A stretch of 64,000 bases of DNA from an uncultured Paenibacillaceae bacterium (GTDB taxonomy: Bacteria > Bacillota > Bacilli > Paenibacillales > K13). The stretch is from the NCBI GenBank assembly GCA_913056365.1, contig CAJXLT010000004.1:124001-188000 (forward strand), written 5' to 3'. Each line of letters starts with the position of its first letter. The first letter of the stretch is position 1. Positions 1-64,000 of the stretch are shown here, piece after piece. The notes under the pieces were generated by a model. It saw only the letters and a list, made by a program, of their open reading frames with translations, did not search any database and was not told where the DNA came from. A program made the position numbers and the translations under genes.

Positions 1-201
1 CAGGTTCCAGATGACTTGACTGCCCGTGAGAAGGAAGTGCTTCTATTAATCGCAGAGGGGAAGACGAACAAAGACATAGCAGAAGAGCTTCATATCAGCA
101 TTAAGACAGTGAAGACCCATGTAAGCAATTTGTTGTTGAAATTAGAACTGGAGGATCGTACACAGCTCGCTATTTATGCACACCGCAAAGGGTGGGCATA
201 A
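1..201 (+). CDS. LuxR-type response regulator, C-terminal end only
   Basis: This is the 3' end of a gene that begins before the window; the frame is open from the first base ([14 protein letters not shown]...). The 66 residues visible form a GerE/LuxR helix-turn-helix: the LTAREKEVL entry helix, then [21 protein letters not shown] as scaffold and recognition helix. This end is typical of NarL/LiaR-class DNA-binding response regulators, but the receiver domain lies outside the window, so phosphorylation control and target genes cannot be judged. It ends at a TAA 86 bp before the YugN-like gene and shows no coupling to it. Confidence 0.85.
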
Positions 202-286
202 GTTCTTGTATGTGTAGCAGACCGAGAGGGAATCCTATGCCAAACATCGCTAATGATCGATTACGAGACAAAGGGGTTTTGGGACT

Positions 287-697
287 ATGATACCGTTGGA
301 TTCCAGTCTAATTGACAGCACGATGTCTTATGAAGAGGCAAGTCATGCCTTGAAGCAACAAGCCTTCACACTTGGCGGCAATTGGGACTACGATCACGGC
401 TCCTTCGACAAGGCGCTTGATGATAAGCATCAAGTCTGGTTGCGGCTTCCATTCTCCGTTACGAGCGGTGAGCTGGAAGGGGACAGGGAGGAGCAACGTA
501 CAGAAATTAAGTTCGGGCAGCCATTCCTGCTCCGCCATGTGTATCAAGAAGGACTCGATGCGACAGCAGATTTCATGACATATTCGGGCCTTATCAATCA
601 GTTTCAAGACCCGGTTGATCCAGATGGTGAGCTAGGACCGGAATGGATGGATACAGGCAGACGTGTATTGAAAGAGGCTGAATCGCTTTTGAAGTAA
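287..697 (+). CDS. YugN-like family protein
   Basis: A 136-residue soluble protein of the YugN-like family, which is small, widespread in Bacillales and has no established biochemical role. Recognised by the run GGNWDYDHGSFD near residue 30, the central RLPF segment, FGQPFLLRHVYQEGL, and the NQFQDPVDPD tail, all in the order and length (about 130 residues) usual for the family. It has no signal peptide, membrane span or metal-site signature. The ATG is preceded by AAAGGGG at a suitable distance. It stands alone between the regulator fragment and htrA. The family assignment is firm; function is unknown. Confidence 0.85.
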   Translation: MIPLDSSLIDSTMSYEEASHALKQQAFTLGGNWDYDHGSFDKALDDKHQVWLRLPFSVTSGELEGDREEQRTEIKFGQPFLLRHVYQEGLDATADFMTYSGLINQFQDPVDPDGELGPEWMDTGRRVLKEAESLLK

Positions 698-760
698 TTT
701 TCAGGGAAGGGGCCCGTATCGTTATGCGATCGAGCTCTTTTTTTGCGGGAATGAGCGCTT

Positions 761-804
761 TTAAGTTTCTTTTAGTTCGTATTAAGGTATTTTTAAGGTA
801 TAAG
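761..804 (+). promoter_or_regulatory. Hexamer array and -10 before htrA
   Basis: Four related hexamers lie in one orientation: TTAAGT (761), TTTAGT (771), TTAAGG (782) and TTAAGG (793). They are 10, 11 and 11 bp apart, one helical turn each. A -10-like TATAAG (799) follows directly and no good -35 is visible. This is the layout of an activator-dependent promoter bound by an OmpR/PhoB-class regulator on direct repeats. The regulator encoded just after htrA is the obvious candidate; that link is inference. Confidence 0.5.
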
Positions 805-848
805 ATGCATGATAGAGACATAGCAAAGCTGAAAGGGAGGAATCGGAG

Positions 849-2402
849 ATGGAAGAGAAAGATAAGCAGAACCGCGATTACAGTAACTTTTTCTCAGAGA
901 AGCAGGAACTTTCGGAACAGAACCGATCCAATAGGCAAGAGGAAACTTTGATTGAAGATGCTTCACAGCCGAATGTAATAGAACAGCAGGAGAGGCAAGC
1001 GTATCACTATTATACGTACACCAGCAAAGCTGACGATAACGAACCCTCAGATGATCGGACAGCTTCTTCGGACGGTGCGAACGATTCCGTAGTGCCGGTG
1101 CCTGTATCGGCTAAGCCCGCACCTGCTGCGCCCAAGAAGCAATGGCAGGCAACACCGCGGAAGAAGAACGGCATTCGGCGTGTATTTAGCGCATTTTTGG
1201 CAGGTGCATTAGTCATGGGCGGCATGATGTTCGGAGCAGATCATTACAATGTATTCACCGGCGGTCCGGACGGAATGAGTAACGGAACTGCATCTGTGAG
1301 CGGCAGCGGTACCTTGGCAGCGGGTAACGGTGAAGGGTCAGGGGTGCGAACCGCCAATCTCGATGTTGTGAGGCCGAGTGACATAAGCGGTATTGTCGAT
1401 CAAGCAAGCCCGGCTGTCGTCAAGATTGAAACCTTCGTGCGAGGACGTGAGACAGGCGGTAACAGCATGTTTAATGATCCATTCTTCCGGCAGTTTTTTG
1501 GGGATGATTTTTTCTCTGGTCCCGAACCTGCCCCTCAGAATTCGAATGAACTACAGCCCGCAGGAATGGGTACTGGGTTCATCTTCGATAAGGAAGGGTA
1601 CATTCTCACGAATCAACATGTAGTTGGAGACGCTGATGAGATTCGCGTGTTAATTCAAGACTATAACGACAACGAGCCGGTTAAGGCTGAGCTTCTCGGC
1701 AGCAGTTATGATCTGGACTTGGCGGTGTTGAAGGTTGAAGGCGCGGATGAATTCTCGACTCTGCCGCTTGGCAATGCGGATCAAACCTCTGTCGGAGACT
1801 GGGTTGTAGCCATAGGTAACCCTTACGGGTTCGACCATACCGTTACAGTTGGCGTATTGAGCGCAAAGGAACGGCCGATCACGATTCCTGATTCACAAGG
1901 AACTAGGCAATATGAGCATCTGCTGCAAACAGATGCATCGATCAATCCCGGCAATTCAGGAGGGCCGTTGTTGAATTTGGACGGAGAGGTGATCGGGATC
2001 AATACTGCGGTGAACTCGCAAGCGCAAGGAATCGGGTTTGCGATTCCAACCTCGACGGTCACGCAAGTGCTGGATAATCTGAAGAATAATGAAAGTATTC
2101 CGAAGCCGTATATCGGCATCTATATGGCCGATTTGCAGGAAGGCTGGTTGCGTGAATTGAAGGTGGACAGCACAGACGGAGTCGTTATTCAATCGATCAT
2201 TGAGGGAAGTCCTGCGGAAATGGCCGGTCTTCGCCCGTATGATGTGATCTTGAACATTGACGGGGAGAAGATTGCCGATACGGAACAACTGTCGAAGGTC
2301 ATCCAGGACAAAGAGATCGGGAGCAAGGTGGAGATGACGGTATCTCGTGACGGTACGATGATGACGACTGTCGTGTCCATTGGCGACCAGAACGCTTCAT
2401 AA
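849..2402 (+). CDS. htrA: Membrane-anchored HtrA/DegP-like serine protease
   Basis: S1C-family envelope quality-control protease of 517 residues. Order of parts: a polar, Ser/Asp/Pro-rich cytoplasmic segment (1-105), one membrane helix (about 112-131), a Gly/Ser linker, the trypsin-like domain (about 180-410) and one PDZ domain (about 420-512). The triad is visible as His257 in TNQHVVG, Asp290 in YDLDLAVLK and Ser370 in NPGNSGGPL. A single PDZ and an N-terminal anchor match the Bacillus HtrA/YkdA group, here with a longer N-terminal tail. The ATG has GGGAGG 9 bp upstream. A two-component system follows after a terminator; in Bacillus subtilis htrA genes answer to CssRS, so this pair may have the same role. 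Confidence 0.93.
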   Translation: MEEKDKQNRDYSNFFSEKQELSEQNRSNRQEETLIEDASQPNVIEQQERQAYHYYTYTSKADDNEPSDDRTASSDGANDSVVPVPVSAKPAPAAPKKQWQATPRKKNGIRRVFSAFLAGALVMGGMMFGADHYNVFTGGPDGMSNGTASVSGSGTLAAGNGEGSGVRTANLDVVRPSDISGIVDQASPAVVKIETFVRGRETGGNSMFNDPFFRQFFGDDFFSGPEPAPQNSNELQPAGMGTGFIFDKEGYILTNQHVVGDADEIRVLIQDYNDNEPVKAELLGSSYDLDLAVLKVEGADEFSTLPLGNADQTSVGDWVVAIGNPYGFDHTVTVGVLSAKERPITIPDSQGTRQYEHLLQTDASINPGNSGGPLLNLDGEVIGINTAVNSQAQGIGFAIPTSTVTQVLDNLKNNESIPKPYIGIYMADLQEGWLRELKVDSTDGVVIQSIIEGSPAEMAGLRPYDVILNIDGEKIADTEQLSKVIQDKEIGSKVEMTVSRDGTMMTTVVSIGDQNAS

Positions 2403-2420
2403 GCGGCTGTTCACAGCAGG

Positions 2421-2449
2421 AATAAGCGGGGATTTCCTCGCTTATTTTT
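2421..2449 (+). terminator. Intrinsic terminator after htrA
   Basis: AATAAGCG (2421) pairs with CGCTTATT (2439), followed by a T run. It separates htrA from the two-component genes. Confidence 0.8.
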
Positions 2450-2514
2450 GCTGTATGAAGGAAGCTGTGCAGTCATGATATAATAAGAGCAAAGAGTGAA
2501 CGGAGGCTGGCGGT

Positions 2515-3201
2515 ATGCGCGAGTTGATATTAGTCATTGATGATGATGAGAAAATATTATCACTGCTGAAGCGCAGCTTGTCCTTTGAAGGGTACGAGGT
2601 GTTGACAGCGAGCAACGGTACCGACGGGCTGAAAGCGATGATCGATGGCGATCCTGCGTTAGTCATACTAGATGTGATGATGCCGCAGATGGACGGCTGG
2701 GAAGTATGCCGTCGTATTCGAGCTGCCGGCAGTCTGTCACCTGTCATCATGCTCACAGCGAAGGATGATGTGAGCGATCGGGTGAAGGGGCTGGACAACG
2801 GTGCTGACGATTATCTGGTGAAGCCGTTCGCCCTGGAGGAGCTGCTGGCGCGCGTGCGGGCGCTGCTGCGCCGTTCAGTAGGGGAGAAGCAGGCAGAACG
2901 CGTATTGACGTATGAAGATATTACACTAAATGTAGATTCGCGGGAAGTGGAGCGCGGCGGGCAGCGGATTGAGCTGACGACGAAGGAATTCGAATTGCTT
3001 CATCTGTTCCTGCGTAATCCGAACCGCGTGCTGGCACGTGATGTGATGATGGAGAAGATCTGGGGGTATGATTACAGCGGGGAATCTAATGTGCTGGAAG
3101 TGTATGTAGCTATGCTGAGGCAGAAAACAGAGGAGCACGGAGGCGGTCGTCTTATTCAGACGGTGCGGGGAGCAGGTTACGTGCTGAGAGGAGAAGCATG
3201 A
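2515..3201 (+). CDS. OmpR/PhoB-family response regulator
   Basis: A 228-residue two-domain regulator. The receiver has the acidic pocket IDDDE (9-12), phospho-acceptor Asp53 in LVILDVMMP, and Lys103 in DDYLVKPF. The winged-helix domain (about 130-228) has the TTKEFELL entry and the YVAMLRQK recognition helix, and ends RGAGYVLR. The ATG follows GGAGGCTGGCGGT. The sensor kinase starts 4 bp after its stop, so the two are co-transcribed and partners. Position next to htrA suggests an envelope-stress circuit; the hexamer array upstream of htrA is a plausible target. The call as a specific orthologue (CssR or other) is not supported by sequence alone. Confidence 0.92.
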   Translation: MRELILVIDDDEKILSLLKRSLSFEGYEVLTASNGTDGLKAMIDGDPALVILDVMMPQMDGWEVCRRIRAAGSLSPVIMLTAKDDVSDRVKGLDNGADDYLVKPFALEELLARVRALLRRSVGEKQAERVLTYEDITLNVDSREVERGGQRIELTTKEFELLHLFLRNPNRVLARDVMMEKIWGYDYSGESNVLEVYVAMLRQKTEEHGGGRLIQTVRGAGYVLRGEA

Positions 3202-3205
3202 CAGC

Positions 3206-4762
3206 ATGACGATTCGAATGAGGCTGACCATTTGGTATACGAGTGTGTTGGCTGTTACTTTAATTGTGTTCGGCACAGCCCTTTATTTTTTCCTAGAACA
3301 ATCCTCGCTGCAGCAGTATGAAGATAATATTACAAGACAAGTGAATGAAGTTGGCCAGAGGCTGGAATATGCCCGCGTTGTTACGCCGAACGGTGTGCGC
3401 TTCCTGATGCAATTGGATGACACGGATACGTTATTGACGCAAGGAATTTATTTGCGATTGGTGAACTTGACGAATCTGCAGGTGAGCCAGTCTAGCAACA
3501 CACTTGCACATCGGGTTGAACTTGAGCTGTCAGAGGACACGTTGGACGAGCTGGAACAAGGCAAGAGCGGATTTCTTGAGGAAGACAGCCTGCTAGTAAG
3601 GGATGAGCGTTACCCGTTCTTGGTGCATCACCAGCCATTATATTTGGGTGAACGAATGGTAGGGGTATTGCAGGCCGCTGTGCTCATACAGGATCACCAC
3701 GAATTTCTGAGCACGGTTCGCTGGTTGCTGATTTCTGCTGTAGCTATTACGATACTTGCTGCCTTCTCGCTTGGCTGGTTCCTAGCGAGGAAAGCGCTCG
3801 CCCCGATCGAGCATATGATTGCGGCAACGGACAAAATCGAGATCAGTGATGATCTGCAACGCCGCATTTCGTACAAGGGTCCGAAGGATGAGATCGGGCG
3901 ACTGACAGGGAAGATCAACGGCATGCTGGATCGAATCGAAACGACCTATCGGGAGCTGGAAGGAGCGTATAAGCTGCAGCGGCGATTCGTATCGGATGCT
4001 TCGCATGAATTGCGCACGCCATTAACGACGATTCGCGGCAATGTGGATCTGCTGGAGAAGATGTGGGCGCGCCATCAAGCAGATGCAAAGCTGTCTGAAG
4101 GTAAGCCGATTGAAGGACACAGAGAAGACGGCGAGCAGGTTGGAGACGTGATGCCGAATGATCAGCAGTTAGACATGTCGCTCGAATCGATGCGGGACAT
4201 CGCTGCGGAAGCAGAGCGGATGAGCAGGCTCGTGAATGATCTGCTGTCCCTTGCAAGAGCGGATGCCGGTCAAAGTATGCAGCGCCAAGAACTTTATCTG
4301 TTGCCGCTAGTTGAAGATGTAGTGCGTCGAGCGGCGTTTCTGGACCGGCAAGCGGAGTGGAGACACGGGGAGCTTGCAGCGCTGAAAGGCGTGAAGGTGG
4401 TCGGGCATAAGGATTACTTGCAGCAGATGCTGTTCATCTTCATCGACAACGCCTTCAAGTATACGGATGAAGGAACGGTTGAGTTGACCGCGGTGAAGCA
4501 GGGGAATCAGATCGGATTACAGCTTGCAGATACAGGCATCGGGATGAGTGAGGAAGAGCTTCCTCATATATTCGAGCGATTTTACAGAGCGGACATCTCG
4601 CGCGGGTTGACAGCGGGCACAGGACTCGGTCTGTCGATTGCGAAGTGGATTATTGACGAACACCGCGGCCGGGTGGATGTAGCGACAGCTAAGGGGAAAG
4701 GAACACGATTTACAATTTGGCTGCCTATTGCCACTGTTACTGATATGCCTGAGGACGTTTGA
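3206..4762 (+). CDS. HAMP-domain sensor histidine kinase
   Basis: A 518-residue membrane kinase partner of the preceding regulator. A membrane helix lies at about 10-30, an extracytoplasmic sensor domain at 31-170, a second helix at about 173-193, then HAMP, DHp with His267 in VSDASHELRTPL, and an ATP-binding domain with N-box DNAFKYT, G1 DTGIGM and G2 GTGLGLSIAKW. Unusual: the turn between the two DHp helices carries about 35 to 40 extra polar residues (roughly 288-325, rich in Glu, Asp and Gly), where most kinases have a short loop. The reading frame is intact through it. The gene ends with TGA overlapping the ispH promoter. No known ligand can be read from the sensor domain. Confidence 0.92.
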   Translation: MTIRMRLTIWYTSVLAVTLIVFGTALYFFLEQSSLQQYEDNITRQVNEVGQRLEYARVVTPNGVRFLMQLDDTDTLLTQGIYLRLVNLTNLQVSQSSNTLAHRVELELSEDTLDELEQGKSGFLEEDSLLVRDERYPFLVHHQPLYLGERMVGVLQAAVLIQDHHEFLSTVRWLLISAVAITILAAFSLGWFLARKALAPIEHMIAATDKIEISDDLQRRISYKGPKDEIGRLTGKINGMLDRIETTYRELEGAYKLQRRFVSDASHELRTPLTTIRGNVDLLEKMWARHQADAKLSEGKPIEGHREDGEQVGDVMPNDQQLDMSLESMRDIAAEAERMSRLVNDLLSLARADAGQSMQRQELYLLPLVEDVVRRAAFLDRQAEWRHGELAALKGVKVVGHKDYLQQMLFIFIDNAFKYTDEGTVELTAVKQGNQIGLQLADTGIGMSEEELPHIFERFYRADISRGLTAGTGLGLSIAKWIIDEHRGRVDVATAKGKGTRFTIWLPIATVTDMPEDV

Positions 4763-4788
4763 CAAAGCGTTTGGCATCAGCCTACACT
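4759..4788 (+). promoter_or_regulatory. Sigma-A promoter for ispH
   Basis: TTGACA (4759), 18-bp spacer, TACACT (4783). It overlaps the kinase stop codon and would give ispH its own transcript. Confidence 0.65.
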
Positions 4789-4823
4789 AGAAGAGAAGCC
4801 GAAACAGAAAGGCGTGAACGTCT

Positions 4824-5771
4824 ATGGAAGTTGTGAAGATATCACCGCGCGGCTACTGCTACGGTGTCGTAGATGCGATGGTGCTTGCCATGCAGACAGC
4901 GAAGAATTTAGACCTGCCAAGACCGATCTATATATTAGGAATGATTGTGCATAACAAGCATGTTACGGATGCCTTCGAGAAGGAAGGGATCGTTACATTG
5001 GATGGTGAGAATCGGTTGGATATATTGGAGAAAGTCGATCGTGGCACGGTTATTTTTACAGCCCACGGCGTGTCGCCTGAAGTGCGTAAGATTGCCCGAG
5101 ACAAGGGTCTGACCGTTGTGGACGCGACTTGTCCGGATGTAACCCGCACGCATGACTTGATTCGGGAGAAGGCCGCTGACGGCTATGCAATCATATATAT
5201 TGGGAAGAAAGGTCACCCTGAACCGGAAGGTGCATGTGGGATTGCGCCGGATCATGTTCATCTCATTGAGCGTGAAGAGGAGATTGATCAGCTTCACTTG
5301 ACTGCCGAACGGATCATTATTACGAATCAGACGACGATGAGTCAATGGGATATTCGCCATATTATGAACCGGTTGTTAAGTAAATTTCCATCTGCAGAAA
5401 TTCATAATGAAATATGCTTGGCGACACAAGTTCGGCAAGAAGCAGTAGCAGAGCAAGCCAAGGCATGTGATCTGGTCATCGTTGTAGGCGATCCACGGAG
5501 CAATAACTCGAACCGGCTGGCACAGGTATCGCAGGAAATTGCCGGCGTCCGCGCCTATCGCGTAGCCGATGTGACAGAGGTGGAGACGAGCTGGTTGCTG
5601 CATGCGAGGAAGGTTGGCGTCACGTCAGGAGCATCAACGCCAACCCCAATCACCAAAGAAGTGATTGCTTATTTGGAACAGTTCAATCCGGAAGATTCGG
5701 CAACATGGAAGATGGCGCGCACTGTAGATATGAACCGACTGCTGCCTAGAGCGAAGCAGAAAGCGACCTGA
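4824..5771 (+). CDS. ispH: 4-hydroxy-3-methylbut-2-enyl diphosphate reductase
   Basis: IspH (LytB) catalyses the last step of the MEP isoprenoid pathway, reducing HMBPP to IPP and DMAPP with a [4Fe-4S] cluster. At 315 residues it has normal length. The three cluster cysteines are in place: Cys12 in GYCYGVV, Cys103 in DATCPDVT and Cys198 in [10 protein letters not shown]. Substrate-binding signatures [21 protein letters not shown] and the Asn-rich RSNNSNRL are present. Own promoter upstream and terminator downstream indicate a single-gene unit. Confidence 0.97.
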
Positions 5772-5781
5772 AATCGGAGGG

Positions 5782-5813
5782 GGAATCGGCTCTTAGCCGA
5801 TTCCTCTTCCGTT
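5782..5813 (+). terminator. Hairpin after ispH
   Basis: GGAATCGGCT and AGCCGATTCC form a 10-bp stem with a 3-base loop (5782-5804), extendable by flanking G/C-rich bases. Only a short T-rich tail follows, so termination may be partial. Confidence 0.65.
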
Positions 5814-5838
5814 GCCTCACACAATATCGAAAAAAGCC

Positions 5839-5867
5839 TTGACCGAATGGAATGCGGCGAGTATAGT
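5839..5867 (+). promoter_or_regulatory. Sigma-A promoter for DAHP synthase gene
   Basis: TTGACC (5839), 17-bp spacer, TATAGT (5862). A 110-base leader separates it from the start codon. Confidence 0.6.
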
Positions 5868-5899
5868 AGTATGTATCAATATTTACTTTAGCGCTTAAA

Positions 5900-5927
5900 A
5901 GCGTATAAGCGTCACAGCGTATAAGCG
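5900..5927 (+). repeat. 12-bp direct repeat in the DAHP synthase leader
   Basis: AGCGTATAAGCG occurs at 5900 and again at 5916, period 16. The flanks GCGCTTAA and TTAAGTGC can pair, so the transcribed leader may fold. No T-box or tryptophan-type leader peptide was recognised. Confidence 0.5.
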
Positions 5928-5977
5928 GTTAAGTGCGAAAGGGAATGCGGAAGTATACAGGAAAAGGAGAGAGTACA

Positions 5978-7075
5978 ATGATCGCAATAACTTCAAGCCA
6001 TACTACCGACGAGCGTATTCAGGAGATCGTTCAGCATATTGAGAGGTTCGGCGTTGCGGCGCATGTGTCCAAGGGGACAGACCGCACTGTTATAGGGATT
6101 ATCGGCCAGGCAGACTCTGCACTTGCTGAGCAGCTGCGAGCGATGAAAGATGTGGAGAACGTCATTAAGATTTCGAAATCATACAAATTAGCGAGCCGTG
6201 ATTTCCATCCGGACAATACCGTCATTAAGATCAAGGACGTAGAGATCGGCGGAGATCAGCTTGTCGTGATGGGCGGACCATGCGCGGTGGAATCACCGGA
6301 GCAAATCGACTTGATCGCTCGCTTAGTGAAGGCAGCAGGCGGCCAAGTGTTGCGCGGAGGCGCCTTCAAGCCGCGTACAGGTCCATACAGCTTCCAAGGC
6401 GTAGGTGTCGAAGGCTTGGAGATGATGGCGGAGGCTGGCAAGAAGCATGGACTGCTGACGATAACGGAAGTGATGACGCCGGAATACGTAGATATTTGCG
6501 CTGAGCATGCTGACATACTGCAAGTGGGCACACGCAATATGCAAAATTTCGACTTGCTCCGCAAGCTGGGCTCGATTCAGACACCGGTGCTGCTGAAGCG
6601 CGGCTTCAGCTCGACTTATGACGAGTTCCTGAATGCAGCTGAATACATTCTGGCAGGCGGCAATCCGAATGTGATGCTGTGCGAGCGAGGAATTCGCACA
6701 TTCGAATCCTATACGCGCAACACATTGGATCTATCTGCTGTGCCGGTATTGCAGTCGCTCAGCCACTTGCCGGTCATTGCTGATCCTAGCCATGGCACTG
6801 GACGCCGTGAGCTGGTTGAACCAATGTGCCGCGCCTCTGTTGCAGCCGGTGCAGACGGTCTCATTATCGAGATGCATAACGATCCAGACAACTCCATGAC
6901 AGGCGATGGTGTACAGTCCTTGTTCCCGGATCAATTCGCCAATCTGCTCGTTGATCTGGAGAAGCTCGGTGCCGTGCTTGGCAGGAAGTTCGATACACCG
7001 AAGCAGCGGATCGTTCGCGGAGAAGATGCAGCAAGCTGGTTGACAGAGAGTGAGCTAGCGGCTGCTGGACGGTAA
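5978..7075 (+). CDS. aroF: 3-deoxy-7-phosphoheptulonate synthase
   Basis: DAHP synthase, first enzyme of the shikimate pathway, condensing PEP and erythrose 4-phosphate. About residues 1-75 form a ferredoxin/ACT-like regulatory domain (MIAITSSHTTDERIQ...), and the rest is the TIM-barrel catalytic domain with GGPCAVES, RGGAFKPRTGPYSFQG, QVGTRNMQN, LLKRG and DPSHGTGRR. This is the Thermotoga-type AroF lacking a chorismate mutase domain. I start at the ATG at 5978 (365 residues) because GGAGAG lies 8 bp before it; a GTG 45 bp upstream in frame has no ribosome site. The N-terminal domain in this class mediates tyrosine or phenylalanine inhibition; that is family knowledge. Confidence 0.95.
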   Translation: MIAITSSHTTDERIQEIVQHIERFGVAAHVSKGTDRTVIGIIGQADSALAEQLRAMKDVENVIKISKSYKLASRDFHPDNTVIKIKDVEIGGDQLVVMGGPCAVESPEQIDLIARLVKAAGGQVLRGGAFKPRTGPYSFQGVGVEGLEMMAEAGKKHGLLTITEVMTPEYVDICAEHADILQVGTRNMQNFDLLRKLGSIQTPVLLKRGFSSTYDEFLNAAEYILAGGNPNVMLCERGIRTFESYTRNTLDLSAVPVLQSLSHLPVIADPSHGTGRRELVEPMCRASVAAGADGLIIEMHNDPDNSMTGDGVQSLFPDQFANLLVDLEKLGAVLGRKFDTPKQRIVRGEDAASWLTESELAAAGR

Positions 7076-7119
7076 TTTGTTGCTGCTCGATAGAAGTGCA
7101 TACTGACTTGATTTACAAC

Positions 7120-7167
7120 AACACCGTTTCTTGGATGGGATTCATTCCGTTCGAGGAGCGGTGTTTT
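7120..7167 (+). terminator. Terminator after aroF
   Basis: AACACCG (7120) pairs with CGGTGTT (7159) across a long, partly structured loop, followed by TTTT. Confidence 0.55.
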
Positions 7168-7292
7168 GCTTATTGGCGCATTCGAACCGATTTAGCAGCC
7201 GCATGCTGCATGCTGGCAGAACGATAAAAGGGGAGGAATAGCGGTAATGAACGGTCTTAGTGTACTAAGGTCGGCAGTGTGTAATTGGATTA

Positions 7293-7422
7293 GCGGGTAG
7301 TACTGGTCTTATTGATACGGTTCATGCATGAAATGCAGAACCAGGCATCGAATATGACCAGAATAGTCCGCTATATGCGACGGATGCTTCATTACATGAG
7401 AGGTAAGACCACGAAGTTCCGC
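7293..7422 (+). repeat. Intergenic paired element, copy A
   Basis: The 600-bp gap between aroF and glnA holds this element. GGTCTTA (7305-7311) is matched by the inverted TAAGACC (7404-7410); the outer edges span exactly 106 bp. Exactly 12 bp outside each lies a GCGG(G/A) core (7293 and, inverted, to 7422), giving 130 bp. A third weaker half-site, TATGACC followed by 12 bp to CCGC, lies inside at 7353-7371, 51 bp from the right half-site. Two more copies with the same geometry occur at 36361 and 37455. Base composition and interior sequence differ between copies. Nothing else coding was seen in 7076-7520. Confidence 0.7.
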
Positions 7423-7524
7423 AATTTCATATCAAGCTATCATGGCATGACTATAGCTTGAAGGGAAATAAGATGGATAATAGAGAATGAATGAAGACTG
7501 TTAAGGCTAAGATAACTGAAATTA

Positions 7525-7541
7525 TGTAAGGGAATATGACA
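7525..7541 (+). promoter_or_regulatory. GlnR/TnrA box upstream of glnA
   Basis: TGTAA, 7 bp, TGACA is a full match to the Bacillales nitrogen box TGTNA-N7-TNACA. It sits about 30 bp before the -35, a position used for GlnR/TnrA control. Confidence 0.7.
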
Positions 7542-7570
7542 TGAAAATTTAAAAATACCTGACATGAGTA

Positions 7571-7599
7571 TTGACGCAATTTGCGATGCCGTTTATAAT
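7571..7599 (+). promoter_or_regulatory. Sigma-A promoter of glnA
   Basis: TTGACG (7571), 17-bp spacer, perfect TATAAT (7594). Start codon is 78 bp below the -10. Confidence 0.8.
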
Positions 7600-7676
7600 A
7601 ACGTCTATAAACGTCAAAAACTTGAACGATTACCTGCTTGAGCAAGGTTAATGTTCGGAATTTAGGAGGAGTTACC

Positions 7677-9101
7677 ATGTCCATTCAAGACGTTATGGGA
7701 TTAATTCAGGAAAAAGACATTGAGTTTGTAGATTTCCGGTTTGTCGACTTGTCCGGCAAGGCGCATCACATTACTGTGCCTGCCAGTGAAGTATCAGAAG
7801 AGACCTTCGAGGTCGGAGTGGCCTTCGACGGTTCTTCCATCCCTGGCTTCCGCGGTATCGAAGAGTCTGATATGGTTATGATGCCGGATGCACAGGCGGT
7901 GTTTGTCGATCCATTCGCCGCACACGCTACGTTGAATGTGATGTGCAACATCTTCACACCAGAAGGCGAGCGTTATGACCGTGATCCACGCAGCATCGCA
8001 CAGAAGGCAGAAGAGTATTTGCAAACGACTGGAGTTGGCACAGCTGCTTACTTCGCTCCGGAATCAGAATTTTTCATCTTCGATGATGTGCGTTACGAGA
8101 GCGGTCAGCAGACATCGTTCTACGAGGTGGATTCTGAGGAAGCGGCTTGGAATACAGGACGGAAGGAAGAAGGCGGCAATCTTGGCTTCAAGCTGCGTAA
8201 CAAAGGTGGTTATGTACCGGTTCAGCCTAGTGACAAGCAGCAGGATATTCGCAGTGAAATTGTAAGGCTGCTGATGGAATCCGGCTTGCGTGTAGAGCGT
8301 CATCACCATGAAGTTGCTACAGCTGGACAAGGCGAAATTAACTTCCGCTTCGATGCTCTGACGAAAACAGCAGACAATCTGCTAAAGTACAAATATATCG
8401 TACACAATACAGCACAACAGTACGGCAAGGTGGCGACCTTCATGCCGAAACCGCTGTTTGGCGATAACGGCAGCGGTATGCACGTTCATCAATCGATCTT
8501 TGACGGTGATTCTCCGCTATTCTATGAGAAGGGTGCCTATGCCAACTTGAGCGAAATGGCCATGTACTACATCGGCGGTATTCTGCATCATGCACCAGCG
8601 TTGATCGCACTGACGAATCCGAGCACGAACTCCTTCAAACGATTGGTTCCAGGCTACGAAGCGCCAGTCAATCTTGTATTCTCCAAGGGCAATCGTTCTG
8701 CTGCCGTGCGTATTCCAGTCGCGGCTGTAACGCCGAAGGGCTGCCGGATCGAATTCCGTACGCCTGATTCCACAGCCAATCCTTATCTGGCATTTGCCGC
8801 AATGCTGTTAGCTGGACTGGACGGCATTCAGAATAAAATCGATCCGCGCAAGCTTGGATACGGTCCGCTTGATAAGAACATCTATGAGCTGTCTGATGCT
8901 GAGAAGAAGGAAATTCGCAGCGTTCCGGCAAGTCTCGATGAAGCATTGGATGCGTTGGAAGCCGATCATGACTTCCTGTTGAAGGGTGATGTGTTCAGCA
9001 AGTCCTTCATCGATAACTATCTGGACTTTAAGCGCTCGGAAGCGAAGCAAGTGTCGATTCGGGTACATCCGCACGAGTATTCCCTGTACTTCGATTGCTA
9101 A
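7677..9101 (+). CDS. glnA: Glutamine synthetase, class I (I-beta-like)
   Basis: Forms glutamine from glutamate, ammonia and ATP. The ATG at 7677 has TAGGAGGAG just upstream and gives 474 residues; an in-frame TTG 39 bp earlier lacks a site. Visible signatures are FDGSSIPGF, PESEFFIFD, HHHEVATAGQGEINF, FMPKPLFGDNGSGMH, NPSTNSFKRLVPG and RTPDSTANPYL. Length and the insert around DKNIYELSDAE match the I-beta subgroup (Escherichia coli and cyanobacterial type), in which that tyrosine is the adenylylation site. The usual Bacillus GlnA is the shorter I-alpha form of about 444 residues. So this is either a second glutamine synthetase or a replacement. A GlnR/TnrA box and strong promoter precede it; glnR is not adjacent. 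Confidence 0.95.
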   Translation: MSIQDVMGLIQEKDIEFVDFRFVDLSGKAHHITVPASEVSEETFEVGVAFDGSSIPGFRGIEESDMVMMPDAQAVFVDPFAAHATLNVMCNIFTPEGERYDRDPRSIAQKAEEYLQTTGVGTAAYFAPESEFFIFDDVRYESGQQTSFYEVDSEEAAWNTGRKEEGGNLGFKLRNKGGYVPVQPSDKQQDIRSEIVRLLMESGLRVERHHHEVATAGQGEINFRFDALTKTADNLLKYKYIVHNTAQQYGKVATFMPKPLFGDNGSGMHVHQSIFDGDSPLFYEKGAYANLSEMAMYYIGGILHHAPALIALTNPSTNSFKRLVPGYEAPVNLVFSKGNRSAAVRIPVAAVTPKGCRIEFRTPDSTANPYLAFAAMLLAGLDGIQNKIDPRKLGYGPLDKNIYELSDAEKKEIRSVPASLDEALDALEADHDFLLKGDVFSKSFIDNYLDFKRSEAKQVSIRVHPHEYSLYFDC

Positions 9102-9178
9102 TATAGCAGCGGGTGGAAGTAAGTAAGTTTGGCAACATGCACTAGTTCTTTATCTATCCTTATATTTTGTATGATTAG

Positions 9179-9227
9179 GCCGTCATCCCGCGGTTGCAGT
9201 GTATTGCGGGAGCGGCTCTTTTTTTTG
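9179..9227 (+). terminator. Terminator after glnA
   Basis: GCCG...CATCCCGC (9179-9191) pairs with GCGGGAGCGGC (9206-9216) with one bulge, followed by about nine T. Confidence 0.85.
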
Positions 9228-9267
9228 GGACTGGGCATACCGGTGTGTACACGTGATAGGATAAGCC

Positions 9268-9296
9268 ATGACAGGGAAGGCATTTCCTGTTATAAT
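9268..9296 (+). promoter_or_regulatory. serC promoter with internal palindrome
   Basis: ATGACA (9268), 17-bp spacer, TATAAT (9291). The spacer contains an imperfect palindrome, ACAGGGAA-ggca-TTTCCTGT (9271-9290), placed where a repressor would act. The cognate regulator is unknown. Confidence 0.6.
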
Positions 9297-9333
9297 CGAT
9301 TCATATTATATACGTGGAGAAGGTGTGGTAGAG

Positions 9334-10422
9334 ATGAGTAAACGCGCGTACAATTTCAATGCAGGTCCGGCTGCGTTGCCGCTGGAAGTATTGCAGCAGG
9401 CTCAGTCGGAGCTTGTCGATTACGAAGGTATTGGCATGTCGATCATGGAAGTTTCCCATCGAAGCAAGGAATATGATGCAGTCCATGCAGAGACACAAGA
9501 TTTGTTCAAGGAGCTGCTCAATATTCCTGACGGCTACAAAGTGCTCTTCCTGCAGGGAGGAGCGAGCACGCAATTCGCGATGATACCAATGAATTTGCTG
9601 GCGGACGGGAAGGTTGCCCATTATGTGCATACCGGCAGCTGGGCGAACAAAGCGATCAAGGAAGCGAAGCTGTTCGGAGAGGTCAACGTCGCAGCTTCGG
9701 CCAAGGATAACGAATTTACGAAAGTACCAGACCTGAGCGGCTTGAGCTTGGGCAGCGACGCCGCTTATCTTCATATCACCTCGAACGAAACAATCGGCGG
9801 TATCCAATTCAAGCAATTCCCTGCGACCGGGAATGTGCCGCTCGTGGCTGACATGTCCAGCGACATCTTGTGCCGCCCTGTTGATGTGAACCAATTCGAC
9901 TTCATCTATGCCGGTGCGCAGAAGAATCTGGGTCCCTCCGGTGTAACGGTTGCCATCGTACGGGAAGACTTGGTGAAGGACGCACCGGATAGTTTGCCTA
10001 CGATGATGCGATACGCAACGCATATAGAAGGGAATTCGTTGTACAATACCCCGCCTGTATTCTCCGTATACATGGTCGGACTCGTCCTGAAGTGGATCAA
10101 GACGAACGGCGGTCTGACTGCAATGGAGCAAAGGAATGAGGCCAAGACGAAGCTGATCTACGACGTGATTGATGCAAGCGGAGGCTTTTATAAGGGTGTA
10201 GCGGATCAGGGCAGCCGATCCACGATGAATATTACATTCCGGATGGCTGATGAGGACATGGAGAAGCGCTTCCTACAGGAGTCCGCAGCGCAAGGATTCG
10301 TCGGTCTGAAGGGCCACCGGAGTGTCGGCGGACTTCGCGCTTCAACCTATAATGCCGTGCCGCACGAAGCTTGTCAGGCGCTCGCTGACTTCATGAACGA
10401 TTATCAGAAGCGGAACGGGTAA
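9334..10422 (+). CDS. serC: Phosphoserine aminotransferase
   Basis: PLP enzyme of serine synthesis, converting 3-phosphohydroxypyruvate to 3-phosphoserine with glutamate. The chosen ATG (MSKRAYNFNAGPAALP) has GGAGAAGGTG upstream and gives 362 residues, the family norm. NFNAGPAALP, MEVSHRS, FLQGGASTQF and the PLP-lysine region FIYAGAQKNLGPSG are present. Closing motif GLKGHRSVGGLRAS matches SerC substrate-binding residues. No serA or serB is adjacent; own promoter and terminator suggest a single-gene unit. Confidence 0.96.
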   Translation: MSKRAYNFNAGPAALPLEVLQQAQSELVDYEGIGMSIMEVSHRSKEYDAVHAETQDLFKELLNIPDGYKVLFLQGGASTQFAMIPMNLLADGKVAHYVHTGSWANKAIKEAKLFGEVNVAASAKDNEFTKVPDLSGLSLGSDAAYLHITSNETIGGIQFKQFPATGNVPLVADMSSDILCRPVDVNQFDFIYAGAQKNLGPSGVTVAIVREDLVKDAPDSLPTMMRYATHIEGNSLYNTPPVFSVYMVGLVLKWIKTNGGLTAMEQRNEAKTKLIYDVIDASGGFYKGVADQGSRSTMNITFRMADEDMEKRFLQESAAQGFVGLKGHRSVGGLRASTYNAVPHEACQALADFMNDYQKRNG

Positions 10423-10440
10423 GAAGGGAAGAAGGGAATG

Positions 10441-10470
10441 AACAAGGGCAGCCAAGGTGCTGTCCTTGTT
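10441..10470 (+). terminator. Terminator after serC
   Basis: AACAAGGGCAGC pairs with GCTGTCCTTGTT (10459), one G-T pair, then TTTG. Confidence 0.65.
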
Positions 10471-10537
10471 TGCTTATGGTACGAATGTGCTTGTGTTCGT
10501 CCAATTAGCAGGGAGTCATGGCAATGATATGCAGAAG

Positions 10538-10557
10538 AAGCCCCTCTACGGGGGCTT
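10538..10557 (-). terminator. Hairpin between convergent serC and regulator gene
   Basis: AAGCCCC (10538) and GGGGCTT (10551) form a compact stem; T-rich on the minus side (TTCTTCT). Likely terminates the minus-strand regulator and may work in both directions. Confidence 0.6.
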
Positions 10558-10603
10558 TCGAGAGACTTCCTCTATCGAATGAAGTTCGGGTTAGCAAGAA
10601 CAA

Positions 10604-11317
10604 TTAGACCGCGGATTCACTAGTTGCAGGGACGGCCAGTTTATAACCGACGCTGCGAACGGTTAAAATATATTCGGGATTGCGAGCATTCTTCTCAATC
10701 TTATCGCGAAGATGACTAATATGCACATCGACGATTCGTGTATCGCCTAGAAAATGATAGTCCCATACACCATGCAGCAGCTGCTGTCTGGACAGCACCT
10801 TTCCACGGTATTTGCATAGGAACAGCAGTAATTCGAATTCCTTAGGTGTCAGGTCGATTCCTCTCTCCTCGACTGTCACTTCATGGAGATCCGGATGAAC
10901 GACCAGCCTGCCGATTCGTATCGGTTCATGAGGTGTGACAGCCGGAGCTGTCTCGGTCCTGCGGAAGATGGCGCGAATACGGGAGATAAGCTCTTGCGGA
11001 CTGAACGGCTTCGTCATATAATCATCCGCCCCGTTGTCTAGACCGGCAATTTTATCAGATAAGTCCTGCATGGCCGTAAGCATAATAATCGGTACGAGGT
11101 TCTTCTGGTCTCTCAGCTGCTTGCACACTTGGTAGCCGTCCATCTTCGGTAGCATGAGATCCAGCACAATGAGATCGGGACGAAAAGATTGAATCGCCGC
11201 AAATACGGACTCGCCGTCATACACACAGTACACTTCGTAACCTGCGAGCTTCAGGTTGAATTCTATCAACATGGAGATGGACGGTTCATCATCAACCACC
11301 AATATTTTCTTATTCAT
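10604..11317 (-). CDS. Orphan PhoP/PhoB-like response regulator
   Basis: A 237-residue OmpR-family regulator. Receiver: VVDDEP pocket, phospho-acceptor Asp in LIVLDLMLPKMDG, Lys in DDYMTKPF. Winged helix at about 135-228 with LTPKEFELL, a DVHISHLRDKIE recognition helix and VRSVGYKL. The ATG follows AGAAGGAGTTGTGACTT. It ends in a non-conserved tail (PATSESAV). No histidine kinase is adjacent on either side; serC is convergent and trmL divergent, so it is an orphan whose partner kinase lies elsewhere. It resembles PhoP in length and motifs, but that identity is not shown here. Confidence 0.9.
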   Translation of the reverse strand: MNKKILVVDDEPSISMLIEFNLKLAGYEVYCVYDGESVFAAIQSFRPDLIVLDLMLPKMDGYQVCKQLRDQKNLVPIIMLTAMQDLSDKIAGLDNGADDYMTKPFSPQELISRIRAIFRRTETAPAVTPHEPIRIGRLVVHPDLHEVTVEERGIDLTPKEFELLLFLCKYRGKVLSRQQLLHGVWDYHFLGDTRIVDVHISHLRDKIEKNARNPEYILTVRSVGYKLAVPATSESAV

Positions 11318-11435
11318 AAGTCACAACTCCTTCTATACGTACTGCTTGTGATGCTTCTTATTATGATGGCAGACTATCAACCTTATATTAAGAATGCGTA
11401 AAATATATGTTAAATCGAAAGGGATGTTGTAATCG

Positions 11436-11900
11436 ATGGCCTTACACATTGCATTAGTAGAACCGGAAATTCCAGCGAATACGGGCAATATTGCAAGAAC
11501 GTGCGCAGCTACAGGCTCCGTGCTTCACCTGGTTAGACCGCTTGGCTTTCAAACCGATGACCGCACCTTGAAGCGGGCAGGCTTGGACTATTGGCATGCG
11601 GTTGATGTCCGTTACCATGATTCGTTCCGCGAGCTGAAGGAAGCGTATCCGGATCAGCGCTTTATATGCGCTTCCACGCGGGCAACCAAGTGTCATACGG
11701 ATATGCAATACAGAGACGGCGATTTCCTAGTATTCGGCAAGGAGACGGCGGGGTTGTCGACAGATATTCTGAGTGAGCATGAGGCAACCAGTATTCGGAT
11801 TCCGATCGGTGAAGCTGTACGCTCTCTAAACCTGAGCAATTCGGCAGCGATTGTCACTTATGAGGCGCTTCGACAGCTCGGATTTCCGAATTTAAGATGA
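11436..11900 (+). CDS. trmL: tRNA (cytidine(34)-2'-O)-methyltransferase TrmL
   Basis: SPOUT-family methyltransferase that 2'-O-methylates the wobble base of the two tRNA-Leu isoacceptors. At 154 residues it is the minimal single-domain form (YibK/CspR). The knotted SAM-binding core is visible: EPEIPANTGNIARTCAAT at the N-terminus, LVFGKETAGL-like FGKETAGLS, and IPIGEAVRSLNLSNSAAIVTYE near the C-terminus. It starts with ATG at 11436 after GGGATG-containing leader with a weak ribosome site. Divergent from the orphan regulator with 118 bp between. Confidence 0.95.
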   Translation: MALHIALVEPEIPANTGNIARTCAATGSVLHLVRPLGFQTDDRTLKRAGLDYWHAVDVRYHDSFRELKEAYPDQRFICASTRATKCHTDMQYRDGDFLVFGKETAGLSTDILSEHEATSIRIPIGEAVRSLNLSNSAAIVTYEALRQLGFPNLR

Positions 11901-12121
11901 GTCCTTGCAGGTGAATGGCAGAAGATCTCCTTGCGGCCTACTGAGGTATTTCTTGACAAGGGACTGAAGAATTAGGAAAATAGTCTTATAGTTTCATTCA
12001 ACGCACAGCCAACATGAGTCTAAAGTCAGGGTAATAAAAAGGTTTCTGCCGAATGATGGCGATTGGGTAAAAGTGTGCAATCGATTGGAACAATTATTGA
12101 AAAAAAGGTGAGGTGTACCGA

Positions 12122-12376
12122 ATGAAGCCAATCGGAGTGGTTCGGAAGGTAGATCAATTAGGAAGGATTGTTTTGCCTAAGTCTTTGCGCAAGCGCTACC
12201 AAATGAACGAAGGTGATCCAGTTGAGATATTGGTGAGCGGGGACCAAATCATTTTGGAGAAATATAAACCGAAATGTGTGTTCTGCATGTCAACAGACCA
12301 AGTGCTGGATTATAACGGTCGAAACATATGTCTGCCATGTATTAATGAAATGCAGGCTTACATAGGTCGTGCGTAA
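12122..12376 (+). CDS. abrB: AbrB-family transition-state regulator with Cys4 tail
   Basis: An 84-residue DNA-binding protein. The N-terminal half is the AbrB swapped-hairpin barrel (IGVVRKVDQLGRIVLPKSLR...EILVSGDQIILEKYKP). The C-terminal half has two cysteine pairs, CVFC and CLPC, instead of the Bacillus subtilis AbrB multimerisation tail; this suggests metal binding, as in many Paenibacillus AbrB-like proteins. The ATG at 12122 is chosen because AAGGTGAGG precedes it by 8 bp; an upstream in-frame GTG overlaps that site. AbrB proteins repress sporulation, competence and biofilm genes in exponential growth; the targets of this copy are unknown. Confidence 0.92.
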   Translation: MKPIGVVRKVDQLGRIVLPKSLRKRYQMNEGDPVEILVSGDQIILEKYKPKCVFCMSTDQVLDYNGRNICLPCINEMQAYIGRA

Positions 12377-12408
12377 GAAAAGCGGAATAATAGTATAAGC
12401 ACATTCAA

Positions 12409-12463
12409 GAGAAAGAGCAGCAGCTGCGAGGGAGAGAATCCCTAACGGCTGCTGCTCTTTCTC
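12409..12463 (+). terminator. Strong hairpin after abrB
   Basis: A perfect 16-bp stem: GAGAAAGAGCAGCAGC (12409-12424) with GCTGCTGCTCTTTCTC (12448-12463). No clean T tract follows on the plus side. It lies between abrB and the convergent small membrane gene and may serve both. Confidence 0.75.
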
Positions 12464-12507
12464 ATAAGTTGAGCGGTATGTTGAACCTGCTGCATAGCGT
12501 GGTTCGC

Positions 12508-12612
12508 TTACAGGCCTTTGGTTTTATCGTCGTTGTAAGCAGCTGTCAGAATAGATACGAGAAACAGCGCGCATACAATCATGACCAGCCAAAAAACAGA
12601 TGAAGTCCACAT
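12508..12612 (-). CDS. 34-residue single-span membrane protein
   Basis: A short gene on the minus strand. The start ATG is preceded by GGAGG eleven bases upstream, the best small-gene signal in the gap. The product begins MWTSSVFWLVMIVCAL, continues FLVSILTAAYNDDKTKGL and ends at TAA. Residues 4-24 are one hydrophobic helix, followed by a polar, charged cytoplasmic-type tail. It lies between the abrB terminator and the phosphodiester glycosidase gene, convergent with abrB and upstream-facing neither. I do not recognise a named family. Small proteins of this kind often regulate membrane complexes; nothing here says which. Confidence 0.6.
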   Translation of the reverse strand: MWTSSVFWLVMIVCALFLVSILTAAYNDDKTKGL

Positions 12613-12734
12613 GCTGATAGTAACCTCCAGTCATACTTAAAGTTCCGTAATGATATTCTGCCACTATTATACCGAAGTTGGTCAAAAAAGAAAATGTGCA
12701 ATCCTGTGAACATTATTTGACCTCCCAGCGGGAA

Positions 12735-13805
12735 TTATTCGAAGAACAGAAAATGCGTAGCAAGCGGACGGAGCCTGCCGTCAGACGGTTGATTCATGAC
12801 GGTGTTATGCACGACTAGCGTAGTAGAACCGCCGCCATCCAAATTATAGGCGTCCACTGCCCCGAGACGCTTCAACAGGGATTGCAGCTCAGGCAATGTC
12901 GCGCCGGATTTGCCGGATTCATCGCGCGCATTCGTGACAACGAACAGCAGATGGTCGTGCTTGTAGTTCGCAATGACAGTTCGGGCAGCTCGTCGCGGAG
13001 TTGTCAGCCACTTATCGGGAATAGTCTGGCTCTTGCCGTCCTGCAGCAGAATCGGTACGAAGGAAACCCCGAATACGGGATACTGCTTGTCCAATTCAGC
13101 TTGCTTGTCGAAATTACCTCCGATTAGCTTGCGGTCCTTGTTCAAGCCAACGAAGAATAAATCCTTGAAGCTCGGCTCGAAGCCGGTTAAGTATCGGCCG
13201 TTCATCATCGTAGTACTAAGGGGGTAACGTCCCCCATTGCGGTCATCTGCGAAACCGCCGGCATTAATACCGGCAACAGCCTTGTAGCGCTTCGCGGCAG
13301 ATAGGGTGGTTTCCGATCGCCCAAGCTCATCTCCGCCAAGCACGAGCTTCATCGCCTCATCTGACTTTAGCTGAACCTTCATGGCATAGCCGTTGAACGT
13401 CTTCTCGTGAAGCGGGTATAGCTTCAGAGCTAGATTGTCTGACTGTATCGTCTTGCTCGGCGTTCCGAGAAGCCGGGTAATCCGCCGATCATAAATCGCA
13501 ATCGGCCGATTCGTCTGTGTGCGGCCTAACGCAAGAAGCGCTCCTGCGGTTTGCGTAATACGCGCATAGTTGTTCTTCGTCTGCTCCAGTGAATCGCCAA
13601 TCAGGATAGCGGTTTGTTGCGATTCACTGAGCTTGGCGATCAGTTGGTCTGTCTGCGGCTCGAAGCTGAGCGGCGTCTCGAGTGCAGGCTTGTCCACACG
13701 GATTTGCAAGAATAGGCCGTGAAGGATGAAGGCAAGCACCAGACCAACGAAGGGAGCAAGGACAAATAACAGAAACTTGTTCAATTGGGTTGGCTGTATA
13801 CTCAT
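12735..13805 (-). CDS. Phosphodiester glycosidase family protein (NAGPA-like)
   Basis: A 356-residue membrane-anchored protein: one N-terminal helix (about 11-30), then an extracytoplasmic domain of the phosphodiester glycosidase (NAGPA) family. Family marks are VAGINAGGF near residue 175, FVVTNARDE and the C-terminal AYNLDGGGSTTLV motif, the most conserved part of the fold. Members cleave sugar phosphodiesters, and several bacterial ones act on cell-wall or exopolysaccharide glycans; the substrate here is unknown. It overlaps the stop codon of the upstream gene by 4 bp (ATGA), so the two are translationally coupled. Confidence 0.88.
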   Translation of the reverse strand: MSIQPTQLNKFLLFVLAPFVGLVLAFILHGLFLQIRVDKPALETPLSFEPQTDQLIAKLSESQQTAILIGDSLEQTKNNYARITQTAGALLALGRTQTNRPIAIYDRRITRLLGTPSKTIQSDNLALKLYPLHEKTFNGYAMKVQLKSDEAMKLVLGGDELGRSETTLSAAKRYKAVAGINAGGFADDRNGGRYPLSTTMMNGRYLTGFEPSFKDLFFVGLNKDRKLIGGNFDKQAELDKQYPVFGVSFVPILLQDGKSQTIPDKWLTTPRRAARTVIANYKHDHLLFVVTNARDESGKSGATLPELQSLLKRLGAVDAYNLDGGGSTTLVVHNTVMNQPSDGRLRPLATHFLFFE

Positions 13806-14230
13806 TTCAACACATCCAGATTTTGCTCTAGCTGCTCTAGCTGCTTCTTCAATTCGTCCAGCTGTGTGTACAGCTGATTGCTGGTGTCTGTATCGGTATC
13901 GGTCGAATCCTTGGCGAAGGCCAGCAATTCATTCAATGCGTTGACCTGTTGATCGACCTGCTCGATTTGCTCAGTTAAGTCTTGCCGCAACTCTGAGATC
14001 TGTGTTTCGTACTGCTCTTGAACGGCGTCAAGCTGTGTAGCGGTTTGCGCATTGATCTCAGCAGTCCATTGTTCTCTTAGCTGCATCATATACGTATGTC
14101 CCCCGTACAAACCGCCGCCGATTAGGGCAAGCCACAAGACGATCGTCAGGAGTATGATCCAGCGTTTGCGCGATTTGGCTCGGCGAGGGGGGATCGCGCT
14201 CGTGTCGGTTTCGGTCTCGACCGAATGCAT
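13802..14230 (-). CDS. Membrane protein with coiled coil
   Basis: A 142-residue protein of unknown function. I start at the ATG at 14230, which has AAGGAGG in front. Residues 1-27 are polar and Arg/Lys-rich; a membrane helix (WIILLTIVLWLALIGGGLYGG) covers about 28-48. The rest is a Gln/Glu/Leu-rich coiled coil with repeats of QL and EQ heptads to the end (LEQLEQNLDVLK). It is co-transcribed with and overlaps the phosphodiester glycosidase gene, which suggests that it anchors, spaces or oligomerises that enzyme. No homologous named family was recognised. Confidence 0.75.
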   Translation of the reverse strand: MHSVETETDTSAIPPRRAKSRKRWIILLTIVLWLALIGGGLYGGHTYMMQLREQWTAEINAQTATQLDAVQEQYETQISELRQDLTEQIEQVDQQVNALNELLAFAKDSTDTDTDTSNQLYTQLDELKKQLEQLEQNLDVLK

Positions 14231-14536
14231 AGCGAATGCCTCCTTGTTGTGATGGAAGTGTGAAGTAGAGGGAGTTACCCGCTTGTCCACTGTCGTTCTA
14301 TATAGACGATAGCAACCGTCCTTAAGTTTCGTGTTATTTATTTATTGTACCATTCACTCCTCGTTGCCTGACACTGGGAAAGTTAGGGCATGTATAACAA
14401 ATTTGGGCTTGCATCGTTGCAATTTCAAGTAGCGGTGTGGTGTCTGGGAAAGTATGATATGTTGAGCCAGTTTTCGCAGACGTGTTAGAGGCATCATCCT
14501 ACGTATGATCGACGAACAATAGATTGAGGTGTCACC

Positions 14537-15301
14537 ATGGATTTCGGAATCGCACTGGCAGGCTTGATGGTTGGGTTCTTGGTCGGATTGACCGGTGTAG
14601 GCGGCGCAGCTATATTGACACCGCTGTTGGTATTGATCGGTATACCAGCTCATACTGCCGTGGGGACGGATTTGCTCTACAATTCCATAACGAAGCTGTT
14701 TGGCACGATTCAGCATTGGCGTCAGAAGACAATAGACTTGTTTCTCGTCAAGTATTTGGCAATTGGCAGCTTGCCGGGAGCGGTCCTTGCCGTGTCGCTA
14801 TTGAAAGTGTTCGATGCTTTCTTCCACAATCAGGAGGAGGTGATCACACACGCACTTGGCTTTGTTCTGATCTTCGTTGCGATCGCAACGATATGGAATC
14901 AGTTTAATAGTAAAAAGCTGAAGGCGAACAAAATCAAGCTGCGGCCGGACAGTGAGAAGAAAACGATGACGATTCTGATCGGTTGTGTATTGGGGTTTGT
15001 CGTAGGATTGACCTCGATTGGTTCAGGCTCGCTGTTCGCCATTGCGCTGCTATACTTCTATCGTATGCGCACTTCACAATTAGTTGGCACGGATATCGCC
15101 CACGCCTTCCTGCTGGCCTCAGCTGCCGGACTTATGCACGCAGGTTTGGGAAATGTAAATTATACGCTCATGTTCAACCTCTTAGCCGGTTCTATTCCGG
15201 GTGTCCTGCTCGGCAGCACACTAAGTGCCAAAGTTCCTGCCAAGCCGCTGCGGACGATCATTGCCGCGCTCATCTTCGTGAGCGGTATTAAGATGATTTA
15301 G
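14537..15301 (+). CDS. TauE/SafE-family sulfite/organosulfonate exporter
   Basis: A 254-residue integral membrane protein with about eight helices in two repeated halves. Each half opens with the family Gly-rich motif: GFLVGLTGVGGAAILTPLL and GFVVGLTSIGSGSLFAIALL. The HTAVGTDLLYN and QLVGTDIAHAF segments are the paired conserved loops. Members export sulfite, sulfonates or related C2 acids; the substrate here is not known. The ATG follows GAGGTG. The flavoprotein gene starts 38 bp after its stop on the same strand, so the two may form a sulfur or redox unit. Confidence 0.88.
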   Translation: MDFGIALAGLMVGFLVGLTGVGGAAILTPLLVLIGIPAHTAVGTDLLYNSITKLFGTIQHWRQKTIDLFLVKYLAIGSLPGAVLAVSLLKVFDAFFHNQEEVITHALGFVLIFVAIATIWNQFNSKKLKANKIKLRPDSEKKTMTILIGCVLGFVVGLTSIGSGSLFAIALLYFYRMRTSQLVGTDIAHAFLLASAAGLMHAGLGNVNYTLMFNLLAGSIPGVLLGSTLSAKVPAKPLRTIIAALIFVSGIKMI

Positions 15302-15339
15302 TCAGCCATTGGGCAAGCTACTTGCAAGGAGGGATGACG

Positions 15340-16284
15340 ATGCCGGACATCTATGAAGCAGCCATTGCAGGAGGAGGCATTGCCGGCTTGCAGGCAGCGA
15401 TTCAGCTCGGGCGGTATCAGCACAACGTATTGGTCGTTGACAAAGGGTTCGGACGTTCAACGCTATGCCACAGCTATCACAATATTCTCGGATGGCCGGA
15501 CGGGATATCGGGATCAGAGCTCCGCTCCATCGGCAGACAGCAAGCTGAGCGCATGGGTGTACAGTTTGTAGAGGACACAGTCGTGCATGCAGACAAGCTG
15601 GACAATGGTCGTATCCGGCTGCAAGGGATACAGACGCATTATGAGGCGAGTAGCTTACTTATCGCTACGGGCATCCTGGATCGCTTCCCCGATCTCCCAG
15701 GACTGAGGGACTGTCTGGGGTTGTCGATCTATGTATGTCCGGATTGTGACGGCTATGAGATTCGAGATCGCCGTACTGTAGTGCTTGGATCTGGCGCAGT
15801 TGGTGCAGCGATGGCGCTGTTGCTGCGGGATTACACATCTGAGCTGCTGCTAGTCAATCACGAGCAGAAGCCGATACCGGATACATGGCAGCACAAGCTG
15901 CAAGATGCACGTATTCGAACGGTGCATGAACCAGCAGTCGCGATACATAGCGAGGCAGGGATGCTGCAGCGGATCGTACTGCATAATGGCGATGTACTAG
16001 AGGCGGAGCGGGGATTTATCGCCTTCGGCGGCAACGCTGTTCATTCAGATTGGACAAGGGGGCTGGGTGTCGAGCGCATGGAGAATCGCCACATCGTTAC
16101 AGACCCCCGCAGCAAGCGAACGAATGTGCAAGGTGTGTGGGCAGCTGGCGATATCGGCGTGCACGCGGAGCAAGTAACTGTCGCGATGGGGGAAGGAGCG
16201 CTAGCCGCGATCTGGATGCACAAGTACTTGAAGACTGGCACGAGTGATGCGAGAACCGCTCAGCTGTCTGCGCGCGAATCATGA
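15340..16284 (+). CDS. Thioredoxin-reductase-like FAD/NAD(P) oxidoreductase
   Basis: A 314-residue flavoprotein of the two-dinucleotide-binding-domain class. AGGGIAGLQAA at the N-terminus binds FAD, GSGAVGAAMALL in the middle binds NAD(P)H, and GVWAAGDIGV near the end is the second FAD site. CPDCDGYE between them keeps the CxxC redox pair of thioredoxin reductases, but the rest is divergent, so the partner may not be thioredoxin. I start at the ATG at 15340, 7 bp after AAGGAGG; two upstream starts sit on or before that site. The last 25 bp overlap the convergent DUF2161 gene. Confidence 0.85.
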   Translation: MPDIYEAAIAGGGIAGLQAAIQLGRYQHNVLVVDKGFGRSTLCHSYHNILGWPDGISGSELRSIGRQQAERMGVQFVEDTVVHADKLDNGRIRLQGIQTHYEASSLLIATGILDRFPDLPGLRDCLGLSIYVCPDCDGYEIRDRRTVVLGSGAVGAAMALLLRDYTSELLLVNHEQKPIPDTWQHKLQDARIRTVHEPAVAIHSEAGMLQRIVLHNGDVLEAERGFIAFGGNAVHSDWTRGLGVERMENRHIVTDPRSKRTNVQGVWAAGDIGVHAEQVTVAMGEGALAAIWMHKYLKTGTSDARTAQLSARES

Positions 16285-17006
16285 GAAGTGATCCCCATCT
16301 GCGCCAGATAAGGTTCATACAGCTTAATGGCCTGCTTCCCTTCTGGCGTCAAGGCATAGACGCCTCTCCTTACTCTGACGAACCAGCCGTATACATTGCG
16401 CTGCAGAATGCTTGCTGCCTTCGGCTCGGCTAACTGGTCGCGTATTGTGCTCGGCGCCAGCTCGCCGGCTTGCTCCAGCACGTAGGCGCACCGCAGTGCC
16501 TTCTCGCGATAGGCAGTCAGCAGCTTGACACCGCTGCTTCCGCCGGTGTTATAGTCACCGCTGCGCTCTTGGAATTCGTAAAGCAGTCGCTTACGGCTGA
16601 CAGATCGCCGAGGTCGTGTCGCGCATTCAGGATGGCATACAATATCTACACGCGGTGAGCGTTTCTTATAAAATTGTACGGTCATAAAGCCAAGTCCGAG
16701 CTTGCGGCATAGCTCCTCTAATGCTCGCCATCGCTCATATCTCGCCGCTGCAGCAGCCAGCTTGCGTTCGGCTGCGATATAGACGGCTGCACTTATTCTC
16801 TGACGGTCAAGTCCTTGCAGAATAAGCGACAAGTTGACGGATTTCTTGATCTCGACAATGATGGGCTCTTCCTGTCCGCTCTTCAGCGCGACCAGATCAC
16901 AGCCTTGTACTTCGCCCTTCACTTCGTACCCTTGCTTCTCCCAATATTTCTTCAACGGCGGATATAGATCGGTTTCCTTACGCTTGGTGTTACGGTTGTT
17001 CTCCAC
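16260..17006 (-). CDS. DUF2161 family PD-(D/E)XK-type phosphodiesterase-like protein
   Basis: A 248-residue soluble protein. The N-terminal half has a nuclease-like core: YPPLKKYWEKQGYEV, then GCDLVALKSG and PIIVEIKKSV, which together give the Asp...Glu-x-Lys triad of the PD-(D/E)XK fold. A helical region and a winged-helix-like C-terminus (LLTAYREKALRCAYVL...VYALTPEGKQAIKLY) follow. The family is annotated DUF2161, putative phosphodiesterase. GTG start with GAGAGGG 8 bp upstream. It converges on and overlaps the flavoprotein gene by 25 bp; both frames stay intact. Biological role unknown. Confidence 0.82.
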   Translation of the reverse strand: MENNRNTKRKETDLYPPLKKYWEKQGYEVKGEVQGCDLVALKSGQEEPIIVEIKKSVNLSLILQGLDRQRISAAVYIAAERKLAAAAARYERWRALEELCRKLGLGFMTVQFYKKRSPRVDIVCHPECATRPRRSVSRKRLLYEFQERSGDYNTGGSSGVKLLTAYREKALRCAYVLEQAGELAPSTIRDQLAEPKAASILQRNVYGWFVRVRRGVYALTPEGKQAIKLYEPYLAQMGITSHDSRADS

Positions 17007-17087
17007 TATGATTGCCCTCTCTTATCCATGAGCTTGTTCATTGGGATTATAGCACATTCCCGGGCCAAATAATCGGAAACTTACCCC

Positions 17088-17115
17088 TTGTATTCGCATA
17101 TGTTTGTAATACACT
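17088..17115 (+). promoter_or_regulatory. Possible sigma-E promoter of prkA
   Basis: TTGTATT (17088), 13 bp, AATACACT (17108) resembles the sporulation sigma-E pattern KMATATT-N14-CATACANT with several mismatches. prkA is sigma-E dependent in Bacillus subtilis; that supports but does not prove this site. Confidence 0.35.
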
Positions 17116-17140
17116 CTCGAGCGATGGAGGGGAGGCTACT

Positions 17141-19036
17141 ATGGACATATTCAAGCGCATTACGGCACACCGGGAACAGGAGACTGCGCTCCATTGGAAT
17201 GGAACTTTCGCCGACTATGTGGAAGTTGTACGTGACAACCCGAAGGCGGCCCGCACAGCTCATGCAAGGGTCTACGATATGATAGCCTCACACGGTATGA
17301 AGGAGCAGAACGGGGCGAGGAAGTATCGTTTTTTCGAAGGGGATATCTTCGGTCTGGACCGCACTTTGGAGAAGCTGGTAGAAGAGTACTTCCATTCGGC
17401 AGCCCGCCGTCTGGACGTGCGCAAGCGGATCTTGCTGCTGATGGGGCCGGTTAGCGGGGGGAAGTCGACTCTGGTGACGCTGCTGAAGCGGGGGTTGGAG
17501 AGATATTCGCGTACCGAGGAAGGGGCGCTCTATGCGATACAAGGTTGTCCCATGTACGAGGAACCGCTTCACCTCATACCGATTGAGTTGCGGGAAGACG
17601 TTGAGAAGGAGCTAGGCGTTAAGATAGAAGGGAATTTGTGCCCTTACTGTCAAATGAGACTTAAGCAAGAATTCGACGGCAGAATTGAAGAAGTGCCAGT
17701 CGAGCGTATCGCACTGTCTGAGGACCAGCGGATCGGTATCGGCACATTCAGTCCATCTGATCCGAAGTCACAGGATATTGCGGATTTGACCGGAAGTATT
17801 GATTTCTCGACGATTACGGAATACGGATCGGAGTCTGATCCGAGAGCCTACCGATTCGACGGGGAGCTGAATAAGGCGAACCGCGGCATGATGGAGTTTC
17901 AAGAGATGCTGAAGTGTGATGAGAAATTTCTGTGGAATTTGCTGTCATTGACACAGGAAGGCAACTTCAAGGCAGGCCGGTTCGCCCTTATATCCGCCGA
18001 TGAACTGATCGTCGCCCATACGAACGAATCAGAGTACAAGTCGTTCATCGCCAATAAGAAGAATGAAGCGCTGCAGTCAAGGATGATTGTTCTTCCCGTC
18101 CCATACAATCTCAAAGTATCCGAAGAAGAACGTATCTACGACAAGCTAATTAGTCAGAGCGATATGAGTCACATTCATATTGCGCCGCATGCACTGCGTA
18201 CGGCAGCGGTATTCTCCATTCTGACACGGCTGAAGGAATCGAAGAAGAACGGTATGGATCTGATCAAGAAGATGCGCATGTATGATGGGGAAGACGTGGA
18301 AGGATTCAAGGAAGCAGACTTGAAGGAAATGCAGAACGAATACGCTGAGGAAGGGATGTCGGGCATCGATCCTCGCTACGTCGTGAACCGTATCTCCAGC
18401 GCGCTCATTCGCGGTGATATGGATTGTATTAATGCGCTCGATGTGCTGCGTGCGTTGAAGGATGGACTGGATCAACATCCGTCGATCACGAAGGAGGAGC
18501 GGGAGCGGTATCTGAACTTCATCTCCGCTGCGCGCAAGGAATACGATGAACTGGCCAAGAAGGAAGTGCAGAAGGCGTTCGTCTATTCCTTCGAGGAATC
18601 AGCAAGAACGTTGTTCGAGAATTATCTAGACAACGTAGAAGCGTACTGCAACTGGGCCAAGATGACCGATCCATTGACTGGAGAGGAGATGGACCCTGAT
18701 GAGCGACTGATGCGCTCGATTGAGGAACAGATCGGCATATCGGAGAACGCCAAGAAGGCATTCCGTGAGGAAATTCTAATTCGCATGTCCTCGTATGCAC
18801 GCAAGAAGAAGACGTTCGCTTATGACAGTCATGAACGGCTGCGCGAAGCGATTGAGAAGAAGTTGTTCGCCGATCTGAAGGATATCGTCAAGATTACGAC
18901 ATCTACCAAGACACCGAACGAGAAGCAGCTGAAAAAAATCAATGAAGTATCCAAACGATTAATGGAAGAACATGGATACTGTGGTATATGCTCCAATGAG
19001 CTACTTCGTTACGTAGGCAGCTTGCTGAATCGGTAA
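17141..19036 (+). CDS. prkA: PrkA serine protein kinase / AAA+ protein
   Basis: A 631-residue protein, exactly the length of Bacillus PrkA. An AAA domain with Walker A GPVSGGKST sits at about residue 105 and a cAMP-kinase-like C-terminal region follows. Conserved tracts include IQGCPMYEEPLHLIP, NLCPYCQMRL and GEFNKANRG-like GELNKANRGMMEFQEM. The ATG at 17141 has GGAGGGGAGG just upstream; in-frame codons before it have no site. PrkA is a spore coat/development and starvation protein that works genetically with YhbH and SpoVR; both partners lie within this window (35041-36198 and 27747-29189) but not in one operon. Expressed early in the mother cell in Bacillus subtilis. Confidence 0.97.
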   Translation: MDIFKRITAHREQETALHWNGTFADYVEVVRDNPKAARTAHARVYDMIASHGMKEQNGARKYRFFEGDIFGLDRTLEKLVEEYFHSAARRLDVRKRILLLMGPVSGGKSTLVTLLKRGLERYSRTEEGALYAIQGCPMYEEPLHLIPIELREDVEKELGVKIEGNLCPYCQMRLKQEFDGRIEEVPVERIALSEDQRIGIGTFSPSDPKSQDIADLTGSIDFSTITEYGSESDPRAYRFDGELNKANRGMMEFQEMLKCDEKFLWNLLSLTQEGNFKAGRFALISADELIVAHTNESEYKSFIANKKNEALQSRMIVLPVPYNLKVSEEERIYDKLISQSDMSHIHIAPHALRTAAVFSILTRLKESKKNGMDLIKKMRMYDGEDVEGFKEADLKEMQNEYAEEGMSGIDPRYVVNRISSALIRGDMDCINALDVLRALKDGLDQHPSITKEERERYLNFISAARKEYDELAKKEVQKAFVYSFEESARTLFENYLDNVEAYCNWAKMTDPLTGEEMDPDERLMRSIEEQIGISENAKKAFREEILIRMSSYARKKKTFAYDSHERLREAIEKKLFADLKDIVKITTSTKTPNEKQLKKINEVSKRLMEEHGYCGICSNELLRYVGSLLNR

Positions 19037-19167
19037 CGACACCATCTCGAATAAAGTGTGAAATTTGCTTTAAAATCATGCTAGACATCTTGTTTCTAAT
19101 AAAATGGAATGGTATGATGTGGAAAGTGTTTGTATTTGGACGATGACTATGAAGGGGAGGCATAGCT

Positions 19168-20895
19168 ATGGATCAAGTGTTGCAGCATTCATACGAACGG
19201 GACTTATTCGCACATGCATTCGAATATGCGGCCATCGGCATGGTATTGGTCAATATGGAAGGTCGGTTGCTGAAGTCGAATGCTGCAATGCGAAACATGC
19301 TAGGCTATGCCTCTCAAGATTTGGATCAGCACACCATATGGGCGCTCATACATCCTGATGAGGCGCCTGTGCTGCGAACGATGTTTGCATCTGATAATAA
19401 AGCGTTTACATTTTCTGAAGGACCGACGGTCCCCCTGTTAGAACACCGATTTCTCCATAAGAATGGGTCCTATCTCTGGTCGCAAGTCAGTTTGTCGCCG
19501 GTGGCCGATCCGGTCGGCAATCCTCAATTTTGGATTATGCAGCTGCAGGATATTAGTGAGAAGAAGAACATGGAGAAGGCGCTTCGCGTATCCAATGACC
19601 GTATTGTGAAGGTGATCGAGCGCATCAACGATATTTTTTTCGTGCTCGATCATCGGTGGCAGTTCGTCTACTTGAACCAACGTACAGAGCAATGGTTCGG
19701 TCTAGACCGGGCAGAATTGCTTGGCACCTCTTGGTGGGACGTGCTTGCGCTTGATGATGCGGCTTCTATTCGCGAACGAGCGCTGGCTGCCTATGAGTCG
19801 AAGGAGAATGAAGCTTTCGAATTTTATTTGCCGTCGAAGGCGCAATGGTATCAGATCGATCTGTATCCAGGTGTAGAGAGTATCTCTATCTATCTGAAGG
19901 ATATTCATAAGTTCAAGGAAGTGGAGGAAGCTTTGTCGAAGAGCGAAGAAGGCTTCCGCGAATTGGCCGAGCATTCTACAGATATGATTGCCAGATTGGA
20001 CGATAAGGGGACGTTCCTATATGTCTCACCAATTAGCGAGCATTTGCTAGGGTACAAGCGGGAGCGTATGCTCGGCACGAACGTGCTTGATTATGTGCAT
20101 GCCGACGATGCCAAAGCTTGGCAGGAAATTGGTGAAGAGAAGGTTTCCTCGACTGAGATATCTACGACGACGTATCGGATTCGGGTTGAGAATGGAGAAT
20201 ACTTATGGTTCGAGTCCACGTACAAATATATACAGCACGAGAGCAACGGCGCACGTCAATTGATTGCTGTATCGCGGGATATTACAGAACGGAAGAAGAT
20301 CGAGCGGGAGCTGATCGAGGCGAACGACCGACTTAGCAAGCTGAGCGCTATTGATCCGCTGACTGGCATAGCCAACCGGCGCATCTTCGAGGAGCTCTTC
20401 GTTAAGGAATGGAAGCGGGCGTTCCGCACGCGCAGACCGCTAGCTCTGCTGATGCTCGATGTGGACTACTTCAAGCAGCTTAACGATACGTATGGTCATA
20501 CATACGGAGATGATTGTCTGAAGCAGGTAGCACAAGCGATTCAGTCAGCCTTAAAGCGCCCGATGGATATGGTTGCACGCTACGGCGGCGAAGAATTCGC
20601 GGTCATATTGCCGGAAACAGACACAGCTGGTGCAGAAGTGGTTGCTGAGGATATTCGGAGACAGGTAGAGCAGCTGCGTCTTCCTCATGCAACTTCCGAG
20701 GTGTACAAGCATGTGACTGTCAGTGCCGGACTAGCTTCCTGCATACCGGAACAGGAACGGGGAGCGCGGGAGCTGCTAATCTGTGCGGATCAAGCGTTGT
20801 ATGCCGCGAAGCACGCTGGAAGAAACCGTATTGTGGTTGGGGATCTTACGGATGTGGATGATGCTTCGGTATCGTTGGATGAAGGGTTGCAATAG
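19168..20895 (+). CDS. PAS-PAS-PAS-GGDEF diguanylate cyclase
   Basis: A 575-residue cytoplasmic signalling protein without membrane segments. Three PAS domains lie at about 15-135, 145-250 and 265-380 (each ending in ISEKK, KDIHKFKE or RDITERKK-type linkers). The cyclase domain (about 390-560) has DPLTGIANRR, the active signature RYGGEEF and, five residues upstream, the inhibitory I-site RPMD. Active site and I-site are both intact, so it should make c-di-GMP under product feedback. No cofactor ligand for the PAS domains can be read with certainty. It has its own GGGGAGG site 132 bp after prkA. Confidence 0.93.
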   Translation: MDQVLQHSYERDLFAHAFEYAAIGMVLVNMEGRLLKSNAAMRNMLGYASQDLDQHTIWALIHPDEAPVLRTMFASDNKAFTFSEGPTVPLLEHRFLHKNGSYLWSQVSLSPVADPVGNPQFWIMQLQDISEKKNMEKALRVSNDRIVKVIERINDIFFVLDHRWQFVYLNQRTEQWFGLDRAELLGTSWWDVLALDDAASIRERALAAYESKENEAFEFYLPSKAQWYQIDLYPGVESISIYLKDIHKFKEVEEALSKSEEGFRELAEHSTDMIARLDDKGTFLYVSPISEHLLGYKRERMLGTNVLDYVHADDAKAWQEIGEEKVSSTEISTTTYRIRVENGEYLWFESTYKYIQHESNGARQLIAVSRDITERKKIERELIEANDRLSKLSAIDPLTGIANRRIFEELFVKEWKRAFRTRRPLALLMLDVDYFKQLNDTYGHTYGDDCLKQVAQAIQSALKRPMDMVARYGGEEFAVILPETDTAGAEVVAEDIRRQVEQLRLPHATSEVYKHVTVSAGLASCIPEQERGARELLICADQALYAAKHAGRNRIVVGDLTDVDDASVSLDEGLQ

Positions 20896-20938
20896 TGTGA
20901 TTCGGCGCGGTTAGGACTGTAAGGCACATAGAACAATG

Positions 20939-21008
20939 AAGCGGGCAGCTGCGATATGATCGATGCGGAAATATTCCCCTGCATGGGATCATATGCGGCT
21001 GCCCGCTT
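20939..21008 (+). terminator. Long inverted repeat between convergent genes
   Basis: AAGCGGGCAGC (20939) pairs with GCTGCCCGCTT (20998), and inside it ATATGATC pairs with GATCATAT across a small bulge. Separates the cyclase gene from the convergent carboxypeptidase gene. Confidence 0.7.
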
Positions 21009-21047
21009 GTAGGATGCTCACTCACTCTCAAGTGTATAGCGAATCCA

Positions 21048-22151
21048 TTAATTCGGATTCGGGCGATTCGCAGCGAAGTACTCCTCCAGCGTAATGCCCT
21101 GCTCGCCGATTTGCTCAGCAACTTGCTTGCCTACATATCGGAGGTGCCAAGGCTCATAGGCATAGCCTGTAATGTGCTCCTTGCCTTCCGGATAGCGGAT
21201 GATGAATCCGAAATCGGCGGCATGTCGGGCGAGCCACATGCCTTCCTCCGTATCGCCAAGCGTGTCCTCCAAGGCATTGTTCACAGAGGGACTGGATACG
21301 TCCATCGCAAGCCCGGTCTGGTGTTCGCTAGTTCCGGGGTAGGCACTGTATCTTCTAGCTTCTTCCTCTCCTTGATGCTCCACATTGTATTGGAATATAG
21401 CATGCTGCGTACCGAACGAACGGAAGCCAGATACGGCGCGCAGGGCAATCTCGTCTTCCTCCGCCTGAGCGAACAGCTCCTCCAGCGCGGCGGCAGCTTC
21501 ACTGCGCAGCTGCTTCTTCTCGCTCTCTCCTGAGAACGAGAACGGTACATCCGGTACAGCTAAATCCTCTGGGAAGTAGCCGTCAGGCAATCTGCGCTGC
21601 TTGTTCACCACGACATCATAGGCAGCGGGATTCGTGACAATAAGGAAGCCGTCATCCCCTGGTTCGGCTGTATTCGTCAGTCTGGTCTTGACGGTTACCG
21701 TTAGCTCTGTTTGGACATCGTCAGCTTGCACGGTAATAAGCGCTTGCTCTCCAGTTACGGCGTCGGCGGGAATAGACAGCTGTCCATTCTCGTCAATCGA
21801 AGCGATGCGGGTATCCGAGCTGTGAAAGACCGGGGTTACTGTATCGCTTGCGGATGCAGGCGACCACATCGGCTTCAGTTCATACGCTTCGCCGGGCGCC
21901 AGTGCCAGCTGCTTCGTCTCGAACGATACCGCTGTCACCTTCACTTCATCTTCAGACGTAGCTTCGTTCCCTTGTCCGTTGTTCGCGTCATTGTTCGCCT
22001 CCGTAGGCTGCTCGTATCCGTTCGCGGGTGTATCGATATCTGCTTGCTGGTCGTTGGCTGCAGCGCATCCTGCAGTTGCCAGTATGGCTAGAACAGGTAC
22101 GATCTTCAGCCAGCGCTTGACGCGCGAACGGTTGATCCATTCATCTGACAT
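21048..22151 (-). CDS. VanY-type D-alanyl-D-alanine carboxypeptidase lipoprotein
   Basis: A 367-residue lipoprotein. The signal peptide ends in a lipobox, ILATAGC, near residue 29. A low-complexity Asn/Glu linker, an Ig-like/BIG2 domain (about 70-160: VKVTAVSFETKQLALAPGEAY...) and the M15B peptidase domain (about 190-360) follow. Zinc and catalytic residues are in GTSEHQTGLAMDVSS (SxHxxGxxxD) and YEPWHLRYVG (ExxH). Such enzymes trim the terminal D-Ala of peptidoglycan stem peptides; no vancomycin-resistance genes are adjacent, so a housekeeping wall role is likelier. GGAGGGAAA precedes the ATG. Confidence 0.92.
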   Translation of the reverse strand: MSDEWINRSRVKRWLKIVPVLAILATAGCAAANDQQADIDTPANGYEQPTEANNDANNGQGNEATSEDEVKVTAVSFETKQLALAPGEAYELKPMWSPASASDTVTPVFHSSDTRIASIDENGQLSIPADAVTGEQALITVQADDVQTELTVTVKTRLTNTAEPGDDGFLIVTNPAAYDVVVNKQRRLPDGYFPEDLAVPDVPFSFSGESEKKQLRSEAAAALEELFAQAEEDEIALRAVSGFRSFGTQHAIFQYNVEHQGEEEARRYSAYPGTSEHQTGLAMDVSSPSVNNALEDTLGDTEEGMWLARHAADFGFIIRYPEGKEHITGYAYEPWHLRYVGKQVAEQIGEQGITLEEYFAANRPNPN

Positions 22152-22287
22152 TGCTTCAGGTTTCCCTCCCTCTCTGTATTGCCACCATTATACCATTGCA
22201 GCAGGAAAGATAGAATTGACTTGATTCTGACAATCGAGCAAAATAGAATTATTCATTCGACAACATCATAGAAGGCAGGAACAACAC

Positions 22288-23628
22288 ATGTGGAAAAATT
22301 GGGGCTTGATATTGCGACTTGCCGTGCCGTCCGTCGTCTCTTTCGCATCGATGACGCTCAGTGGCACCATTAGCTTGATTATGGTCGGGCAGCTAGGTGC
22401 TCTGGCGATTGCCGTAGTAGGCGTAACCAATATCGTCATTTATAATGCTTGGGCGATCTTCTCCGGCTTCGGGCATTCCGTGAATTACTTGGTTGCGCAA
22501 AATTACGGGGAAGGCAACATGAAGCGAGGGATGGAACGAACCTATGTAGCGCTGTATACGTGTGTGTTCTTCGCTGTGCTTATCTTGGCAGTCGGGCTGT
22601 GGTTCAGTCCGGATATACTGCGGCTGATCGGAGGCGAAGGCTCGAAGAACCTGATTGAAGGCAGTGCTTATATGGAGCTGCGCTTCTATGCGCTGTCATT
22701 CGGTTTGATGAATTTCGTGTTCCATGGTTTCTTCCGCGGTGTAGGCGATACGATGACACCAATGGTCATGTCGCTTGTCGGTAATATCGTCATGATTTTC
22801 CTCACCTTCACATTGACATACGGCTACTGGGGATTTCCCGAATGGGGACTGACTGGAGCGGGAATCGCATTCTTGATTGGCGAAGCCGTAGGTTTCCTTG
22901 GCTGTGTTATCATGTTCTACGGTCCGTATCATCGCAGGTTCGGAACGCGCAAGCCGACACCGCTGAATCCGAAGGAATCGAAGCTGCTGCTGCAGGAGAG
23001 CGGGAAGCTGGGTGTGCAGGAGTTTTCGCTGAGTGTCTCGATGCTTATCTTCACTGTGTTCGTCGCGTCATTAGGCGAGGAAGCGCTCGCAGCCAACGAG
23101 ATCGCGCTTAGCGTTATGTCGTTAGGCTTCATGCCGGCCTTTGCCTTCGGTTCTACGGCGACGATACTGGTCGGTCAGGAGATCGGGCGGGGCAATCCGT
23201 TCTTAGCTAGGCGATACGGCACAGATACGATGATTGTAGGTACGTTGTTCCTGCTAGTGATCGGGATTATTGAATTCTTCTACAGCGGTCCGATTGCAGC
23301 TATCTATACAGACAACAAGCAAGTGGCAGAGACGGCGGGTCTCTTAATTATGATCTCGGCGTTCCTGCAACTGTTCGATGGCCTGTTGAACTTCTATGCT
23401 GGAGGCTTGCGCGGAATTGGCGATACGACCTTCTTGCTGCGCATCTCCTTCCTGATGGGCTTCTTCCTATTCGTACCGCTCGCCTATGTGAACATCTACG
23501 TATTCGAATGGGGGAGCATCGGCGCATGGCTTGCCTTGTATGCTTATCTAATCATATTCGGTCTCTGCGTCATGATTCGCTTCTATCGTACGGATTGGCT
23601 GAAGGTGCGGCTGAAGGAAGCGAAGTGA
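22288..23628 (+). CDS. MATE-family efflux transporter
   Basis: A 446-residue polytopic membrane protein with about twelve helices in two homologous halves (LAVPSVVSFASMTLSGTISLIMVGQLG... and SGKLGVQEFSLSVSMLIFTVFVASLG...). Two-fold arrangement, GFGHSVNYLVAQNYG and STATILVGQEIGRGN loop motifs and length are those of Na+- or H+-coupled MATE drug/toxin exporters. Substrate unknown. GAAGGCAGGA precedes the ATG. It is transcribed away from the carboxypeptidase gene and followed by a 580-bp repeat-rich gap. Confidence 0.92.
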   Translation: MWKNWGLILRLAVPSVVSFASMTLSGTISLIMVGQLGALAIAVVGVTNIVIYNAWAIFSGFGHSVNYLVAQNYGEGNMKRGMERTYVALYTCVFFAVLILAVGLWFSPDILRLIGGEGSKNLIEGSAYMELRFYALSFGLMNFVFHGFFRGVGDTMTPMVMSLVGNIVMIFLTFTLTYGYWGFPEWGLTGAGIAFLIGEAVGFLGCVIMFYGPYHRRFGTRKPTPLNPKESKLLLQESGKLGVQEFSLSVSMLIFTVFVASLGEEALAANEIALSVMSLGFMPAFAFGSTATILVGQEIGRGNPFLARRYGTDTMIVGTLFLLVIGIIEFFYSGPIAAIYTDNKQVAETAGLLIMISAFLQLFDGLLNFYAGGLRGIGDTTFLLRISFLMGFFLFVPLAYVNIYVFEWGSIGAWLALYAYLIIFGLCVMIRFYRTDWLKVRLKEAK

Positions 23629-23756
23629 GTGGAATAGGGAAGTGCGGCAGTCTGCTGCGGGATTGTTCTAGTCAGGCGAAGGTGATGGACTGATGGTGCA
23701 TGCTGGCGGACACGTGGATACTGGACTGGTCGATGTAGAACTTCAATGAAAGCTGC

Positions 23757-23990
23757 GAATATGCAGGAATTTCTCTAGTTGGCGTGCTCGTATGAGAATC
23801 TACCTGTAATTTATACATTTCATTTAAGGTCATAAGCGTAAAATGCGTAACGTACCTGCAAATTGTGCAGTTAATTTGTACCGTAAGGGCTTGTTTCGAC
23901 GAAAATGACAAATCTAAATGTATATTTTGCAGGTAGAAGTGAAATGTGCGTTGTATTCGACTATCTACCTGTACTAAATACATTTATATT
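23757..23990 (+). repeat. Intergenic TACCTG/CAGGTA repeat cluster
   Basis: The 578-bp gap after the MATE gene holds related units: TACCTGTAATTTATACATTT (23801), TACCTGCAAATTGTGCAGTT (23853), the inverted form ending CAGGTA (23915-23936) and TACCTGTACTAAATACATTT (23966). A degenerate GCAGGAATTT lies at 23763. Each unit has a core of TACCTGYA, a short A/T stretch and TRCAnTT. The first two are 52 bp apart. A second cluster occurs at 29343-29530. The rest of the gap (23990-24178) shows no gene. Confidence 0.6.
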
Positions 23991-24177
23991 GAGTTACTGC
24001 TTAGGTCACTTAAAAATAGGTGAACAATGCGATCATCGTGTGTCGAATATCTGAACCGGAATCCGCAGTGTATATTGATGCTTGTTATCATGTGAATACT
24101 GGATGGGCGCTTAAAGTTTTTTACGGAGAAAATGATCCAATAGACTAAAAAAGTGGTGGAAGACACCGATTCATAGA

Positions 24178-24205
24178 ACAACGGCGGGGATGCCCCCGCC
24201 GTTGT
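24178..24205 (-). terminator. Hairpin after MDR oxidoreductase gene
   Basis: ACAACGGCGGGG (24178) pairs with CCCCGCCGTTGT ending at 24205, just past the minus-strand stop codon. The T-rich tail is weak. Confidence 0.65.
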
Positions 24206-24206
24206 C

Positions 24207-25205
24207 TTAGGATTCCTTAAGCTTGGCGACAATCTTGCCGGCAACGTGCCGTTCCGCAAGTTGAGCGAGTCTGTTCGGGATCTTCCCAAGCGTAATGACT
24301 TCACTCACCATGGCATCGATCTTGCCCTCGCGCATGAGCTGCATGAATTGTACAGCCATCGTGGCTAAGTCTTCCTCGGCTCTGCGGTCGCCGGACTGAT
24401 GGGCACCGCCGAGCATCAGCTTATGGATCGTGAAGGACTTGGCGGATGGTTGGTAGTCGGCCACGTTCTCAGGCGCGCCAGCGATGCAAGCAAGCTGACC
24501 GCCGAAGGCGAGCAAGTCCATATCTGTCTGCGCAGTCGTCCGGTTAATGGAGTTCAGGATGGCATCTGCTCCTCTGCCATCAGTGAGAGCCATAACCCGT
24601 TCGTGTACATTCTCGGTGTTGTAGTCGATAACGGCATCTGCACCAAGCTTGCGTACGAGGTCGAAATTAGCGGGAGAGGCAGTCGTGATGATTTGTGAAG
24701 CGCCGAATGCCTTAGCCAGCTGGATCGCATAGCCGCCAACACCGCCTGCACCAGCATGGATAAGTACGGACATCCCCGGTCCGACGTGCAGTTTGCGTTC
24801 GATTGCCAGATAAGCGGTAAGTCCTGCGCAAGGGAAGGCTGCCGCATCTTCGAAGGTAATCTCTTCTGGCAGAGCAGCCGTGGTGTGCGCAGTTGTAACA
24901 TGATACTCTGCGAACGTTCCTTGTTTGGTCAGATTAGCGTGGTAGACAACACGATCGCCGATCTGCCAGGTAGTGACGCCTTCTCCTACAGCGTCTACGA
25001 TCCCGGCAGCATCCACACCGGGTACATACGGATATATCCAGGCTGGATGACCGTTGCGCACAAGCTTGTAATCCACTGGATTCAACCCTGCTGCTTCCAC
25101 CCGTACCCGAATCTCTCCTGGACCGGGCTCAGGGATTGGCAGTTCGCCAACAATGAGTGAGTCAAGCGATCCAGATTCATTCAATCGTAGTGCCTTCATC
25201 TTCAT
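24207..25205 (-). CDS. Zinc-independent MDR alcohol dehydrogenase / quinone oxidoreductase
   Basis: A 332-residue NAD(P)H-dependent oxidoreductase of the medium-chain family. A GroES-like N-terminal half contains the conserved GLNPVDYKL and PGVDAAGIVDAVG; a Rossmann half contains IHAGAGGVGGYAIQLAKAFGA. The four structural-zinc cysteines of classical alcohol dehydrogenases are absent, which points to the zinc-free quinone/enone reductase group. The closing AERHVAGKIVAKL is typical of that group. AAAGGAGCTTGATAGC precedes the ATG. Isolated on the minus strand; the substrate cannot be predicted. Confidence 0.88.
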   Translation of the reverse strand: MKMKALRLNESGSLDSLIVGELPIPEPGPGEIRVRVEAAGLNPVDYKLVRNGHPAWIYPYVPGVDAAGIVDAVGEGVTTWQIGDRVVYHANLTKQGTFAEYHVTTAHTTAALPEEITFEDAAAFPCAGLTAYLAIERKLHVGPGMSVLIHAGAGGVGGYAIQLAKAFGASQIITTASPANFDLVRKLGADAVIDYNTENVHERVMALTDGRGADAILNSINRTTAQTDMDLLAFGGQLACIAGAPENVADYQPSAKSFTIHKLMLGGAHQSGDRRAEEDLATMAVQFMQLMREGKIDAMVSEVITLGKIPNRLAQLAERHVAGKIVAKLKES

Positions 25206-25360
25206 GCTATCAAGCTCCTTTGTATGTCTGTTGACTCTACAAAGTCATTATAGCATAGGGACGTATAAGAGACAGGGCGCATAGTTCTCGATGGTCCTTG
25301 TTCACATTCCGATACCAAGTTAATCGTGCAGAAAGAAGCATTGCTTCATCCTAGATAACA

Positions 25361-27691
25361 TTACACATTCTGATTGCCCTGAAGATCGAAGATGGCGAGT
25401 GTCGTTCCAGCAGGTGCGGAATTACTGAAACCTACAGGATAAACAGGGTCAACGGTATCGGTAGGGCTGCCGTATCCGTTCGGGAAATTGAATGTGTTCG
25501 TGTATACCTGCACTTGACCGGGGTCAGGAATGAAGCTACCGCCGCCTGTGAAATAAACAGCAAGTCGAGTTGGGAACGGATTAACGAATGAATTGGATTG
25601 AATCAGGAGTTCATTGATCTGAGCATAATTCGGACGTGCGAACAAAATAACCGAGCTGCCTGAACGGTCCTCATGGTTCACATTGTTATTCTGGATACGT
25701 ATACTTGTCGTTGTGCCTGCTTCGAGATGTGGGAAGAAATTGACAAACTGCGTAAAACGGTTGACGGTATTGCCGATCACTTGGATAGTACCGGAGACTG
25801 TATAGGATACTAAGTTAGGCTCGAATACGATAGCGCCGACACTTGTGGCATTACCTTGGAACGTGTTGTTGACAATTTGCGTCTGTCCTCGTACCATTTG
25901 GAACCGCATGCTCTGTGTATTCGTCGCATTGTGCACAATTTGATTCTCTTGCATAGTGAAGTTCTCAGACCAAATATAACCGGTTCGTTGTGAACCCTCT
26001 ACTATATTCGAACGCAGCGTTATATTCCGATATAAATTGGCTAATGTTCGCAGCGGAACGGTGATGATCGCATTGTCTGCAGTCAACGTGCGGTAGCTGA
26101 TGAAGTGTAGGTTCTCTACCGTAACATCATCTGCTTCAATGACAACTGCGTTCGACGTATTGCCAGGATCGAATAGGAGCTGTGGCTTCGCGTCACCTTC
26201 GCCCAATAACGTCACCGATTTGTCTATAATGAGCTGTGCACTGATGTTGTAGGTGGCCTGCAGAATATGAACAGTGCCTCCTAGAGCAGCGGCTTGGATA
26301 CCTTGTTCAATGGTGCCGAATGGCTTGGCTCTGCTGCCGTCGCCATCGACGGAATTAGCAAGCACGTATATATTCGAAGGATCGACCACATGATTGACTA
26401 CATAATCCAGATACTCCTGAACACTTTCGGCACTGACATATCCGATGTTCGGGCGGTTGCTAATCATCATCTGTGCTGCTTCTTCCTGAGCTTGCTCACT
26501 AAGTGAATGGAATCCAGTAAGATCCAATCCTAGCTCCGGATTCTCCAAGGCAGCTTGCATCTCAGCTGAAGTGACGGCACTGTTGACTGCCGCTAATCCG
26601 GGAGTGAGCTCCAACGGAGGAGCGATTCGAAGGGCGAGGATCGAAGCATTCGCAATCACTTCTGCACCGCCAATTGTTGTCCCGAGACTGATGTCGTCAG
26701 CGCTTGTATAGTTCTGCACACTTAATGTATCATCTGCTTGTGCAGACAGGATGACCATGCCAATGTTGGATTGATTAGCTCCTCCAGTACCATAAGTGGA
26801 GCCAGGGACGATATCCGTATTGAGAAATAAGGAAATTTGGTTCGCCTGCTCACCTGTAATGTGAAACCACACAGCATAAATTCCTGGCTGCATAACGGTC
26901 AGTTGCCCCGTGCCAACGATGTGCATCATGCCAGACAACGCACCGTTAGCGCTGTAAGCGGCTGATTGATCGACAGGGATCGTTTGCGCATCTTGATTGT
27001 AAATGTAAGCATAATCCGTCGTAAATGCTGGACCCTCTGGTCCCGGCGGCCCTTCCGGCCCTGCTGGACCCTCTGGTCCCGGCGGCCCTTCCGGCCCTGC
27101 TGGACCCTCTGGTCCTACTGGCCCTTGCAGTCCTTGCGGTCCCTCTGGCCCTTGCGGTCCTTGCGGACCCTCTGGCCCTTGCGGTCCAGCGGGTCCCGCC
27201 GGTCCGGGAGGACCTATACTGCCGGTGCCAGTCAATAAAGCGACATCATCGACGAGGACGGCTGTACTTCCTGCGAACGGCAGTTTGTTGACAACAATAA
27301 GCGCTTGTGTTGTACCCGTTGGTTCAGGTGTAGTAGTGTGATACACTTCCTTCCAGCTATTCGTTGAAGCATCTGGCAGCTCTCCAGCAGCAATGTTGAG
27401 GATCATCCCGTAGCCCAAATAACGATATGCATCATCGTAATAGATAACAGATAATGAAACTGGCGGACTGGTACCTGCAGATGACTTGGATAAGGAAGCG
27501 ACAAACTCGAATTGTTCGCCCGGCTGAACGGAGGTAAATTGATAGATGAACGAGTTCGTAGAGCCGCCAGTCAACACCACAGCATAATAACCAGAGTGAC
27601 TTTGGTAAGGGGTGATGGAGGCGTGCATGCCAATCCATGGAGGAAGCCCCCCTGTTTCAAATCCGCCATTCGTCATGCGATTGCTAACCAA
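25361..27691 (-). CDS. NTTRR-type collagen-like, beta-helix spore-surface protein
   Basis: A 776-residue multi-domain protein. Residues 1-155 form an NTTRR-F1-like leader domain ([19 protein letters not shown]...DDVALLTG). Residues 160-221 are about twenty uninterrupted Gly-X-Y triplets rich in Pro and Glu. Residues 224-355 look like a BclA/C1q-type beta-jellyroll ([17 protein letters not shown]...ILALRI). A helical linker follows to about 440, then a right-handed parallel beta-helix to the end ([11 protein letters not shown]...[12 protein letters not shown]). No signal peptide, as expected for mother-cell-made exosporium or coat proteins. TTG start with GGTGAT 7 bp upstream; it begins 55 bp after spoVR on the same strand. 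Leader plus collagen plus jellyroll fits an exosporium filament; the added beta-helix is unusual. Confidence 0.85.
27028..27099 (-). repeat. 36-bp tandem repeat in the collagen region
   Basis: Two identical 36-bp units (27028-27063, 27064-27099), with a third partial copy after them, encode alternating GPEGPA and GPEGPP triplets. This is a coding minisatellite that could change length by slippage. Confidence 0.8.
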
Positions 27692-27746
27692 TGTAGAATC
27701 ACCGCCTCAGCTAGAAGATTATTTCACCCTCAAGTACCAGATACAA

Positions 27747-29189
27747 TCAGACAAATCGCCGATGCTGCTTCGTACCGTCATACGTGAATACGACTTTTTT
27801 TTGCTCGACGATCGTTTCTAAGTGGACGGACTTGCCCCACAGCTTATACACATAAGGTAAAGTTTTCTCCAAATATTTGAGATCCAGCTCAATGCCTTCG
27901 TAAGCATGGATGAGATACAATCCCCCGTTGTTGCCCGCATCGCCATCTGTAATATGGAGAACGGGAAAGCCGCCATTCACCTTGGATTCGACCAGTTGAT
28001 CGCGAACATGCTCCCAGCCTTTCTCCGTAATTTTCCACTCGGCGCCTTGCTTCTCGAAGATATATAGATCTAACTCCTCTACCAGCTCCTTGGTCAAGTA
28101 ATTACGCAGGAAGGAAATATCCGAATCGAACTCGCGAACTTCGAACATTTTGTCACGGCCATATCTTCGTTCGATGTCTTCGAAGATTTTTAACCCCAAG
28201 TAATATGGATTCAAGCTGTGAGTAGAAGGCTGAACGACAGAAGCGTTCAGTTTGGCATACTCAATTGTTTCCGCAGGTGTCAGATCGAGCTCACGAATGA
28301 TACGCTGATGCCAGTAGGAAGCCCAGCCTTCGTTCATGATTTTCGTTTCAATCTGCGGCCAGAAGTACAGCATCTCCTCACGAAGCATCGTCATAATATC
28401 GCGCTGCCAGTCCACGAGGATCGGGGAATATTCCTCTAGAAACCACATAACGTCCTTCTCCGGTTCTGAGGGGAACGGGGGTCTCGCCTGTGCCGACTCT
28501 GATTCGCGCTTGTTGCTGGCTTTCTCATCGTTCACGTTACTATTTGTCGGCTGCTTGCCGTCCTTATGTTCATGATCTGGCTTCTCTAAGCTCCACAAGT
28601 CATCGTACGGTCCTTGGCGAACAGAACGAACAGTCTTCTGGCGGCGCTCTAGCATTGACTGCTTCTGCCGATAGCTGTTGAAGGTATGAGTCAAGCTAGG
28701 ATCGATATGCTCCTGTATGCCGAGTACAGCATCGATGAACGTCTCTACCGTTGTTGCCCCATATTCGCTCTCGTATTGACGAATGCGCGCAGCACTGGCG
28801 GACATGCTTTCCACCATGTCGCGATTCGTGCGGGAGAAGCGGGCGTTATTCTTGAAGAAATCACAATGCGCAAGCACATGAGCCGCAATCAGTTTGTTCT
28901 GAATGAGCGAGTTGCCGTCTAATAGGAAAGCGTAGCAAGGATTCGAGTTGATCACGAGCTCGTATATCTTGCTTAATCCAAGATCGTATTGTGTCTTCAT
29001 CTTGTGGAAGGTCTTGCCGAAGCTCCAGTGATGGAATCGGGTCGGCATGCCGTAAGCCCCGAACGTATAAATAATGTCTGATGGACATATCTCGTACCGC
29101 ATCGGGTAGTAATCAAGTCCGAAGCTATCCGCTACTTGCATAATTTCTTCGATCGCATTCTCCAAAGCTTCTAGTTCTTCCGTTCTCAT
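27747..29189 (-). CDS. spoVR: SpoVR family protein
   Basis: A 480-residue cytoplasmic protein needed for proper spore cortex in Bacillus subtilis. I start at the ATG at 29189 ([20 protein letters not shown]), which follows AGGAGGGAATGCG; an upstream GTG/TTG region lacks a site. Conserved tracts are [55 protein letters not shown]-like [11 protein letters not shown] and [13 protein letters not shown] charged stretch around residues 210-250 is variable. Family partners are PrkA and YhbH. The collagen-like gene starts 55 bp downstream and is probably on the same transcript. Confidence 0.96.
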
Positions 29190-29342
29190 CGCATTCCCTC
29201 CTATGTACGTTGTTCCATTCCACACGTCGTCAAGCTGCAAGTGGTGTACAACGAAATGTTATGCGGGTCATTGGACTGCTTGTCGGATCAGCTATGTCTG
29301 TATTACCGTGCATGCTTTGTAGAAGGAGGTGGGGGCGAAAAG

Positions 29343-29530
29343 CTGCAATTGTGCAGGTAATGTTCGAAATAAGCAGCTCGTATCTAGCAAAAACAGCGAC
29401 TATACAGCCTTCTGCTCCACGATGGACCAGAATGAGTGATTTCGAAGAAGAAGGATGTACATTTGCAGGAATTTTGCCATTTTCCCTCTTCTATGATGCG
29501 AGAACCTGCACATTCGCAGGAATGACGGAA
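29343..29530 (+). repeat. Second TGCAGG-type intergenic repeat cluster
   Basis: The 577-bp gap between spoVR and the lipoprotein genes holds GCTGCAATTGTGCAGGTAA (29350), TACATTTGCAGGAATTTT (29457) and GCACATTCGCAGGAATGAC (29508). The last two GCAGG cores (29465, 29516) are 51 bp apart. The first is nearly identical to the unit at 23853. No gene was seen; the 3' part of the gap is A/T-rich and contains the next promoter. Confidence 0.55.
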
Positions 29531-29693
29531 GCGGTGTGCTAGAGAGCCCGCCCTCGCGGTGTGCCAGTGAGACCAACTAGGAAGTTGTTGACATTCGTTC
29601 GTTCTCAGCAACGCGTTGCACGGTTTACTAATAATGTATTCAAGCGGGGATGTGAGATGAACAGGAATTGATGAGTCAAAAAAACTGAAAATT

Positions 29694-29722
29694 TTGTAAA
29701 AAAATAAAAATTGCTATATACT
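29694..29722 (+). promoter_or_regulatory. Sigma-A-like promoter of the lipoprotein pair
   Basis: TTGTAA (29694), 17-bp A-rich spacer, TATACT (29717), in a stretch far richer in A/T than its surroundings. Confidence 0.55.
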
Positions 29723-29766
29723 AGAATAAATTGGATGACACGTCTACATAGATAGAGAGGAGAAAT

Positions 29767-31098
29767 ATGAGAATGAAACGTTTCGTAGTTGTGCAGACAG
29801 TGCTCGTCCTTATATGGATGTTAGCTGCCTGTCAATCTTCACAAGAACGAGAACCGGTCGTGTTGAAATTATACGGTGTATATGAGGAGTTCTTCGCACC
29901 GGGGTACAAAGATCGATTTGAAGAGGAGTATCCGCACATCGATGTGGAAATATTGCCGTATGAATATCAATCGGACGGGGATCCGGTACTTAATCTAAAG
30001 AGTAGAATAAGGGAGCATACGCCTGATATTGTGTTTACGGGGACGACAACTTTCGTCGGGGCAATAGAAGAAGGATTGCTACTGCCGCTCGATCCTTATA
30101 TCGAGGAGTCTGGTTTCCCGCTGGATACGATGCCGAATGCGGTTGTGCAGAAGCTTCGTCAAGAGGGAGATGGGCAAATATACGGTCTGGCGCCTGAGTT
30201 TTCAAGTGCAGCTTTATTCTTCAACAAGACACTGTTCCAGCAGTATCAGGTAGAATTGCCGAAGGATGGAATGAGTTGGCAGGGGCTATTCGATCTAGCT
30301 GCACGATTCCCGCAAGTGACAGAAGATGGTGCACCATTCTGGGGATTTCTGTCTCCAGGCCAACAAGATCCAGAGAAGAAGCTTTACTATTTGATCAAGC
30401 GAGCAGGCAAGTCAGAAAATCTAACAATTGTAGATGTCGAGAATGATACAGTAACTCTACAAACGCCAGCATGGCAAAATATCTGGAATACGTTCGTGCA
30501 GGCGTATCGGGGAGGACTCATCTCGAATATGGAATACGAAGAGCTTCATCCTGATTCTAATTTAGCCGGTATACATGCAGACGAAAGGTATGCGTCCTTC
30601 TTGAATGGTCAGGCGGCAATGGTTGTCGGGGAGAATGAATTGCTGAATCTGGCTATTGATCAGGAGTCGTTGGATTTCGGGCTGGTTACGCCACCGGGAA
30701 CGTATCAGATATATTTGCAAAATACGGTGTTCAACATAACCCGGGAATCGGCGCATCCTGAGGAAGCCTGGACGTTCATCTCCTTTGCGCTTAGCGATGA
30801 GATGGCCAAGCACAAGCTGGGAATTGACAATGTGTTCGGAGGGTGGCGGAATCTGCCCGCACGAATCACACACTTGGAGCAAAAACTGAATCATGACTTG
30901 TCGGCTTTTTACAAACAGGATGCGGCACATAGCGGTATCTACTCGTTGTTCTCAGAAATTCCGACTGCATTTATCATCTATGAGCGGGATGCAACTCTAG
31001 AGGAATTGAAGCTGGTGCTGGCTGAGGAGAAGACGGTGGTGGAAGCGATCACCGATCTACAAGCTAAGCTGGAAGTAGCGTGGAGGGAGATGCGGTGA
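29767..31098 (+). CDS. Extracellular solute-binding lipoprotein 1
   Basis: A 443-residue family 1 (MalE/UgpB-like) solute-binding lipoprotein. A short signal ends in the lipobox MLAACQ near residue 22; the mature part shows the usual two-lobe pattern: EEYPHIDVEILPYE, DIVFTGTTTFV, GLAPEFSSAALFFNKTLF, MSWQGLFDLAARFPQV and ESAHPEEAWTFISFAL. Such proteins deliver oligosaccharides or glycerophosphodiesters to an ABC importer, but no permease or ATPase gene is adjacent. It overlaps the next, related gene by 4 bp. The ATG at 29767 follows GAGAGGAG; a second ATG 6 bp later is possible. Confidence 0.85.
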   Translation: MRMKRFVVVQTVLVLIWMLAACQSSQEREPVVLKLYGVYEEFFAPGYKDRFEEEYPHIDVEILPYEYQSDGDPVLNLKSRIREHTPDIVFTGTTTFVGAIEEGLLLPLDPYIEESGFPLDTMPNAVVQKLRQEGDGQIYGLAPEFSSAALFFNKTLFQQYQVELPKDGMSWQGLFDLAARFPQVTEDGAPFWGFLSPGQQDPEKKLYYLIKRAGKSENLTIVDVENDTVTLQTPAWQNIWNTFVQAYRGGLISNMEYEELHPDSNLAGIHADERYASFLNGQAAMVVGENELLNLAIDQESLDFGLVTPPGTYQIYLQNTVFNITRESAHPEEAWTFISFALSDEMAKHKLGIDNVFGGWRNLPARITHLEQKLNHDLSAFYKQDAAHSGIYSLFSEIPTAFIIYERDATLEELKLVLAEEKTVVEAITDLQAKLEVAWREMR

Positions 31099-32420
31099 AG
31101 GCAGAGATGAAATTGGTGTGTGGCTGGCTGGTGCTGATTGTGCTGCTCGGCGGTTGTGTTCCGGGAAGCGGGAACTCGTTGAAGGGCAAGCTGCGTATCG
31201 TGGCGGAGCAGGATATTCACATGTATCATGCACAAGGCTTGAGAGACTTCAAGGAGTTGCATCCGCAAGTAGAGATTGAGTTTATAAATGTGCGAAATCT
31301 GGTAGACGATCCGCTGGACATGTATGCGAATTATGAGGAATTGGTAGTCGAGCAGCAACCGGATGTCGTGATTGCAAGCGAACTTACATTTCCTATGCTT
31401 ACGGAGGAAGCACGTCTGTTGCCGCTCGAATCGAAGGCCGTACAGGACGAGCTTCCCATAGAGGAAGTAGTTCCGGCTGTGATGGGATGGTTGCGCGATA
31501 ACGGTCACGGTCAGCTATATGGCTTGGTACCCTCGTTCAGTCGTAATTTGATTTTTTTTCGGACGGATCTATTCGATGAACACGGCGTTATGTATCCAGA
31601 GGATCAGATGAGCTGGCAAGAGCTGCTTGCGCTTGCGCAGCAATTTCCAGATCGGAGCGAAGAGGGTGAGCGCTTGTTCGGCTTTCACGACGGATTACAG
31701 GGGGAAGCCGACTACTTGATTACAAGCATCGCCAGTACACGCGGATTATCTTATCTCGATTGGGAGCGACGCGAAATTACATTGGCATCGGAAGGTTGGC
31801 GGCAAGTGTATGAATTGGCAGTGAATGCGCTGCGTTCTGGCAGTATATATGATCAGGAGCAGCATACGGAGACTGAAACCGTTACCGATAATTCCCATAA
31901 TCCTGTAAACCTGTTTCTGGACGGGCGCGTTGCGATGATGCAAGGGGATACGCATACGTTCAGTACATTGGCGAGCCAAGCACCTGAAGTCCCGTGGGCG
32001 ATGGTAACAGAGCCTGTTGATCCGCTCAACCGTTCCCAAGCTGAGATGTACGTGCATGATGTGTACGCGATATACGAGACTTCGGCGAATGTGGATGCAG
32101 CCTGGGCATTGGTCAAGCATATGAACAACAGACCTGTTCAGTCATCAGATGACGGCAAGGGAATCTCAGCTTGGACAGGGACTTGGAAGGCGCTATCTGG
32201 TAGGGATGAGGAGCTTGCGGAAGTGTGGAGTCTCCTTGACTATAGACAGCATTCGCCGCTTCCCTTCTGGGAGATACCGCCTGGTTTCCTCACTGCAGTG
32301 ACAGAGATACGCCACAATGCGCTTGTGAAGATGTTGTCCGGTGAAGCTACAGTGGAGGAAGCCTTGCAGCAAATGGACGAACAAGGGCAAGCAGCACTTG
32401 ATCAGTCGCAACTTCCTTGA
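31095..32420 (+). CDS. Extracellular solute-binding lipoprotein 2
   Basis: A 441-residue paralogue of the preceding gene. The start is the GTG at 31095, which shares GTGA with the stop of the first gene and has GGAGGGAG upstream. The signal peptide ends VLLGGC. Both proteins share the same plan (KELHPQVEIEFINVRN, QLYGLVPSFSRNLIFFRTDLF, MSWQELLALAQQFPD, ANVDAAWALVKHMN), though sequences have drifted widely. Two binding proteins in a row without transporter genes suggests either sharing of a distant permease or a sensing role. A perfect terminator follows. Confidence 0.85.
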   Translation: MKAEMKLVCGWLVLIVLLGGCVPGSGNSLKGKLRIVAEQDIHMYHAQGLRDFKELHPQVEIEFINVRNLVDDPLDMYANYEELVVEQQPDVVIASELTFPMLTEEARLLPLESKAVQDELPIEEVVPAVMGWLRDNGHGQLYGLVPSFSRNLIFFRTDLFDEHGVMYPEDQMSWQELLALAQQFPDRSEEGERLFGFHDGLQGEADYLITSIASTRGLSYLDWERREITLASEGWRQVYELAVNALRSGSIYDQEQHTETETVTDNSHNPVNLFLDGRVAMMQGDTHTFSTLASQAPEVPWAMVTEPVDPLNRSQAEMYVHDVYAIYETSANVDAAWALVKHMNNRPVQSSDDGKGISAWTGTWKALSGRDEELAEVWSLLDYRQHSPLPFWEIPPGFLTAVTEIRHNALVKMLSGEATVEEALQQMDEQGQAALDQSQLP

Positions 32421-32448
32421 ATAGGAGGCTTGCTGTCCGTATTGAAAT

Positions 32449-32481
32449 GTAAGAGGGGCTGTCGCAGACAGCCCCTCTTAC
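32449..32481 (+). terminator. Bidirectional terminator
   Basis: A perfect 15-bp stem, GTAAGAGGGGCTGTC with GACAGCCCCTCTTAC, loop GCA, between the convergent lipoprotein and sulfatase genes. Confidence 0.85.
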
Positions 32482-32498
32482 GTATGGCAAGCGCCAAC

Positions 32499-33968
32499 TT
32501 AATGATGTGAAAGTCCAAGTCGCATATATTGCTCGCGTGGTGCATCATGGATGTCCATCAGTTCAGTCATCAGCGCAGTCATGCGTCGTTCAATTTGCTC
32601 GTCTCTAATCGGATGCTCTTGCTTCGGGTCCTGCTCCAGATCGAACAGCATCGTCCCGAATTGATGGTAACGTCCGTCCCCGGCAGAACGAATTTTCAAT
32701 ACCGAAGTTCCTTTCGTGAATGTGAATGGCGGACGCAGTTCAAGCTCCCGCAACTCCTGAGTGGAGAAGCGCTTGCGCATATGAGTAGGCATTAGCGTAT
32801 AATTGTGCAAGGGTGCGTTGTCGGGCGAGGCTGGCCCGCGCATGTACACGTATCGTCCGTCGGTGCAGTTGACATGCCCGCCGTGAATGCCGAATAGTGC
32901 GGCTTCGCGGACGGCTGTATCGCGAGCAATTGTATCCCGCAATGTATGTCCTGTCATATCTGCTGGAATGTCGACATCGAAGAAATCTAGCAATGTTGGT
33001 GCCAGATCGATCGTTTGTACCAGACTTTGTCTCCGCTCACCGCGAATGCCGGACCGAGGGTCCCAGATGAACAGAGGAGTATGAGCCACTTCGCTATAGA
33101 ACGGCTGTACACATTTGGCCCACCAATCGTGCTCGCCGAGGAGAAAGCCATGGTCGGTATTGACGATCAGCATAGTGTCTGTCCACATGTTACGGTCGTC
33201 CATCACATCCAGCACTTGTCCCAGATAGTGATCGCACATACTAAGGAGTGAGGCGTATTCATGGCGAATATGCTCGACCTCTTCCGCGGTTTGCGCGACC
33301 CGTTCGTACGGTGGCCAGTCAAAATGCTTGCCTTCATACAGATGCGGGTACAGCTTCCTGTAAGATTCAGGCGCATGGAACGGCTCGTGAGGGTCGAAGG
33401 TTTCCAATTGAAGGAACCAGCGGTCTTCATTGGCATTGGCCTGTATGAAATCCAGACCGGATTGAAAGGTTCGTGCTTGCGGGAAATCGGATTCATCCCG
33501 AATATGCGAACGATTAATCCAATCTTGTCTGTGCATACCTGATAACGGCCTATCTACAACTTGCGGCGGAACTTCTGGGTCGCGCACTTGTCCTATCCAA
33601 GTGTCTCCTTCTTGTCCACGGATGAAGTCGAAGGTATTGTAACGTGAATGATAGGTGGCACCTCCGTCTTCCCAATAGTGCTGATGATCGGTTACAAGAT
33701 GGGTATAGACGCCGTTTTGCTGCAAGATCTCAGGCATAGAATCATCGAATGGCTCCAACGGTCCCCAACTGCGGTGAAGGAAATTGTATCTCCCTGTATG
33801 CAGCTCTCTTCTTGCAGGCATGCAGGGCATGCTTCCTACATAGGACTGGTCAAAAACAGCGGTACGCACCGCCAGTCTGCGAAAATTGGGCAAGTGCGTC
33901 CAGTCGCAGCCATATGCAGGCAGCATACGTCGGTTCAATGTGTCGAACATAACCATGATCGCTTTCAT
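32499..33968 (-). CDS. Sulfatase (formylglycine type)
   Basis: A 489-residue cytoplasmic sulfatase/alkaline-phosphatase-fold hydrolase. The N-terminus has metal ligands in VMFDTLNR, and Cys49-Met-Pro-Ala-Arg53 is the CxPxR motif converted to formylglycine; TGRYNFLHR follows. DPHEPFHAP, VNTDHGFLLGEHDWWAK and the regulatory-like DLAPTLLD are also present. No signal peptide. The ATG at 33968 is preferred because AAGGTG lies 6 bp before it; a GTG 9 bp upstream overlaps that site. No sulfatase-maturing enzyme is in the window. It diverges from an AraC regulator, its likely controller. Probable substrate: a sulfated sugar; inference only. Confidence 0.9.
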   Translation of the reverse strand: MKAIMVMFDTLNRRMLPAYGCDWTHLPNFRRLAVRTAVFDQSYVGSMPCMPARRELHTGRYNFLHRSWGPLEPFDDSMPEILQQNGVYTHLVTDHQHYWEDGGATYHSRYNTFDFIRGQEGDTWIGQVRDPEVPPQVVDRPLSGMHRQDWINRSHIRDESDFPQARTFQSGLDFIQANANEDRWFLQLETFDPHEPFHAPESYRKLYPHLYEGKHFDWPPYERVAQTAEEVEHIRHEYASLLSMCDHYLGQVLDVMDDRNMWTDTMLIVNTDHGFLLGEHDWWAKCVQPFYSEVAHTPLFIWDPRSGIRGERRQSLVQTIDLAPTLLDFFDVDIPADMTGHTLRDTIARDTAVREAALFGIHGGHVNCTDGRYVYMRGPASPDNAPLHNYTLMPTHMRKRFSTQELRELELRPPFTFTKGTSVLKIRSAGDGRYHQFGTMLFDLEQDPKQEHPIRDEQIERRMTALMTELMDIHDAPREQYMRLGLSHH

Positions 33969-34111
33969 AGCTTTCACCTTCGCTTTCTAGTTGATGGTTA
34001 GCTGTAGCGTAACAAATGGTGCAATGGCTTGGAAGAGAGATTATGATGAGAATATAGGAAAAAACGAATATGCTTGTCTGCTGCACAAGCGCCGGAGGTG
34101 ACTAGAGAACT

Positions 34112-34996
34112 GTGACCCATCAGCGATTAACCTTCAATCCGGAAGACCTCAAGGTCAAGCTGCGATTCGCCTATGAATGGGAAAGACCGCGTGAGTGGAA
34201 CGCTTCCGGATTTAGCAACCCCGACTTAACCTTGTGGTATATTGTTCGCGGCTCACGTCGACTCATCGTGAACGACCGAACTTATAGGCTGCAACCGGGG
34301 ATACTGGCGCTCGTTCCCCCGCATACCGTATTTGCGACAGAGTGGGAACAGGAAGCGACAGAGCCGATTCATTACTTGGCAGCGAGTGTGTCGGCCTATA
34401 TTCATGGCATTGAATGGTCGCAATTGTACGGACTGCCTCCCTATTGTCGATTGGAGACGAGGACAGATGCAGCCGTTCTGTGTACCAGATGGAAGCACAT
34501 GATCGATGAATGGGAACAATGGAACAGGGAGGGAGGAGAACCGGACGGAGGCATGTTTTCCTTGGAGCGGGCTACAGCGATATTGCGGGTGCAAGCGGCT
34601 TGCAAGCTGTGGCTGGCACATATGATGCAGCGGTTGAAGCCGTATATGGCGACTCCAATTCCTGTTGTCGATGAGCGCGTCCAGCAAGTGTGCGCCTATA
34701 TTCGCAGCGCATATGCCGATGAAATCCGATTGGAGAATATGGCGGCCGCTGCTGGTATCAGTGAAGGGCATCTGCGCCTTCTCTTCCGGGAAAACCTGCG
34801 TTGCTCGCCTTATCGGTACTTGCAGCAGGTACGGATGGAGAAAGCACAGGATCTCCTATTATCGACAGCATTGCCTCTGAACGTTGTTGCACAGCGTGTC
34901 GGATTTGAGGATTACAGTCATTTCTTGAAAATATTCCGTGCTCACGCAGGGGTGTCTCCTTCGTTGTACCGCAAGCTGAATCATCCTTACTCATGA
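34112..34996 (+). CDS. AraC-family transcriptional regulator
   Basis: A 294-residue regulator. Residues 1-150 are a cupin-like sensor (WYIVRGSRRLIVNDRTYRL...ILALVPPHTVF). The C-terminal 100 residues hold two helix-turn-helices: IRLENMAAAAGISEGHLRLLFRE and LPLNVVAQRVGFEDYSHFLKIFR, ending in the GVSPSLYRK signature. GTG start with GGAGGTGA upstream. It is divergent from the sulfatase gene with 143 bp between, the standard layout for a local activator of a sugar-catabolic gene. No inducer can be named. It converges on yhbH. Confidence 0.9.
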   Translation: MTHQRLTFNPEDLKVKLRFAYEWERPREWNASGFSNPDLTLWYIVRGSRRLIVNDRTYRLQPGILALVPPHTVFATEWEQEATEPIHYLAASVSAYIHGIEWSQLYGLPPYCRLETRTDAAVLCTRWKHMIDEWEQWNREGGEPDGGMFSLERATAILRVQAACKLWLAHMMQRLKPYMATPIPVVDERVQQVCAYIRSAYADEIRLENMAAAAGISEGHLRLLFRENLRCSPYRYLQQVRMEKAQDLLLSTALPLNVVAQRVGFEDYSHFLKIFRAHAGVSPSLYRKLNHPYS

Positions 34997-35040
34997 TCGT
35001 GGGTAAGAGCAGGCTAAGTAAGAGCCAAGCCCATTCCGGC

Positions 35041-36198
35041 TTATGAAGTCGGCACCGCTTCCGGCTTGCCGAAGAAGGTCTTCAGCGCCTTGTACACTTC
35101 CCCCTTCTCTCGAATGACACAGTGCTGGAAGCGAGGGTTCGCGATGTGGCGATACGCAGACATGAGTGTGCTGCTGCGGTTGTATTGGTTCACCTCGCCA
35201 TAGCCGAACAGGTTGCTGCGCTCCAGCAGCTTCTCGATCAGTTTCACGCATTTATCGTTATCGCTGGTTAGATTGTCGCCGTCTGAGAAGTGGAACGGAT
35301 ACAGATTGTATTGTGCAGGCGGATAGCGCCGGTCGATGATCTCGAGGGCTGTTTCGTAGGCAGAGCTGCATATGGTGCCGCCGCTTTCACCGCGATTGAA
35401 GAAGTCTTCTTCTGTCACTTCCTTAGCTTCAGTATGGTGGGCGATGAAGACGATGTCGACCTTCTCGTATTTGCGCCGAAGGAAGCGGGTCATCCAGAAG
35501 AAGAAGCTGCGGGCAATGTACTTCTCGAAGTGTCCCATCGAGCCGGAGGTGTCCATCATAGCAAGGATGACGGCGTTCGAGCGCGGTGTCTGAATTTCTT
35601 CCCATGTTTTGTATCGCAGATCCTCGGGTGTGATGCCCTGAATGCCTTTGGTCCCGTTCAAGGCGTTGCGGCGAAGTGTCTCCATAATGGTGCGCTTCTT
35701 GTCGATGTTGGATTGGATGCCTTTTTTGCGAATGTCATTGAATCGGATATCGGTGACGGTTATTTTTTGCTCATCCTTGTGCTTTAATCTTGGCAGCTCC
35801 AGCTCCTCGAACAGCATTTCCTCCACTTCCTCTAGATCGACCTCGGCTTCATACACATCCTCGCCAGGCTGGTCTCCTGCTCCTTCCCCCTTGCCTGACT
35901 TGTTCGCTGCTTGCGGCTCGCGGCCCAGTACGTCGCCGACTTGGCTGTCGCCGTCTCCCTGACCGACATGCTTGCTCTTGCGGTAGTTGTATCGAAAGCG
36001 GTATTCGTCCAAACTGCGGATCGGAATTTTCACAATTTGTTTGCCATTGTTCAAGATGATGCTCTCATCACTAATTAGATCGGGCATATGCTGCTTCATC
36101 GCCTCGCGCACCTTCTGATGGTGACGGCTCTGATCTTCGTACCCTTTGCGGTGCAGCGACCAGTCTTCCCGGGAGACAATAAATAAGCGCTTATTCAT
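35041..36198 (-). CDS. yhbH: YhbH/YeaH family sporulation protein (DUF444)
   Basis: A 385-residue cytoplasmic protein, third member of the PrkA-YhbH-SpoVR set. I start at the ATG at 36198 ([20 protein letters not shown]) because GAGGTGG precedes it; the GTG 9 bp upstream lies on that site. Key tracts are [31 protein letters not shown], the von Willebrand-like [22 protein letters not shown] and [19 protein letters not shown], then [11 protein letters not shown] Glu/Gly-rich variable linker lies around residues 85-130. Deletion in Bacillus subtilis affects sporulation; mechanism is unknown. Neither neighbour belongs to the set. Confidence 0.95.
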
Positions 36199-36310
36199 AG
36201 CTGCCACCTCGACTCTGCTTTTTCTTCATGTATATTCAGCCGGGTCCGGGGTATGTTCGGGATTGCTGTTATGTAAGTTGTGGGAAGGTTAGCGCGTTGC
36301 TGTGGAATAA

Positions 36311-36490
36311 GGGAATTACTTGGATTTATTCCTCTCCTCCTGCCCCCGGATTGCGTGATAGCGGGAAATTGTGGTCTTACGTGTGGGGAAAGGATTGATA
36401 TGATTGTTCCTGACAGTATATAAGTCTATATTTTTCCTTTACATAGACCCGTCTAGCGATCTGACCGTGAATAAGACCAGTGCATACCGT
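36311..36490 (+). repeat. Intergenic paired element, copy B
   Basis: The 500-bp gap between yhbH and the endonuclease-like gene holds this element. GGTCTTA (36373-36379) and inverted TAAGACC (36472-36478) span exactly 106 bp; GCGGGAA lies 12 bp outside on the left and the inverted CCGT core 12 bp outside on the right (36361-36490). A weaker copy, GGGAATTACTTGGATTTATT (36311), sits 51 bp to the left of the first half-site. No gene was seen in 36199-36700. Confidence 0.65.
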
Positions 36491-36700
36491 TAATCACCTC
36501 CAGAGTCTGTACATGCGATTGTGCGAATGCTTGCAGTCTGCTGTGACAAAGGATGGAACGTGGCAGTACAGACTTGTCCTGCACATTGCAATTGTGATAC
36601 AGTACGTGTATAGATTCGGTCGTGAAGCACACGCCGCTTGTTTACGGAATTTTCCGTGGCAGGCGGCGTTTTTTATTATCAGAGAGGAGAGAAGCAAGGA

Positions 36701-37366
36701 ATGACATTTCAACAGGAATATGAGCAATTTATAACCGATCATGGTCAGTCACGAACAGGGGAGGCGGCGAGAAGACTGCGTGAAGGGCATGGTCATGCGG
36801 AAAAGCTGTTTCTGGAACACGTATGGTGGCCGGCATTTGGGCATTTCAAGCATTTGTATCCTGAATTTGAAGTGACGGACTACAAGGATGGATTTCGCTA
36901 TCTTGATTATGCCTACATTCGGTCTGGCTTGATGCTCGCGATTGAGTTGGACGGATTCGGTGCGCACTGGAGGAATATTAGCCGTTGGCAGTTCGCGGAC
37001 CACAATAGGAGACAGAACGATCTAATCATGGATGGCTGGAAGGTATTGCGATTTGCTTATGACGATATTAAGGATAACCCGCGCTATTGCCAACAGAAGC
37101 TTCAGCAATTCATGGGTAGATGGTATGGGGATGAACAGCGCGTACTTGATGCAGATTACAAGGAGAAGGAGATAATCCGGTATGCATTGAAGGCAGTGCG
37201 TCCAGTCAAGCCGTTAGAGATAAGCAGCTATATGGGGGTGGACGTCAAGACAGCAAGGAAATGGCTTGTTCAATTAGTCGACAAAAGATGGCTGTTGCCA
37301 GCCTCGGGAAGCAAGCGGATACGATCGTATCGGCTCAATGTGGAAGGGAAGCCGTTCATCCTGTAG
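36701..37366 (+). CDS. Endonuclease-like (DUF559/Vsr-type) protein with winged helix
   Basis: A 221-residue soluble protein. The middle part carries LAIELDGFGAHWRNISRWQFADHNRRQNDLIMDGWKVLRFAYDDI (read as separate pieces: Glu-x-Asp-Gly, then His, Asp-x-x-Arg, and a terminal Leu-Arg-Phe strand), the pattern of DUF559/Vsr-like PD-(D/E)XK nucleases. The C-terminal 60 residues (YALKAVRPVKPLEISSYMG...TARKWLVQLVDKRWL) resemble a winged helix. ATG at 36701 with GAGAGGAGA upstream; the earlier in-frame start has none. No methylase or restriction genes are adjacent, and repeats lie on both sides. Likely a stand-alone nuclease domain protein; role unknown. Confidence 0.7.
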   Translation: MTFQQEYEQFITDHGQSRTGEAARRLREGHGHAEKLFLEHVWWPAFGHFKHLYPEFEVTDYKDGFRYLDYAYIRSGLMLAIELDGFGAHWRNISRWQFADHNRRQNDLIMDGWKVLRFAYDDIKDNPRYCQQKLQQFMGRWYGDEQRVLDADYKEKEIIRYALKAVRPVKPLEISSYMGVDVKTARKWLVQLVDKRWLLPASGSKRIRSYRLNVEGKPFIL

Positions 37367-37454
37367 GAATGAGGGGAGCGCTTGCAACGTTACGGTCCAA
37401 ACCGGTTGGTCAATGGGCGATGGATGGTTGTATGATTGCTAGTGGTATCGGCTA

Positions 37455-37634
37455 ACGGGAATGAAAGGTCTTATTTTGCCGGAATGCGTGGATCATGGAT
37501 TCATAAGGGGAAAAAGTGGAGCTAACCCATGTATTCGGTATGAGTAAACGGTGATTTGATGTGATTAAGACCATTTTTTCCAGCTATACTTACATCCTAG
37601 GATAACTTTACTGAATAGAACCAGTAATTCCCGC
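37455..37634 (+). repeat. Intergenic paired element, copy C
   Basis: The 464-bp gap before the nucleoside hydrolase gene holds this element. GGTCTTA (37467-37473) and inverted TAAGACC (37566-37572) again span exactly 106 bp, with ACGGGAA 12 bp outside on the left and a TTCCAGC core 12 bp outside on the right (37455-37584). A further half-site, TAGAACC plus 12 bp to CCCGC (37616-37634), lies 50 bp beyond. Copies B and C flank the endonuclease-like gene. Confidence 0.65.
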
Positions 37635-37730
37635 TATTTTATCGCATATTTGACGAAGTTGGATCATGCCCACATTCGTGGGTTATTTTATAGGTTTGTA
37701 TGAATTTTATGCGAAGTTTGATTCACTTTG

Positions 37731-37759
37731 TTGACGCAATGGACGAAGCTATTTAATAT
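37731..37759 (+). promoter_or_regulatory. Sigma-A promoter of the nucleoside hydrolase gene
   Basis: TTGACG (37731), 17-bp spacer, TAATAT (37754); start codon 72 bp below. Confidence 0.65.
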
Positions 37760-37830
37760 TCGTAGTAACATATAGGGTGAGCGGTTTAACGCGTGTCAAG
37801 AACTAACCTACAAACAGGAGGAATTCCGCC

Positions 37831-38763
37831 ATGACTTACCCAACGATCACAGAACAGCAGCGATTCGCCCGGTTGCAATATCCCAAGGGCAAGGTTCGCA
37901 TGATTCTGGATACTGATACATACAATGAAATCGACGATCAGTTTGCAGTGATTTATTCCTTGCTTGCCAGAGAGAAGCTGCAGGTGGAAGCCTTCTATGC
38001 CGCACCCTTCTTCAATGAGAAGTCCAGCGGTCCTGCAGACGGTATGCGCAGGAGCTACGAAGAGCTGGTCCGGATTCGCGAGCTTATGAAGCTTCCGGAG
38101 CATCCGCCGATCTATTATGGCGCGGAAGCGTATATGCCGGGTGCTGATGAGCCTGTCATGAGTGATGCGGCGAACGATCTGATCCGCCGGGCGCACGATT
38201 CTTCTCCTGATGATCCGTTGTACGTAGTGGCGATCGGGGCGATTACGAATGTTGCGTCTGCGATTGTCCATGACCCGTCTATACTAGAGAATATCGTGGT
38301 CGTCTGGTTGGGAGGCAATTCTCTTCAATGGCCGGATACGCGAGAATTTAATCTGAAGCAGGATCCGCATGCAGCACGTATCTTGCTGGATTGCGGGGTT
38401 CCGCTAGTACTCGTGCCATGCATGGGCGTGGCTACGCACTTGACTACGACGTTGTCGGAGCTGCGAGACTATGTGAAGGATACGGGAGCGATCGGCCGTT
38501 ATCTGTACGAGACATTCGAGGAAACGAGCACCGATCATAAGGGGCACTCCAGAGTGATCTGGGACATCTCGACCATTGCCTACTTGTTAGATGAGCGGTT
38601 TGTGGAATCGGATTTGGTTCATAGTCCGCTACTGACAGATGAAATCACTTGGGATACGGACGCTTCGCGTCACACGATCCGTTGTGTGCGCTATTTGCAC
38701 CGAGACCGAATATTCAAGGATCTGTTCGGAAAGCTGGAACAGTTCGGTAAGCAGCAAGGATGA
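37831..38763 (+). CDS. Inosine/uridine-type nucleoside hydrolase
   Basis: A 310-residue N-ribohydrolase that cleaves nucleosides to free base and ribose. The Ca2+-binding signature is at about 28-38 as DTDTYNEIDDQFA (the family form is DTDxGxDD, here with Tyr-Asn-Glu-Ile inserted/replaced, as in the divergent group). IGAITNVASAI and VVWLGGNSLQWPDTREFNLKQDPHAARI are the substrate-site tracts and DISTIAYLLD the C-terminal Asp-x-x-x-hydrophobic motif. GGAGGAATTCCGCC precedes the ATG. First gene of a same-strand run that ends in ribokinase, which could use the released ribose. Confidence 0.88.
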   Translation: MTYPTITEQQRFARLQYPKGKVRMILDTDTYNEIDDQFAVIYSLLAREKLQVEAFYAAPFFNEKSSGPADGMRRSYEELVRIRELMKLPEHPPIYYGAEAYMPGADEPVMSDAANDLIRRAHDSSPDDPLYVVAIGAITNVASAIVHDPSILENIVVVWLGGNSLQWPDTREFNLKQDPHAARILLDCGVPLVLVPCMGVATHLTTTLSELRDYVKDTGAIGRYLYETFEETSTDHKGHSRVIWDISTIAYLLDERFVESDLVHSPLLTDEITWDTDASRHTIRCVRYLHRDRIFKDLFGKLEQFGKQQG

Positions 38764-38954
38764 TAGGAGCTGCGTGAGCGTCTGTATCGTGCTTCGATAT
38801 TGCTGCCGCGCTGCTATTGTAAGATCTCGGTCAGTAGTAGATAACGGGCAAGTGTAGTATACGGCAGGATTGTGTATAGAGGAAAGATGTCATGAAACTG
38901 CTCGAAGGGTCACCATTCTGTATGGCACAGCTGTCGGGGGTTGTGTATACTTGT

Positions 38955-39057
38955 GGGGGCGTCGCCCCCTTTTGCACCGTTAAGAAAACGTTTTATTTCC
39001 CACATAGGAAATCAAGATACATACATCATCACCGTAATAGAGTGTTACACGGTGATG
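38955..39057 (+). promoter_or_regulatory. Structured leader before the GH9 gene
   Basis: Three signals lie in the 315-bp gap. GGGGGC-GTC-GCCCCC plus TTTT (38955-38973) is a compact terminator or attenuator. A 10-bp palindrome AAAACGTTTT (38985) resembles a LacI/CcpA-class operator core. CATCACCGT (39027) pairs with ACGGTGATG (39049) just before the ribosome site AAGGAGAG. Function is inferred from position. Confidence 0.45.
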
Positions 39058-39078
39058 AGTTAAGGAGAGTTCAGAGAC

Positions 39079-40737
39079 ATGACGACAATTAACCATGCGA
39101 TTAGAGTAGGCCAGTTGGGCTTCCAGCCTAACGAGCACAAGATGGCCGTGTTCCTGCAAGGAACGGAAGGCGGAGATTTCGCCGTAGAAGATGCAGCAAG
39201 CGGCAAGGCTGTATATCGCGGCAAGCTGCACGGACCGATTCAGAGTGAAGCAAGCGGTGAACGTGTGTATCAAGCTGTGTTCACTGAGCTGGATCAACCG
39301 GGTGAGTACCGGATTACTGGGTCGCAGGGACAGAAGTCCGCTTCGTTCACGATTAGCGAGAGTGTGTTTCATCACGCACATCAAGCGCTGTTGAAAGCTT
39401 TTTATTATTTGCGCTGCGGCACCGATCTGGAGAAGGAATATGCAGAGCCTTGGACCCATAAGGCCTGTCATCTCACTCCAGCGATTGTATATGGTCAAGA
39501 GGAGCGCAGGATTGATGTCAGCGGCGGCTGGCATGATGCGGGAGACTACGGCAAGTATGTTGTACCTGGCGCGAAGGCTGTAGCAGATTTGCTGCTTGCG
39601 TACGAGGATGCGCCAGATGCGTTCTCTGCTGCAATTCCGTTGCCGGAATCTGGTTCAGGTGTGCCTGATGTGTTATCAGAATGCCGCTATGAACTGGAGT
39701 GGATGCTGAAGATGCAGGATTCTGACAACGATGGCGTCTTCCACAAAGTGACGACGTTGAAATTCCCTAGCTCCGACTGCATGCCAGAAGATGACCATGC
39801 TGACTTATACTTGTCGCCAATCTCGGCAGCGGCAACAGGCTGCTTCGCCGGGGTGATGGCGATGGCGTCACGCCTATATGCATCGTTCGATTCCGTGTTT
39901 GCGAAGCGTTGTCTGAGCGCGGCAGTGCGTGCTTGGAGTTGGTTGGAGCGCAATCCGGAGGTGCCTGGTTTCGAGAATCCGCCAATCATCAGAACTGGCG
40001 AATATGACGACAGCAATGATCGGGATGAACGCTTCTGGGCGGCAGCCGAGCTATACCGCACGACAGGCGAGGCTGTGTATCATGTAGCGTTCCGCAAGCT
40101 TGCGGAGGAGTCCGACTTCTATATGTATCGCTTAGGCTGGGCGGATATGGGCGGTTATGGTGTATTAGCTTACCTGAGGCTGCCAGCTGCGCAGCAGCAC
40201 GCTGATCTTGCAGGTAAGCTCAAGCAGGGATGGATTGCACAAGCCGATGACTTCGTGAAGCGCAGTAAGCGGGACGGTTACGGGGTGTCCTTGCTGCCGA
40301 GTCATTACATATGGGGCAGCAATATGCTCATCTTGAACCACGCTATGACATTGCTGATTGCTTACCAACTAACCGGCGAGGAGCAATACCGAGCATGCGC
40401 CTATAACCATTGGCAGTATATTCTCGGCTGCAATCCGGTTGATCTGAGCTATGTAACCGGTGTCGGTGACCGGTATGTACGGAATCCGCATTATCGCCCG
40501 GGGATTGGCGATGGGATTGCGGAGCCGATTCCGGGTATGGTGTCCGGCGGTCCGAATCATGGCTTACAGGACGAGATTGCCGAGAAGGAGCTTGCCGGTC
40601 AACCGCCTGCCAAGTGCTTCGTGGATCATGAGGATAGCTATGCAACGAATGAAATTACGATTTACTGGAATTCACCAGCAGTCTATGTAACTGCGCAATT
40701 TACGAAAGCAAGAGCAGCATCACTTGCGGCCAAGTAA
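39079..40737 (+). CDS. Cytoplasmic glycoside hydrolase family 9 enzyme
   Basis: A 552-residue GH9 protein: an N-terminal Ig-like domain (about 5-92, VGQLGFQPNEHKMAVF...) and an (alpha/alpha)6 barrel. Catalytic residues are in GGWHDAGDYGKYV (Asp153 and Asp156, the base pair) and in SYATNEITIYWNSP (acid Glu525). There is no signal peptide, unlike secreted cellulases; cytoplasmic GH9 enzymes act on short imported oligosaccharides such as cello- or chito-oligosaccharides. So this is likely an intracellular exo-glycosidase, not a secreted endoglucanase. It sits in a same-strand carbohydrate cluster with a structured leader upstream. Confidence 0.9.
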   Translation: MTTINHAIRVGQLGFQPNEHKMAVFLQGTEGGDFAVEDAASGKAVYRGKLHGPIQSEASGERVYQAVFTELDQPGEYRITGSQGQKSASFTISESVFHHAHQALLKAFYYLRCGTDLEKEYAEPWTHKACHLTPAIVYGQEERRIDVSGGWHDAGDYGKYVVPGAKAVADLLLAYEDAPDAFSAAIPLPESGSGVPDVLSECRYELEWMLKMQDSDNDGVFHKVTTLKFPSSDCMPEDDHADLYLSPISAAATGCFAGVMAMASRLYASFDSVFAKRCLSAAVRAWSWLERNPEVPGFENPPIIRTGEYDDSNDRDERFWAAAELYRTTGEAVYHVAFRKLAEESDFYMYRLGWADMGGYGVLAYLRLPAAQQHADLAGKLKQGWIAQADDFVKRSKRDGYGVSLLPSHYIWGSNMLILNHAMTLLIAYQLTGEEQYRACAYNHWQYILGCNPVDLSYVTGVGDRYVRNPHYRPGIGDGIAEPIPGMVSGGPNHGLQDEIAEKELAGQPPAKCFVDHEDSYATNEITIYWNSPAVYVTAQFTKARAASLAAK

Positions 40738-40790
40738 TTGCCATCCACACATTAGCGGATTTATACAACAAGAAGGAGAGGAAGTTGTCT

Positions 40791-42515
40791 ATGTCACAGT
40801 CTTACCAACATTTTGATCTAGCGATTTATTGCACAGCAGGTGATTTGGAGAATATCTCCAGAGAGCAGCTGGAGCGAGACATTGCGTTCTTCCAGAAGCA
40901 CCTGAAGCTGTCTAAGGCGTATATCGAGAACCATCGAGGAGACATCCACCTGTCTAGGGAGCGCTTGCAGGAACTGAAGGACATCTTCGAATCGAAGGGA
41001 ATTGCTACGGCTGGAGGCATCACACCGACCTTGCCGGACGCCTATCGTCCTGGCTATAATCGGTTATTCGGCGGGATTTGTTATACAGATGAAGCGTCGC
41101 GCAAGCAGTTTCAGCATGCCGTAGAAACCGCTGCAGCTGTGTTCGATGAAGTGATCTTCGACGACTTCTTCTTCAACAATTGCGCTTGTGACACTTGCCT
41201 GGAAGGCAAGGGAGATCGGACTTGGGAAGAGTTCCGTCTGGAGCTGATGACCGAGGTTTCAGAAAATCTCATTATGAAGCCGGGTAAGGCAGTCAATCCG
41301 AACGTTAAGCTCGTTATCAAGTACCCGAACTGGATCGAATCGTACCAGTCCACCGGCTATAATACCGAATTGCAGCCCAACTTGTTCGACGGCATCTATA
41401 CGGGCACCGAGACACGCAATCCGTATAACAGCCAACAGCACATTCCGCGTTACGCCTCCTATTCATTAATGCGCTGGATGGAACACTTGAAGCCGGGCGA
41501 GAACGGCGGCGGCTGGTTCGACAGCTTGGATTGTACGTACATCGACTATTATTTGGAGCAGGCGTACTTGACTGTATTCAGTAAGGCGAGAGAGCTGACC
41601 TTATTCTGCTATGGCTTGCTCAAGGATTCGCTGTACATTCCGCCACTCGGCTTCCAGCTGGACAAGCTGGACGAGCTGGACGAGCTTGCGCCGAAGCTGG
41701 GTGAGCCGCTCGGCTTGCGCGTATATCAGCCGCATCATGGACGTGGTGAGGATCATCTATACAATTACCTTGGAGGATTAGGTATTCCGTTCGAACCGTC
41801 ACCGCATTTTCCTGAGAACGGGGAGAAGGTGCTTGTCGCCGCAGATGCTACTAGAGACCCGGATATATTGGATAAAATTAAGCGCCATATGCAGGCTGGC
41901 GGCGAAGTGATCATGACGTCAGGCTTCCTCGAGAAGATGGAAGGTCGTGGTGTGGAACAGTTGACAACGCTGCGCACGACTGGTAAGCGCATTTCGATTC
42001 AGAAGTATGGTATGGACACACGCAGCTGTACGTTTGATCGGTTCGCTGAAGGAGCCGAGCCTGTTCTGTTCCCGGTACTAGAATACAGCACGAACGGTAC
42101 TTGGCAGATGATCATCGGCTTCAACAGTGACTACAACTTGCCTGTGCTCATGTATGATAATTACGGCAAGGGCAAGCTGTACACACTGACTGTTCCAGAC
42201 AACATGGCTGATTTTCGCAAGCTGCCGCAGGAAGCACTGCATGCCTTGCGCCGGACATTGGTCGGAGAGCTGCCATGCGTGCTGGAGGGCAAGAGTGATG
42301 CAGGGCTGTTCATCTATGATAACGGTACGGTCATCGTACAATCGTTCCGTACGGATCCGGAGCGTTGGGGTATTCGCGTACCAGCTGACAGCGATGTAGT
42401 ACGGGTGAAGACAGGTAAGTCAGCAAAGCGCGTACGCGAGGAAGACGGTGCGGCGATCTACGAAGCGATGCTATCTCCGTCCAGCTTCGAAGTGTTCCAA
42501 ATTGTGAAGAGATAA
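40791..42515 (+). CDS. Unrecognised protein, probable TIM-barrel glycosidase
   Basis: A 574-residue soluble protein that I cannot assign to a named family. The N-terminal 340 residues read as a TIM barrel: repeated beta-strand-like starts, KGIATAGGITPT, and VFDEVIFDDFFFNNCACDTC at about 117-137, where an acidic pair ends a strand as in retaining or inverting glycosidases. WFDSLDCTYIDYYLEQAYLTVF holds a second Asp. Residues 345-450 (VLVAADATRDPDILDKIKRHMQAGGEVIMTSGFLE, read in parts) resemble the Rossmann-like trimerisation domain of GH42-type enzymes, and the tail is beta-rich. ATG at 40791 follows AAGGAGAGG by 9 bp. Lying 53 bp after the GH9 gene, it probably acts on the same substrate. Confidence 0.6.
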   Translation: MSQSYQHFDLAIYCTAGDLENISREQLERDIAFFQKHLKLSKAYIENHRGDIHLSRERLQELKDIFESKGIATAGGITPTLPDAYRPGYNRLFGGICYTDEASRKQFQHAVETAAAVFDEVIFDDFFFNNCACDTCLEGKGDRTWEEFRLELMTEVSENLIMKPGKAVNPNVKLVIKYPNWIESYQSTGYNTELQPNLFDGIYTGTETRNPYNSQQHIPRYASYSLMRWMEHLKPGENGGGWFDSLDCTYIDYYLEQAYLTVFSKARELTLFCYGLLKDSLYIPPLGFQLDKLDELDELAPKLGEPLGLRVYQPHHGRGEDHLYNYLGGLGIPFEPSPHFPENGEKVLVAADATRDPDILDKIKRHMQAGGEVIMTSGFLEKMEGRGVEQLTTLRTTGKRISIQKYGMDTRSCTFDRFAEGAEPVLFPVLEYSTNGTWQMIIGFNSDYNLPVLMYDNYGKGKLYTLTVPDNMADFRKLPQEALHALRRTLVGELPCVLEGKSDAGLFIYDNGTVIVQSFRTDPERWGIRVPADSDVVRVKTGKSAKRVREEDGAAIYEAMLSPSSFEVFQIVKR

Positions 42516-42631
42516 GTGTACAGATTGTTCAGGGAGGCTGTCCATTTACTACAAGGGGCAGCTTTCCGTATGTGGACAGACCGTATGTTGACAGTTACCT
42601 CTGCGTAACCAAGTTAAGCAAAGTTGATTAT

Positions 42632-42659
42632 TTTACAGAAAGCGCTGTCAGTTTATAAT
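42632..42659 (+). promoter_or_regulatory. Promoter with overlapping cre-like site
   Basis: TTTACA (42632), 16-bp spacer, TATAAT (42654). Inside lies AGAAAGCGCTGTCA (42637-42650), which fits the CcpA operator consensus TGWAANCGNTNWCA at all but the first base. Binding there would block transcription of the downstream reductase and ribokinase genes in rich carbon. Confidence 0.6.
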
Positions 42660-42692
42660 GGGAAGTAGAACATAATCAAGGAGGCACATGCT

Positions 42693-43676
42693 ATGAAATA
42701 TAGGGAGTTAGGTTCGACAGGCTTGCAGGTTAGCGAGATCAGCTTCGGCACATGGGCGATCGGCGGCGGCTGGGGCCAGGTTAACGATGCGGAATCGATC
42801 AAAGCGCTGCAGCGTGCGATGGATGCAGGTGTCAATTTCTTCGATACGGCAGATGTGTATGGCGATGGTCATGGAGAAGAGGTAGTGGGCAAGGCGACTA
42901 AGGGACTGGAGGGCAAGGTGCACATCGCCACTAAGTTTTGCCGTCAGGGAGACATTCACGATCCGAATAACTATTCCGAGGCAGTCGTCCGCCAATATTG
43001 TGAGGACAGTCTGCGCCGGCTGCAGCGTGAGGCGATTGACCTGTATCAGGTGCATTGTCCAGCTACAGAGATCGTTCGCGATGGCGCAGTGTTCGAAGTG
43101 TTAGACAAGCTTCAGGCCGAGGGGAAGATCCGCCATTATGGTGTCAGCGTAGAGACGGTAGAGGAAGGCTTGATCAGCCTGCAGTACCCGAATGTTAAGG
43201 CGATTCAGTTCATCTACAATATGTTCCGCCAGAAGCCGGAGCAGGAATTGTTCCCGAAGGCGAAGGAGCAGGGTGTGGGGATCCTCGTTCGCCTGCCGCT
43301 TGCGAGCGGGCTGTTGACTGGGAAGTTCAAGGAGGACACAACCTTCGAAGCGGATGATCATCGTAACTTTAACCAGAATGGTGAAAGCTTCAATGTCGGC
43401 GAGACGTTCGCTGGGCTGCCGTTCCGCAAGGGTGTGGAGCTGTCCCGCCAACTTGCATGGATCGCAGACGGCCGCGACAGTATGACACGTGCGGCATTGC
43501 GCTGGATATTAGACAATCCGCATATTACGTGTGTCATTCCGGGCTTCAAGAATACGAAGCAGGTTGAGGACAATCTGGCAGCAGCAGATGTCCCATCCTT
43601 CACCGAGGATGAGCGTCAGCGGATTGAGACGTTCTATGAGCAGGAAGTGAAGGATCATATTCGCGGGCCGTACTAA
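42693..43676 (+). CDS. Aldo/keto reductase
   Basis: A 327-residue NADPH-dependent oxidoreductase with the (beta/alpha)8 fold. The catalytic tetrad is visible: Asp in FFDTADVYG, Tyr in the same motif (ADVYGDGHGE), Lys in HIATKF and His in YQVHCP. The C-terminal RAALRWILDNPHITCVIPGFKN is the cofactor-gripping end. It resembles the YghZ/IolS-like group that act on sugars and inositols. AAGGAGG lies before the ATG, and the ribokinase gene starts 1 bp after its stop, so they form a two-gene unit under the cre-like promoter. Confidence 0.92.
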   Translation: MKYRELGSTGLQVSEISFGTWAIGGGWGQVNDAESIKALQRAMDAGVNFFDTADVYGDGHGEEVVGKATKGLEGKVHIATKFCRQGDIHDPNNYSEAVVRQYCEDSLRRLQREAIDLYQVHCPATEIVRDGAVFEVLDKLQAEGKIRHYGVSVETVEEGLISLQYPNVKAIQFIYNMFRQKPEQELFPKAKEQGVGILVRLPLASGLLTGKFKEDTTFEADDHRNFNQNGESFNVGETFAGLPFRKGVELSRQLAWIADGRDSMTRAALRWILDNPHITCVIPGFKNTKQVEDNLAAADVPSFTEDERQRIETFYEQEVKDHIRGPY

Positions 43677-43677
43677 T

Positions 43678-44619
43678 ATGGCGCATAACAGGGAAGCGAT
43701 CGCCGTCATAGGCAGCATCAATATGGACGTAGTGAATCGGGTGAAGGCGCATCCGCAGCCAGGTGAGACGATTCACGGCTTGAGTACAGCTTACTTTGCC
43801 GGAGGCAAGGGGGCCAATCAAGCTGTAGCAGCGGCACGCAGCGGTGCGCAAGTTCGGATGGTTGGCGCTGTCGGGCAGGACGACTTCGGCAGACAGCTGG
43901 TGGAAGGTCTGCAGGCCGACGGCATTCAAGTGTCTGCATTGGAAGTGAAGGAAGGTCTGTCGGGGATGGCATTCATTGCTGTAGATGATGCTGGAGAGAA
44001 CAGCATCATTCTGTCTCAAGGTGCGAATGGACAGTTGACCGCTAATGATGTAGTCAAGCACTGGCCGGTAGTGCAGGAGCAATGCCGCGCTGTCCTGTTG
44101 CAGAATGAGATTCCTTGGGCGGCAACAGCAGCTGCAATTCATGCTGCGGCTGACGCGGGCGTGAAGGTGTATATGAATCCAGCGCCTGCTTGTAAGGTGC
44201 CCGAAGCTGAGTTAGCGTGTATCGATGTGCTGATCGTCAATGAGAGCGAAGCGGAGGCGATCTGCGGCATTCAACCGCATGATGAAGCATCTGCCCAGCA
44301 TGCGGCGAAGACGCTTGTGATGAGTGGTGTTAAGACGGTTATTGTGACAATGGGTGAGCAAGGCGCTTACTATGCGAATCACGAAGATCAGGCCGCGTTC
44401 GTGCCTGCCTATCGCGTGCAAGCAGTAGATACGACAGGCGCTGGAGACACCTTCATCGGGGCATTCTGCGCCGCGCATGAAGGGAAGGGGCTGTCCGTTC
44501 CCGAGGCGATGCGATTCGCGGCAGCGGCTTCTGCGATCGCGGTTACCCGTTCAGGAGCGCAGGCGGCCATTCCACATGAACAGGAAATCATGCGCTGGAT
44601 CGAGCAGCATCCATCATGA
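43678..44619 (+). CDS. rbsK: Ribokinase (PfkB family)
   Basis: A 313-residue carbohydrate kinase. The N-terminal PfkB signature AGGKGANQAVAAAR (sugar binding) and the C-terminal DTTGAGDTFIGAFCAAHE (catalytic Asp and anion hole) are intact, and AVIGSINMDVVNRVK opens the protein as in RbsK. Phosphorylates ribose at O5; closely related PfkB sugars kinases cannot be ruled out. It starts 1 bp after the reductase stop. With nucleoside hydrolase upstream it gives a path from nucleoside to ribose 5-phosphate. A terminator follows directly. Confidence 0.92.
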   Translation: MAHNREAIAVIGSINMDVVNRVKAHPQPGETIHGLSTAYFAGGKGANQAVAAARSGAQVRMVGAVGQDDFGRQLVEGLQADGIQVSALEVKEGLSGMAFIAVDDAGENSIILSQGANGQLTANDVVKHWPVVQEQCRAVLLQNEIPWAATAAAIHAAADAGVKVYMNPAPACKVPEAELACIDVLIVNESEAEAICGIQPHDEASAQHAAKTLVMSGVKTVIVTMGEQGAYYANHEDQAAFVPAYRVQAVDTTGAGDTFIGAFCAAHEGKGLSVPEAMRFAAAASAIAVTRSGAQAAIPHEQEIMRWIEQHPS

Positions 44620-44620
44620 T

Positions 44621-44667
44621 AAAAGAGCGGAATCGGTCTGAAGCGTTTGGACCATTTCCGCTCTTTT
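44621..44667 (+). terminator. Terminator after ribokinase
   Basis: AAAAGAGCGGAA pairs with TTCCGCTCTTTT (44656), ending in a T run. Confidence 0.8.
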
Positions 44668-44748
44668 TCGTTCGTGGATGTGCCGAACGATAGTGCAAAA
44701 AGTAACTGCAAGGTGTGTTGACATGTGTCGATGCTCTCGTTCGATTCG

Positions 44749-44933
44749 CTAACGGAAGTAGGAGGCGCTTAAAGCCTGCTTTCTGCGGGATTGGAATTGT
44801 AACGGAAGTGAGAGGGAGCTATTGGCGCAGAAACCAGTTGAAACCGTGCAGATTTGTTGTGTAAGGAGCGCGTATTTCCGTTAAAAGAGAAAAGTTCGTA
44901 AAAACGAGTGCTAAAGGTCTGTCATTTCCGTAA
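44749..44933 (+). repeat. Symmetric TAACGGAAGT repeat cluster
   Basis: The gap between ribokinase and the ABC exporter holds TAACGGAAGT at 44750 and 44800 (50 bp apart), then the inverted form ATTTCCGTTA at 44874 and ATTTCCGTAA at 44924 (50 bp apart). The arrangement is symmetric about the middle of the gap. No gene lies here. Confidence 0.6.
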
Positions 44934-44953
44934 GTGCGACTTAGGCCAAAAGC

Positions 44954-44983
44954 AAAAGCGCGCTAATTACAGCGCGCTTTTTT
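44954..44983 (-). terminator. Terminator overlapping the ABC exporter stop codon
   Basis: AAAAGCGCGCT and AGCGCGCTTTTTT form a strong stem with loop AATTAC; the loop contains the minus-strand stop codon. T-rich in both directions. Confidence 0.7.
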
Positions 44984-46763
44984 GTAAATTTTCCATCTCA
45001 TAAAATTCGCCGCGACGCTTGAGCAGCTCGTCGTAGGTGCCCGATTCAGCGATCTGCCCCTTCTTCATGACGACGATCCGGTCAGCATCGCGAATGGTCG
45101 ACAGGCGATGGGCGACAACGAACGTCGTTCTGCCCTTGATCAAGCGGCCCATAGCTTGCTGGACCTTGTGTTCAGATATATTGTCGAGCGCTGATGTAGC
45201 CTCATCCAGAATAATGATGCGCGGATCACGGATCAAGGCGCGGGCGATGGCAATACGTTGGCGCTGACCGCCCGACAGCCGTCCGCCATGCTCGCCGATC
45301 AAGGTGTCGAGTCCTTCCGGCAGCTGCTCGATGACATCGCGCAAGTTGGCCATATCGACTACCTCCCAGACCCGGTCTTCGCTAATGTTCGGCAGCCCGT
45401 ACGTGATGTTGTCTCGGATCGAACCGGAGAACAGAATACTGTTCTGCAGGACGACAGCAAGTGATTTCCGATACTCTGAGATGGCAAGCTCATTCATCGG
45501 GATACCGTCTACCGAGATCTTGCCCTCAGTCGGCTTGTAGAATCCGATAAGTAAATTCAGTATCGTAGACTTACCGGCACCGGATTCTCCGACGAAGGCG
45601 ATGGTCTCACCCGGCTTCACACGCAGATCCATGTTGTGCAGCACGTGCTTGTCCGAATCACGGTAGCTGAAGCTGACCTTGTCGAAGTCAATTTCACCGC
45701 GAATCTGATCTGGCTTGCGGTTACCCGTATATTCTTCCATATCGTTATTCAGCAACACCTCGGTTACGGAATGAATCGACTCGAAGCCCTTCGCAATCAT
45801 CGGATAGACGTTCAAGATTTGATTCACCGACATCATGATCATGTTGAAGAAGCCTTGATACATGACGATGTCACCTACGGGGATGCTTCCCCTATATGCC
45901 AGAATAGACGTAAAGCCAAGACATCCTAACTGGAATGTCTGGAAGGTTACCCAGTTGGAGGAGGAAAAGTATGCCTCCAGCATATCAAGGCGTATCCCTC
46001 TTCCCTTCAGCCGTCGCAAGGACGTATCGACCTTGTCGATCTCGACCTGCTGCAGTCCATGTGCACGGGTAACCGGCAGCATGTCTACCATTTCCGATAC
46101 TTTGCCGGACATGTCCTCAATTTCCTTCCGGAATTCATTATTCGTACGACGAATTCGCTTGCGGAATTGGGAGATGAGGAATACCGAGGTCGGTATCGTC
46201 ATGAAGAAGAAGGCAAAGACGCTAAAGCTGTGCGTATACACAATGATGAGCGATACGATCATATTCATGACGGCGGACAGCACCGAGATCATCATCTGCT
46301 TGGAGAGGAACTCGATTGCTTCGACATCGCGCAGCACCTTGGCTTGCAATTTACCTGATTTCAGCTCACCATGAGCGGCGATTGACAAGTGCTGCAGCTT
46401 GCGCACCAATGTGCTGCGCAAGCCAGCCTCGACGAATCGGATCGCCTTGCTCGCAAAGTGAATATACAAGGAATGGGTCGGTATATTCTGGACCAGAACG
46501 ACTGCCATCACGATTAAATTCAACCATATAGCAGACGTACTGTGCTCGTCCGGGTTAGTCGCAATATTGATCAGATTTGCCGTAATGATCGGCAGTACCC
46601 AAGCGGGCGAGCTCTTAATAAGAAAGAAGAAGATGGAAATCATAATTTTGCCCAAGTGCGGTTTATATAACGTCATCAAAAATTTGGCAGGCCGACCTTC
46701 AGCCAAGGAGCGGTCATCGAACATGCGCTCCATGTCTAAGGTTTCGTTCAAACTTCTATCCAA
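44967..46763 (-). CDS. ABC exporter, fused permease-ATPase
   Basis: A 598-residue half-transporter: six membrane helices (about 30-330) followed by an ATPase domain with Walker A GESGAGKST, Q-loop, signature LSGGQRQRIAIARAL, Walker B IIILDEATS and H-loop VVAHRLST. It works as a dimer exporting lipid, peptide or drug substrates (MsbA/LmrA-like). I start at the TTG at 46763 (DRSLNETLDM) because GGAGGG lies 7 bp before it; the GTG 15 bp upstream overlaps that site. Only one half-transporter gene is present, so homodimer. Substrate unknown. Confidence 0.92.
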   Translation of the reverse strand: MDRSLNETLDMERMFDDRSLAEGRPAKFLMTLYKPHLGKIMISIFFFLIKSSPAWVLPIITANLINIATNPDEHSTSAIWLNLIVMAVVLVQNIPTHSLYIHFASKAIRFVEAGLRSTLVRKLQHLSIAAHGELKSGKLQAKVLRDVEAIEFLSKQMMISVLSAVMNMIVSLIIVYTHSFSVFAFFFMTIPTSVFLISQFRKRIRRTNNEFRKEIEDMSGKVSEMVDMLPVTRAHGLQQVEIDKVDTSLRRLKGRGIRLDMLEAYFSSSNWVTFQTFQLGCLGFTSILAYRGSIPVGDIVMYQGFFNMIMMSVNQILNVYPMIAKGFESIHSVTEVLLNNDMEEYTGNRKPDQIRGEIDFDKVSFSYRDSDKHVLHNMDLRVKPGETIAFVGESGAGKSTILNLLIGFYKPTEGKISVDGIPMNELAISEYRKSLAVVLQNSILFSGSIRDNITYGLPNISEDRVWEVVDMANLRDVIEQLPEGLDTLIGEHGGRLSGGQRQRIAIARALIRDPRIIILDEATSALDNISEHKVQQAMGRLIKGRTTFVVAHRLSTIRDADRIVVMKKGQIAESGTYDELLKRRGEFYEMENLQKSAL

Positions 46764-47020
46764 GGTTAATCCCTCCACAGTTGTTGCTCTCTCTGTATGT
46801 CTATATATTTATAAAGCCTTCACCTACTTAACCACGGAACAGGGGTTCTTGTAAAGGGGAGAAACTTACACAATTGAAGCCAAATCTGTAAAGAAAGCGA
46901 CTGGGAATAGATTGCAGAATGGAACGTTGCAACATAGCAAAAACACGCACTCGTCAAACCCGCAGGGTGCAGGCATGATAAGTGCGTGATAGTTTGATGA
47001 TCCTGCGATGGCAGCTATCT

Positions 47021-47458
47021 TCAGGCGAGTGAAGCTCCAATCATTGTATAGAACAGATAGAGCACTAATGGCAATGCAGACAGGACGGTACCCAGTATCG
47101 GATAGAGCCGCTTCCTCTGCTTGTTGAACAGGCCGATTAGCCCCATTATTAAGCCGATAAGCGTAAGTATTCCGCCGCCGAGAAAACAAAGCCCAATTAA
47201 GCCGATCACCATAACAACTTCCTGCTCCTCGGGGGACAAACTCTGGGGATCGGCAATGTTCGGATCGAAATTACTAATTATATCTTGGTTGTTAATCGCC
47301 ATACCGAAGCCGGTCATCGCTAACAGAATGGCGATAATCCCCAATACTGTTGCTGCTATGCCGAACCCGGAATGCTTCTGCGGTGCGTTCATGCCAGAAG
47401 CGGGAGGGGCTTCGGAGAAGGCTGCTTGCTCGTGCGGCTGCTGTTCATTGGTATCCAT
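47021..47458 (-). CDS. Small membrane protein, DUF4190-like
   Basis: A 145-residue protein with an N-terminal polar tail (about 1-30), then two or three hydrophobic stretches (GIAATVLGIIAILLAMTGFGMA, MVIGLIGLCFLGGGILTLIGLIMGLIGLF, and a C-terminal VLSALPLVLYLFYTMIGAS). The Gly-rich alternation of Ile, Gly and Leu around a charged loop resembles DUF4190-type membrane proteins of Firmicutes. GGAAGGAGTC precedes the ATG. It is alone, divergent from the DUF423 gene. Function unknown. Confidence 0.6.
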   Translation of the reverse strand: MDTNEQQPHEQAAFSEAPPASGMNAPQKHSGFGIAATVLGIIAILLAMTGFGMAINNQDIISNFDPNIADPQSLSPEEQEVVMVIGLIGLCFLGGGILTLIGLIMGLIGLFNKQRKRLYPILGTVLSALPLVLYLFYTMIGASLA

Positions 47459-47642
47459 TATGTGTTGACTCCTTCCTAATTCACTCTATACGTTATTTTC
47501 TTACATTCTCGCTAGAATTGCAAAACCCTCTTCACGCGTTCATTTCATCATGCACTGGCAAGCAGTTGGAACGGACTCCTCGATTTATTTTTGACCGCTG
47601 ATTCGTTATGATAGAAGTAACATCGCAAGAAGGAAGGAGAAT

Positions 47643-48032
47643 ATGATGGCAGCTAGATTGATGTTTTGGGCAAGTATATTGGCTATGATAGCGGTCGTAC
47701 TAGGTGCATTTGGCGCTCACGCGCTGGAAGAACAACTCACACCGGAGCGATTGGATACGTATGAAACAGCTGTACAGTATCAGTTTTATCATGCGATTGC
47801 ATTGTTTGTAACAGGCTTGCTTGCAAGAGGGAAACCGCAACTAGCTCACGTAGCTTGGGCAGGTCGTTTCTTCGGCGCTGGTATTGTGTTGTTCTCCGGC
47901 AGCTTGTACGTACTGGTTGCAAGCGGCATTAGCTGGTTAGGTGCGATTACGCCGCTTGGGGGCGTATGCTTCATAGTTGGCTGGATTATGCTTGCAGTTA
48001 GTGTGAAGAAAACAGAAAATTTAGGTCGATAA
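47643..48032 (+). CDS. DUF423 membrane protein (YwdK-like)
   Basis: A 129-residue four-helix membrane protein of the DUF423 family. It has the conserved VLGAFGAHALEEQLTPERLDTYETAVQYQFYHAIALF run (read in parts: GAFGAHAL, RLDTYETAVQYQFYHA) and the second-half GAITPLGGVCFIVGWIML. Length fits the family, whose role is unknown. GGAAGGAGA precedes a tandem ATG pair; the first is used here. No operon partner on the same strand; the cyclase/phosphodiesterase gene follows 176 bp later. Confidence 0.85.
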   Translation: MMAARLMFWASILAMIAVVLGAFGAHALEEQLTPERLDTYETAVQYQFYHAIALFVTGLLARGKPQLAHVAWAGRFFGAGIVLFSGSLYVLVASGISWLGAITPLGGVCFIVGWIMLAVSVKKTENLGR

Positions 48033-48208
48033 TTGATTTTTGGCGAGAAAAAAGCAGGATTTTGTCAGAATAACGAGAATATGTGGTAAACAGTGTTCAA
48101 TCATTCACTCATCCTTACAACCGCATCCGATTGGATATAGGGAAGAGGCTGGCAAGTGAAGCCTTTTTCTACGTATGTATTTGTATTGGAGGGACAGGGG
48201 GGGATCCG

Positions 48209-49732
48209 TTGCGGAGGAAGACACGAAACCTGTACTTCCTGCCAGTTTTGATTGTTTATTTGCTTGGCAGTGCGGCATGGGTATATTGGCAGCTGCAGCA
48301 GTTATGGTTCATAGGGTTCTCTGTTGTAGCTTGCGTGTATTTTATGGTGCTATTCGCTCTGGATGCGAAGGAGAAGCGACAGAAGCAGCTCGATCATAGA
48401 CGGTCAGAGGCTAGAATTAAGCATATGGCCTATTATGATGATATGACAGGGCTCCCGAATCGGCGTATGTTTCGCGAGAAGCTGGAGGAACGGTTGGAGC
48501 TGCTGCGCAATCAGAACGAAACAGTCGTCGTCATCTATTTGGATATAGACCGCTTCAAGCTGATTAACGATTCATTGGGGCACGACAGCGGAGATATGCT
48601 GCTCTTGCAAATCGCTGAGAGATTGACGCATTGCGTAGGTGTTAAGGATTTCCTGTCTCGTATGGAAGGGGACGAATATGCCATCTTCTATGCAGGTGTA
48701 TACAGACAGGAGGACATCGAGGAATTGGTGTCGGCTATTACAGATAAGCTGGAGCCTGCATTCCAAGTGCAGGACTATTCCATACATATTAGTGCCTCTC
48801 TAGGTGTTTCGATGCGCATGGAAGATGATGATACACCAGAGCTGTTAATGAGATACGCGGACCTAGCCCTGTCACGTGCGAAGGAGCAAGGACGGAATAC
48901 GTATCAGCTATACACCCACAGTATGAATATGCGTTCTATGGAACGTCTCAAGATGGAGAATGACATGCGGCGGGCATTGGCAGATGAGCAATTCATTCTC
49001 CATTATCAGCCGCAGGTGAATGTCACAACGAATGAAGTCATCGGAATGGAGGCGCTTCTCCGTTGGAAGCATCCGGAACGAGGTATGGTTCCGCCTAGTC
49101 AGTTTGTCCCAGTAGCAGAGGAGAACGGGATGATCGTCCCGATTGGTATATGGGTGCTGAATCAAGCATGTAAGCAAAATAAGGAATGGCAAGACCGCGG
49201 TTTCCCGAAAGTACCGATATCCGTGAACTTGTCCACACGACAGTTCGTTCAACAAAATTTGGCAGATCAAGTAGCTGAGGTATTAGAGGAAACCGGATTG
49301 GAACCGAGATACCTGGAGCTGGAGCTGACTGAAAGCATGACGTTGGACGTAGAGTATACAGTTAAGACGTTAGTGCAGCTGAAGCAGCTTGGCATCCAGA
49401 TCAGCATTGACGATTTCGGCACAGGGTACAGCTCGCTTAGTTATTTGAAGAAGTTCCCTATTCATAAGCTGAAGATTGACCGCTCATTCGTGCGGGATAT
49501 TATGGACGACCCGAACGATGCGGCTATCGTCAACACGATCATTGCGATGGCACGTCATCTGAAGCTGCAGGTTATTGCAGAGGGCGTGGAGACAGTAGAA
49601 CAGCTGCACTACTTGCGCCAGAACCATTGTCACGAGGTGCAAGGCTATTACTTCAGTGAACCGATTCCGAAGGAGAAGACAGAAAATTTCTTTAGCAATT
49701 GGACTGAAGTGTCCGCTGGTCTGCATTTGTAA
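48209..49732 (+). CDS. Membrane GGDEF-EAL c-di-GMP phosphodiesterase
   Basis: A 507-residue protein: two membrane helices (about 5-50), a GGDEF domain (about 75-230) and an EAL domain (about 245-495). The cyclase signature reads EGDEY in SRMEGDEYAIF instead of GGDEF, so cyclase activity is doubtful; it may still bind GTP. The EAL domain is intact: MEALLRW, NLSTRQF, ELTESMTLD, DDFGTGYSSLSYLKK and IAEGVET, ending with QGYYFSEPI. So it is probably a phosphodiesterase. I start at a TTG at 48209 behind a G-rich site (AGGGGGGGAT); a start 126 bp upstream in frame would add a sequence without coding character. Confidence 0.88.
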   Translation: MRRKTRNLYFLPVLIVYLLGSAAWVYWQLQQLWFIGFSVVACVYFMVLFALDAKEKRQKQLDHRRSEARIKHMAYYDDMTGLPNRRMFREKLEERLELLRNQNETVVVIYLDIDRFKLINDSLGHDSGDMLLLQIAERLTHCVGVKDFLSRMEGDEYAIFYAGVYRQEDIEELVSAITDKLEPAFQVQDYSIHISASLGVSMRMEDDDTPELLMRYADLALSRAKEQGRNTYQLYTHSMNMRSMERLKMENDMRRALADEQFILHYQPQVNVTTNEVIGMEALLRWKHPERGMVPPSQFVPVAEENGMIVPIGIWVLNQACKQNKEWQDRGFPKVPISVNLSTRQFVQQNLADQVAEVLEETGLEPRYLELELTESMTLDVEYTVKTLVQLKQLGIQISIDDFGTGYSSLSYLKKFPIHKLKIDRSFVRDIMDDPNDAAIVNTIIAMARHLKLQVIAEGVETVEQLHYLRQNHCHEVQGYYFSEPIPKEKTENFFSNWTEVSAGLHL

Positions 49733-49755
49733 ATCAGAATAGCTGCGACAACGTG

Positions 49756-49793
49756 AAATAAAGCTGTCCCTACAACTAGGGACAGCTTTATTT
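49756..49793 (+). terminator. Perfect 16-bp hairpin
   Basis: AAATAAAGCTGTCCCT pairs with AGGGACAGCTTTATTT, loop ACAACT. It lies between the convergent EAL gene and the 170-residue gene and can serve both. Confidence 0.85.
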
Positions 49794-49810
49794 GGGGTGC
49801 GGGGGTGCAA

Positions 49811-50323
49811 TCAGCTTATGGCGAAATCGTCAATCTCGTTCACGTGCACGGTATATACACGCTTCTCATCTACATGATAAACCGAAATTAATCCAGTGCT
49901 TTCGTCGAAATTAAGAATACGGCATGGAATGCTTAACCGCACGCCCTTGCCCTTCAGTACGGAGAGACGAACTAGCATATTGTTGTCGCGGAAATGCTGA
50001 ATCAATTCGGTAATTTGCTGATTGTTGTTCGGAATAGTCGGATTCGATTTATTGGGCGTAGATTTCACCTGCTGCTGCGGTTTCTTCACAGTCGCAGCTT
50101 GCACGCTAGAGGCGACTGGCTTGACTGGCGCCTTCTGTAATGCTTCCTTGGCTTGCTTCACCAGTAAGCCAACTTCTGCCCCTGAGGTAATGGTGTAATC
50201 GGCTACGTCATCATGATTCATAATGCTTGACACTTTATGCATAGCTTCCTTCTCGGAGGATGCTTCGACAAGCAGCTCAAGGGTGATCAAGTGATGAGAT
50301 TTCATTCTTTGCGAGTTGCTCAA
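49811..50323 (-). CDS. Unknown two-part protein with C-terminal small beta domain
   Basis: A 170-residue protein I cannot place. The N-terminal part (about 8-75) has alternating beta/alpha character (HHLITLELLVEASSEKEAMHKVSSI), a Pro/Gln/Lys linker follows (80-110), and the last 60 residues (LSVLKGKGVRLSIPCRILNFDESTGLISVYHVDEKRVYTVH, read in parts) look like an SH3/Sm-like barrel. The TTG start lies after AAAGG; an inner ATG six codons later is also possible. No membrane or metal motif. It is divergent from yunC. Could be RNA- or protein-binding; this is a guess from the fold pattern only. Confidence 0.5.
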   Translation of the reverse strand: MSNSQRMKSHHLITLELLVEASSEKEAMHKVSSIMNHDDVADYTITSGAEVGLLVKQAKEALQKAPVKPVASSVQAATVKKPQQQVKSTPNKSNPTIPNNNQQITELIQHFRDNNMLVRLSVLKGKGVRLSIPCRILNFDESTGLISVYHVDEKRVYTVHVNEIDDFAIS

Positions 50324-50478
50324 TGTTATTCAGCCTTTCTAACCAGTTCAGATTTCGCTGTCAATGTGTTTCTATCATACACCGATTAGGCGTTAAAAGG
50401 AAACACGATCTTTCTCCCTCACATATACTAAATCGAACACGTTGTCGGGTGTAAGTCAATTACAGTGAAGGGAGATGG

Positions 50479-50790
50479 ATGCCGATGATGCAGGTAGTAC
50501 CGATTCCATTGGATGCGAGCCGCACTGTCATAGGTATCGAAGTCAAGTTACCGAGGACGACCTTACTGGTCATTACTTCCGACGTAGGGTACATTATGTG
50601 CGGTGCACTCGATGTAGCCTTGTTGAACGAAAAGCTGAGTGAGCGACAAATCATCGCCGGAAGAGCAACCGGGGTTCGCACACTTGATCAATTGCTGGAA
50701 GCTCCATTGGAATCTGTAACGACAGAAGCAGAAAAGCTGGGAGTTGTCATAGGCATGTCCGGACGCGAGGCTATGCTGAAGATGCTGTAA
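50479..50790 (+). CDS. yunC: YunC-family protein (DUF1805)
   Basis: A 103-residue protein closely matching Bacillus YunC: VKLPRTTLLVITSDVGYIMCGALDVALLN, RQIIAGRATGVRTLDQLLEAPLESVT and LGVVIGMSGREAMLKML, read in parts. The family is small, cytoplasmic and without an established role; a crystal fold related to a beta-trefoil-like dimer is known for relatives. The ATG at 50479 has GAAGGGAG four bases upstream; the internal ATGs just after are alternatives. Single gene, convergent with mtnA. Confidence 0.88.
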   Translation: MPMMQVVPIPLDASRTVIGIEVKLPRTTLLVITSDVGYIMCGALDVALLNEKLSERQIIAGRATGVRTLDQLLEAPLESVTTEAEKLGVVIGMSGREAMLKML

Positions 50791-50964
50791 TACTGACGGA
50801 CGCCTATGTTCGTATATTGTTATTTAGGAAGCATTGAAATACATGATGCAACAGTGCCGATACGACTGATGTGCGGCAGCAGTGTACAGTGGTTCTGTTA
50901 GCTATCAGTCGCATCGGGTAGCTGAAGCGTTGTGACAGCAGCAGCGCTGCAAGTTGGAATCTGT

Positions 50965-52047
50965 TTAATCGAACAGCTTTGCCAAATTTTCTTGGTACGA
51001 CGGGTAGACGATGCCCTTCTCCGTAATAATGGCCGTGACGTATTCATGCGGAGTAATGTCGAAGGCAGGATTAAACACCTTGACTCCAACAGGTGCTGTT
51101 CGCTTGCCGAAGCCGTTCGTGATCTCATCCTCCTGCCGCTCCTCAATCGGGATTTCATTTCCGGTTGGGGTGCGCAAATCAATCGTTGACAGCGGACAGG
51201 CTACATAGAACGGAATACCGTGAGCCTTAGCTAGCACGGCTACGCTGTAGGTGCCAATCTTGTTCGCCACATCGCCGTTGGCTGCAATGCGGTCTGTCCC
51301 GACGATGACGGCTTGAATCCAGCCTTTGGACATAACCATGCCGGCCATATTGTCGCAAATAAGCGTCACGTCTACTCCCGCCTGCTGTAATTCGAACGCT
51401 GTAAGACGTGCGCCCTGCAGAACCGGACGGGTTTCGTCTGCGAATACTTTCAATTGGATCCCTTGCTCCTGTGCGAGATACAGAGGCGCTAATGCGGTAC
51501 CGTACTTAGCCGTTGCTAACCCGCCTGCGTTGCAATGTGTCAAGATGCCCATGCCGTCCTCGAATAGGGTGAGGGCATGCTCGCCGATACGCCGGCATGT
51601 CTCTTCATCTTCAGCCTGAATTTGGATAGCTTCCTGCAGAATGGCTTGCTTGAACGATGCTGAAGCAAGATTGTCTTCCTCGCACAATGCTGCTGCTCTC
51701 GCTTTCATCCGATCGAGTGCCCAGAACAGATTCACGGCAGTCGGTCTTGAAGTTGCGAGGTAGTCACACGCTTCCTCTGCTACGCGTAGCAGCTCCTTGA
51801 TGCTGCCGGATGCTTGCTGAACAGCAAGATAGACGCCGAAGGCAGCACTAATACCGATAGCCGGCGCACCGCGAACCTTCAGATGGCGTATCCCTTCCCA
51901 TACGTCCTCTGCTGTTCGCAATGGCAAGTAGATGATTTCTTCTGGGAGAAGCCGTTGATCCAGCATCTCCAGATGATCGGACGCCCAGCGGACCGATTGA
52001 AGAGCCTCAGTTGGTTGTGTAGTTGCAGTCACCTTCTCATTCCCCAT
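50965..52047 (-). CDS. mtnA: Methylthioribose-1-phosphate isomerase
   Basis: Converts methylthioribose 1-phosphate to methylthioribulose 1-phosphate in methionine salvage. 360 residues, normal. Family marks are [35 protein letters not shown] (containing the catalytic Cys) and [25 protein letters not shown] (catalytic Asp), read in parts. The ATG lies 3 bp after the mtnK stop with AAGGACATT as the site, so the two are co-translated. No mtnW, mtnX, mtnB or mtnD genes are in the window, so the rest of the pathway is encoded elsewhere. Confidence 0.96.
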
Positions 52048-52050
52048 TTC

Positions 52051-53271
52051 TTAATGTCCTTGCTCGAAGTCGGCTTGCAGAGATTGCGCAATGGCAACCA
52101 CTTCTTCGATTGAGGTAATTGTTCGATTACCGACGATCAGGGATTGGCCGATTGCAAGAGCGAGCCGTTGCGCGCGTTCCTTGCGAGCAGCATCCGGAAT
52201 CGTATCGATATCGGCTACATGCGCAAGTCCGATTACGCGACGCACCATCTTGCAGCCAGCGAATCCTGCTGCGTCCTGCAGCAACTGGTTCATATAATGC
52301 TCCTTGTAGCCAGGAACTGCAGCCATTCGATCTACAAGATGTTCATCCCATAATGCAGTGAAGTGTGTGGTGAACTGCTCCCACGTCTGGCTGACGGTCT
52401 GTAACAAATATTCGCGGTAACTCGCAAGATCGGCTTCTTCCTTCCAACCGGCTTGCGCAGCATAATTGAGAAGAAGATTCGCGATCACTGCGCCGATGTC
52501 GAATCCCATCGGACCATAATAGGCGAATTCTGGGTCGATGACCTTCGTTGATGTTTCTGTGACGAACACACTGCCGGTGTGCAGATCTCCGTGCAGCAAC
52601 GCTTGCCCTTGTGTAAGGAATTTCTGCCGCAGAAGCATCACTTCCAGATGAAGCGCACTGTCCTGCCAGATTTGTTCGGCTTCATCGCGAATGGCCTCAT
52701 CGAAGGAATTGTTCTCTGCATCCGTATACGGATCGTCGAAGATCAAGTCCTCGGATATTTTGCACAGCTCTGGATTGATGAATCGTCCTGCTTGTATTTT
52801 CTTGTCCTGCTGGTTCATGCCAAGGTCTGAGGTGAAGAACAGCGTTCGCGCCAGAAATTCGCCAATATGCTCAGCGAATAGCGGATAGCGGCGTCCTTCA
52901 ATCAAGCCTCGCCGCATAATTATATGATCGCTCAGGTCCTCCATCACAGTAAGTGCCAGCTCGGGTTCATAAGCGATAAGCTTGACAGTAAGCGCCGGAC
53001 ATAGGCGGCCTTGGATGGCCAGTGCTTCGCTTTCTATTCTTGCTCGGTCCAGTGTGAGCGGCCAGGATTCCCCTACTACCTTCGCGTAAGGGAGCGCTTG
53101 CTTTATAATGACACTTTGGCCGGTAGCCTTGTCCTGAATATGGAAGACTAGATTGAGATTGCCGTCGCCTATCTCGCGGCAGGTTAGCACGGCGTCCGGT
53201 GCACAAAAATCAGGAAGCTGCTGCGCATATGCGATCGCTTCCTGTTCAGTAAAGGCATGATAGGTGCTCAT
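52051..53271 (-). CDS. mtnK: Methylthioribose kinase
   Basis: A 406-residue kinase that phosphorylates methylthioribose, the entry step of the same pathway. It has the aminoglycoside-phosphotransferase-like fold: NLNLVFHIQDKATGQSVIIKQAL (Lys for ATP), LLHGDLHTGSVFV (catalytic loop) and VIDPEFAYYGPMGFDIGAV (metal-binding DPE). I start at the ATG at 53271, since GGAGGAGG lies upstream; an ATG 27 bp earlier has a poor site. In Bacillus subtilis this operon is under an S-box riboswitch, but I see no S-box in the 140 bp before this gene. Confidence 0.95.
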   Translation of the reverse strand: MSTYHAFTEQEAIAYAQQLPDFCAPDAVLTCREIGDGNLNLVFHIQDKATGQSVIIKQALPYAKVVGESWPLTLDRARIESEALAIQGRLCPALTVKLIAYEPELALTVMEDLSDHIIMRRGLIEGRRYPLFAEHIGEFLARTLFFTSDLGMNQQDKKIQAGRFINPELCKISEDLIFDDPYTDAENNSFDEAIRDEAEQIWQDSALHLEVMLLRQKFLTQGQALLHGDLHTGSVFVTETSTKVIDPEFAYYGPMGFDIGAVIANLLLNYAAQAGWKEEADLASYREYLLQTVSQTWEQFTTHFTALWDEHLVDRMAAVPGYKEHYMNQLLQDAAGFAGCKMVRRVIGLAHVADIDTIPDAARKERAQRLALAIGQSLIVGNRTITSIEEVVAIAQSLQADFEQGH

Positions 53272-53411
53272 AAGGCTAATATCCTCCTCCAGATACATAC
53301 TCTCTATTCTGATTCTTAGTATAACGATTTCAGGATTTCTCGCAATCCCTCATACGATTAGTCCGACAATAGATGTTTGCATTCTTCGCCGTGAAACCCC
53401 TATAATGAAGG

Positions 53412-53534
53412 TTGAGCAGCGGGGGGGATAATCAAGATGCATATGCCAATGAAGCCTTGGACGAATGGGCTGCTGCCGTCACAGCCTTGGACAGCGATGA
53501 CCAGCTTGCGGAGTGGCTGGATCGAATCAAGTGA
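53412..53534 (+). CDS. Possible small or frameshifted gene upstream of suf
   Basis: A TTG-started frame gives 40 residues ending in ALDEWAAAVTALDSDDQLAEWLDRIK, which reads like genuine amphipathic, acidic coding sequence. The best promoter (TTGCAT, 18 bp, TATAAT at 53401) directly precedes it. The ATG at 53406 reaches the same frame only if the run of seven G (53421-53427) loses one G; a separate ATG at 53437 gives an unrelated 38-residue frame behind that G run. So the true frame is uncertain, and slippage, a sequencing indel or a decayed gene are all possible. Confidence 0.35.
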   Translation: MSSGGDNQDAYANEALDEWAAAVTALDSDDQLAEWLDRIK

Positions 53535-53606
53535 GCGTTGGGCATCATATTAGGGAAGTTTCGCAAAAAAAACCGCATAGCCCTTTATTCGACAGACAGG
53601 TTTCGT

Positions 53607-53662
53607 TATAATAGTTATAAGATAGTGAGAATCAGTGAGAATCATGTAAGAATGATTCTTAT
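53607..53662 (+). promoter_or_regulatory. suf promoter with iron-box-like operator
   Basis: TATAAT (53607) follows a weak TTTATT by 17 bp. Directly downstream, GTGAGAATCA is repeated twice in tandem (53625-53634 and 53635-53644), followed by AAGAATGATTCTT (53648-53660). AGAATCAT and ATGATTCT form an inverted pair. The A/T-rich GAATCA/TGATTC composition recalls Fur-type boxes. Binding here would block the suf operon. Confidence 0.5.
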
Positions 53663-53770
53663 TAGATATATAGCATAACTCCCCCGTGAGGCTTGTTTCC
53701 GCATATTAAGGGAGCTTGTCGTACCGGGGCAATGCCATTTACAAATATTCAATAGTGGAGGGAACATAAG

Positions 53771-54598
53771 ATGAGCAACGTGCAGTTTACCATTCAAGGC
53801 CTGAAGGCACAGGTCGAAGGCAAGGAAATTTTGAAGGGTGTAGACATTGAAATAAAAGGCGGAGAGATTCATGCCATAATGGGTCCGAACGGAACCGGTA
53901 AAAGTACGCTGGCTTCGGCAGTTATGGGGCATCCGGTATATGAGGTTACAGACGGAAGCATCACGTTAAACGGTGAAGACGTGTTAGAGATGGAAGTAGA
54001 TGAACGCGCAAGAGCAGGGCTATTCTTGGCGATGCAATATCCAAGCGAAATTGCAGGGGTAACGAATGCGGACTTCTTGCGCAGTGCGATTAATGCTCGT
54101 CGCAGTGAAGGTGATGAGATCTCCCTGATTAAGTTCATTCGTCAGATGGAAGGAAGCATGAACAAGCTGTCCATCGACCCGCAATTTATGCACCGTTACT
54201 TGAATGAAGGCTTCTCCGGCGGTGAGAAGAAGCGCAATGAGATTTTGCAGATGGCGATGTTGGATCCGAAGATATGCATCTTGGACGAGATCGATTCCGG
54301 CTTGGACATCGATGCGTTGAAGATTGTTGCAGACGGAGTGAATGAAATGCGCAGCGAAGAACGCGGATTTCTCATCATTACACACTACCAACGCTTGTTG
54401 AACTACATTAGTCCTGATTTCGTCCATGTCATGATGCAAGGACGGATTGTACGCTCCGGAGGCCCAGAGCTCGCTCAACGACTCGAGAATGACGGGTATG
54501 AATGGTTGAAGGAAGAGCTCGGCATTGAGGATGAAACCGTTGGTCAGGAGACTGAGGAGTTCCAAATGCCTATGAATACGACAGCCCCGAAGTATTAA
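53771..54598 (+). CDS. sufC: SufC, Fe-S assembly ATPase
   Basis: ABC-type ATPase of the SufBCD scaffold complex, which builds iron-sulfur clusters. Walker A GPNGTGKST, signature FSGGEKKRNEILQMA and Walker B ICILDEIDSGLD are intact. At 275 residues it is slightly longer than usual because of an acidic C-terminal tail (EDETVGQETEEFQMP). It opens the operon sufCDSUB, 22 bp before sufD. GGAGGGAAC precedes the ATG. Confidence 0.97.
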   Translation: MSNVQFTIQGLKAQVEGKEILKGVDIEIKGGEIHAIMGPNGTGKSTLASAVMGHPVYEVTDGSITLNGEDVLEMEVDERARAGLFLAMQYPSEIAGVTNADFLRSAINARRSEGDEISLIKFIRQMEGSMNKLSIDPQFMHRYLNEGFSGGEKKRNEILQMAMLDPKICILDEIDSGLDIDALKIVADGVNEMRSEERGFLIITHYQRLLNYISPDFVHVMMQGRIVRSGGPELAQRLENDGYEWLKEELGIEDETVGQETEEFQMPMNTTAPKY

Positions 54599-54620
54599 TT
54601 GAATCAGGAGGAATCGAAGG

Positions 54621-57587
<2,967 letters not shown>

Positions 57588-57604
57588 GAAGGAGGTAGGG
57601 ACAA

Positions 57605-59002
57605 ATGGCTAAGCAAATGCCCGAAATAGGCGAGTACAAGTATGGCTTCCGTGATGAGCATAAGTCGATCTTCCAATCTGGGAAAGGGTTGACAGCGGAC
57701 ATTGTCAGAGAAATTTCCCGCATTAAGGGTGAGCCTGACTGGATGCTGGACTTCCGCCTGAAATCGTTGGATCAGTTCAACAAGATGCCGATGCCGAGAT
57801 GGGGCGGAGACTTGGACGAACTGGATTTCAATGACATTCAATACTATGTGCGTCCGTCTGAGAAGCAAGGAAAGACTTGGGAGGAGGTTCCTTCCGAGAT
57901 CAAATCGACCTTCGATAAGCTCGGAATTCCGGAAGCAGAGCAGAAGTTTCTAGCTGGCGTATCCGCACAGTACGAATCTGAAGTTGTCTATCACAGCATG
58001 CAGAAGGAGCTGGAAGATCAAGGCGTCATCTTCTGCGATACAGATACGGCGCTGCGTGAGCATCCGGAAATCTTCCGTGAGTATTTCGGTTCCATCGTTC
58101 CGCCATCAGACAATAAGTTCGCTGCATTGAACAGCGCTGTATGGTCAGGCGGAAGCTTTATCTATGTGCCGAAGGGCGTGAAGTGTGAAGTTCCGCTGCA
58201 GGCATACTTCCGCATTAACTCAGAGAACATGGGGCAGTTCGAACGGACGCTCATCATTGTCGACGAAGATGCATTCGTGCATTACGTCGAAGGATGTACA
58301 GCACCTGTATACAGCACGAATTCGCTGCACAGCGCAGTCGTCGAGATCGTATGCCGCAAAAATGCGCGCGCACGCTATACGACGATTCAGAACTGGGCGC
58401 CGAATATTTACAATCTAGTCACTAAGCGTGCGGTTGCAGAAGAGAATGCAACCATGGAGTGGGTAGACGGCAACATCGGCTCGAAGCTGACGATGAAATA
58501 CCCGGCAGTTGTGCTCAAGGGTCGCGGGGCCAAAGGAAGCGTGCTGTCGATCGCTGTTGCAGGCAAGGAACAGCATCAAGACGCAGGGGCGAAGATGCTG
58601 CATCTGGCACCGGACACAACTTCTACGATCGTCTCCAAGTCGATCAGTAAGCACGGCGGGAAAGTAACCTACCGCGGTCTGGCATCGTTCGGCCGTAATT
58701 CGCAGGGCTCGAAGGCGAACATCCAATGCGATACGCTCATTATGGATAAGGAGTCGACTTCGGATACGATCCCGTACAATGAAATCTTGAATGATAATAT
58801 TACGTTGGAGCACGAAGCTACAGTATCCAAAGTATCCGAGGAGCAGCTGTTCTACTTGATGAGCCGCGGTCTATCCGCAGCCGAGGCGACGCAGATGATC
58901 GTCATGGGCTTCATCGAACCGTTCACCAAGGAACTCCCGATGGAGTACGCAGTTGAGATGAATCGTCTCATCAAGTTCGAGATGGAAGGCAGCATCGGGT
59001 AA
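57605..59002 (+). CDS. sufB: SufB, Fe-S assembly scaffold
   Basis: The main scaffold of the SufBC2D complex, 465 residues. Signatures are [45 protein letters not shown] and the C-terminal [25 protein letters not shown], read in parts. AAGGAGGTAGGG precedes the ATG. Its 3' end ([10 protein letters not shown]) and the terminator after it are partly repeated about 985 bp downstream, beyond a toxin-antitoxin-like pair. Confidence 0.97.
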
Positions 59003-59140
59003 TAAGCTAAAACCCTTGTTGCTGCAAGGGATTCTGATGTCTGAATAACGCTTCGCCCATGATTTGCCCATTAATTAATTTTGAACGTATTTCTCATAAA
59101 GGGCTAGGGAATCGTTTCGATTTTCTTAGTCACATGTAGA

Positions 59141-59205
59141 TACGTGTCCGCTGTGACTTTCACGCTTGCGTGCCCAAGTCAGTCGCTCGGACACGTATTT
59201 TATAT
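59141..59205 (+). terminator. Terminator after sufB (copy 1)
   Basis: TACGTGTCCG (59141) pairs with CGGACACGTA (59188), with an inner paired stretch around CACGCTTGCGTG, then a T-rich run. A related terminator with the same inner core is at 60012. The rest of 59003-59274 shows no gene. Confidence 0.8.
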
Positions 59206-59274
59206 TTTCACCTATTTTTGCGTGTGCTACTGTAAAAGGATTTGTTATAATAAAGTTGAGGAAGGTGATTAATC

Positions 59275-59556
59275 ATGGAATTCATTACGAAAGAACAACT
59301 GGACTTTAACTTGGGTGATAAGTCCAAAATAGAATTAGTTGACTTGATTCAAGTAATTGAGGAACAGTTCGGATATAAAGTCTCAATTTCAAGGAAGTTT
59401 ACGGAAGAACAAATAAAAAAAATGACAAATGTTATTTTTTCAGACAAAGATGTGTTAAGACAGCTGAAAGAATCGGAACTTGAACCTGAAGGAAATGATA
59501 TTGAAAGTTCTGAAGATTATTCCCGTTTTATGAAAGAGGTAGGTAGTGAGGGGTAA
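59275..59556 (+). CDS. Putative antitoxin of a RelE/ParE-like pair
   Basis: A 93-residue acidic protein, rich in Lys and Glu with A/T-rich codons unlike the suf genes. There is a helical start (KEQLDFNLGDKSKIELVDLIQVIEEQFGY, read in parts) and an acidic C-terminal tail (ESELEPEGNDIESSEDY) that may bind the toxin. I do not recognise a named antitoxin family. TATAAT (59246) and GAGGAAGGTGAT precede the ATG. The downstream gene starts 11 bp before its stop. Antitoxin role rests on gene order and the partner's fold. Confidence 0.55.
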   Translation: MEFITKEQLDFNLGDKSKIELVDLIQVIEEQFGYKVSISRKFTEEQIKKMTNVIFSDKDVLRQLKESELEPEGNDIESSEDYSRFMKEVGSEG

Positions 59557-59872
59557 ACCTAACCTATATCGTGTGTCATGGACCCAGCCAGCGCTGAAGG
59601 CGCTGGCCAAGCTTTTTAATGTCTCACACAACGATGTATTCAAGCGATCCAAACTAATATTGTCTCGGAATCCCCAACAACAAGCAGAGGGTGTAGCGGA
59701 CCACCCTAACTTTAAATACGATGGATACTACTGGGTTTTAATACATAATGTTATTTTAGTTTATACGGTATCCGAGATAAAAGAGCTTGTTCGTATACGG
59801 GCTTGCTATTTCGCAAACACTGAAGCTTCTCATCAGATTTTTTGGGGAATTGAGCCAGAGGAAGACGAATAA
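59546..59872 (+). CDS. RelE/ParE-fold toxin-like protein
   Basis: A 108-residue protein with the RelE/ParE pattern: LYRVSWTQPALKALAKLF opening strand and helix, KRSKLILSRNPQQQ helix with the usual Asn-Pro turn, then beta-strands FKYDGYYWVLIHNVILVYTV (read in parts) and KELVRIRACYFA. Toxins of this fold cut mRNA on the ribosome or poison gyrase; catalytic residues vary, so the target is unknown. GTG start with AGAGG upstream, overlapping the antitoxin-like gene by 11 bp. Confidence 0.6.
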   Translation: MRGKPNLYRVSWTQPALKALAKLFNVSHNDVFKRSKLILSRNPQQQAEGVADHPNFKYDGYYWVLIHNVILVYTVSEIKELVRIRACYFANTEASHQIFWGIEPEEDE

Positions 59873-59954
59873 AGACATGAACAATAAGGTATTGGAGTTG
59901 CAACATTCATTCGTCTAACGTAAGGGTAATATCGCGTGACGATAGCCCAAATTA

Positions 59955-59987
59955 ATCAAGTTCGAGATGGAAGGCAGTATCAGCTAA
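59955..59987 (+). pseudogene. Duplicated 3' tail of sufB
   Basis: ATCAAGTTCGAGATGGAAGG continues as CAGTATCAGCTAA and repeats the sufB end at 58970 with one base change over 27 bp, encoding [10 protein letters not shown] and a stop. Nothing upstream resembles more of sufB. It marks the right edge of the inserted toxin-antitoxin-like segment. Confidence 0.85.
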
Positions 59988-60011
59988 GACTTATATCGAG
60001 GGTTTGTAAAG

Positions 60012-60066
60012 ACGTGTCCAAGTGACTACCACGCTTGCGTGCCATAGTCGCTTGGGCACGTTTTAT
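60012..60066 (+). terminator. Terminator copy 2
   Basis: ACGTGTCCAAG (60012) pairs with CTTGGGCACGT ending at 60061, with further pairing inward, then TTTT. The inner CCACGCTTGCGTGCC is shared with the terminator after sufB. The remaining part of 59873-60233 shows no gene. Confidence 0.75.
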
Positions 60067-60233
60067 TTGTGTTGGGCCAGGAGATTAGCATGCACCTGGC
60101 ACACATCCCCATAGGCAGCATGCTTTGGCATGCGCGTATATGACCACTGATCGCATATTCCCACTCGATTCGCTTCATCCTATAGTCAGGACGGAGAGGT
60201 ATCCGGGCCAATATCATTGAAGGAGCGGTCAGT

Positions 60234-61391
60234 ATGAAGCAGCTGATGCGGACATGGGGCATGATCTTGATAGCCTTGTCCATTGGTGCAGTAAGCGCTT
60301 GTGGTAATATGAATGAGGATCAGACACGACAGCAATCAGTGGAGAAGAAGCAACAGCAAGGGAATGTGAAGCAGAAGAACAACAACACGGACAAACGGCG
60401 CCAGCATACATCAGGCAAAAGCTCGAAAGACAACAGGCATCATCAATTTAAGGTAAACAACAAGCTGCAGACTAATACGAGCAACATGATGCAGGCACCG
60501 CAGCAAGCTACGAGGCAGCGACAAGACCAAGCAAGTAATGATCAGGTCTCTGTAGTGGAGATGGACGGTAAGGTGTATGCGCCCCTTCTGACACTGATGC
60601 ACAAGGTTGGCTTCCGGTATGTTCAGCAGGATGGTGAGACAGGAGCGTATCAAATCGGTGATAATGATGTGGTCTATGAGCTGAAGAGAAACAGTGACCA
60701 AGCGACCAAGGTCGAGGAGAACGTTCGTCTTCCGGACAGCCTTCGTGAAATGAATGGACAGCCATACATCTCTGTGGAGAGTCTGCGGCAGTTGTTCGGC
60801 GATGAAATTACAGCAGAATGGAATGGAAGCGATCGGATTGATTTGCAGCCTGCACCAGATTTGTTGCCGGATGCAGCTGCTGATAATTTGGATTTCGCAG
60901 AAGATCCTGCTGCTCAGGATGACAAGGAAGTGTGGGAGCCGCTCTCAGCAGAAGCGTGGGATGAAGAGGCAGTTCCAGCGCTGAAGAACATCAGCATCAA
61001 CAGAATGATTAGTACGGCTAAGAAGTACTTGGGAGTCAAATATAAATTTGGGGCAAAGCGCTATTCCAGCAGTAACAAGCGATTCGATTGCTCTTCGTAT
61101 GTGCGTTACATCTTCGATAAGTATGGGGTTGATCTGCCGCGAACCGCCCGCGCGCAAGCAAGGAAGGGAACGACGGTCAGCAGGAAATCCCTCAAGAAAG
61201 GCGATTTACTGTACTTCTATGTCCCTGGAAGGTTTAAGAAGGAGAAGACGATCGGTCACGTCGGTATCTACATGGGCAATCAGAAAATGATTCATTCATC
61301 GCCAGAGCCTAAGGATGGCGTGCAGATTACGAATATTAATAAATCCTATTGGAAGGAAACATTCGTCAAAGCAAAGCGCATCGTCCGTTAA
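60234..61391 (+). CDS. NlpC/P60 peptidoglycan hydrolase lipoprotein
   Basis: A 385-residue lipoprotein. The signal ends with lipobox AVSAC (Cys23). A Gln/Asn/Lys-rich spacer follows to about 105, then a beta-rich stalk domain similar to copper-amine-oxidase-like repeats (about 108-200, MDGKVYAPLLTLMHKVGFRY), an acidic linker, and the NlpC/P60 domain (about 255-385). Catalytic Cys286 in FDCSSYV and His342 in IGHVGIYMG are in place; the third residue lies in HSSPEP. Such enzymes cleave gamma-D-Glu-diamino-acid bonds of the cell wall. AAGGAGCGG precedes the ATG. Confidence 0.92.
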   Translation: MKQLMRTWGMILIALSIGAVSACGNMNEDQTRQQSVEKKQQQGNVKQKNNNTDKRRQHTSGKSSKDNRHHQFKVNNKLQTNTSNMMQAPQQATRQRQDQASNDQVSVVEMDGKVYAPLLTLMHKVGFRYVQQDGETGAYQIGDNDVVYELKRNSDQATKVEENVRLPDSLREMNGQPYISVESLRQLFGDEITAEWNGSDRIDLQPAPDLLPDAAADNLDFAEDPAAQDDKEVWEPLSAEAWDEEAVPALKNISINRMISTAKKYLGVKYKFGAKRYSSSNKRFDCSSYVRYIFDKYGVDLPRTARAQARKGTTVSRKSLKKGDLLYFYVPGRFKKEKTIGHVGIYMGNQKMIHSSPEPKDGVQITNINKSYWKETFVKAKRIVR

Positions 61392-61410
61392 TCGCAATGT
61401 GAGAAGCAGA

Positions 61411-61446
61411 ACAGGCCGTTCTCTAGTCGAGCAGAGAGCAGCCTGT
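61411..61446 (+). terminator. Hairpin after NlpC/P60 gene
   Basis: ACAGGC...GTTCTCT (61411) pairs with AGAGAGC...GCCTGT (61446) with a one-base mismatch; lies between convergent genes. Confidence 0.55.
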
Positions 61447-61460
61447 CCTCGTATGCATGC

Positions 61461-62510
61461 TTACACGTAGATACTCGCAACTTCATAGTGCAACTCTGTG
61501 GACAGATCGATGAATCGATCCTCTAATCGGATAAGCGGACGGAAGTAATCGGAGTTGTTGATCATCACGATGATGCCAATCTCTCCAGATGCTAGACGTA
61601 AGCGCTTACCAATAAAGTTAGGAATCATATGTTTGATGAATACTTGCACATAATAAGGATCCAGCTCCTCGAAGCTTAAGCGATGCAGCTCCTTCAGAAC
61701 AGCGAGCAGATCGCGCTTCTCTTGATAGACACGAGTAGAGATCATAGCGCTATATACATCGGCAACAGCTACGATTCTGGAATAAGGATGGATAGCAGTG
61801 CCTGTCATTTGTCTCGGGTAACCGCTTCCATTTAACCGCTCATGATGTTCTAATGCGACTATGGCAAGCTCCTTCTCAAGCGTGTTGTGCGACAAAATCT
61901 CATATCCGTGCATCGTATGTTTCTTCACTTCATCGAACTCTGCATCAGTCAGCTTGTCTGGCTTGAGCAAGATGCTGTCATCGATTCGGCATTTGCCAAT
62001 GTCGTGCACGTAGCCGCATTTGCCGACTAGATAAGCTTCCTTCTCTCTGAAGCCGGCCCACTTCGCCAAGTAATAGGAGATCATGCCGACTTGCGCACTG
62101 TGATGGTATGTGTAATCATCCTTGCTGTTCAAGGCTAGGAGCAACTGGACGACATCTTGCTCTTGCTTAAAGTGTTCCATCAGTGGATGAAGAGAATGCT
62201 CAATATCATCCCCGTCCAGCTTGCCCACGTCCTTCACTTGATCGAACATGCCGCGGATATTGTTCACCGCATCACTGTAATCATCCTGTAGCTGCTGCGA
62301 TATCTGACGCTTGCTTTCGACGTGAAACGGATTCTGTGTTGTACTGACACGGGGCTCAATGTCGATATAGTCGATACGCAGATATTCGAGACGATCGATA
62401 TCCTGTCGATTCAATGTAGCATTCGCCGATAGGATGAGAATACCATGCTCGTTAAATACATCTTTCTCTAAGCGATCCCCTGGCTGTAGTTCCGTTACAT
62501 GAATGTTCAT
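61461..62510 (-). CDS. HD-GYP domain c-di-GMP phosphodiesterase
   Basis: A 349-residue cytoplasmic protein. The N-terminal 60 residues are a small PilZ/flavodoxin-unlike beta domain typical of this group (MNIHVTELQPGDRLEKDVFNEHG). The HD-GYP domain (about 115-300) has HHSAQVG, the metal pair GYVHDIGK (His169-Asp170), HTMHGYEIL and HHERLNGSGYP (222-232), all intact. A C-terminal beta part follows. HD-GYP enzymes hydrolyse c-di-GMP to pGpG or GMP. AGGGTGAC lies upstream of the ATG. Isolated, convergent with the NlpC/P60 gene. Confidence 0.93.
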   Translation of the reverse strand: MNIHVTELQPGDRLEKDVFNEHGILILSANATLNRQDIDRLEYLRIDYIDIEPRVSTTQNPFHVESKRQISQQLQDDYSDAVNNIRGMFDQVKDVGKLDGDDIEHSLHPLMEHFKQEQDVVQLLLALNSKDDYTYHHSAQVGMISYYLAKWAGFREKEAYLVGKCGYVHDIGKCRIDDSILLKPDKLTDAEFDEVKKHTMHGYEILSHNTLEKELAIVALEHHERLNGSGYPRQMTGTAIHPYSRIVAVADVYSAMISTRVYQEKRDLLAVLKELHRLSFEELDPYYVQVFIKHMIPNFIGKRLRLASGEIGIIVMINNSDYFRPLIRLEDRFIDLSTELHYEVASIYV

Positions 62511-62650
62511 TGGTTTTTGTCACCCTGCTACTCTAATTGGATTTTTAGTCATGCTAGAGAATACACAGATGCTAATATAAATTCATTCTACACAAAGTGA
62601 CAAAAACCTTTTTGAACAGTCATTAATTTCATAAAAACATACATTTCTGG

Positions 62651-63679
62651 TCAGTCCCCGACATAACGGCTATACAAGCTTCGTGCTACCGCGGTGTCTT
62701 CTGTACCTTGAATGATGGCGCGACCATCCTGAAACAGCACAACTGTATGAATTTCGTCTGGCTTGAAGCGGAGCAAGAACGGTGTACGCTCCACGTGACC
62801 GACAGGTCGAAGCTTCGTTTCCATCTCATCGAAGTTAAGTGCTGCTGGAAGTTGAGGGCGAATCTGTACAGAACTGCGACCGCACATTGTCTGTGACAAA
62901 CCACCAGACACAGGGTTGTCCAAAAATTCGAACCGACGCTCAGCACATACAGGACAATCTGAGCGCTGTGCCTGAGAGACATCGATGTGCGAAGAGTGGT
63001 TCTGCCATAGGTCGAGCTGAATCATGCGTGTCTGAACAGCGTCTATATCCCCAACGAGAATTTTTAACGCTTCCGCCATTTGCATCGCAGTAACCGCATG
63101 AATGATCGGCGAGATGACGCCAGCTGTGTCGCACGTTTCCGCACTTCCGCGTTCGGGAGGATCGGGGAATAAGCATCGCAAGCAAGGGCCGCGATTCGGC
63201 ATGATCGGGTAGCAGACACCTCTGGACGCAACCGCACCGCCATATATGTACGGAATGGCTTCTCGAACTGCATAGTCATTCAGCAGATAACGGACGGTGA
63301 AGTTGTCGCTCCCATCAAGAATGAGCTGAACACCGTGCAGCAGCTCATCGGCATTGCCTGCATGCAGATCGGCTACATGAGGAATGATGTGAACAGCAGA
63401 GTTGGCAATTCTCAGTTTGGCTGCTGCGGCTTCCGCTTTTGGTGAATAGTTGTCGGCATCTGCTTCGTCATAGAGCATTTGCCGTTGCAGATTACTGAGC
63501 TCGACGAAATCCCGATCGATAAGACGTACTTCTCCGATACCGGATCTAACTGCCATGTCAGCTAATGCCGAACCTAAGGCGCCCATACCGACAATGGCAA
63601 CGGAAGCAGCAGACAGCTTCTCCTGACCTTGACGTCCGATAGGGGCGAACAGATGCTGACGTGAATAACGCTCGTTCAT
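62651..63679 (-). CDS. moeB: MoeB/ThiF-family adenylyltransferase
   Basis: A 342-residue E1-like enzyme that adenylates the C-terminal Gly-Gly of MoaD or ThiS. It opens with NERYSRQHLFAPIGRQGQEKL; the Gly-rich nucleotide site is AIVGMGALGSALADMAVR and DRDFVELSNLQRQMLYDE follows. DGSDNFTVRYLLNDY is the substrate loop, and CLRC and CPVC are the two zinc CxxC pairs. A C-terminal 70-residue extension is present, as in Bacillus MoeB. The ATG at 63679 has AAGGAGAG upstream and overlaps the moaE stop (ATGA). Coupling to moaE favours a molybdopterin role. Confidence 0.9.
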   Translation of the reverse strand: MNERYSRQHLFAPIGRQGQEKLSAASVAIVGMGALGSALADMAVRSGIGEVRLIDRDFVELSNLQRQMLYDEADADNYSPKAEAAAAKLRIANSAVHIIPHVADLHAGNADELLHGVQLILDGSDNFTVRYLLNDYAVREAIPYIYGGAVASRGVCYPIMPNRGPCLRCLFPDPPERGSAETCDTAGVISPIIHAVTAMQMAEALKILVGDIDAVQTRMIQLDLWQNHSSHIDVSQAQRSDCPVCAERRFEFLDNPVSGGLSQTMCGRSSVQIRPQLPAALNFDEMETKLRPVGHVERTPFLLRFKPDEIHTVVLFQDGRAIIQGTEDTAVARSLYSRYVGD

Positions 63680-64000
63680 GTTGACTCTCCTTGCAAGGGC
63701 GAGACGGTAGGGTCCCAAGGGCCGGATTGCGCACCCTTCCACTCTGATCCGTCTTCCCATATTTCTTTCTTCCAGATCGGTACAATTTGTTTGAGACGCT
63801 CAATCGCGTATCGATTGGCTTCATAAGAGCTGGCGCGATGTGGCGAGGATACAGCAATCACTACACTCGCCTCTCCGATAGCAACCTGTCCGAGCCGATG
63901 AGTGATCGCGCACAGGGTTCCGTCCCACCGGGCAGCGATTTCTTCCCCGATTTGGCTTAGTGTATGCAGTGCCATCGGAATGTAAGCCTCATATTCCAAC
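63676..64000 (-). CDS. moaE: MoaE, molybdopterin synthase large subunit (5' end beyond window)
   Basis: The C-terminal 107 residues of MoaE, which with MoaD converts precursor Z to molybdopterin. Visible are LEYEAY-like MEYEAYIPMALHTL, AITHRLGQVAIGEASVVIAVSSPHRASSYEANRYAIERLKQIVPIWKKE (read in parts), including the His-Arg and the catalytic Lys in PIWKKE. The start lies past position 64000. It overlaps moeB by 4 bp, so the two are co-translated in a molybdenum cofactor operon. Confidence 0.95.
   Translation of the reverse strand, partial: LEYEAYIPMALHTLSQIGEEIAARWDGTLCAITHRLGQVAIGEASVVIAVSSPHRASSYEANRYAIERLKQIVPIWKKEIWEDGSEWKGAQSGPWDPTVSPLQGEST

What the first reader, a model, noticed from the sequence alone, without database searches (positions are those of the whole stretch)
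58970..60066. Toxin-antitoxin-like pair between duplicated sufB ends
The last 27 bp of sufB and its terminator core recur about 985 bp downstream, with the A/T-rich pair in between. The layout resembles integration at a gene end that restores the target, as in site-specific insertion. The pair lies outside the operon's first terminator, so the suf genes stay functional.
Basis: partly seen in the sequence, partly recalled or inferred. Interest (0 to 1): 0.65.

Follow-up and report, generated by a model that had tools for sequence, protein, structure and literature searches.

The report
Phage relic supplying a host terminator
Beside the iron-sulphur gene sufB lie the collapsed remains of a virus-like element that inserted at the gene's end; its integrase gene carries, on the opposite strand, what looks like a replacement stop signal for the host operon, and a number of relatives appear still to use such leftovers as that stop signal.

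Summary
The repeat is real: 30 of 33 bp of the sufB end recur 985 bp downstream, each copy followed by a hairpin. The one same-genus genome searched has a single copy and no insert. The locus is a collapsed integrated element: attL, arm-type-like repeats, a broken integrase remnant, the toxin-antitoxin-like pair, attR. sufB is a known phage attachment gene. The surprise is the hairpin: it is the antisense of the integrase's catalytic-region codons. In 25 of 33 sufB integrases an antisense intrinsic terminator inside the gene beats 30 of 30 synonymous recodings, against 1 of 26 other recombinases; distant lineages place it elsewhere. Stem pairs covary. In 43 of 198 genomes such a hairpin was found right after sufB, in 34 of them with only a short integrase leftover or none detected. 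The window's second hairpin is an older leftover; five other genomes show such stacking. Best reading: sufB phages bring a spare suf terminator inside int, and hosts keep it. Termination and toxicity are untested.

The parts
57605..59002 (+). sufB; its last codons are the attachment site
   Evidence: ORF; full-length matches in relatives 79-96% identical; att core in phages
58970..59002 (+). attL copy of the core (sufB end, ...[10 protein letters not shown])
   Evidence: repeat D1
59013..59030 (.). inverted repeat just after sufB, at the place of CCTTGATATATCAAGG-like repeats of several intact elements; possible core-type integrase site (inferred), also a terminator-like site on the - strand
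59054..59074 (.). arm-type-like direct repeats (GCCCATGATTTGCCCA), as in the P. oleatilyticus element L062
   Evidence: role inferred
59075..59212 (-). 3' remnant of a tyrosine integrase gene, convergent with sufB, 5' part lost, frame broken at least twice
   Evidence: blastn 78.7% to L062 over 58900-59212, a stretch that includes the sufB end; three frames read NIKYVSERL / GHASVKVTADTYLHVTKKIE / NDSLALYEKYVQN*
59134..59207 (+). antisense hairpin plus T-rich tract inside the integrase remnant; proposed present suf operon terminator
   Evidence: nhmmer E 4.3e-20; dG -29.7, z -5.3
59275..59556 (+). antitoxin-like ORF, 93 aa, no family above cut-off
59546..59872 (+). toxin-like ORF, 108 aa, weak RelE/ParE resemblance, overlaps the antitoxin-like ORF by 11 bp
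59955..59987 (+). attR copy of the sufB end
   Evidence: repeat D1
60012..60073 (+). second hairpin and T tract: remnant of an older integrase 3' end, probably the suf terminator before the last insertion, now placed to end the pair's transcript (inferred)
   Evidence: nhmmer E 2.8e-7; dG -32, z -7; R1 E 7.2e-7

Best explanation
The locus is the collapsed remnant of a temperate phage (or phage-like element) that integrated by a tyrosine integrase into the last codons of sufB. Integration restores the sufB end but pushes the operon's own terminator to the far end of the element. The element makes up for this: its integrase gene, convergent with sufB and about 60 bp from it, contains an intrinsic terminator on its antisense strand, met by RNA polymerase leaving sufB. 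Synonymous codon choice in the integrase keeps this hairpin and its U tract. When the element decays the integrase frame is lost but the hairpin is kept as the suf terminator. Here this happened at least twice: the hairpin beyond attR is an older leftover, the one beside sufB the current terminator, and a toxin-antitoxin-like pair survives between them. Shown by sequence: insertion, att sites, integrase remnant, hairpin homology, synonymous-site bias, stem conservation after frame loss. Inferred: actual termination, the order of events, the role of the pair.
For: Empty site in G001: shared sequence resumes 213 nt after sufB there, 1167 nt here. Integrase remnant beside attL. 21 of 21 genome loci found with the L035 integrase lie beside sufB, convergent (20 by a sufB match, L066 by the sufB tail at its contig end; L060 is the query's own locus). 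Phage genomes carry a sufB-end sequence beside int: Brevibacillus phage Emery, Staphylococcus phage SAP-26. Antisense hairpin far stronger than synonymous recodings: z -3.1 to -6.0 in 19 of 29 distinct Emery-like loci, 0 of 31 rows of other integrases or weak matches. Best antisense terminator beats 30 of 30 recodings in 25 of 33 sufB integrases; sense strand 4 of 33; non-sufB recombinases 1 of 26 and 0 of 3. Covariation: 31 double-changed cells against 13.4 +- 3.3, 0 of 500 shuffles, at most 13 in slid registers. Stem ACGTGTCCG-N10-40-CGGACACGT in 5 of 40 genomes, once each, each time just after sufB (against positions). Model R1: 47 of 198 genomes, 43 placed beside sufB. In 11 leftovers without a long integrase the outer stem is fully paired in 9 (10/10 or 13/13) and 12/13 and 11/12 in two, while loop identity falls to as little as 12/28.
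Against: No transcript data: termination is predicted, not measured. 8 of 33 sufB integrases do not beat their recodings (L077, L079, L137, L142, L151, L173, L177, L184). Of these, L079, L137, L173, L177 and L184 have a good hairpin that spans the gap and the int end, which that test does not score, and L077, L142 and L151 only small ones. Geobacillus-type genes fail the first hairpin test and pass only at another place. Two of the five covariation measures do not exceed the shuffles (pairs with a double change 122 of 500, further pair types 177 of 500), and relatedness alone can lift the others. The 33 genes are related and were picked by hand, not all that were in hand. Four sense strands also beat their recodings. 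Only one same-genus genome was available for the empty site. The rest of the element is gone, so phage versus other integrative element cannot be told here.
Confidence: 0.82

Rival explanations
1. A plain local duplication of the sufB end with no gene acquisition.
For: Only 33 bp are repeated; no working integrase is left.
Against: Integrase remnant, arm-type-like repeats and the same core in phages; no match to the toxin-like protein in the same-genus genome; full-size spacings with the same stacked layout in G060, G062 and G015.
Confidence: 0.02
2. The hairpin is kept for DNA reasons (integrase, excisionase or repressor site, or a folded recombination site), not as a terminator.
For: It lies near attP; the outer stem is a long palindrome; core and arm-type-like sites are near.
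Against: Its position differs between integrase lineages, each time followed by T in the sufB direction; departures from the commonest pair in 18 hairpin rows are G-U in the antisense RNA 26 times against A-C 8 (others: 20 Watson-Crick, 10 mismatched); the Ile codon feeding the U tract is ATA in 18 of 18 of these rows against 69 of 282 Ile codons in 11 of the genes; the stem is kept in leftovers without an integrase.
Confidence: 0.1
3. The direction was reversed: a phage captured a host suf terminator into its integrase, and the host hairpins are ancestral.
For: Several short suf terminators share mainly the stem (L007, L002, L040).
Against: Many leftovers also carry non-stem integrase positions and longer integrase homology; the stem is formed by codons of a conserved catalytic region; sibling lineages made other hairpins.
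Confidence: 0.12
4. The pair is a small att-flanked cassette moved in trans by integrases of sufB phages.
For: The pair sits alone between two core copies.
Against: An integrase remnant sits inside the flanks; no sufB core within about 1.5-3 kb of the 12 other toxin loci; no copy of the pair in the 199 int/att loci searched except the window's own.
Confidence: 0.06

Closest known systems
sufB-integrating prophages of Staphylococcus (Sa1int-type) and Latilactobacillus sakei (PMC6036120, PMC11117363, PMC8297860, PMC9641780; passages seen)
   Same: Attachment at or beside sufB; the L. sakei attL letters in Table 3 read, by my own reverse complement, as the last sufB codons; a Staphylococcus integrase of this kind is convergent with a sufB-end sequence.
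   Different: Here only a relic; none of the passages I saw mentions a terminator in int.
Brevibacillus phage Emery integrase gp47 (KC595516) and its family
   Same: Same integrase family, att core, arm-type-like repeats and an antisense hairpin.
   Different: Emery pairs VSE with LGH codons in a shorter hairpin; the window remnant pairs VSE with ADT codons.
Prophage insertion that separates host terminators (speA prophage at ssrA in S. pyogenes, PMC9951164; passages seen)
   Same: Integration downstream of a host gene changes which terminator is used.
   Different: There termination is weakened; here the element appears to bring a replacement.
RelE/ParE type II toxin-antitoxin systems
   Same: Small bicistronic pair, weak toxin profile match.
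   Different: Below the family cut-offs; no PADLOC match at E <= 1.

Membership tests
sufB-integrating tyrosine-integrase elements | core repeat of the sufB end at both ends | tested here: met
sufB-integrating tyrosine-integrase elements | integrase gene convergent with sufB, mostly 55-85 bp away | tested here: met
   remnant starts 72 bp after the sufB stop; relatives (exceptions L069, L072, L075 with shorter gaps), which by its design looked only for convergent ORFs
sufB-integrating tyrosine-integrase elements | intact integrase and mobility | tested here: not met
   remnant only, frame broken: a relic, not an active member; mobility itself not testable here
sufB-integrating tyrosine-integrase elements | empty site in relatives | tested here: met
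   G001, the one same-genus genome searched
intrinsic terminator | stable hairpin followed by a T-rich tract in the sufB direction | tested here: met
   the simple scan (loops of 3-8 only) did not list the two window hairpins
intrinsic terminator | RNA 3' ends at the tract | not testable with these tools
   no transcript data held
type II toxin-antitoxin (RelE/ParE) | toxin above a curated family cut-off | tested here: not met
   RelE_StbE 18.1 of 27.9 bits, ParE 14.7 of 23 bits
type II toxin-antitoxin (RelE/ParE) | two adjoining genes kept as a pair in varied neighbourhoods | tested here: met
   a partner ORF beside the toxin in 12 of 12 other toxin loci, 11 by tblastn and L133 by ORF and alignment; the toxins of L134 and L135 look broken
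type II toxin-antitoxin (RelE/ParE) | toxin fold of RelE type | tested here: inconclusive
   model pLDDT 53.5; no PDB match with E <= 0.001
type II toxin-antitoxin (RelE/ParE) | toxicity and rescue | not testable with these tools
   needs experiment

The most novel reading that the evidence does not exclude
Terminator restitution: elements that integrate into the 3' ends of protein-coding genes restore not only the gene end but also its transcription terminator, by writing one in antisense inside their own integrase gene. It arose more than once among sufB phages, and decayed phages have become a standing source of terminators for an important host operon. It may apply to other gene-end attachment sites.
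Probability: 0.5. Interest if true: 0.85.

Novelty: new variant of a known kind. Interest (0 to 1): 0.72.

Why it matters
Integration at gene ends is usually explained by restoring the coding sequence; loss of the host terminator is less often considered (my impression, not a search result). Here one stretch of DNA appears to be under selection on both strands, for an integrase catalytic region and for the terminator of a host operon. It suggests how phages could lower the cost of lysogeny, gives a clear case of regulatory DNA taken over from dead prophages, and yields a direct test: recode a laboratory copy of the integrase end synonymously and measure read-through.

Tried and rejected
Local duplication: rejected (see rivals). 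The pair as phage cargo: no match in phage records, none confirmed in viral contigs, one Paenibacillus plasmid record, none beside other sufB integrases; one Cohnella element has a different, ParE-type toxin gene beside int, so a toxin at that place is possible but unproven. Toxin fold: the single-sequence model was too poor and its matches were not used. PDB profile searches of both proteins gave nothing convincing. Geobacillus-type integrases first looked like a failure of the terminator idea until another antisense hairpin was found nearer the gene end. A terminator-like hairpin inside the toxin gene was looked at in eight homologues: most fold a hairpin there, none with that T tract by eye. 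In one search eight of 23 loci gave no result because of a faulty pattern of mine; they were run again. The Emery stretch folded was cut too short; Emery is scored.

Literature: ten searches. sufB as an attachment gene is in print. Nothing I saw in listings, abstracts or passages describes a terminator inside an integrase gene; this covers one open library, and no paper was read whole.

Choices before counts: one search kept every locus of L060-L122 with a motif score of 8 or more and I counted three identical rows once. One search took 33 sufB integrase genes picked by hand to cover lineages; identical and some near-identical or truncated ones in hand were not run, none was dropped after scoring. 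One search left out two sufB loci and two ORFs under 250 aa of 30. One search used 18 hairpin rows chosen.

Full report
Observation. The last 33 bp of sufB recur at 59955-59987 with 30 identities, 985 bp away; a hairpin follows each copy. Two small overlapping ORFs of low G+C lie between. The one other genome of the genus that was searched, G001, has a single sufB end at this place followed directly by a short hairpin, and shared sequence (the start region of the NlpC/P60 gene) resumes 213 nt after sufB there against 1167 nt here. So there is an insert, and an empty site.

What was inserted. Read on the minus strand, 59075-59212 is the 3' end of a tyrosine integrase gene, convergent with sufB. 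Its frame is broken at least twice and its 5' part is missing. With the integrase of another Paenibacillus (L035, itself with a frame break) as query, 21 of 21 related genome loci lie beside sufB, 20 by a sufB match and L066 by the sufB tail at its contig end; L060 is the query's own locus. The gap between the int stop and the sufB stop is mostly 55-85 bp (L069, L072 and L075 have shorter ones), and it holds direct repeats such as TTTGCCCATGATTTGCCCA in L062, like arm-type sites (role inferred). Phage genomes have a sufB-end sequence beside int: Brevibacillus phage Emery and Staphylococcus phage SAP-26. A scan of IMG/VR for the sufB tail gave 57 stretches. A search for convergent ORFs after the tail, the only orientation looked for, found one in 39 of 57; 32 match the Emery integrase at E < 1e-3: 21 at 64% identity or more, three at 36-38%, six at 23-25%, and two partial. 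sufB is in print as an attachment gene in Staphylococcus and L. sakei (PMC6036120, PMC11117363, PMC8297860, PMC9641780; passages seen).

The hairpin. The hairpin after sufB is the antisense of the integrase codons for VSERLGH...TADTYL, followed by a T-rich tract that is the antisense of the NIKY codons. It could be a chance palindrome in a coding sequence, or selected. (a) Random synonymous recodings of 24 codons: the real antisense fold is stronger with z -3.1 to -6.0 in 19 of 29 distinct Emery-like loci; none of 31 other rows (L092-L122, many near-identical) shows this. Sliding windows put the global peak 18 codons from the gene end in 11 of 12 genes of the Paenibacillus kind; the twelfth, L069, has a longer tail and peaks 30-36 codons in, and Emery, with its alternative hairpin, peaks at 30. 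(b) Stem pairs on 28 sequences: 31 double-changed cells against 13.4 +- 3.3, 0 of 500 shuffles, slid registers at most 13; but the number of pairs with a double change (7 against 5.6, 122 of 500) and of further pair types (177 of 500) are not unusual, and relatedness is not controlled by the shuffles. (c) Strand: in 18 hairpin rows, departures from the commonest pair are G-U in the antisense RNA 26 times and A-C 8 times, Watson-Crick 20, other 10; the Ile codon that feeds the T tract is ATA in 18 of 18, against 69 of 282 Ile codons in 11 of those genes. (d) Best antisense terminator in the last 150 codons against 30 recodings each: 25 of 33 sufB integrases beat all of them; sense strand 4 of 33; 26 non-sufB recombinases of relatives 1; three more non-sufB genes 0 (Fisher p 1e-8 for 25/33 against 1/26, relatedness ignored). 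The eight that fail are L077, L079, L137, L142, L151, L173, L177 and L184; in five of them a good hairpin spans the gap and the int end, in L077, L142 and L151 only small ones were seen.

Different lineages, different hairpins. The Geobacillus/Bacillus kind pairs the int 3' end with the ADT codons (CCGCTGATACA...TGTCAGCGG then TTGTTTTTAT); L147 has GAGGGCGAACTT...AAGTTCGTCCTC; the Staphylococcus kind has AGAGATGTCCAT...ATGGATATCTCT then TTTTT about 450 nt after sufB; L182 has another; Emery pairs VSE with LGH. In SAP-26 and in phage YPHTV-1 (a partial gene) the terminator beats 60 of 60 recodings. That the same function seems to sit at different places in distantly related integrases is the strongest argument for a terminator rather than a fixed protein-binding site.

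Domestication. The stem motif occurs in 5 of 40 genomes, once each, each time just after sufB. A DNA profile finds the hairpin after sufB in 19 of 50 sufB loci at E < 0.01, 14 of them at E < 3e-6; reversed sequences give nothing better than E 2.5 (L036 in that call repeats L018, and L005 and L054 are in the profile's own training set). The covariance model finds it in 47 of 198 genomes of the order; 43 were placed beside sufB, G020 and G122 are elsewhere, G111 and G172 were not checked. At least G030, G062, G139 and G008 also supplied rows of the model. By tblastn six of the 43 have a full-length or nearly full-length integrase beside sufB (G030 with a frame break) and three a long part; in the remaining 34 only short matches or none were detected. 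In leftovers the outer stem stays paired (lowest 11 of 12) while the loop drifts to as little as 12 of 28 consensus positions.

Stacking. In G060, G062 and G015 a second core without sufB, followed by an older integrase leftover with the same hairpin, lies 62.6, 37.6 and 50.2 kb beyond the first; in G139 and G143 a second core with a hairpin lies on another contig than sufB. What lies between was not annotated; the spacing is that of a prophage. The window shows the same layout with about 1 kb left: its second hairpin (60012-60061) also matches the integrase profile (E 2.8e-7).

The pair. The toxin-like protein has matches in 11 of 198 genomes including its own and in one plasmid record, 41-50% identical apart from a 26-residue fragment at 62%, with a partner ORF in 12 of 12 other loci, varied neighbours and no sufB core nearby. 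Family scores stay under cut-off, and the fold model is too weak to use. It is best called a toxin-antitoxin-like pair of an unnamed family; whether it was cargo of the element or came later cannot be told.

Verdict. Ordinary in outline (a prophage-like relic at a known attachment gene), new in one respect as far as I could find: antisense terminators written into integrase genes and apparently kept by the host. Prophage insertion is known to disturb host termination (PMC9951164, passages) and host promoters (PMC6814406, passages); compensatory evolution of terminators is known in Bacillus cereus (PMC5381666, abstract). Ten searches of one open library showed me no report of this arrangement.

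Noticed in passing
59587-59607: A 9-bp hairpin with a T-rich tail lies in the 5' part of the toxin-like gene, in its sense direction; most homologues looked at fold a hairpin near there without that T tract. It could dampen toxin transcription.
   Followed up: partly
G001:C10:3929-5323 (L056): The same-genus genome holds a second, 89% similar sufB on a small contig: either a real second copy or contamination.
   Followed up: no
L274 (ON854455, Halomonas phage YPHTV-1): A phage filed under Halomonas carries a sufB-type integrase whose antisense hairpin equals that of viral contig L180, and a sufB-end-like sequence at the record end; the host label may deserve a check.
   Followed up: no
literature, PMC9341999: SufB and NifU are listed there among proteins of P. 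larvae prophages; given sufB as an attachment gene, this may be a boundary effect of prophage prediction (passages only).
   Followed up: no
L068:5046-5331: A ParE-type toxin gene (PF05016 E 2.1e-9) lies beside the sufB integrase of Cohnella fermenti.
   Followed up: partly
L205 (G005:C6:1036525-1037580): The one control recombinase whose antisense terminator beats all recodings; its target gene was not looked up.
   Followed up: no
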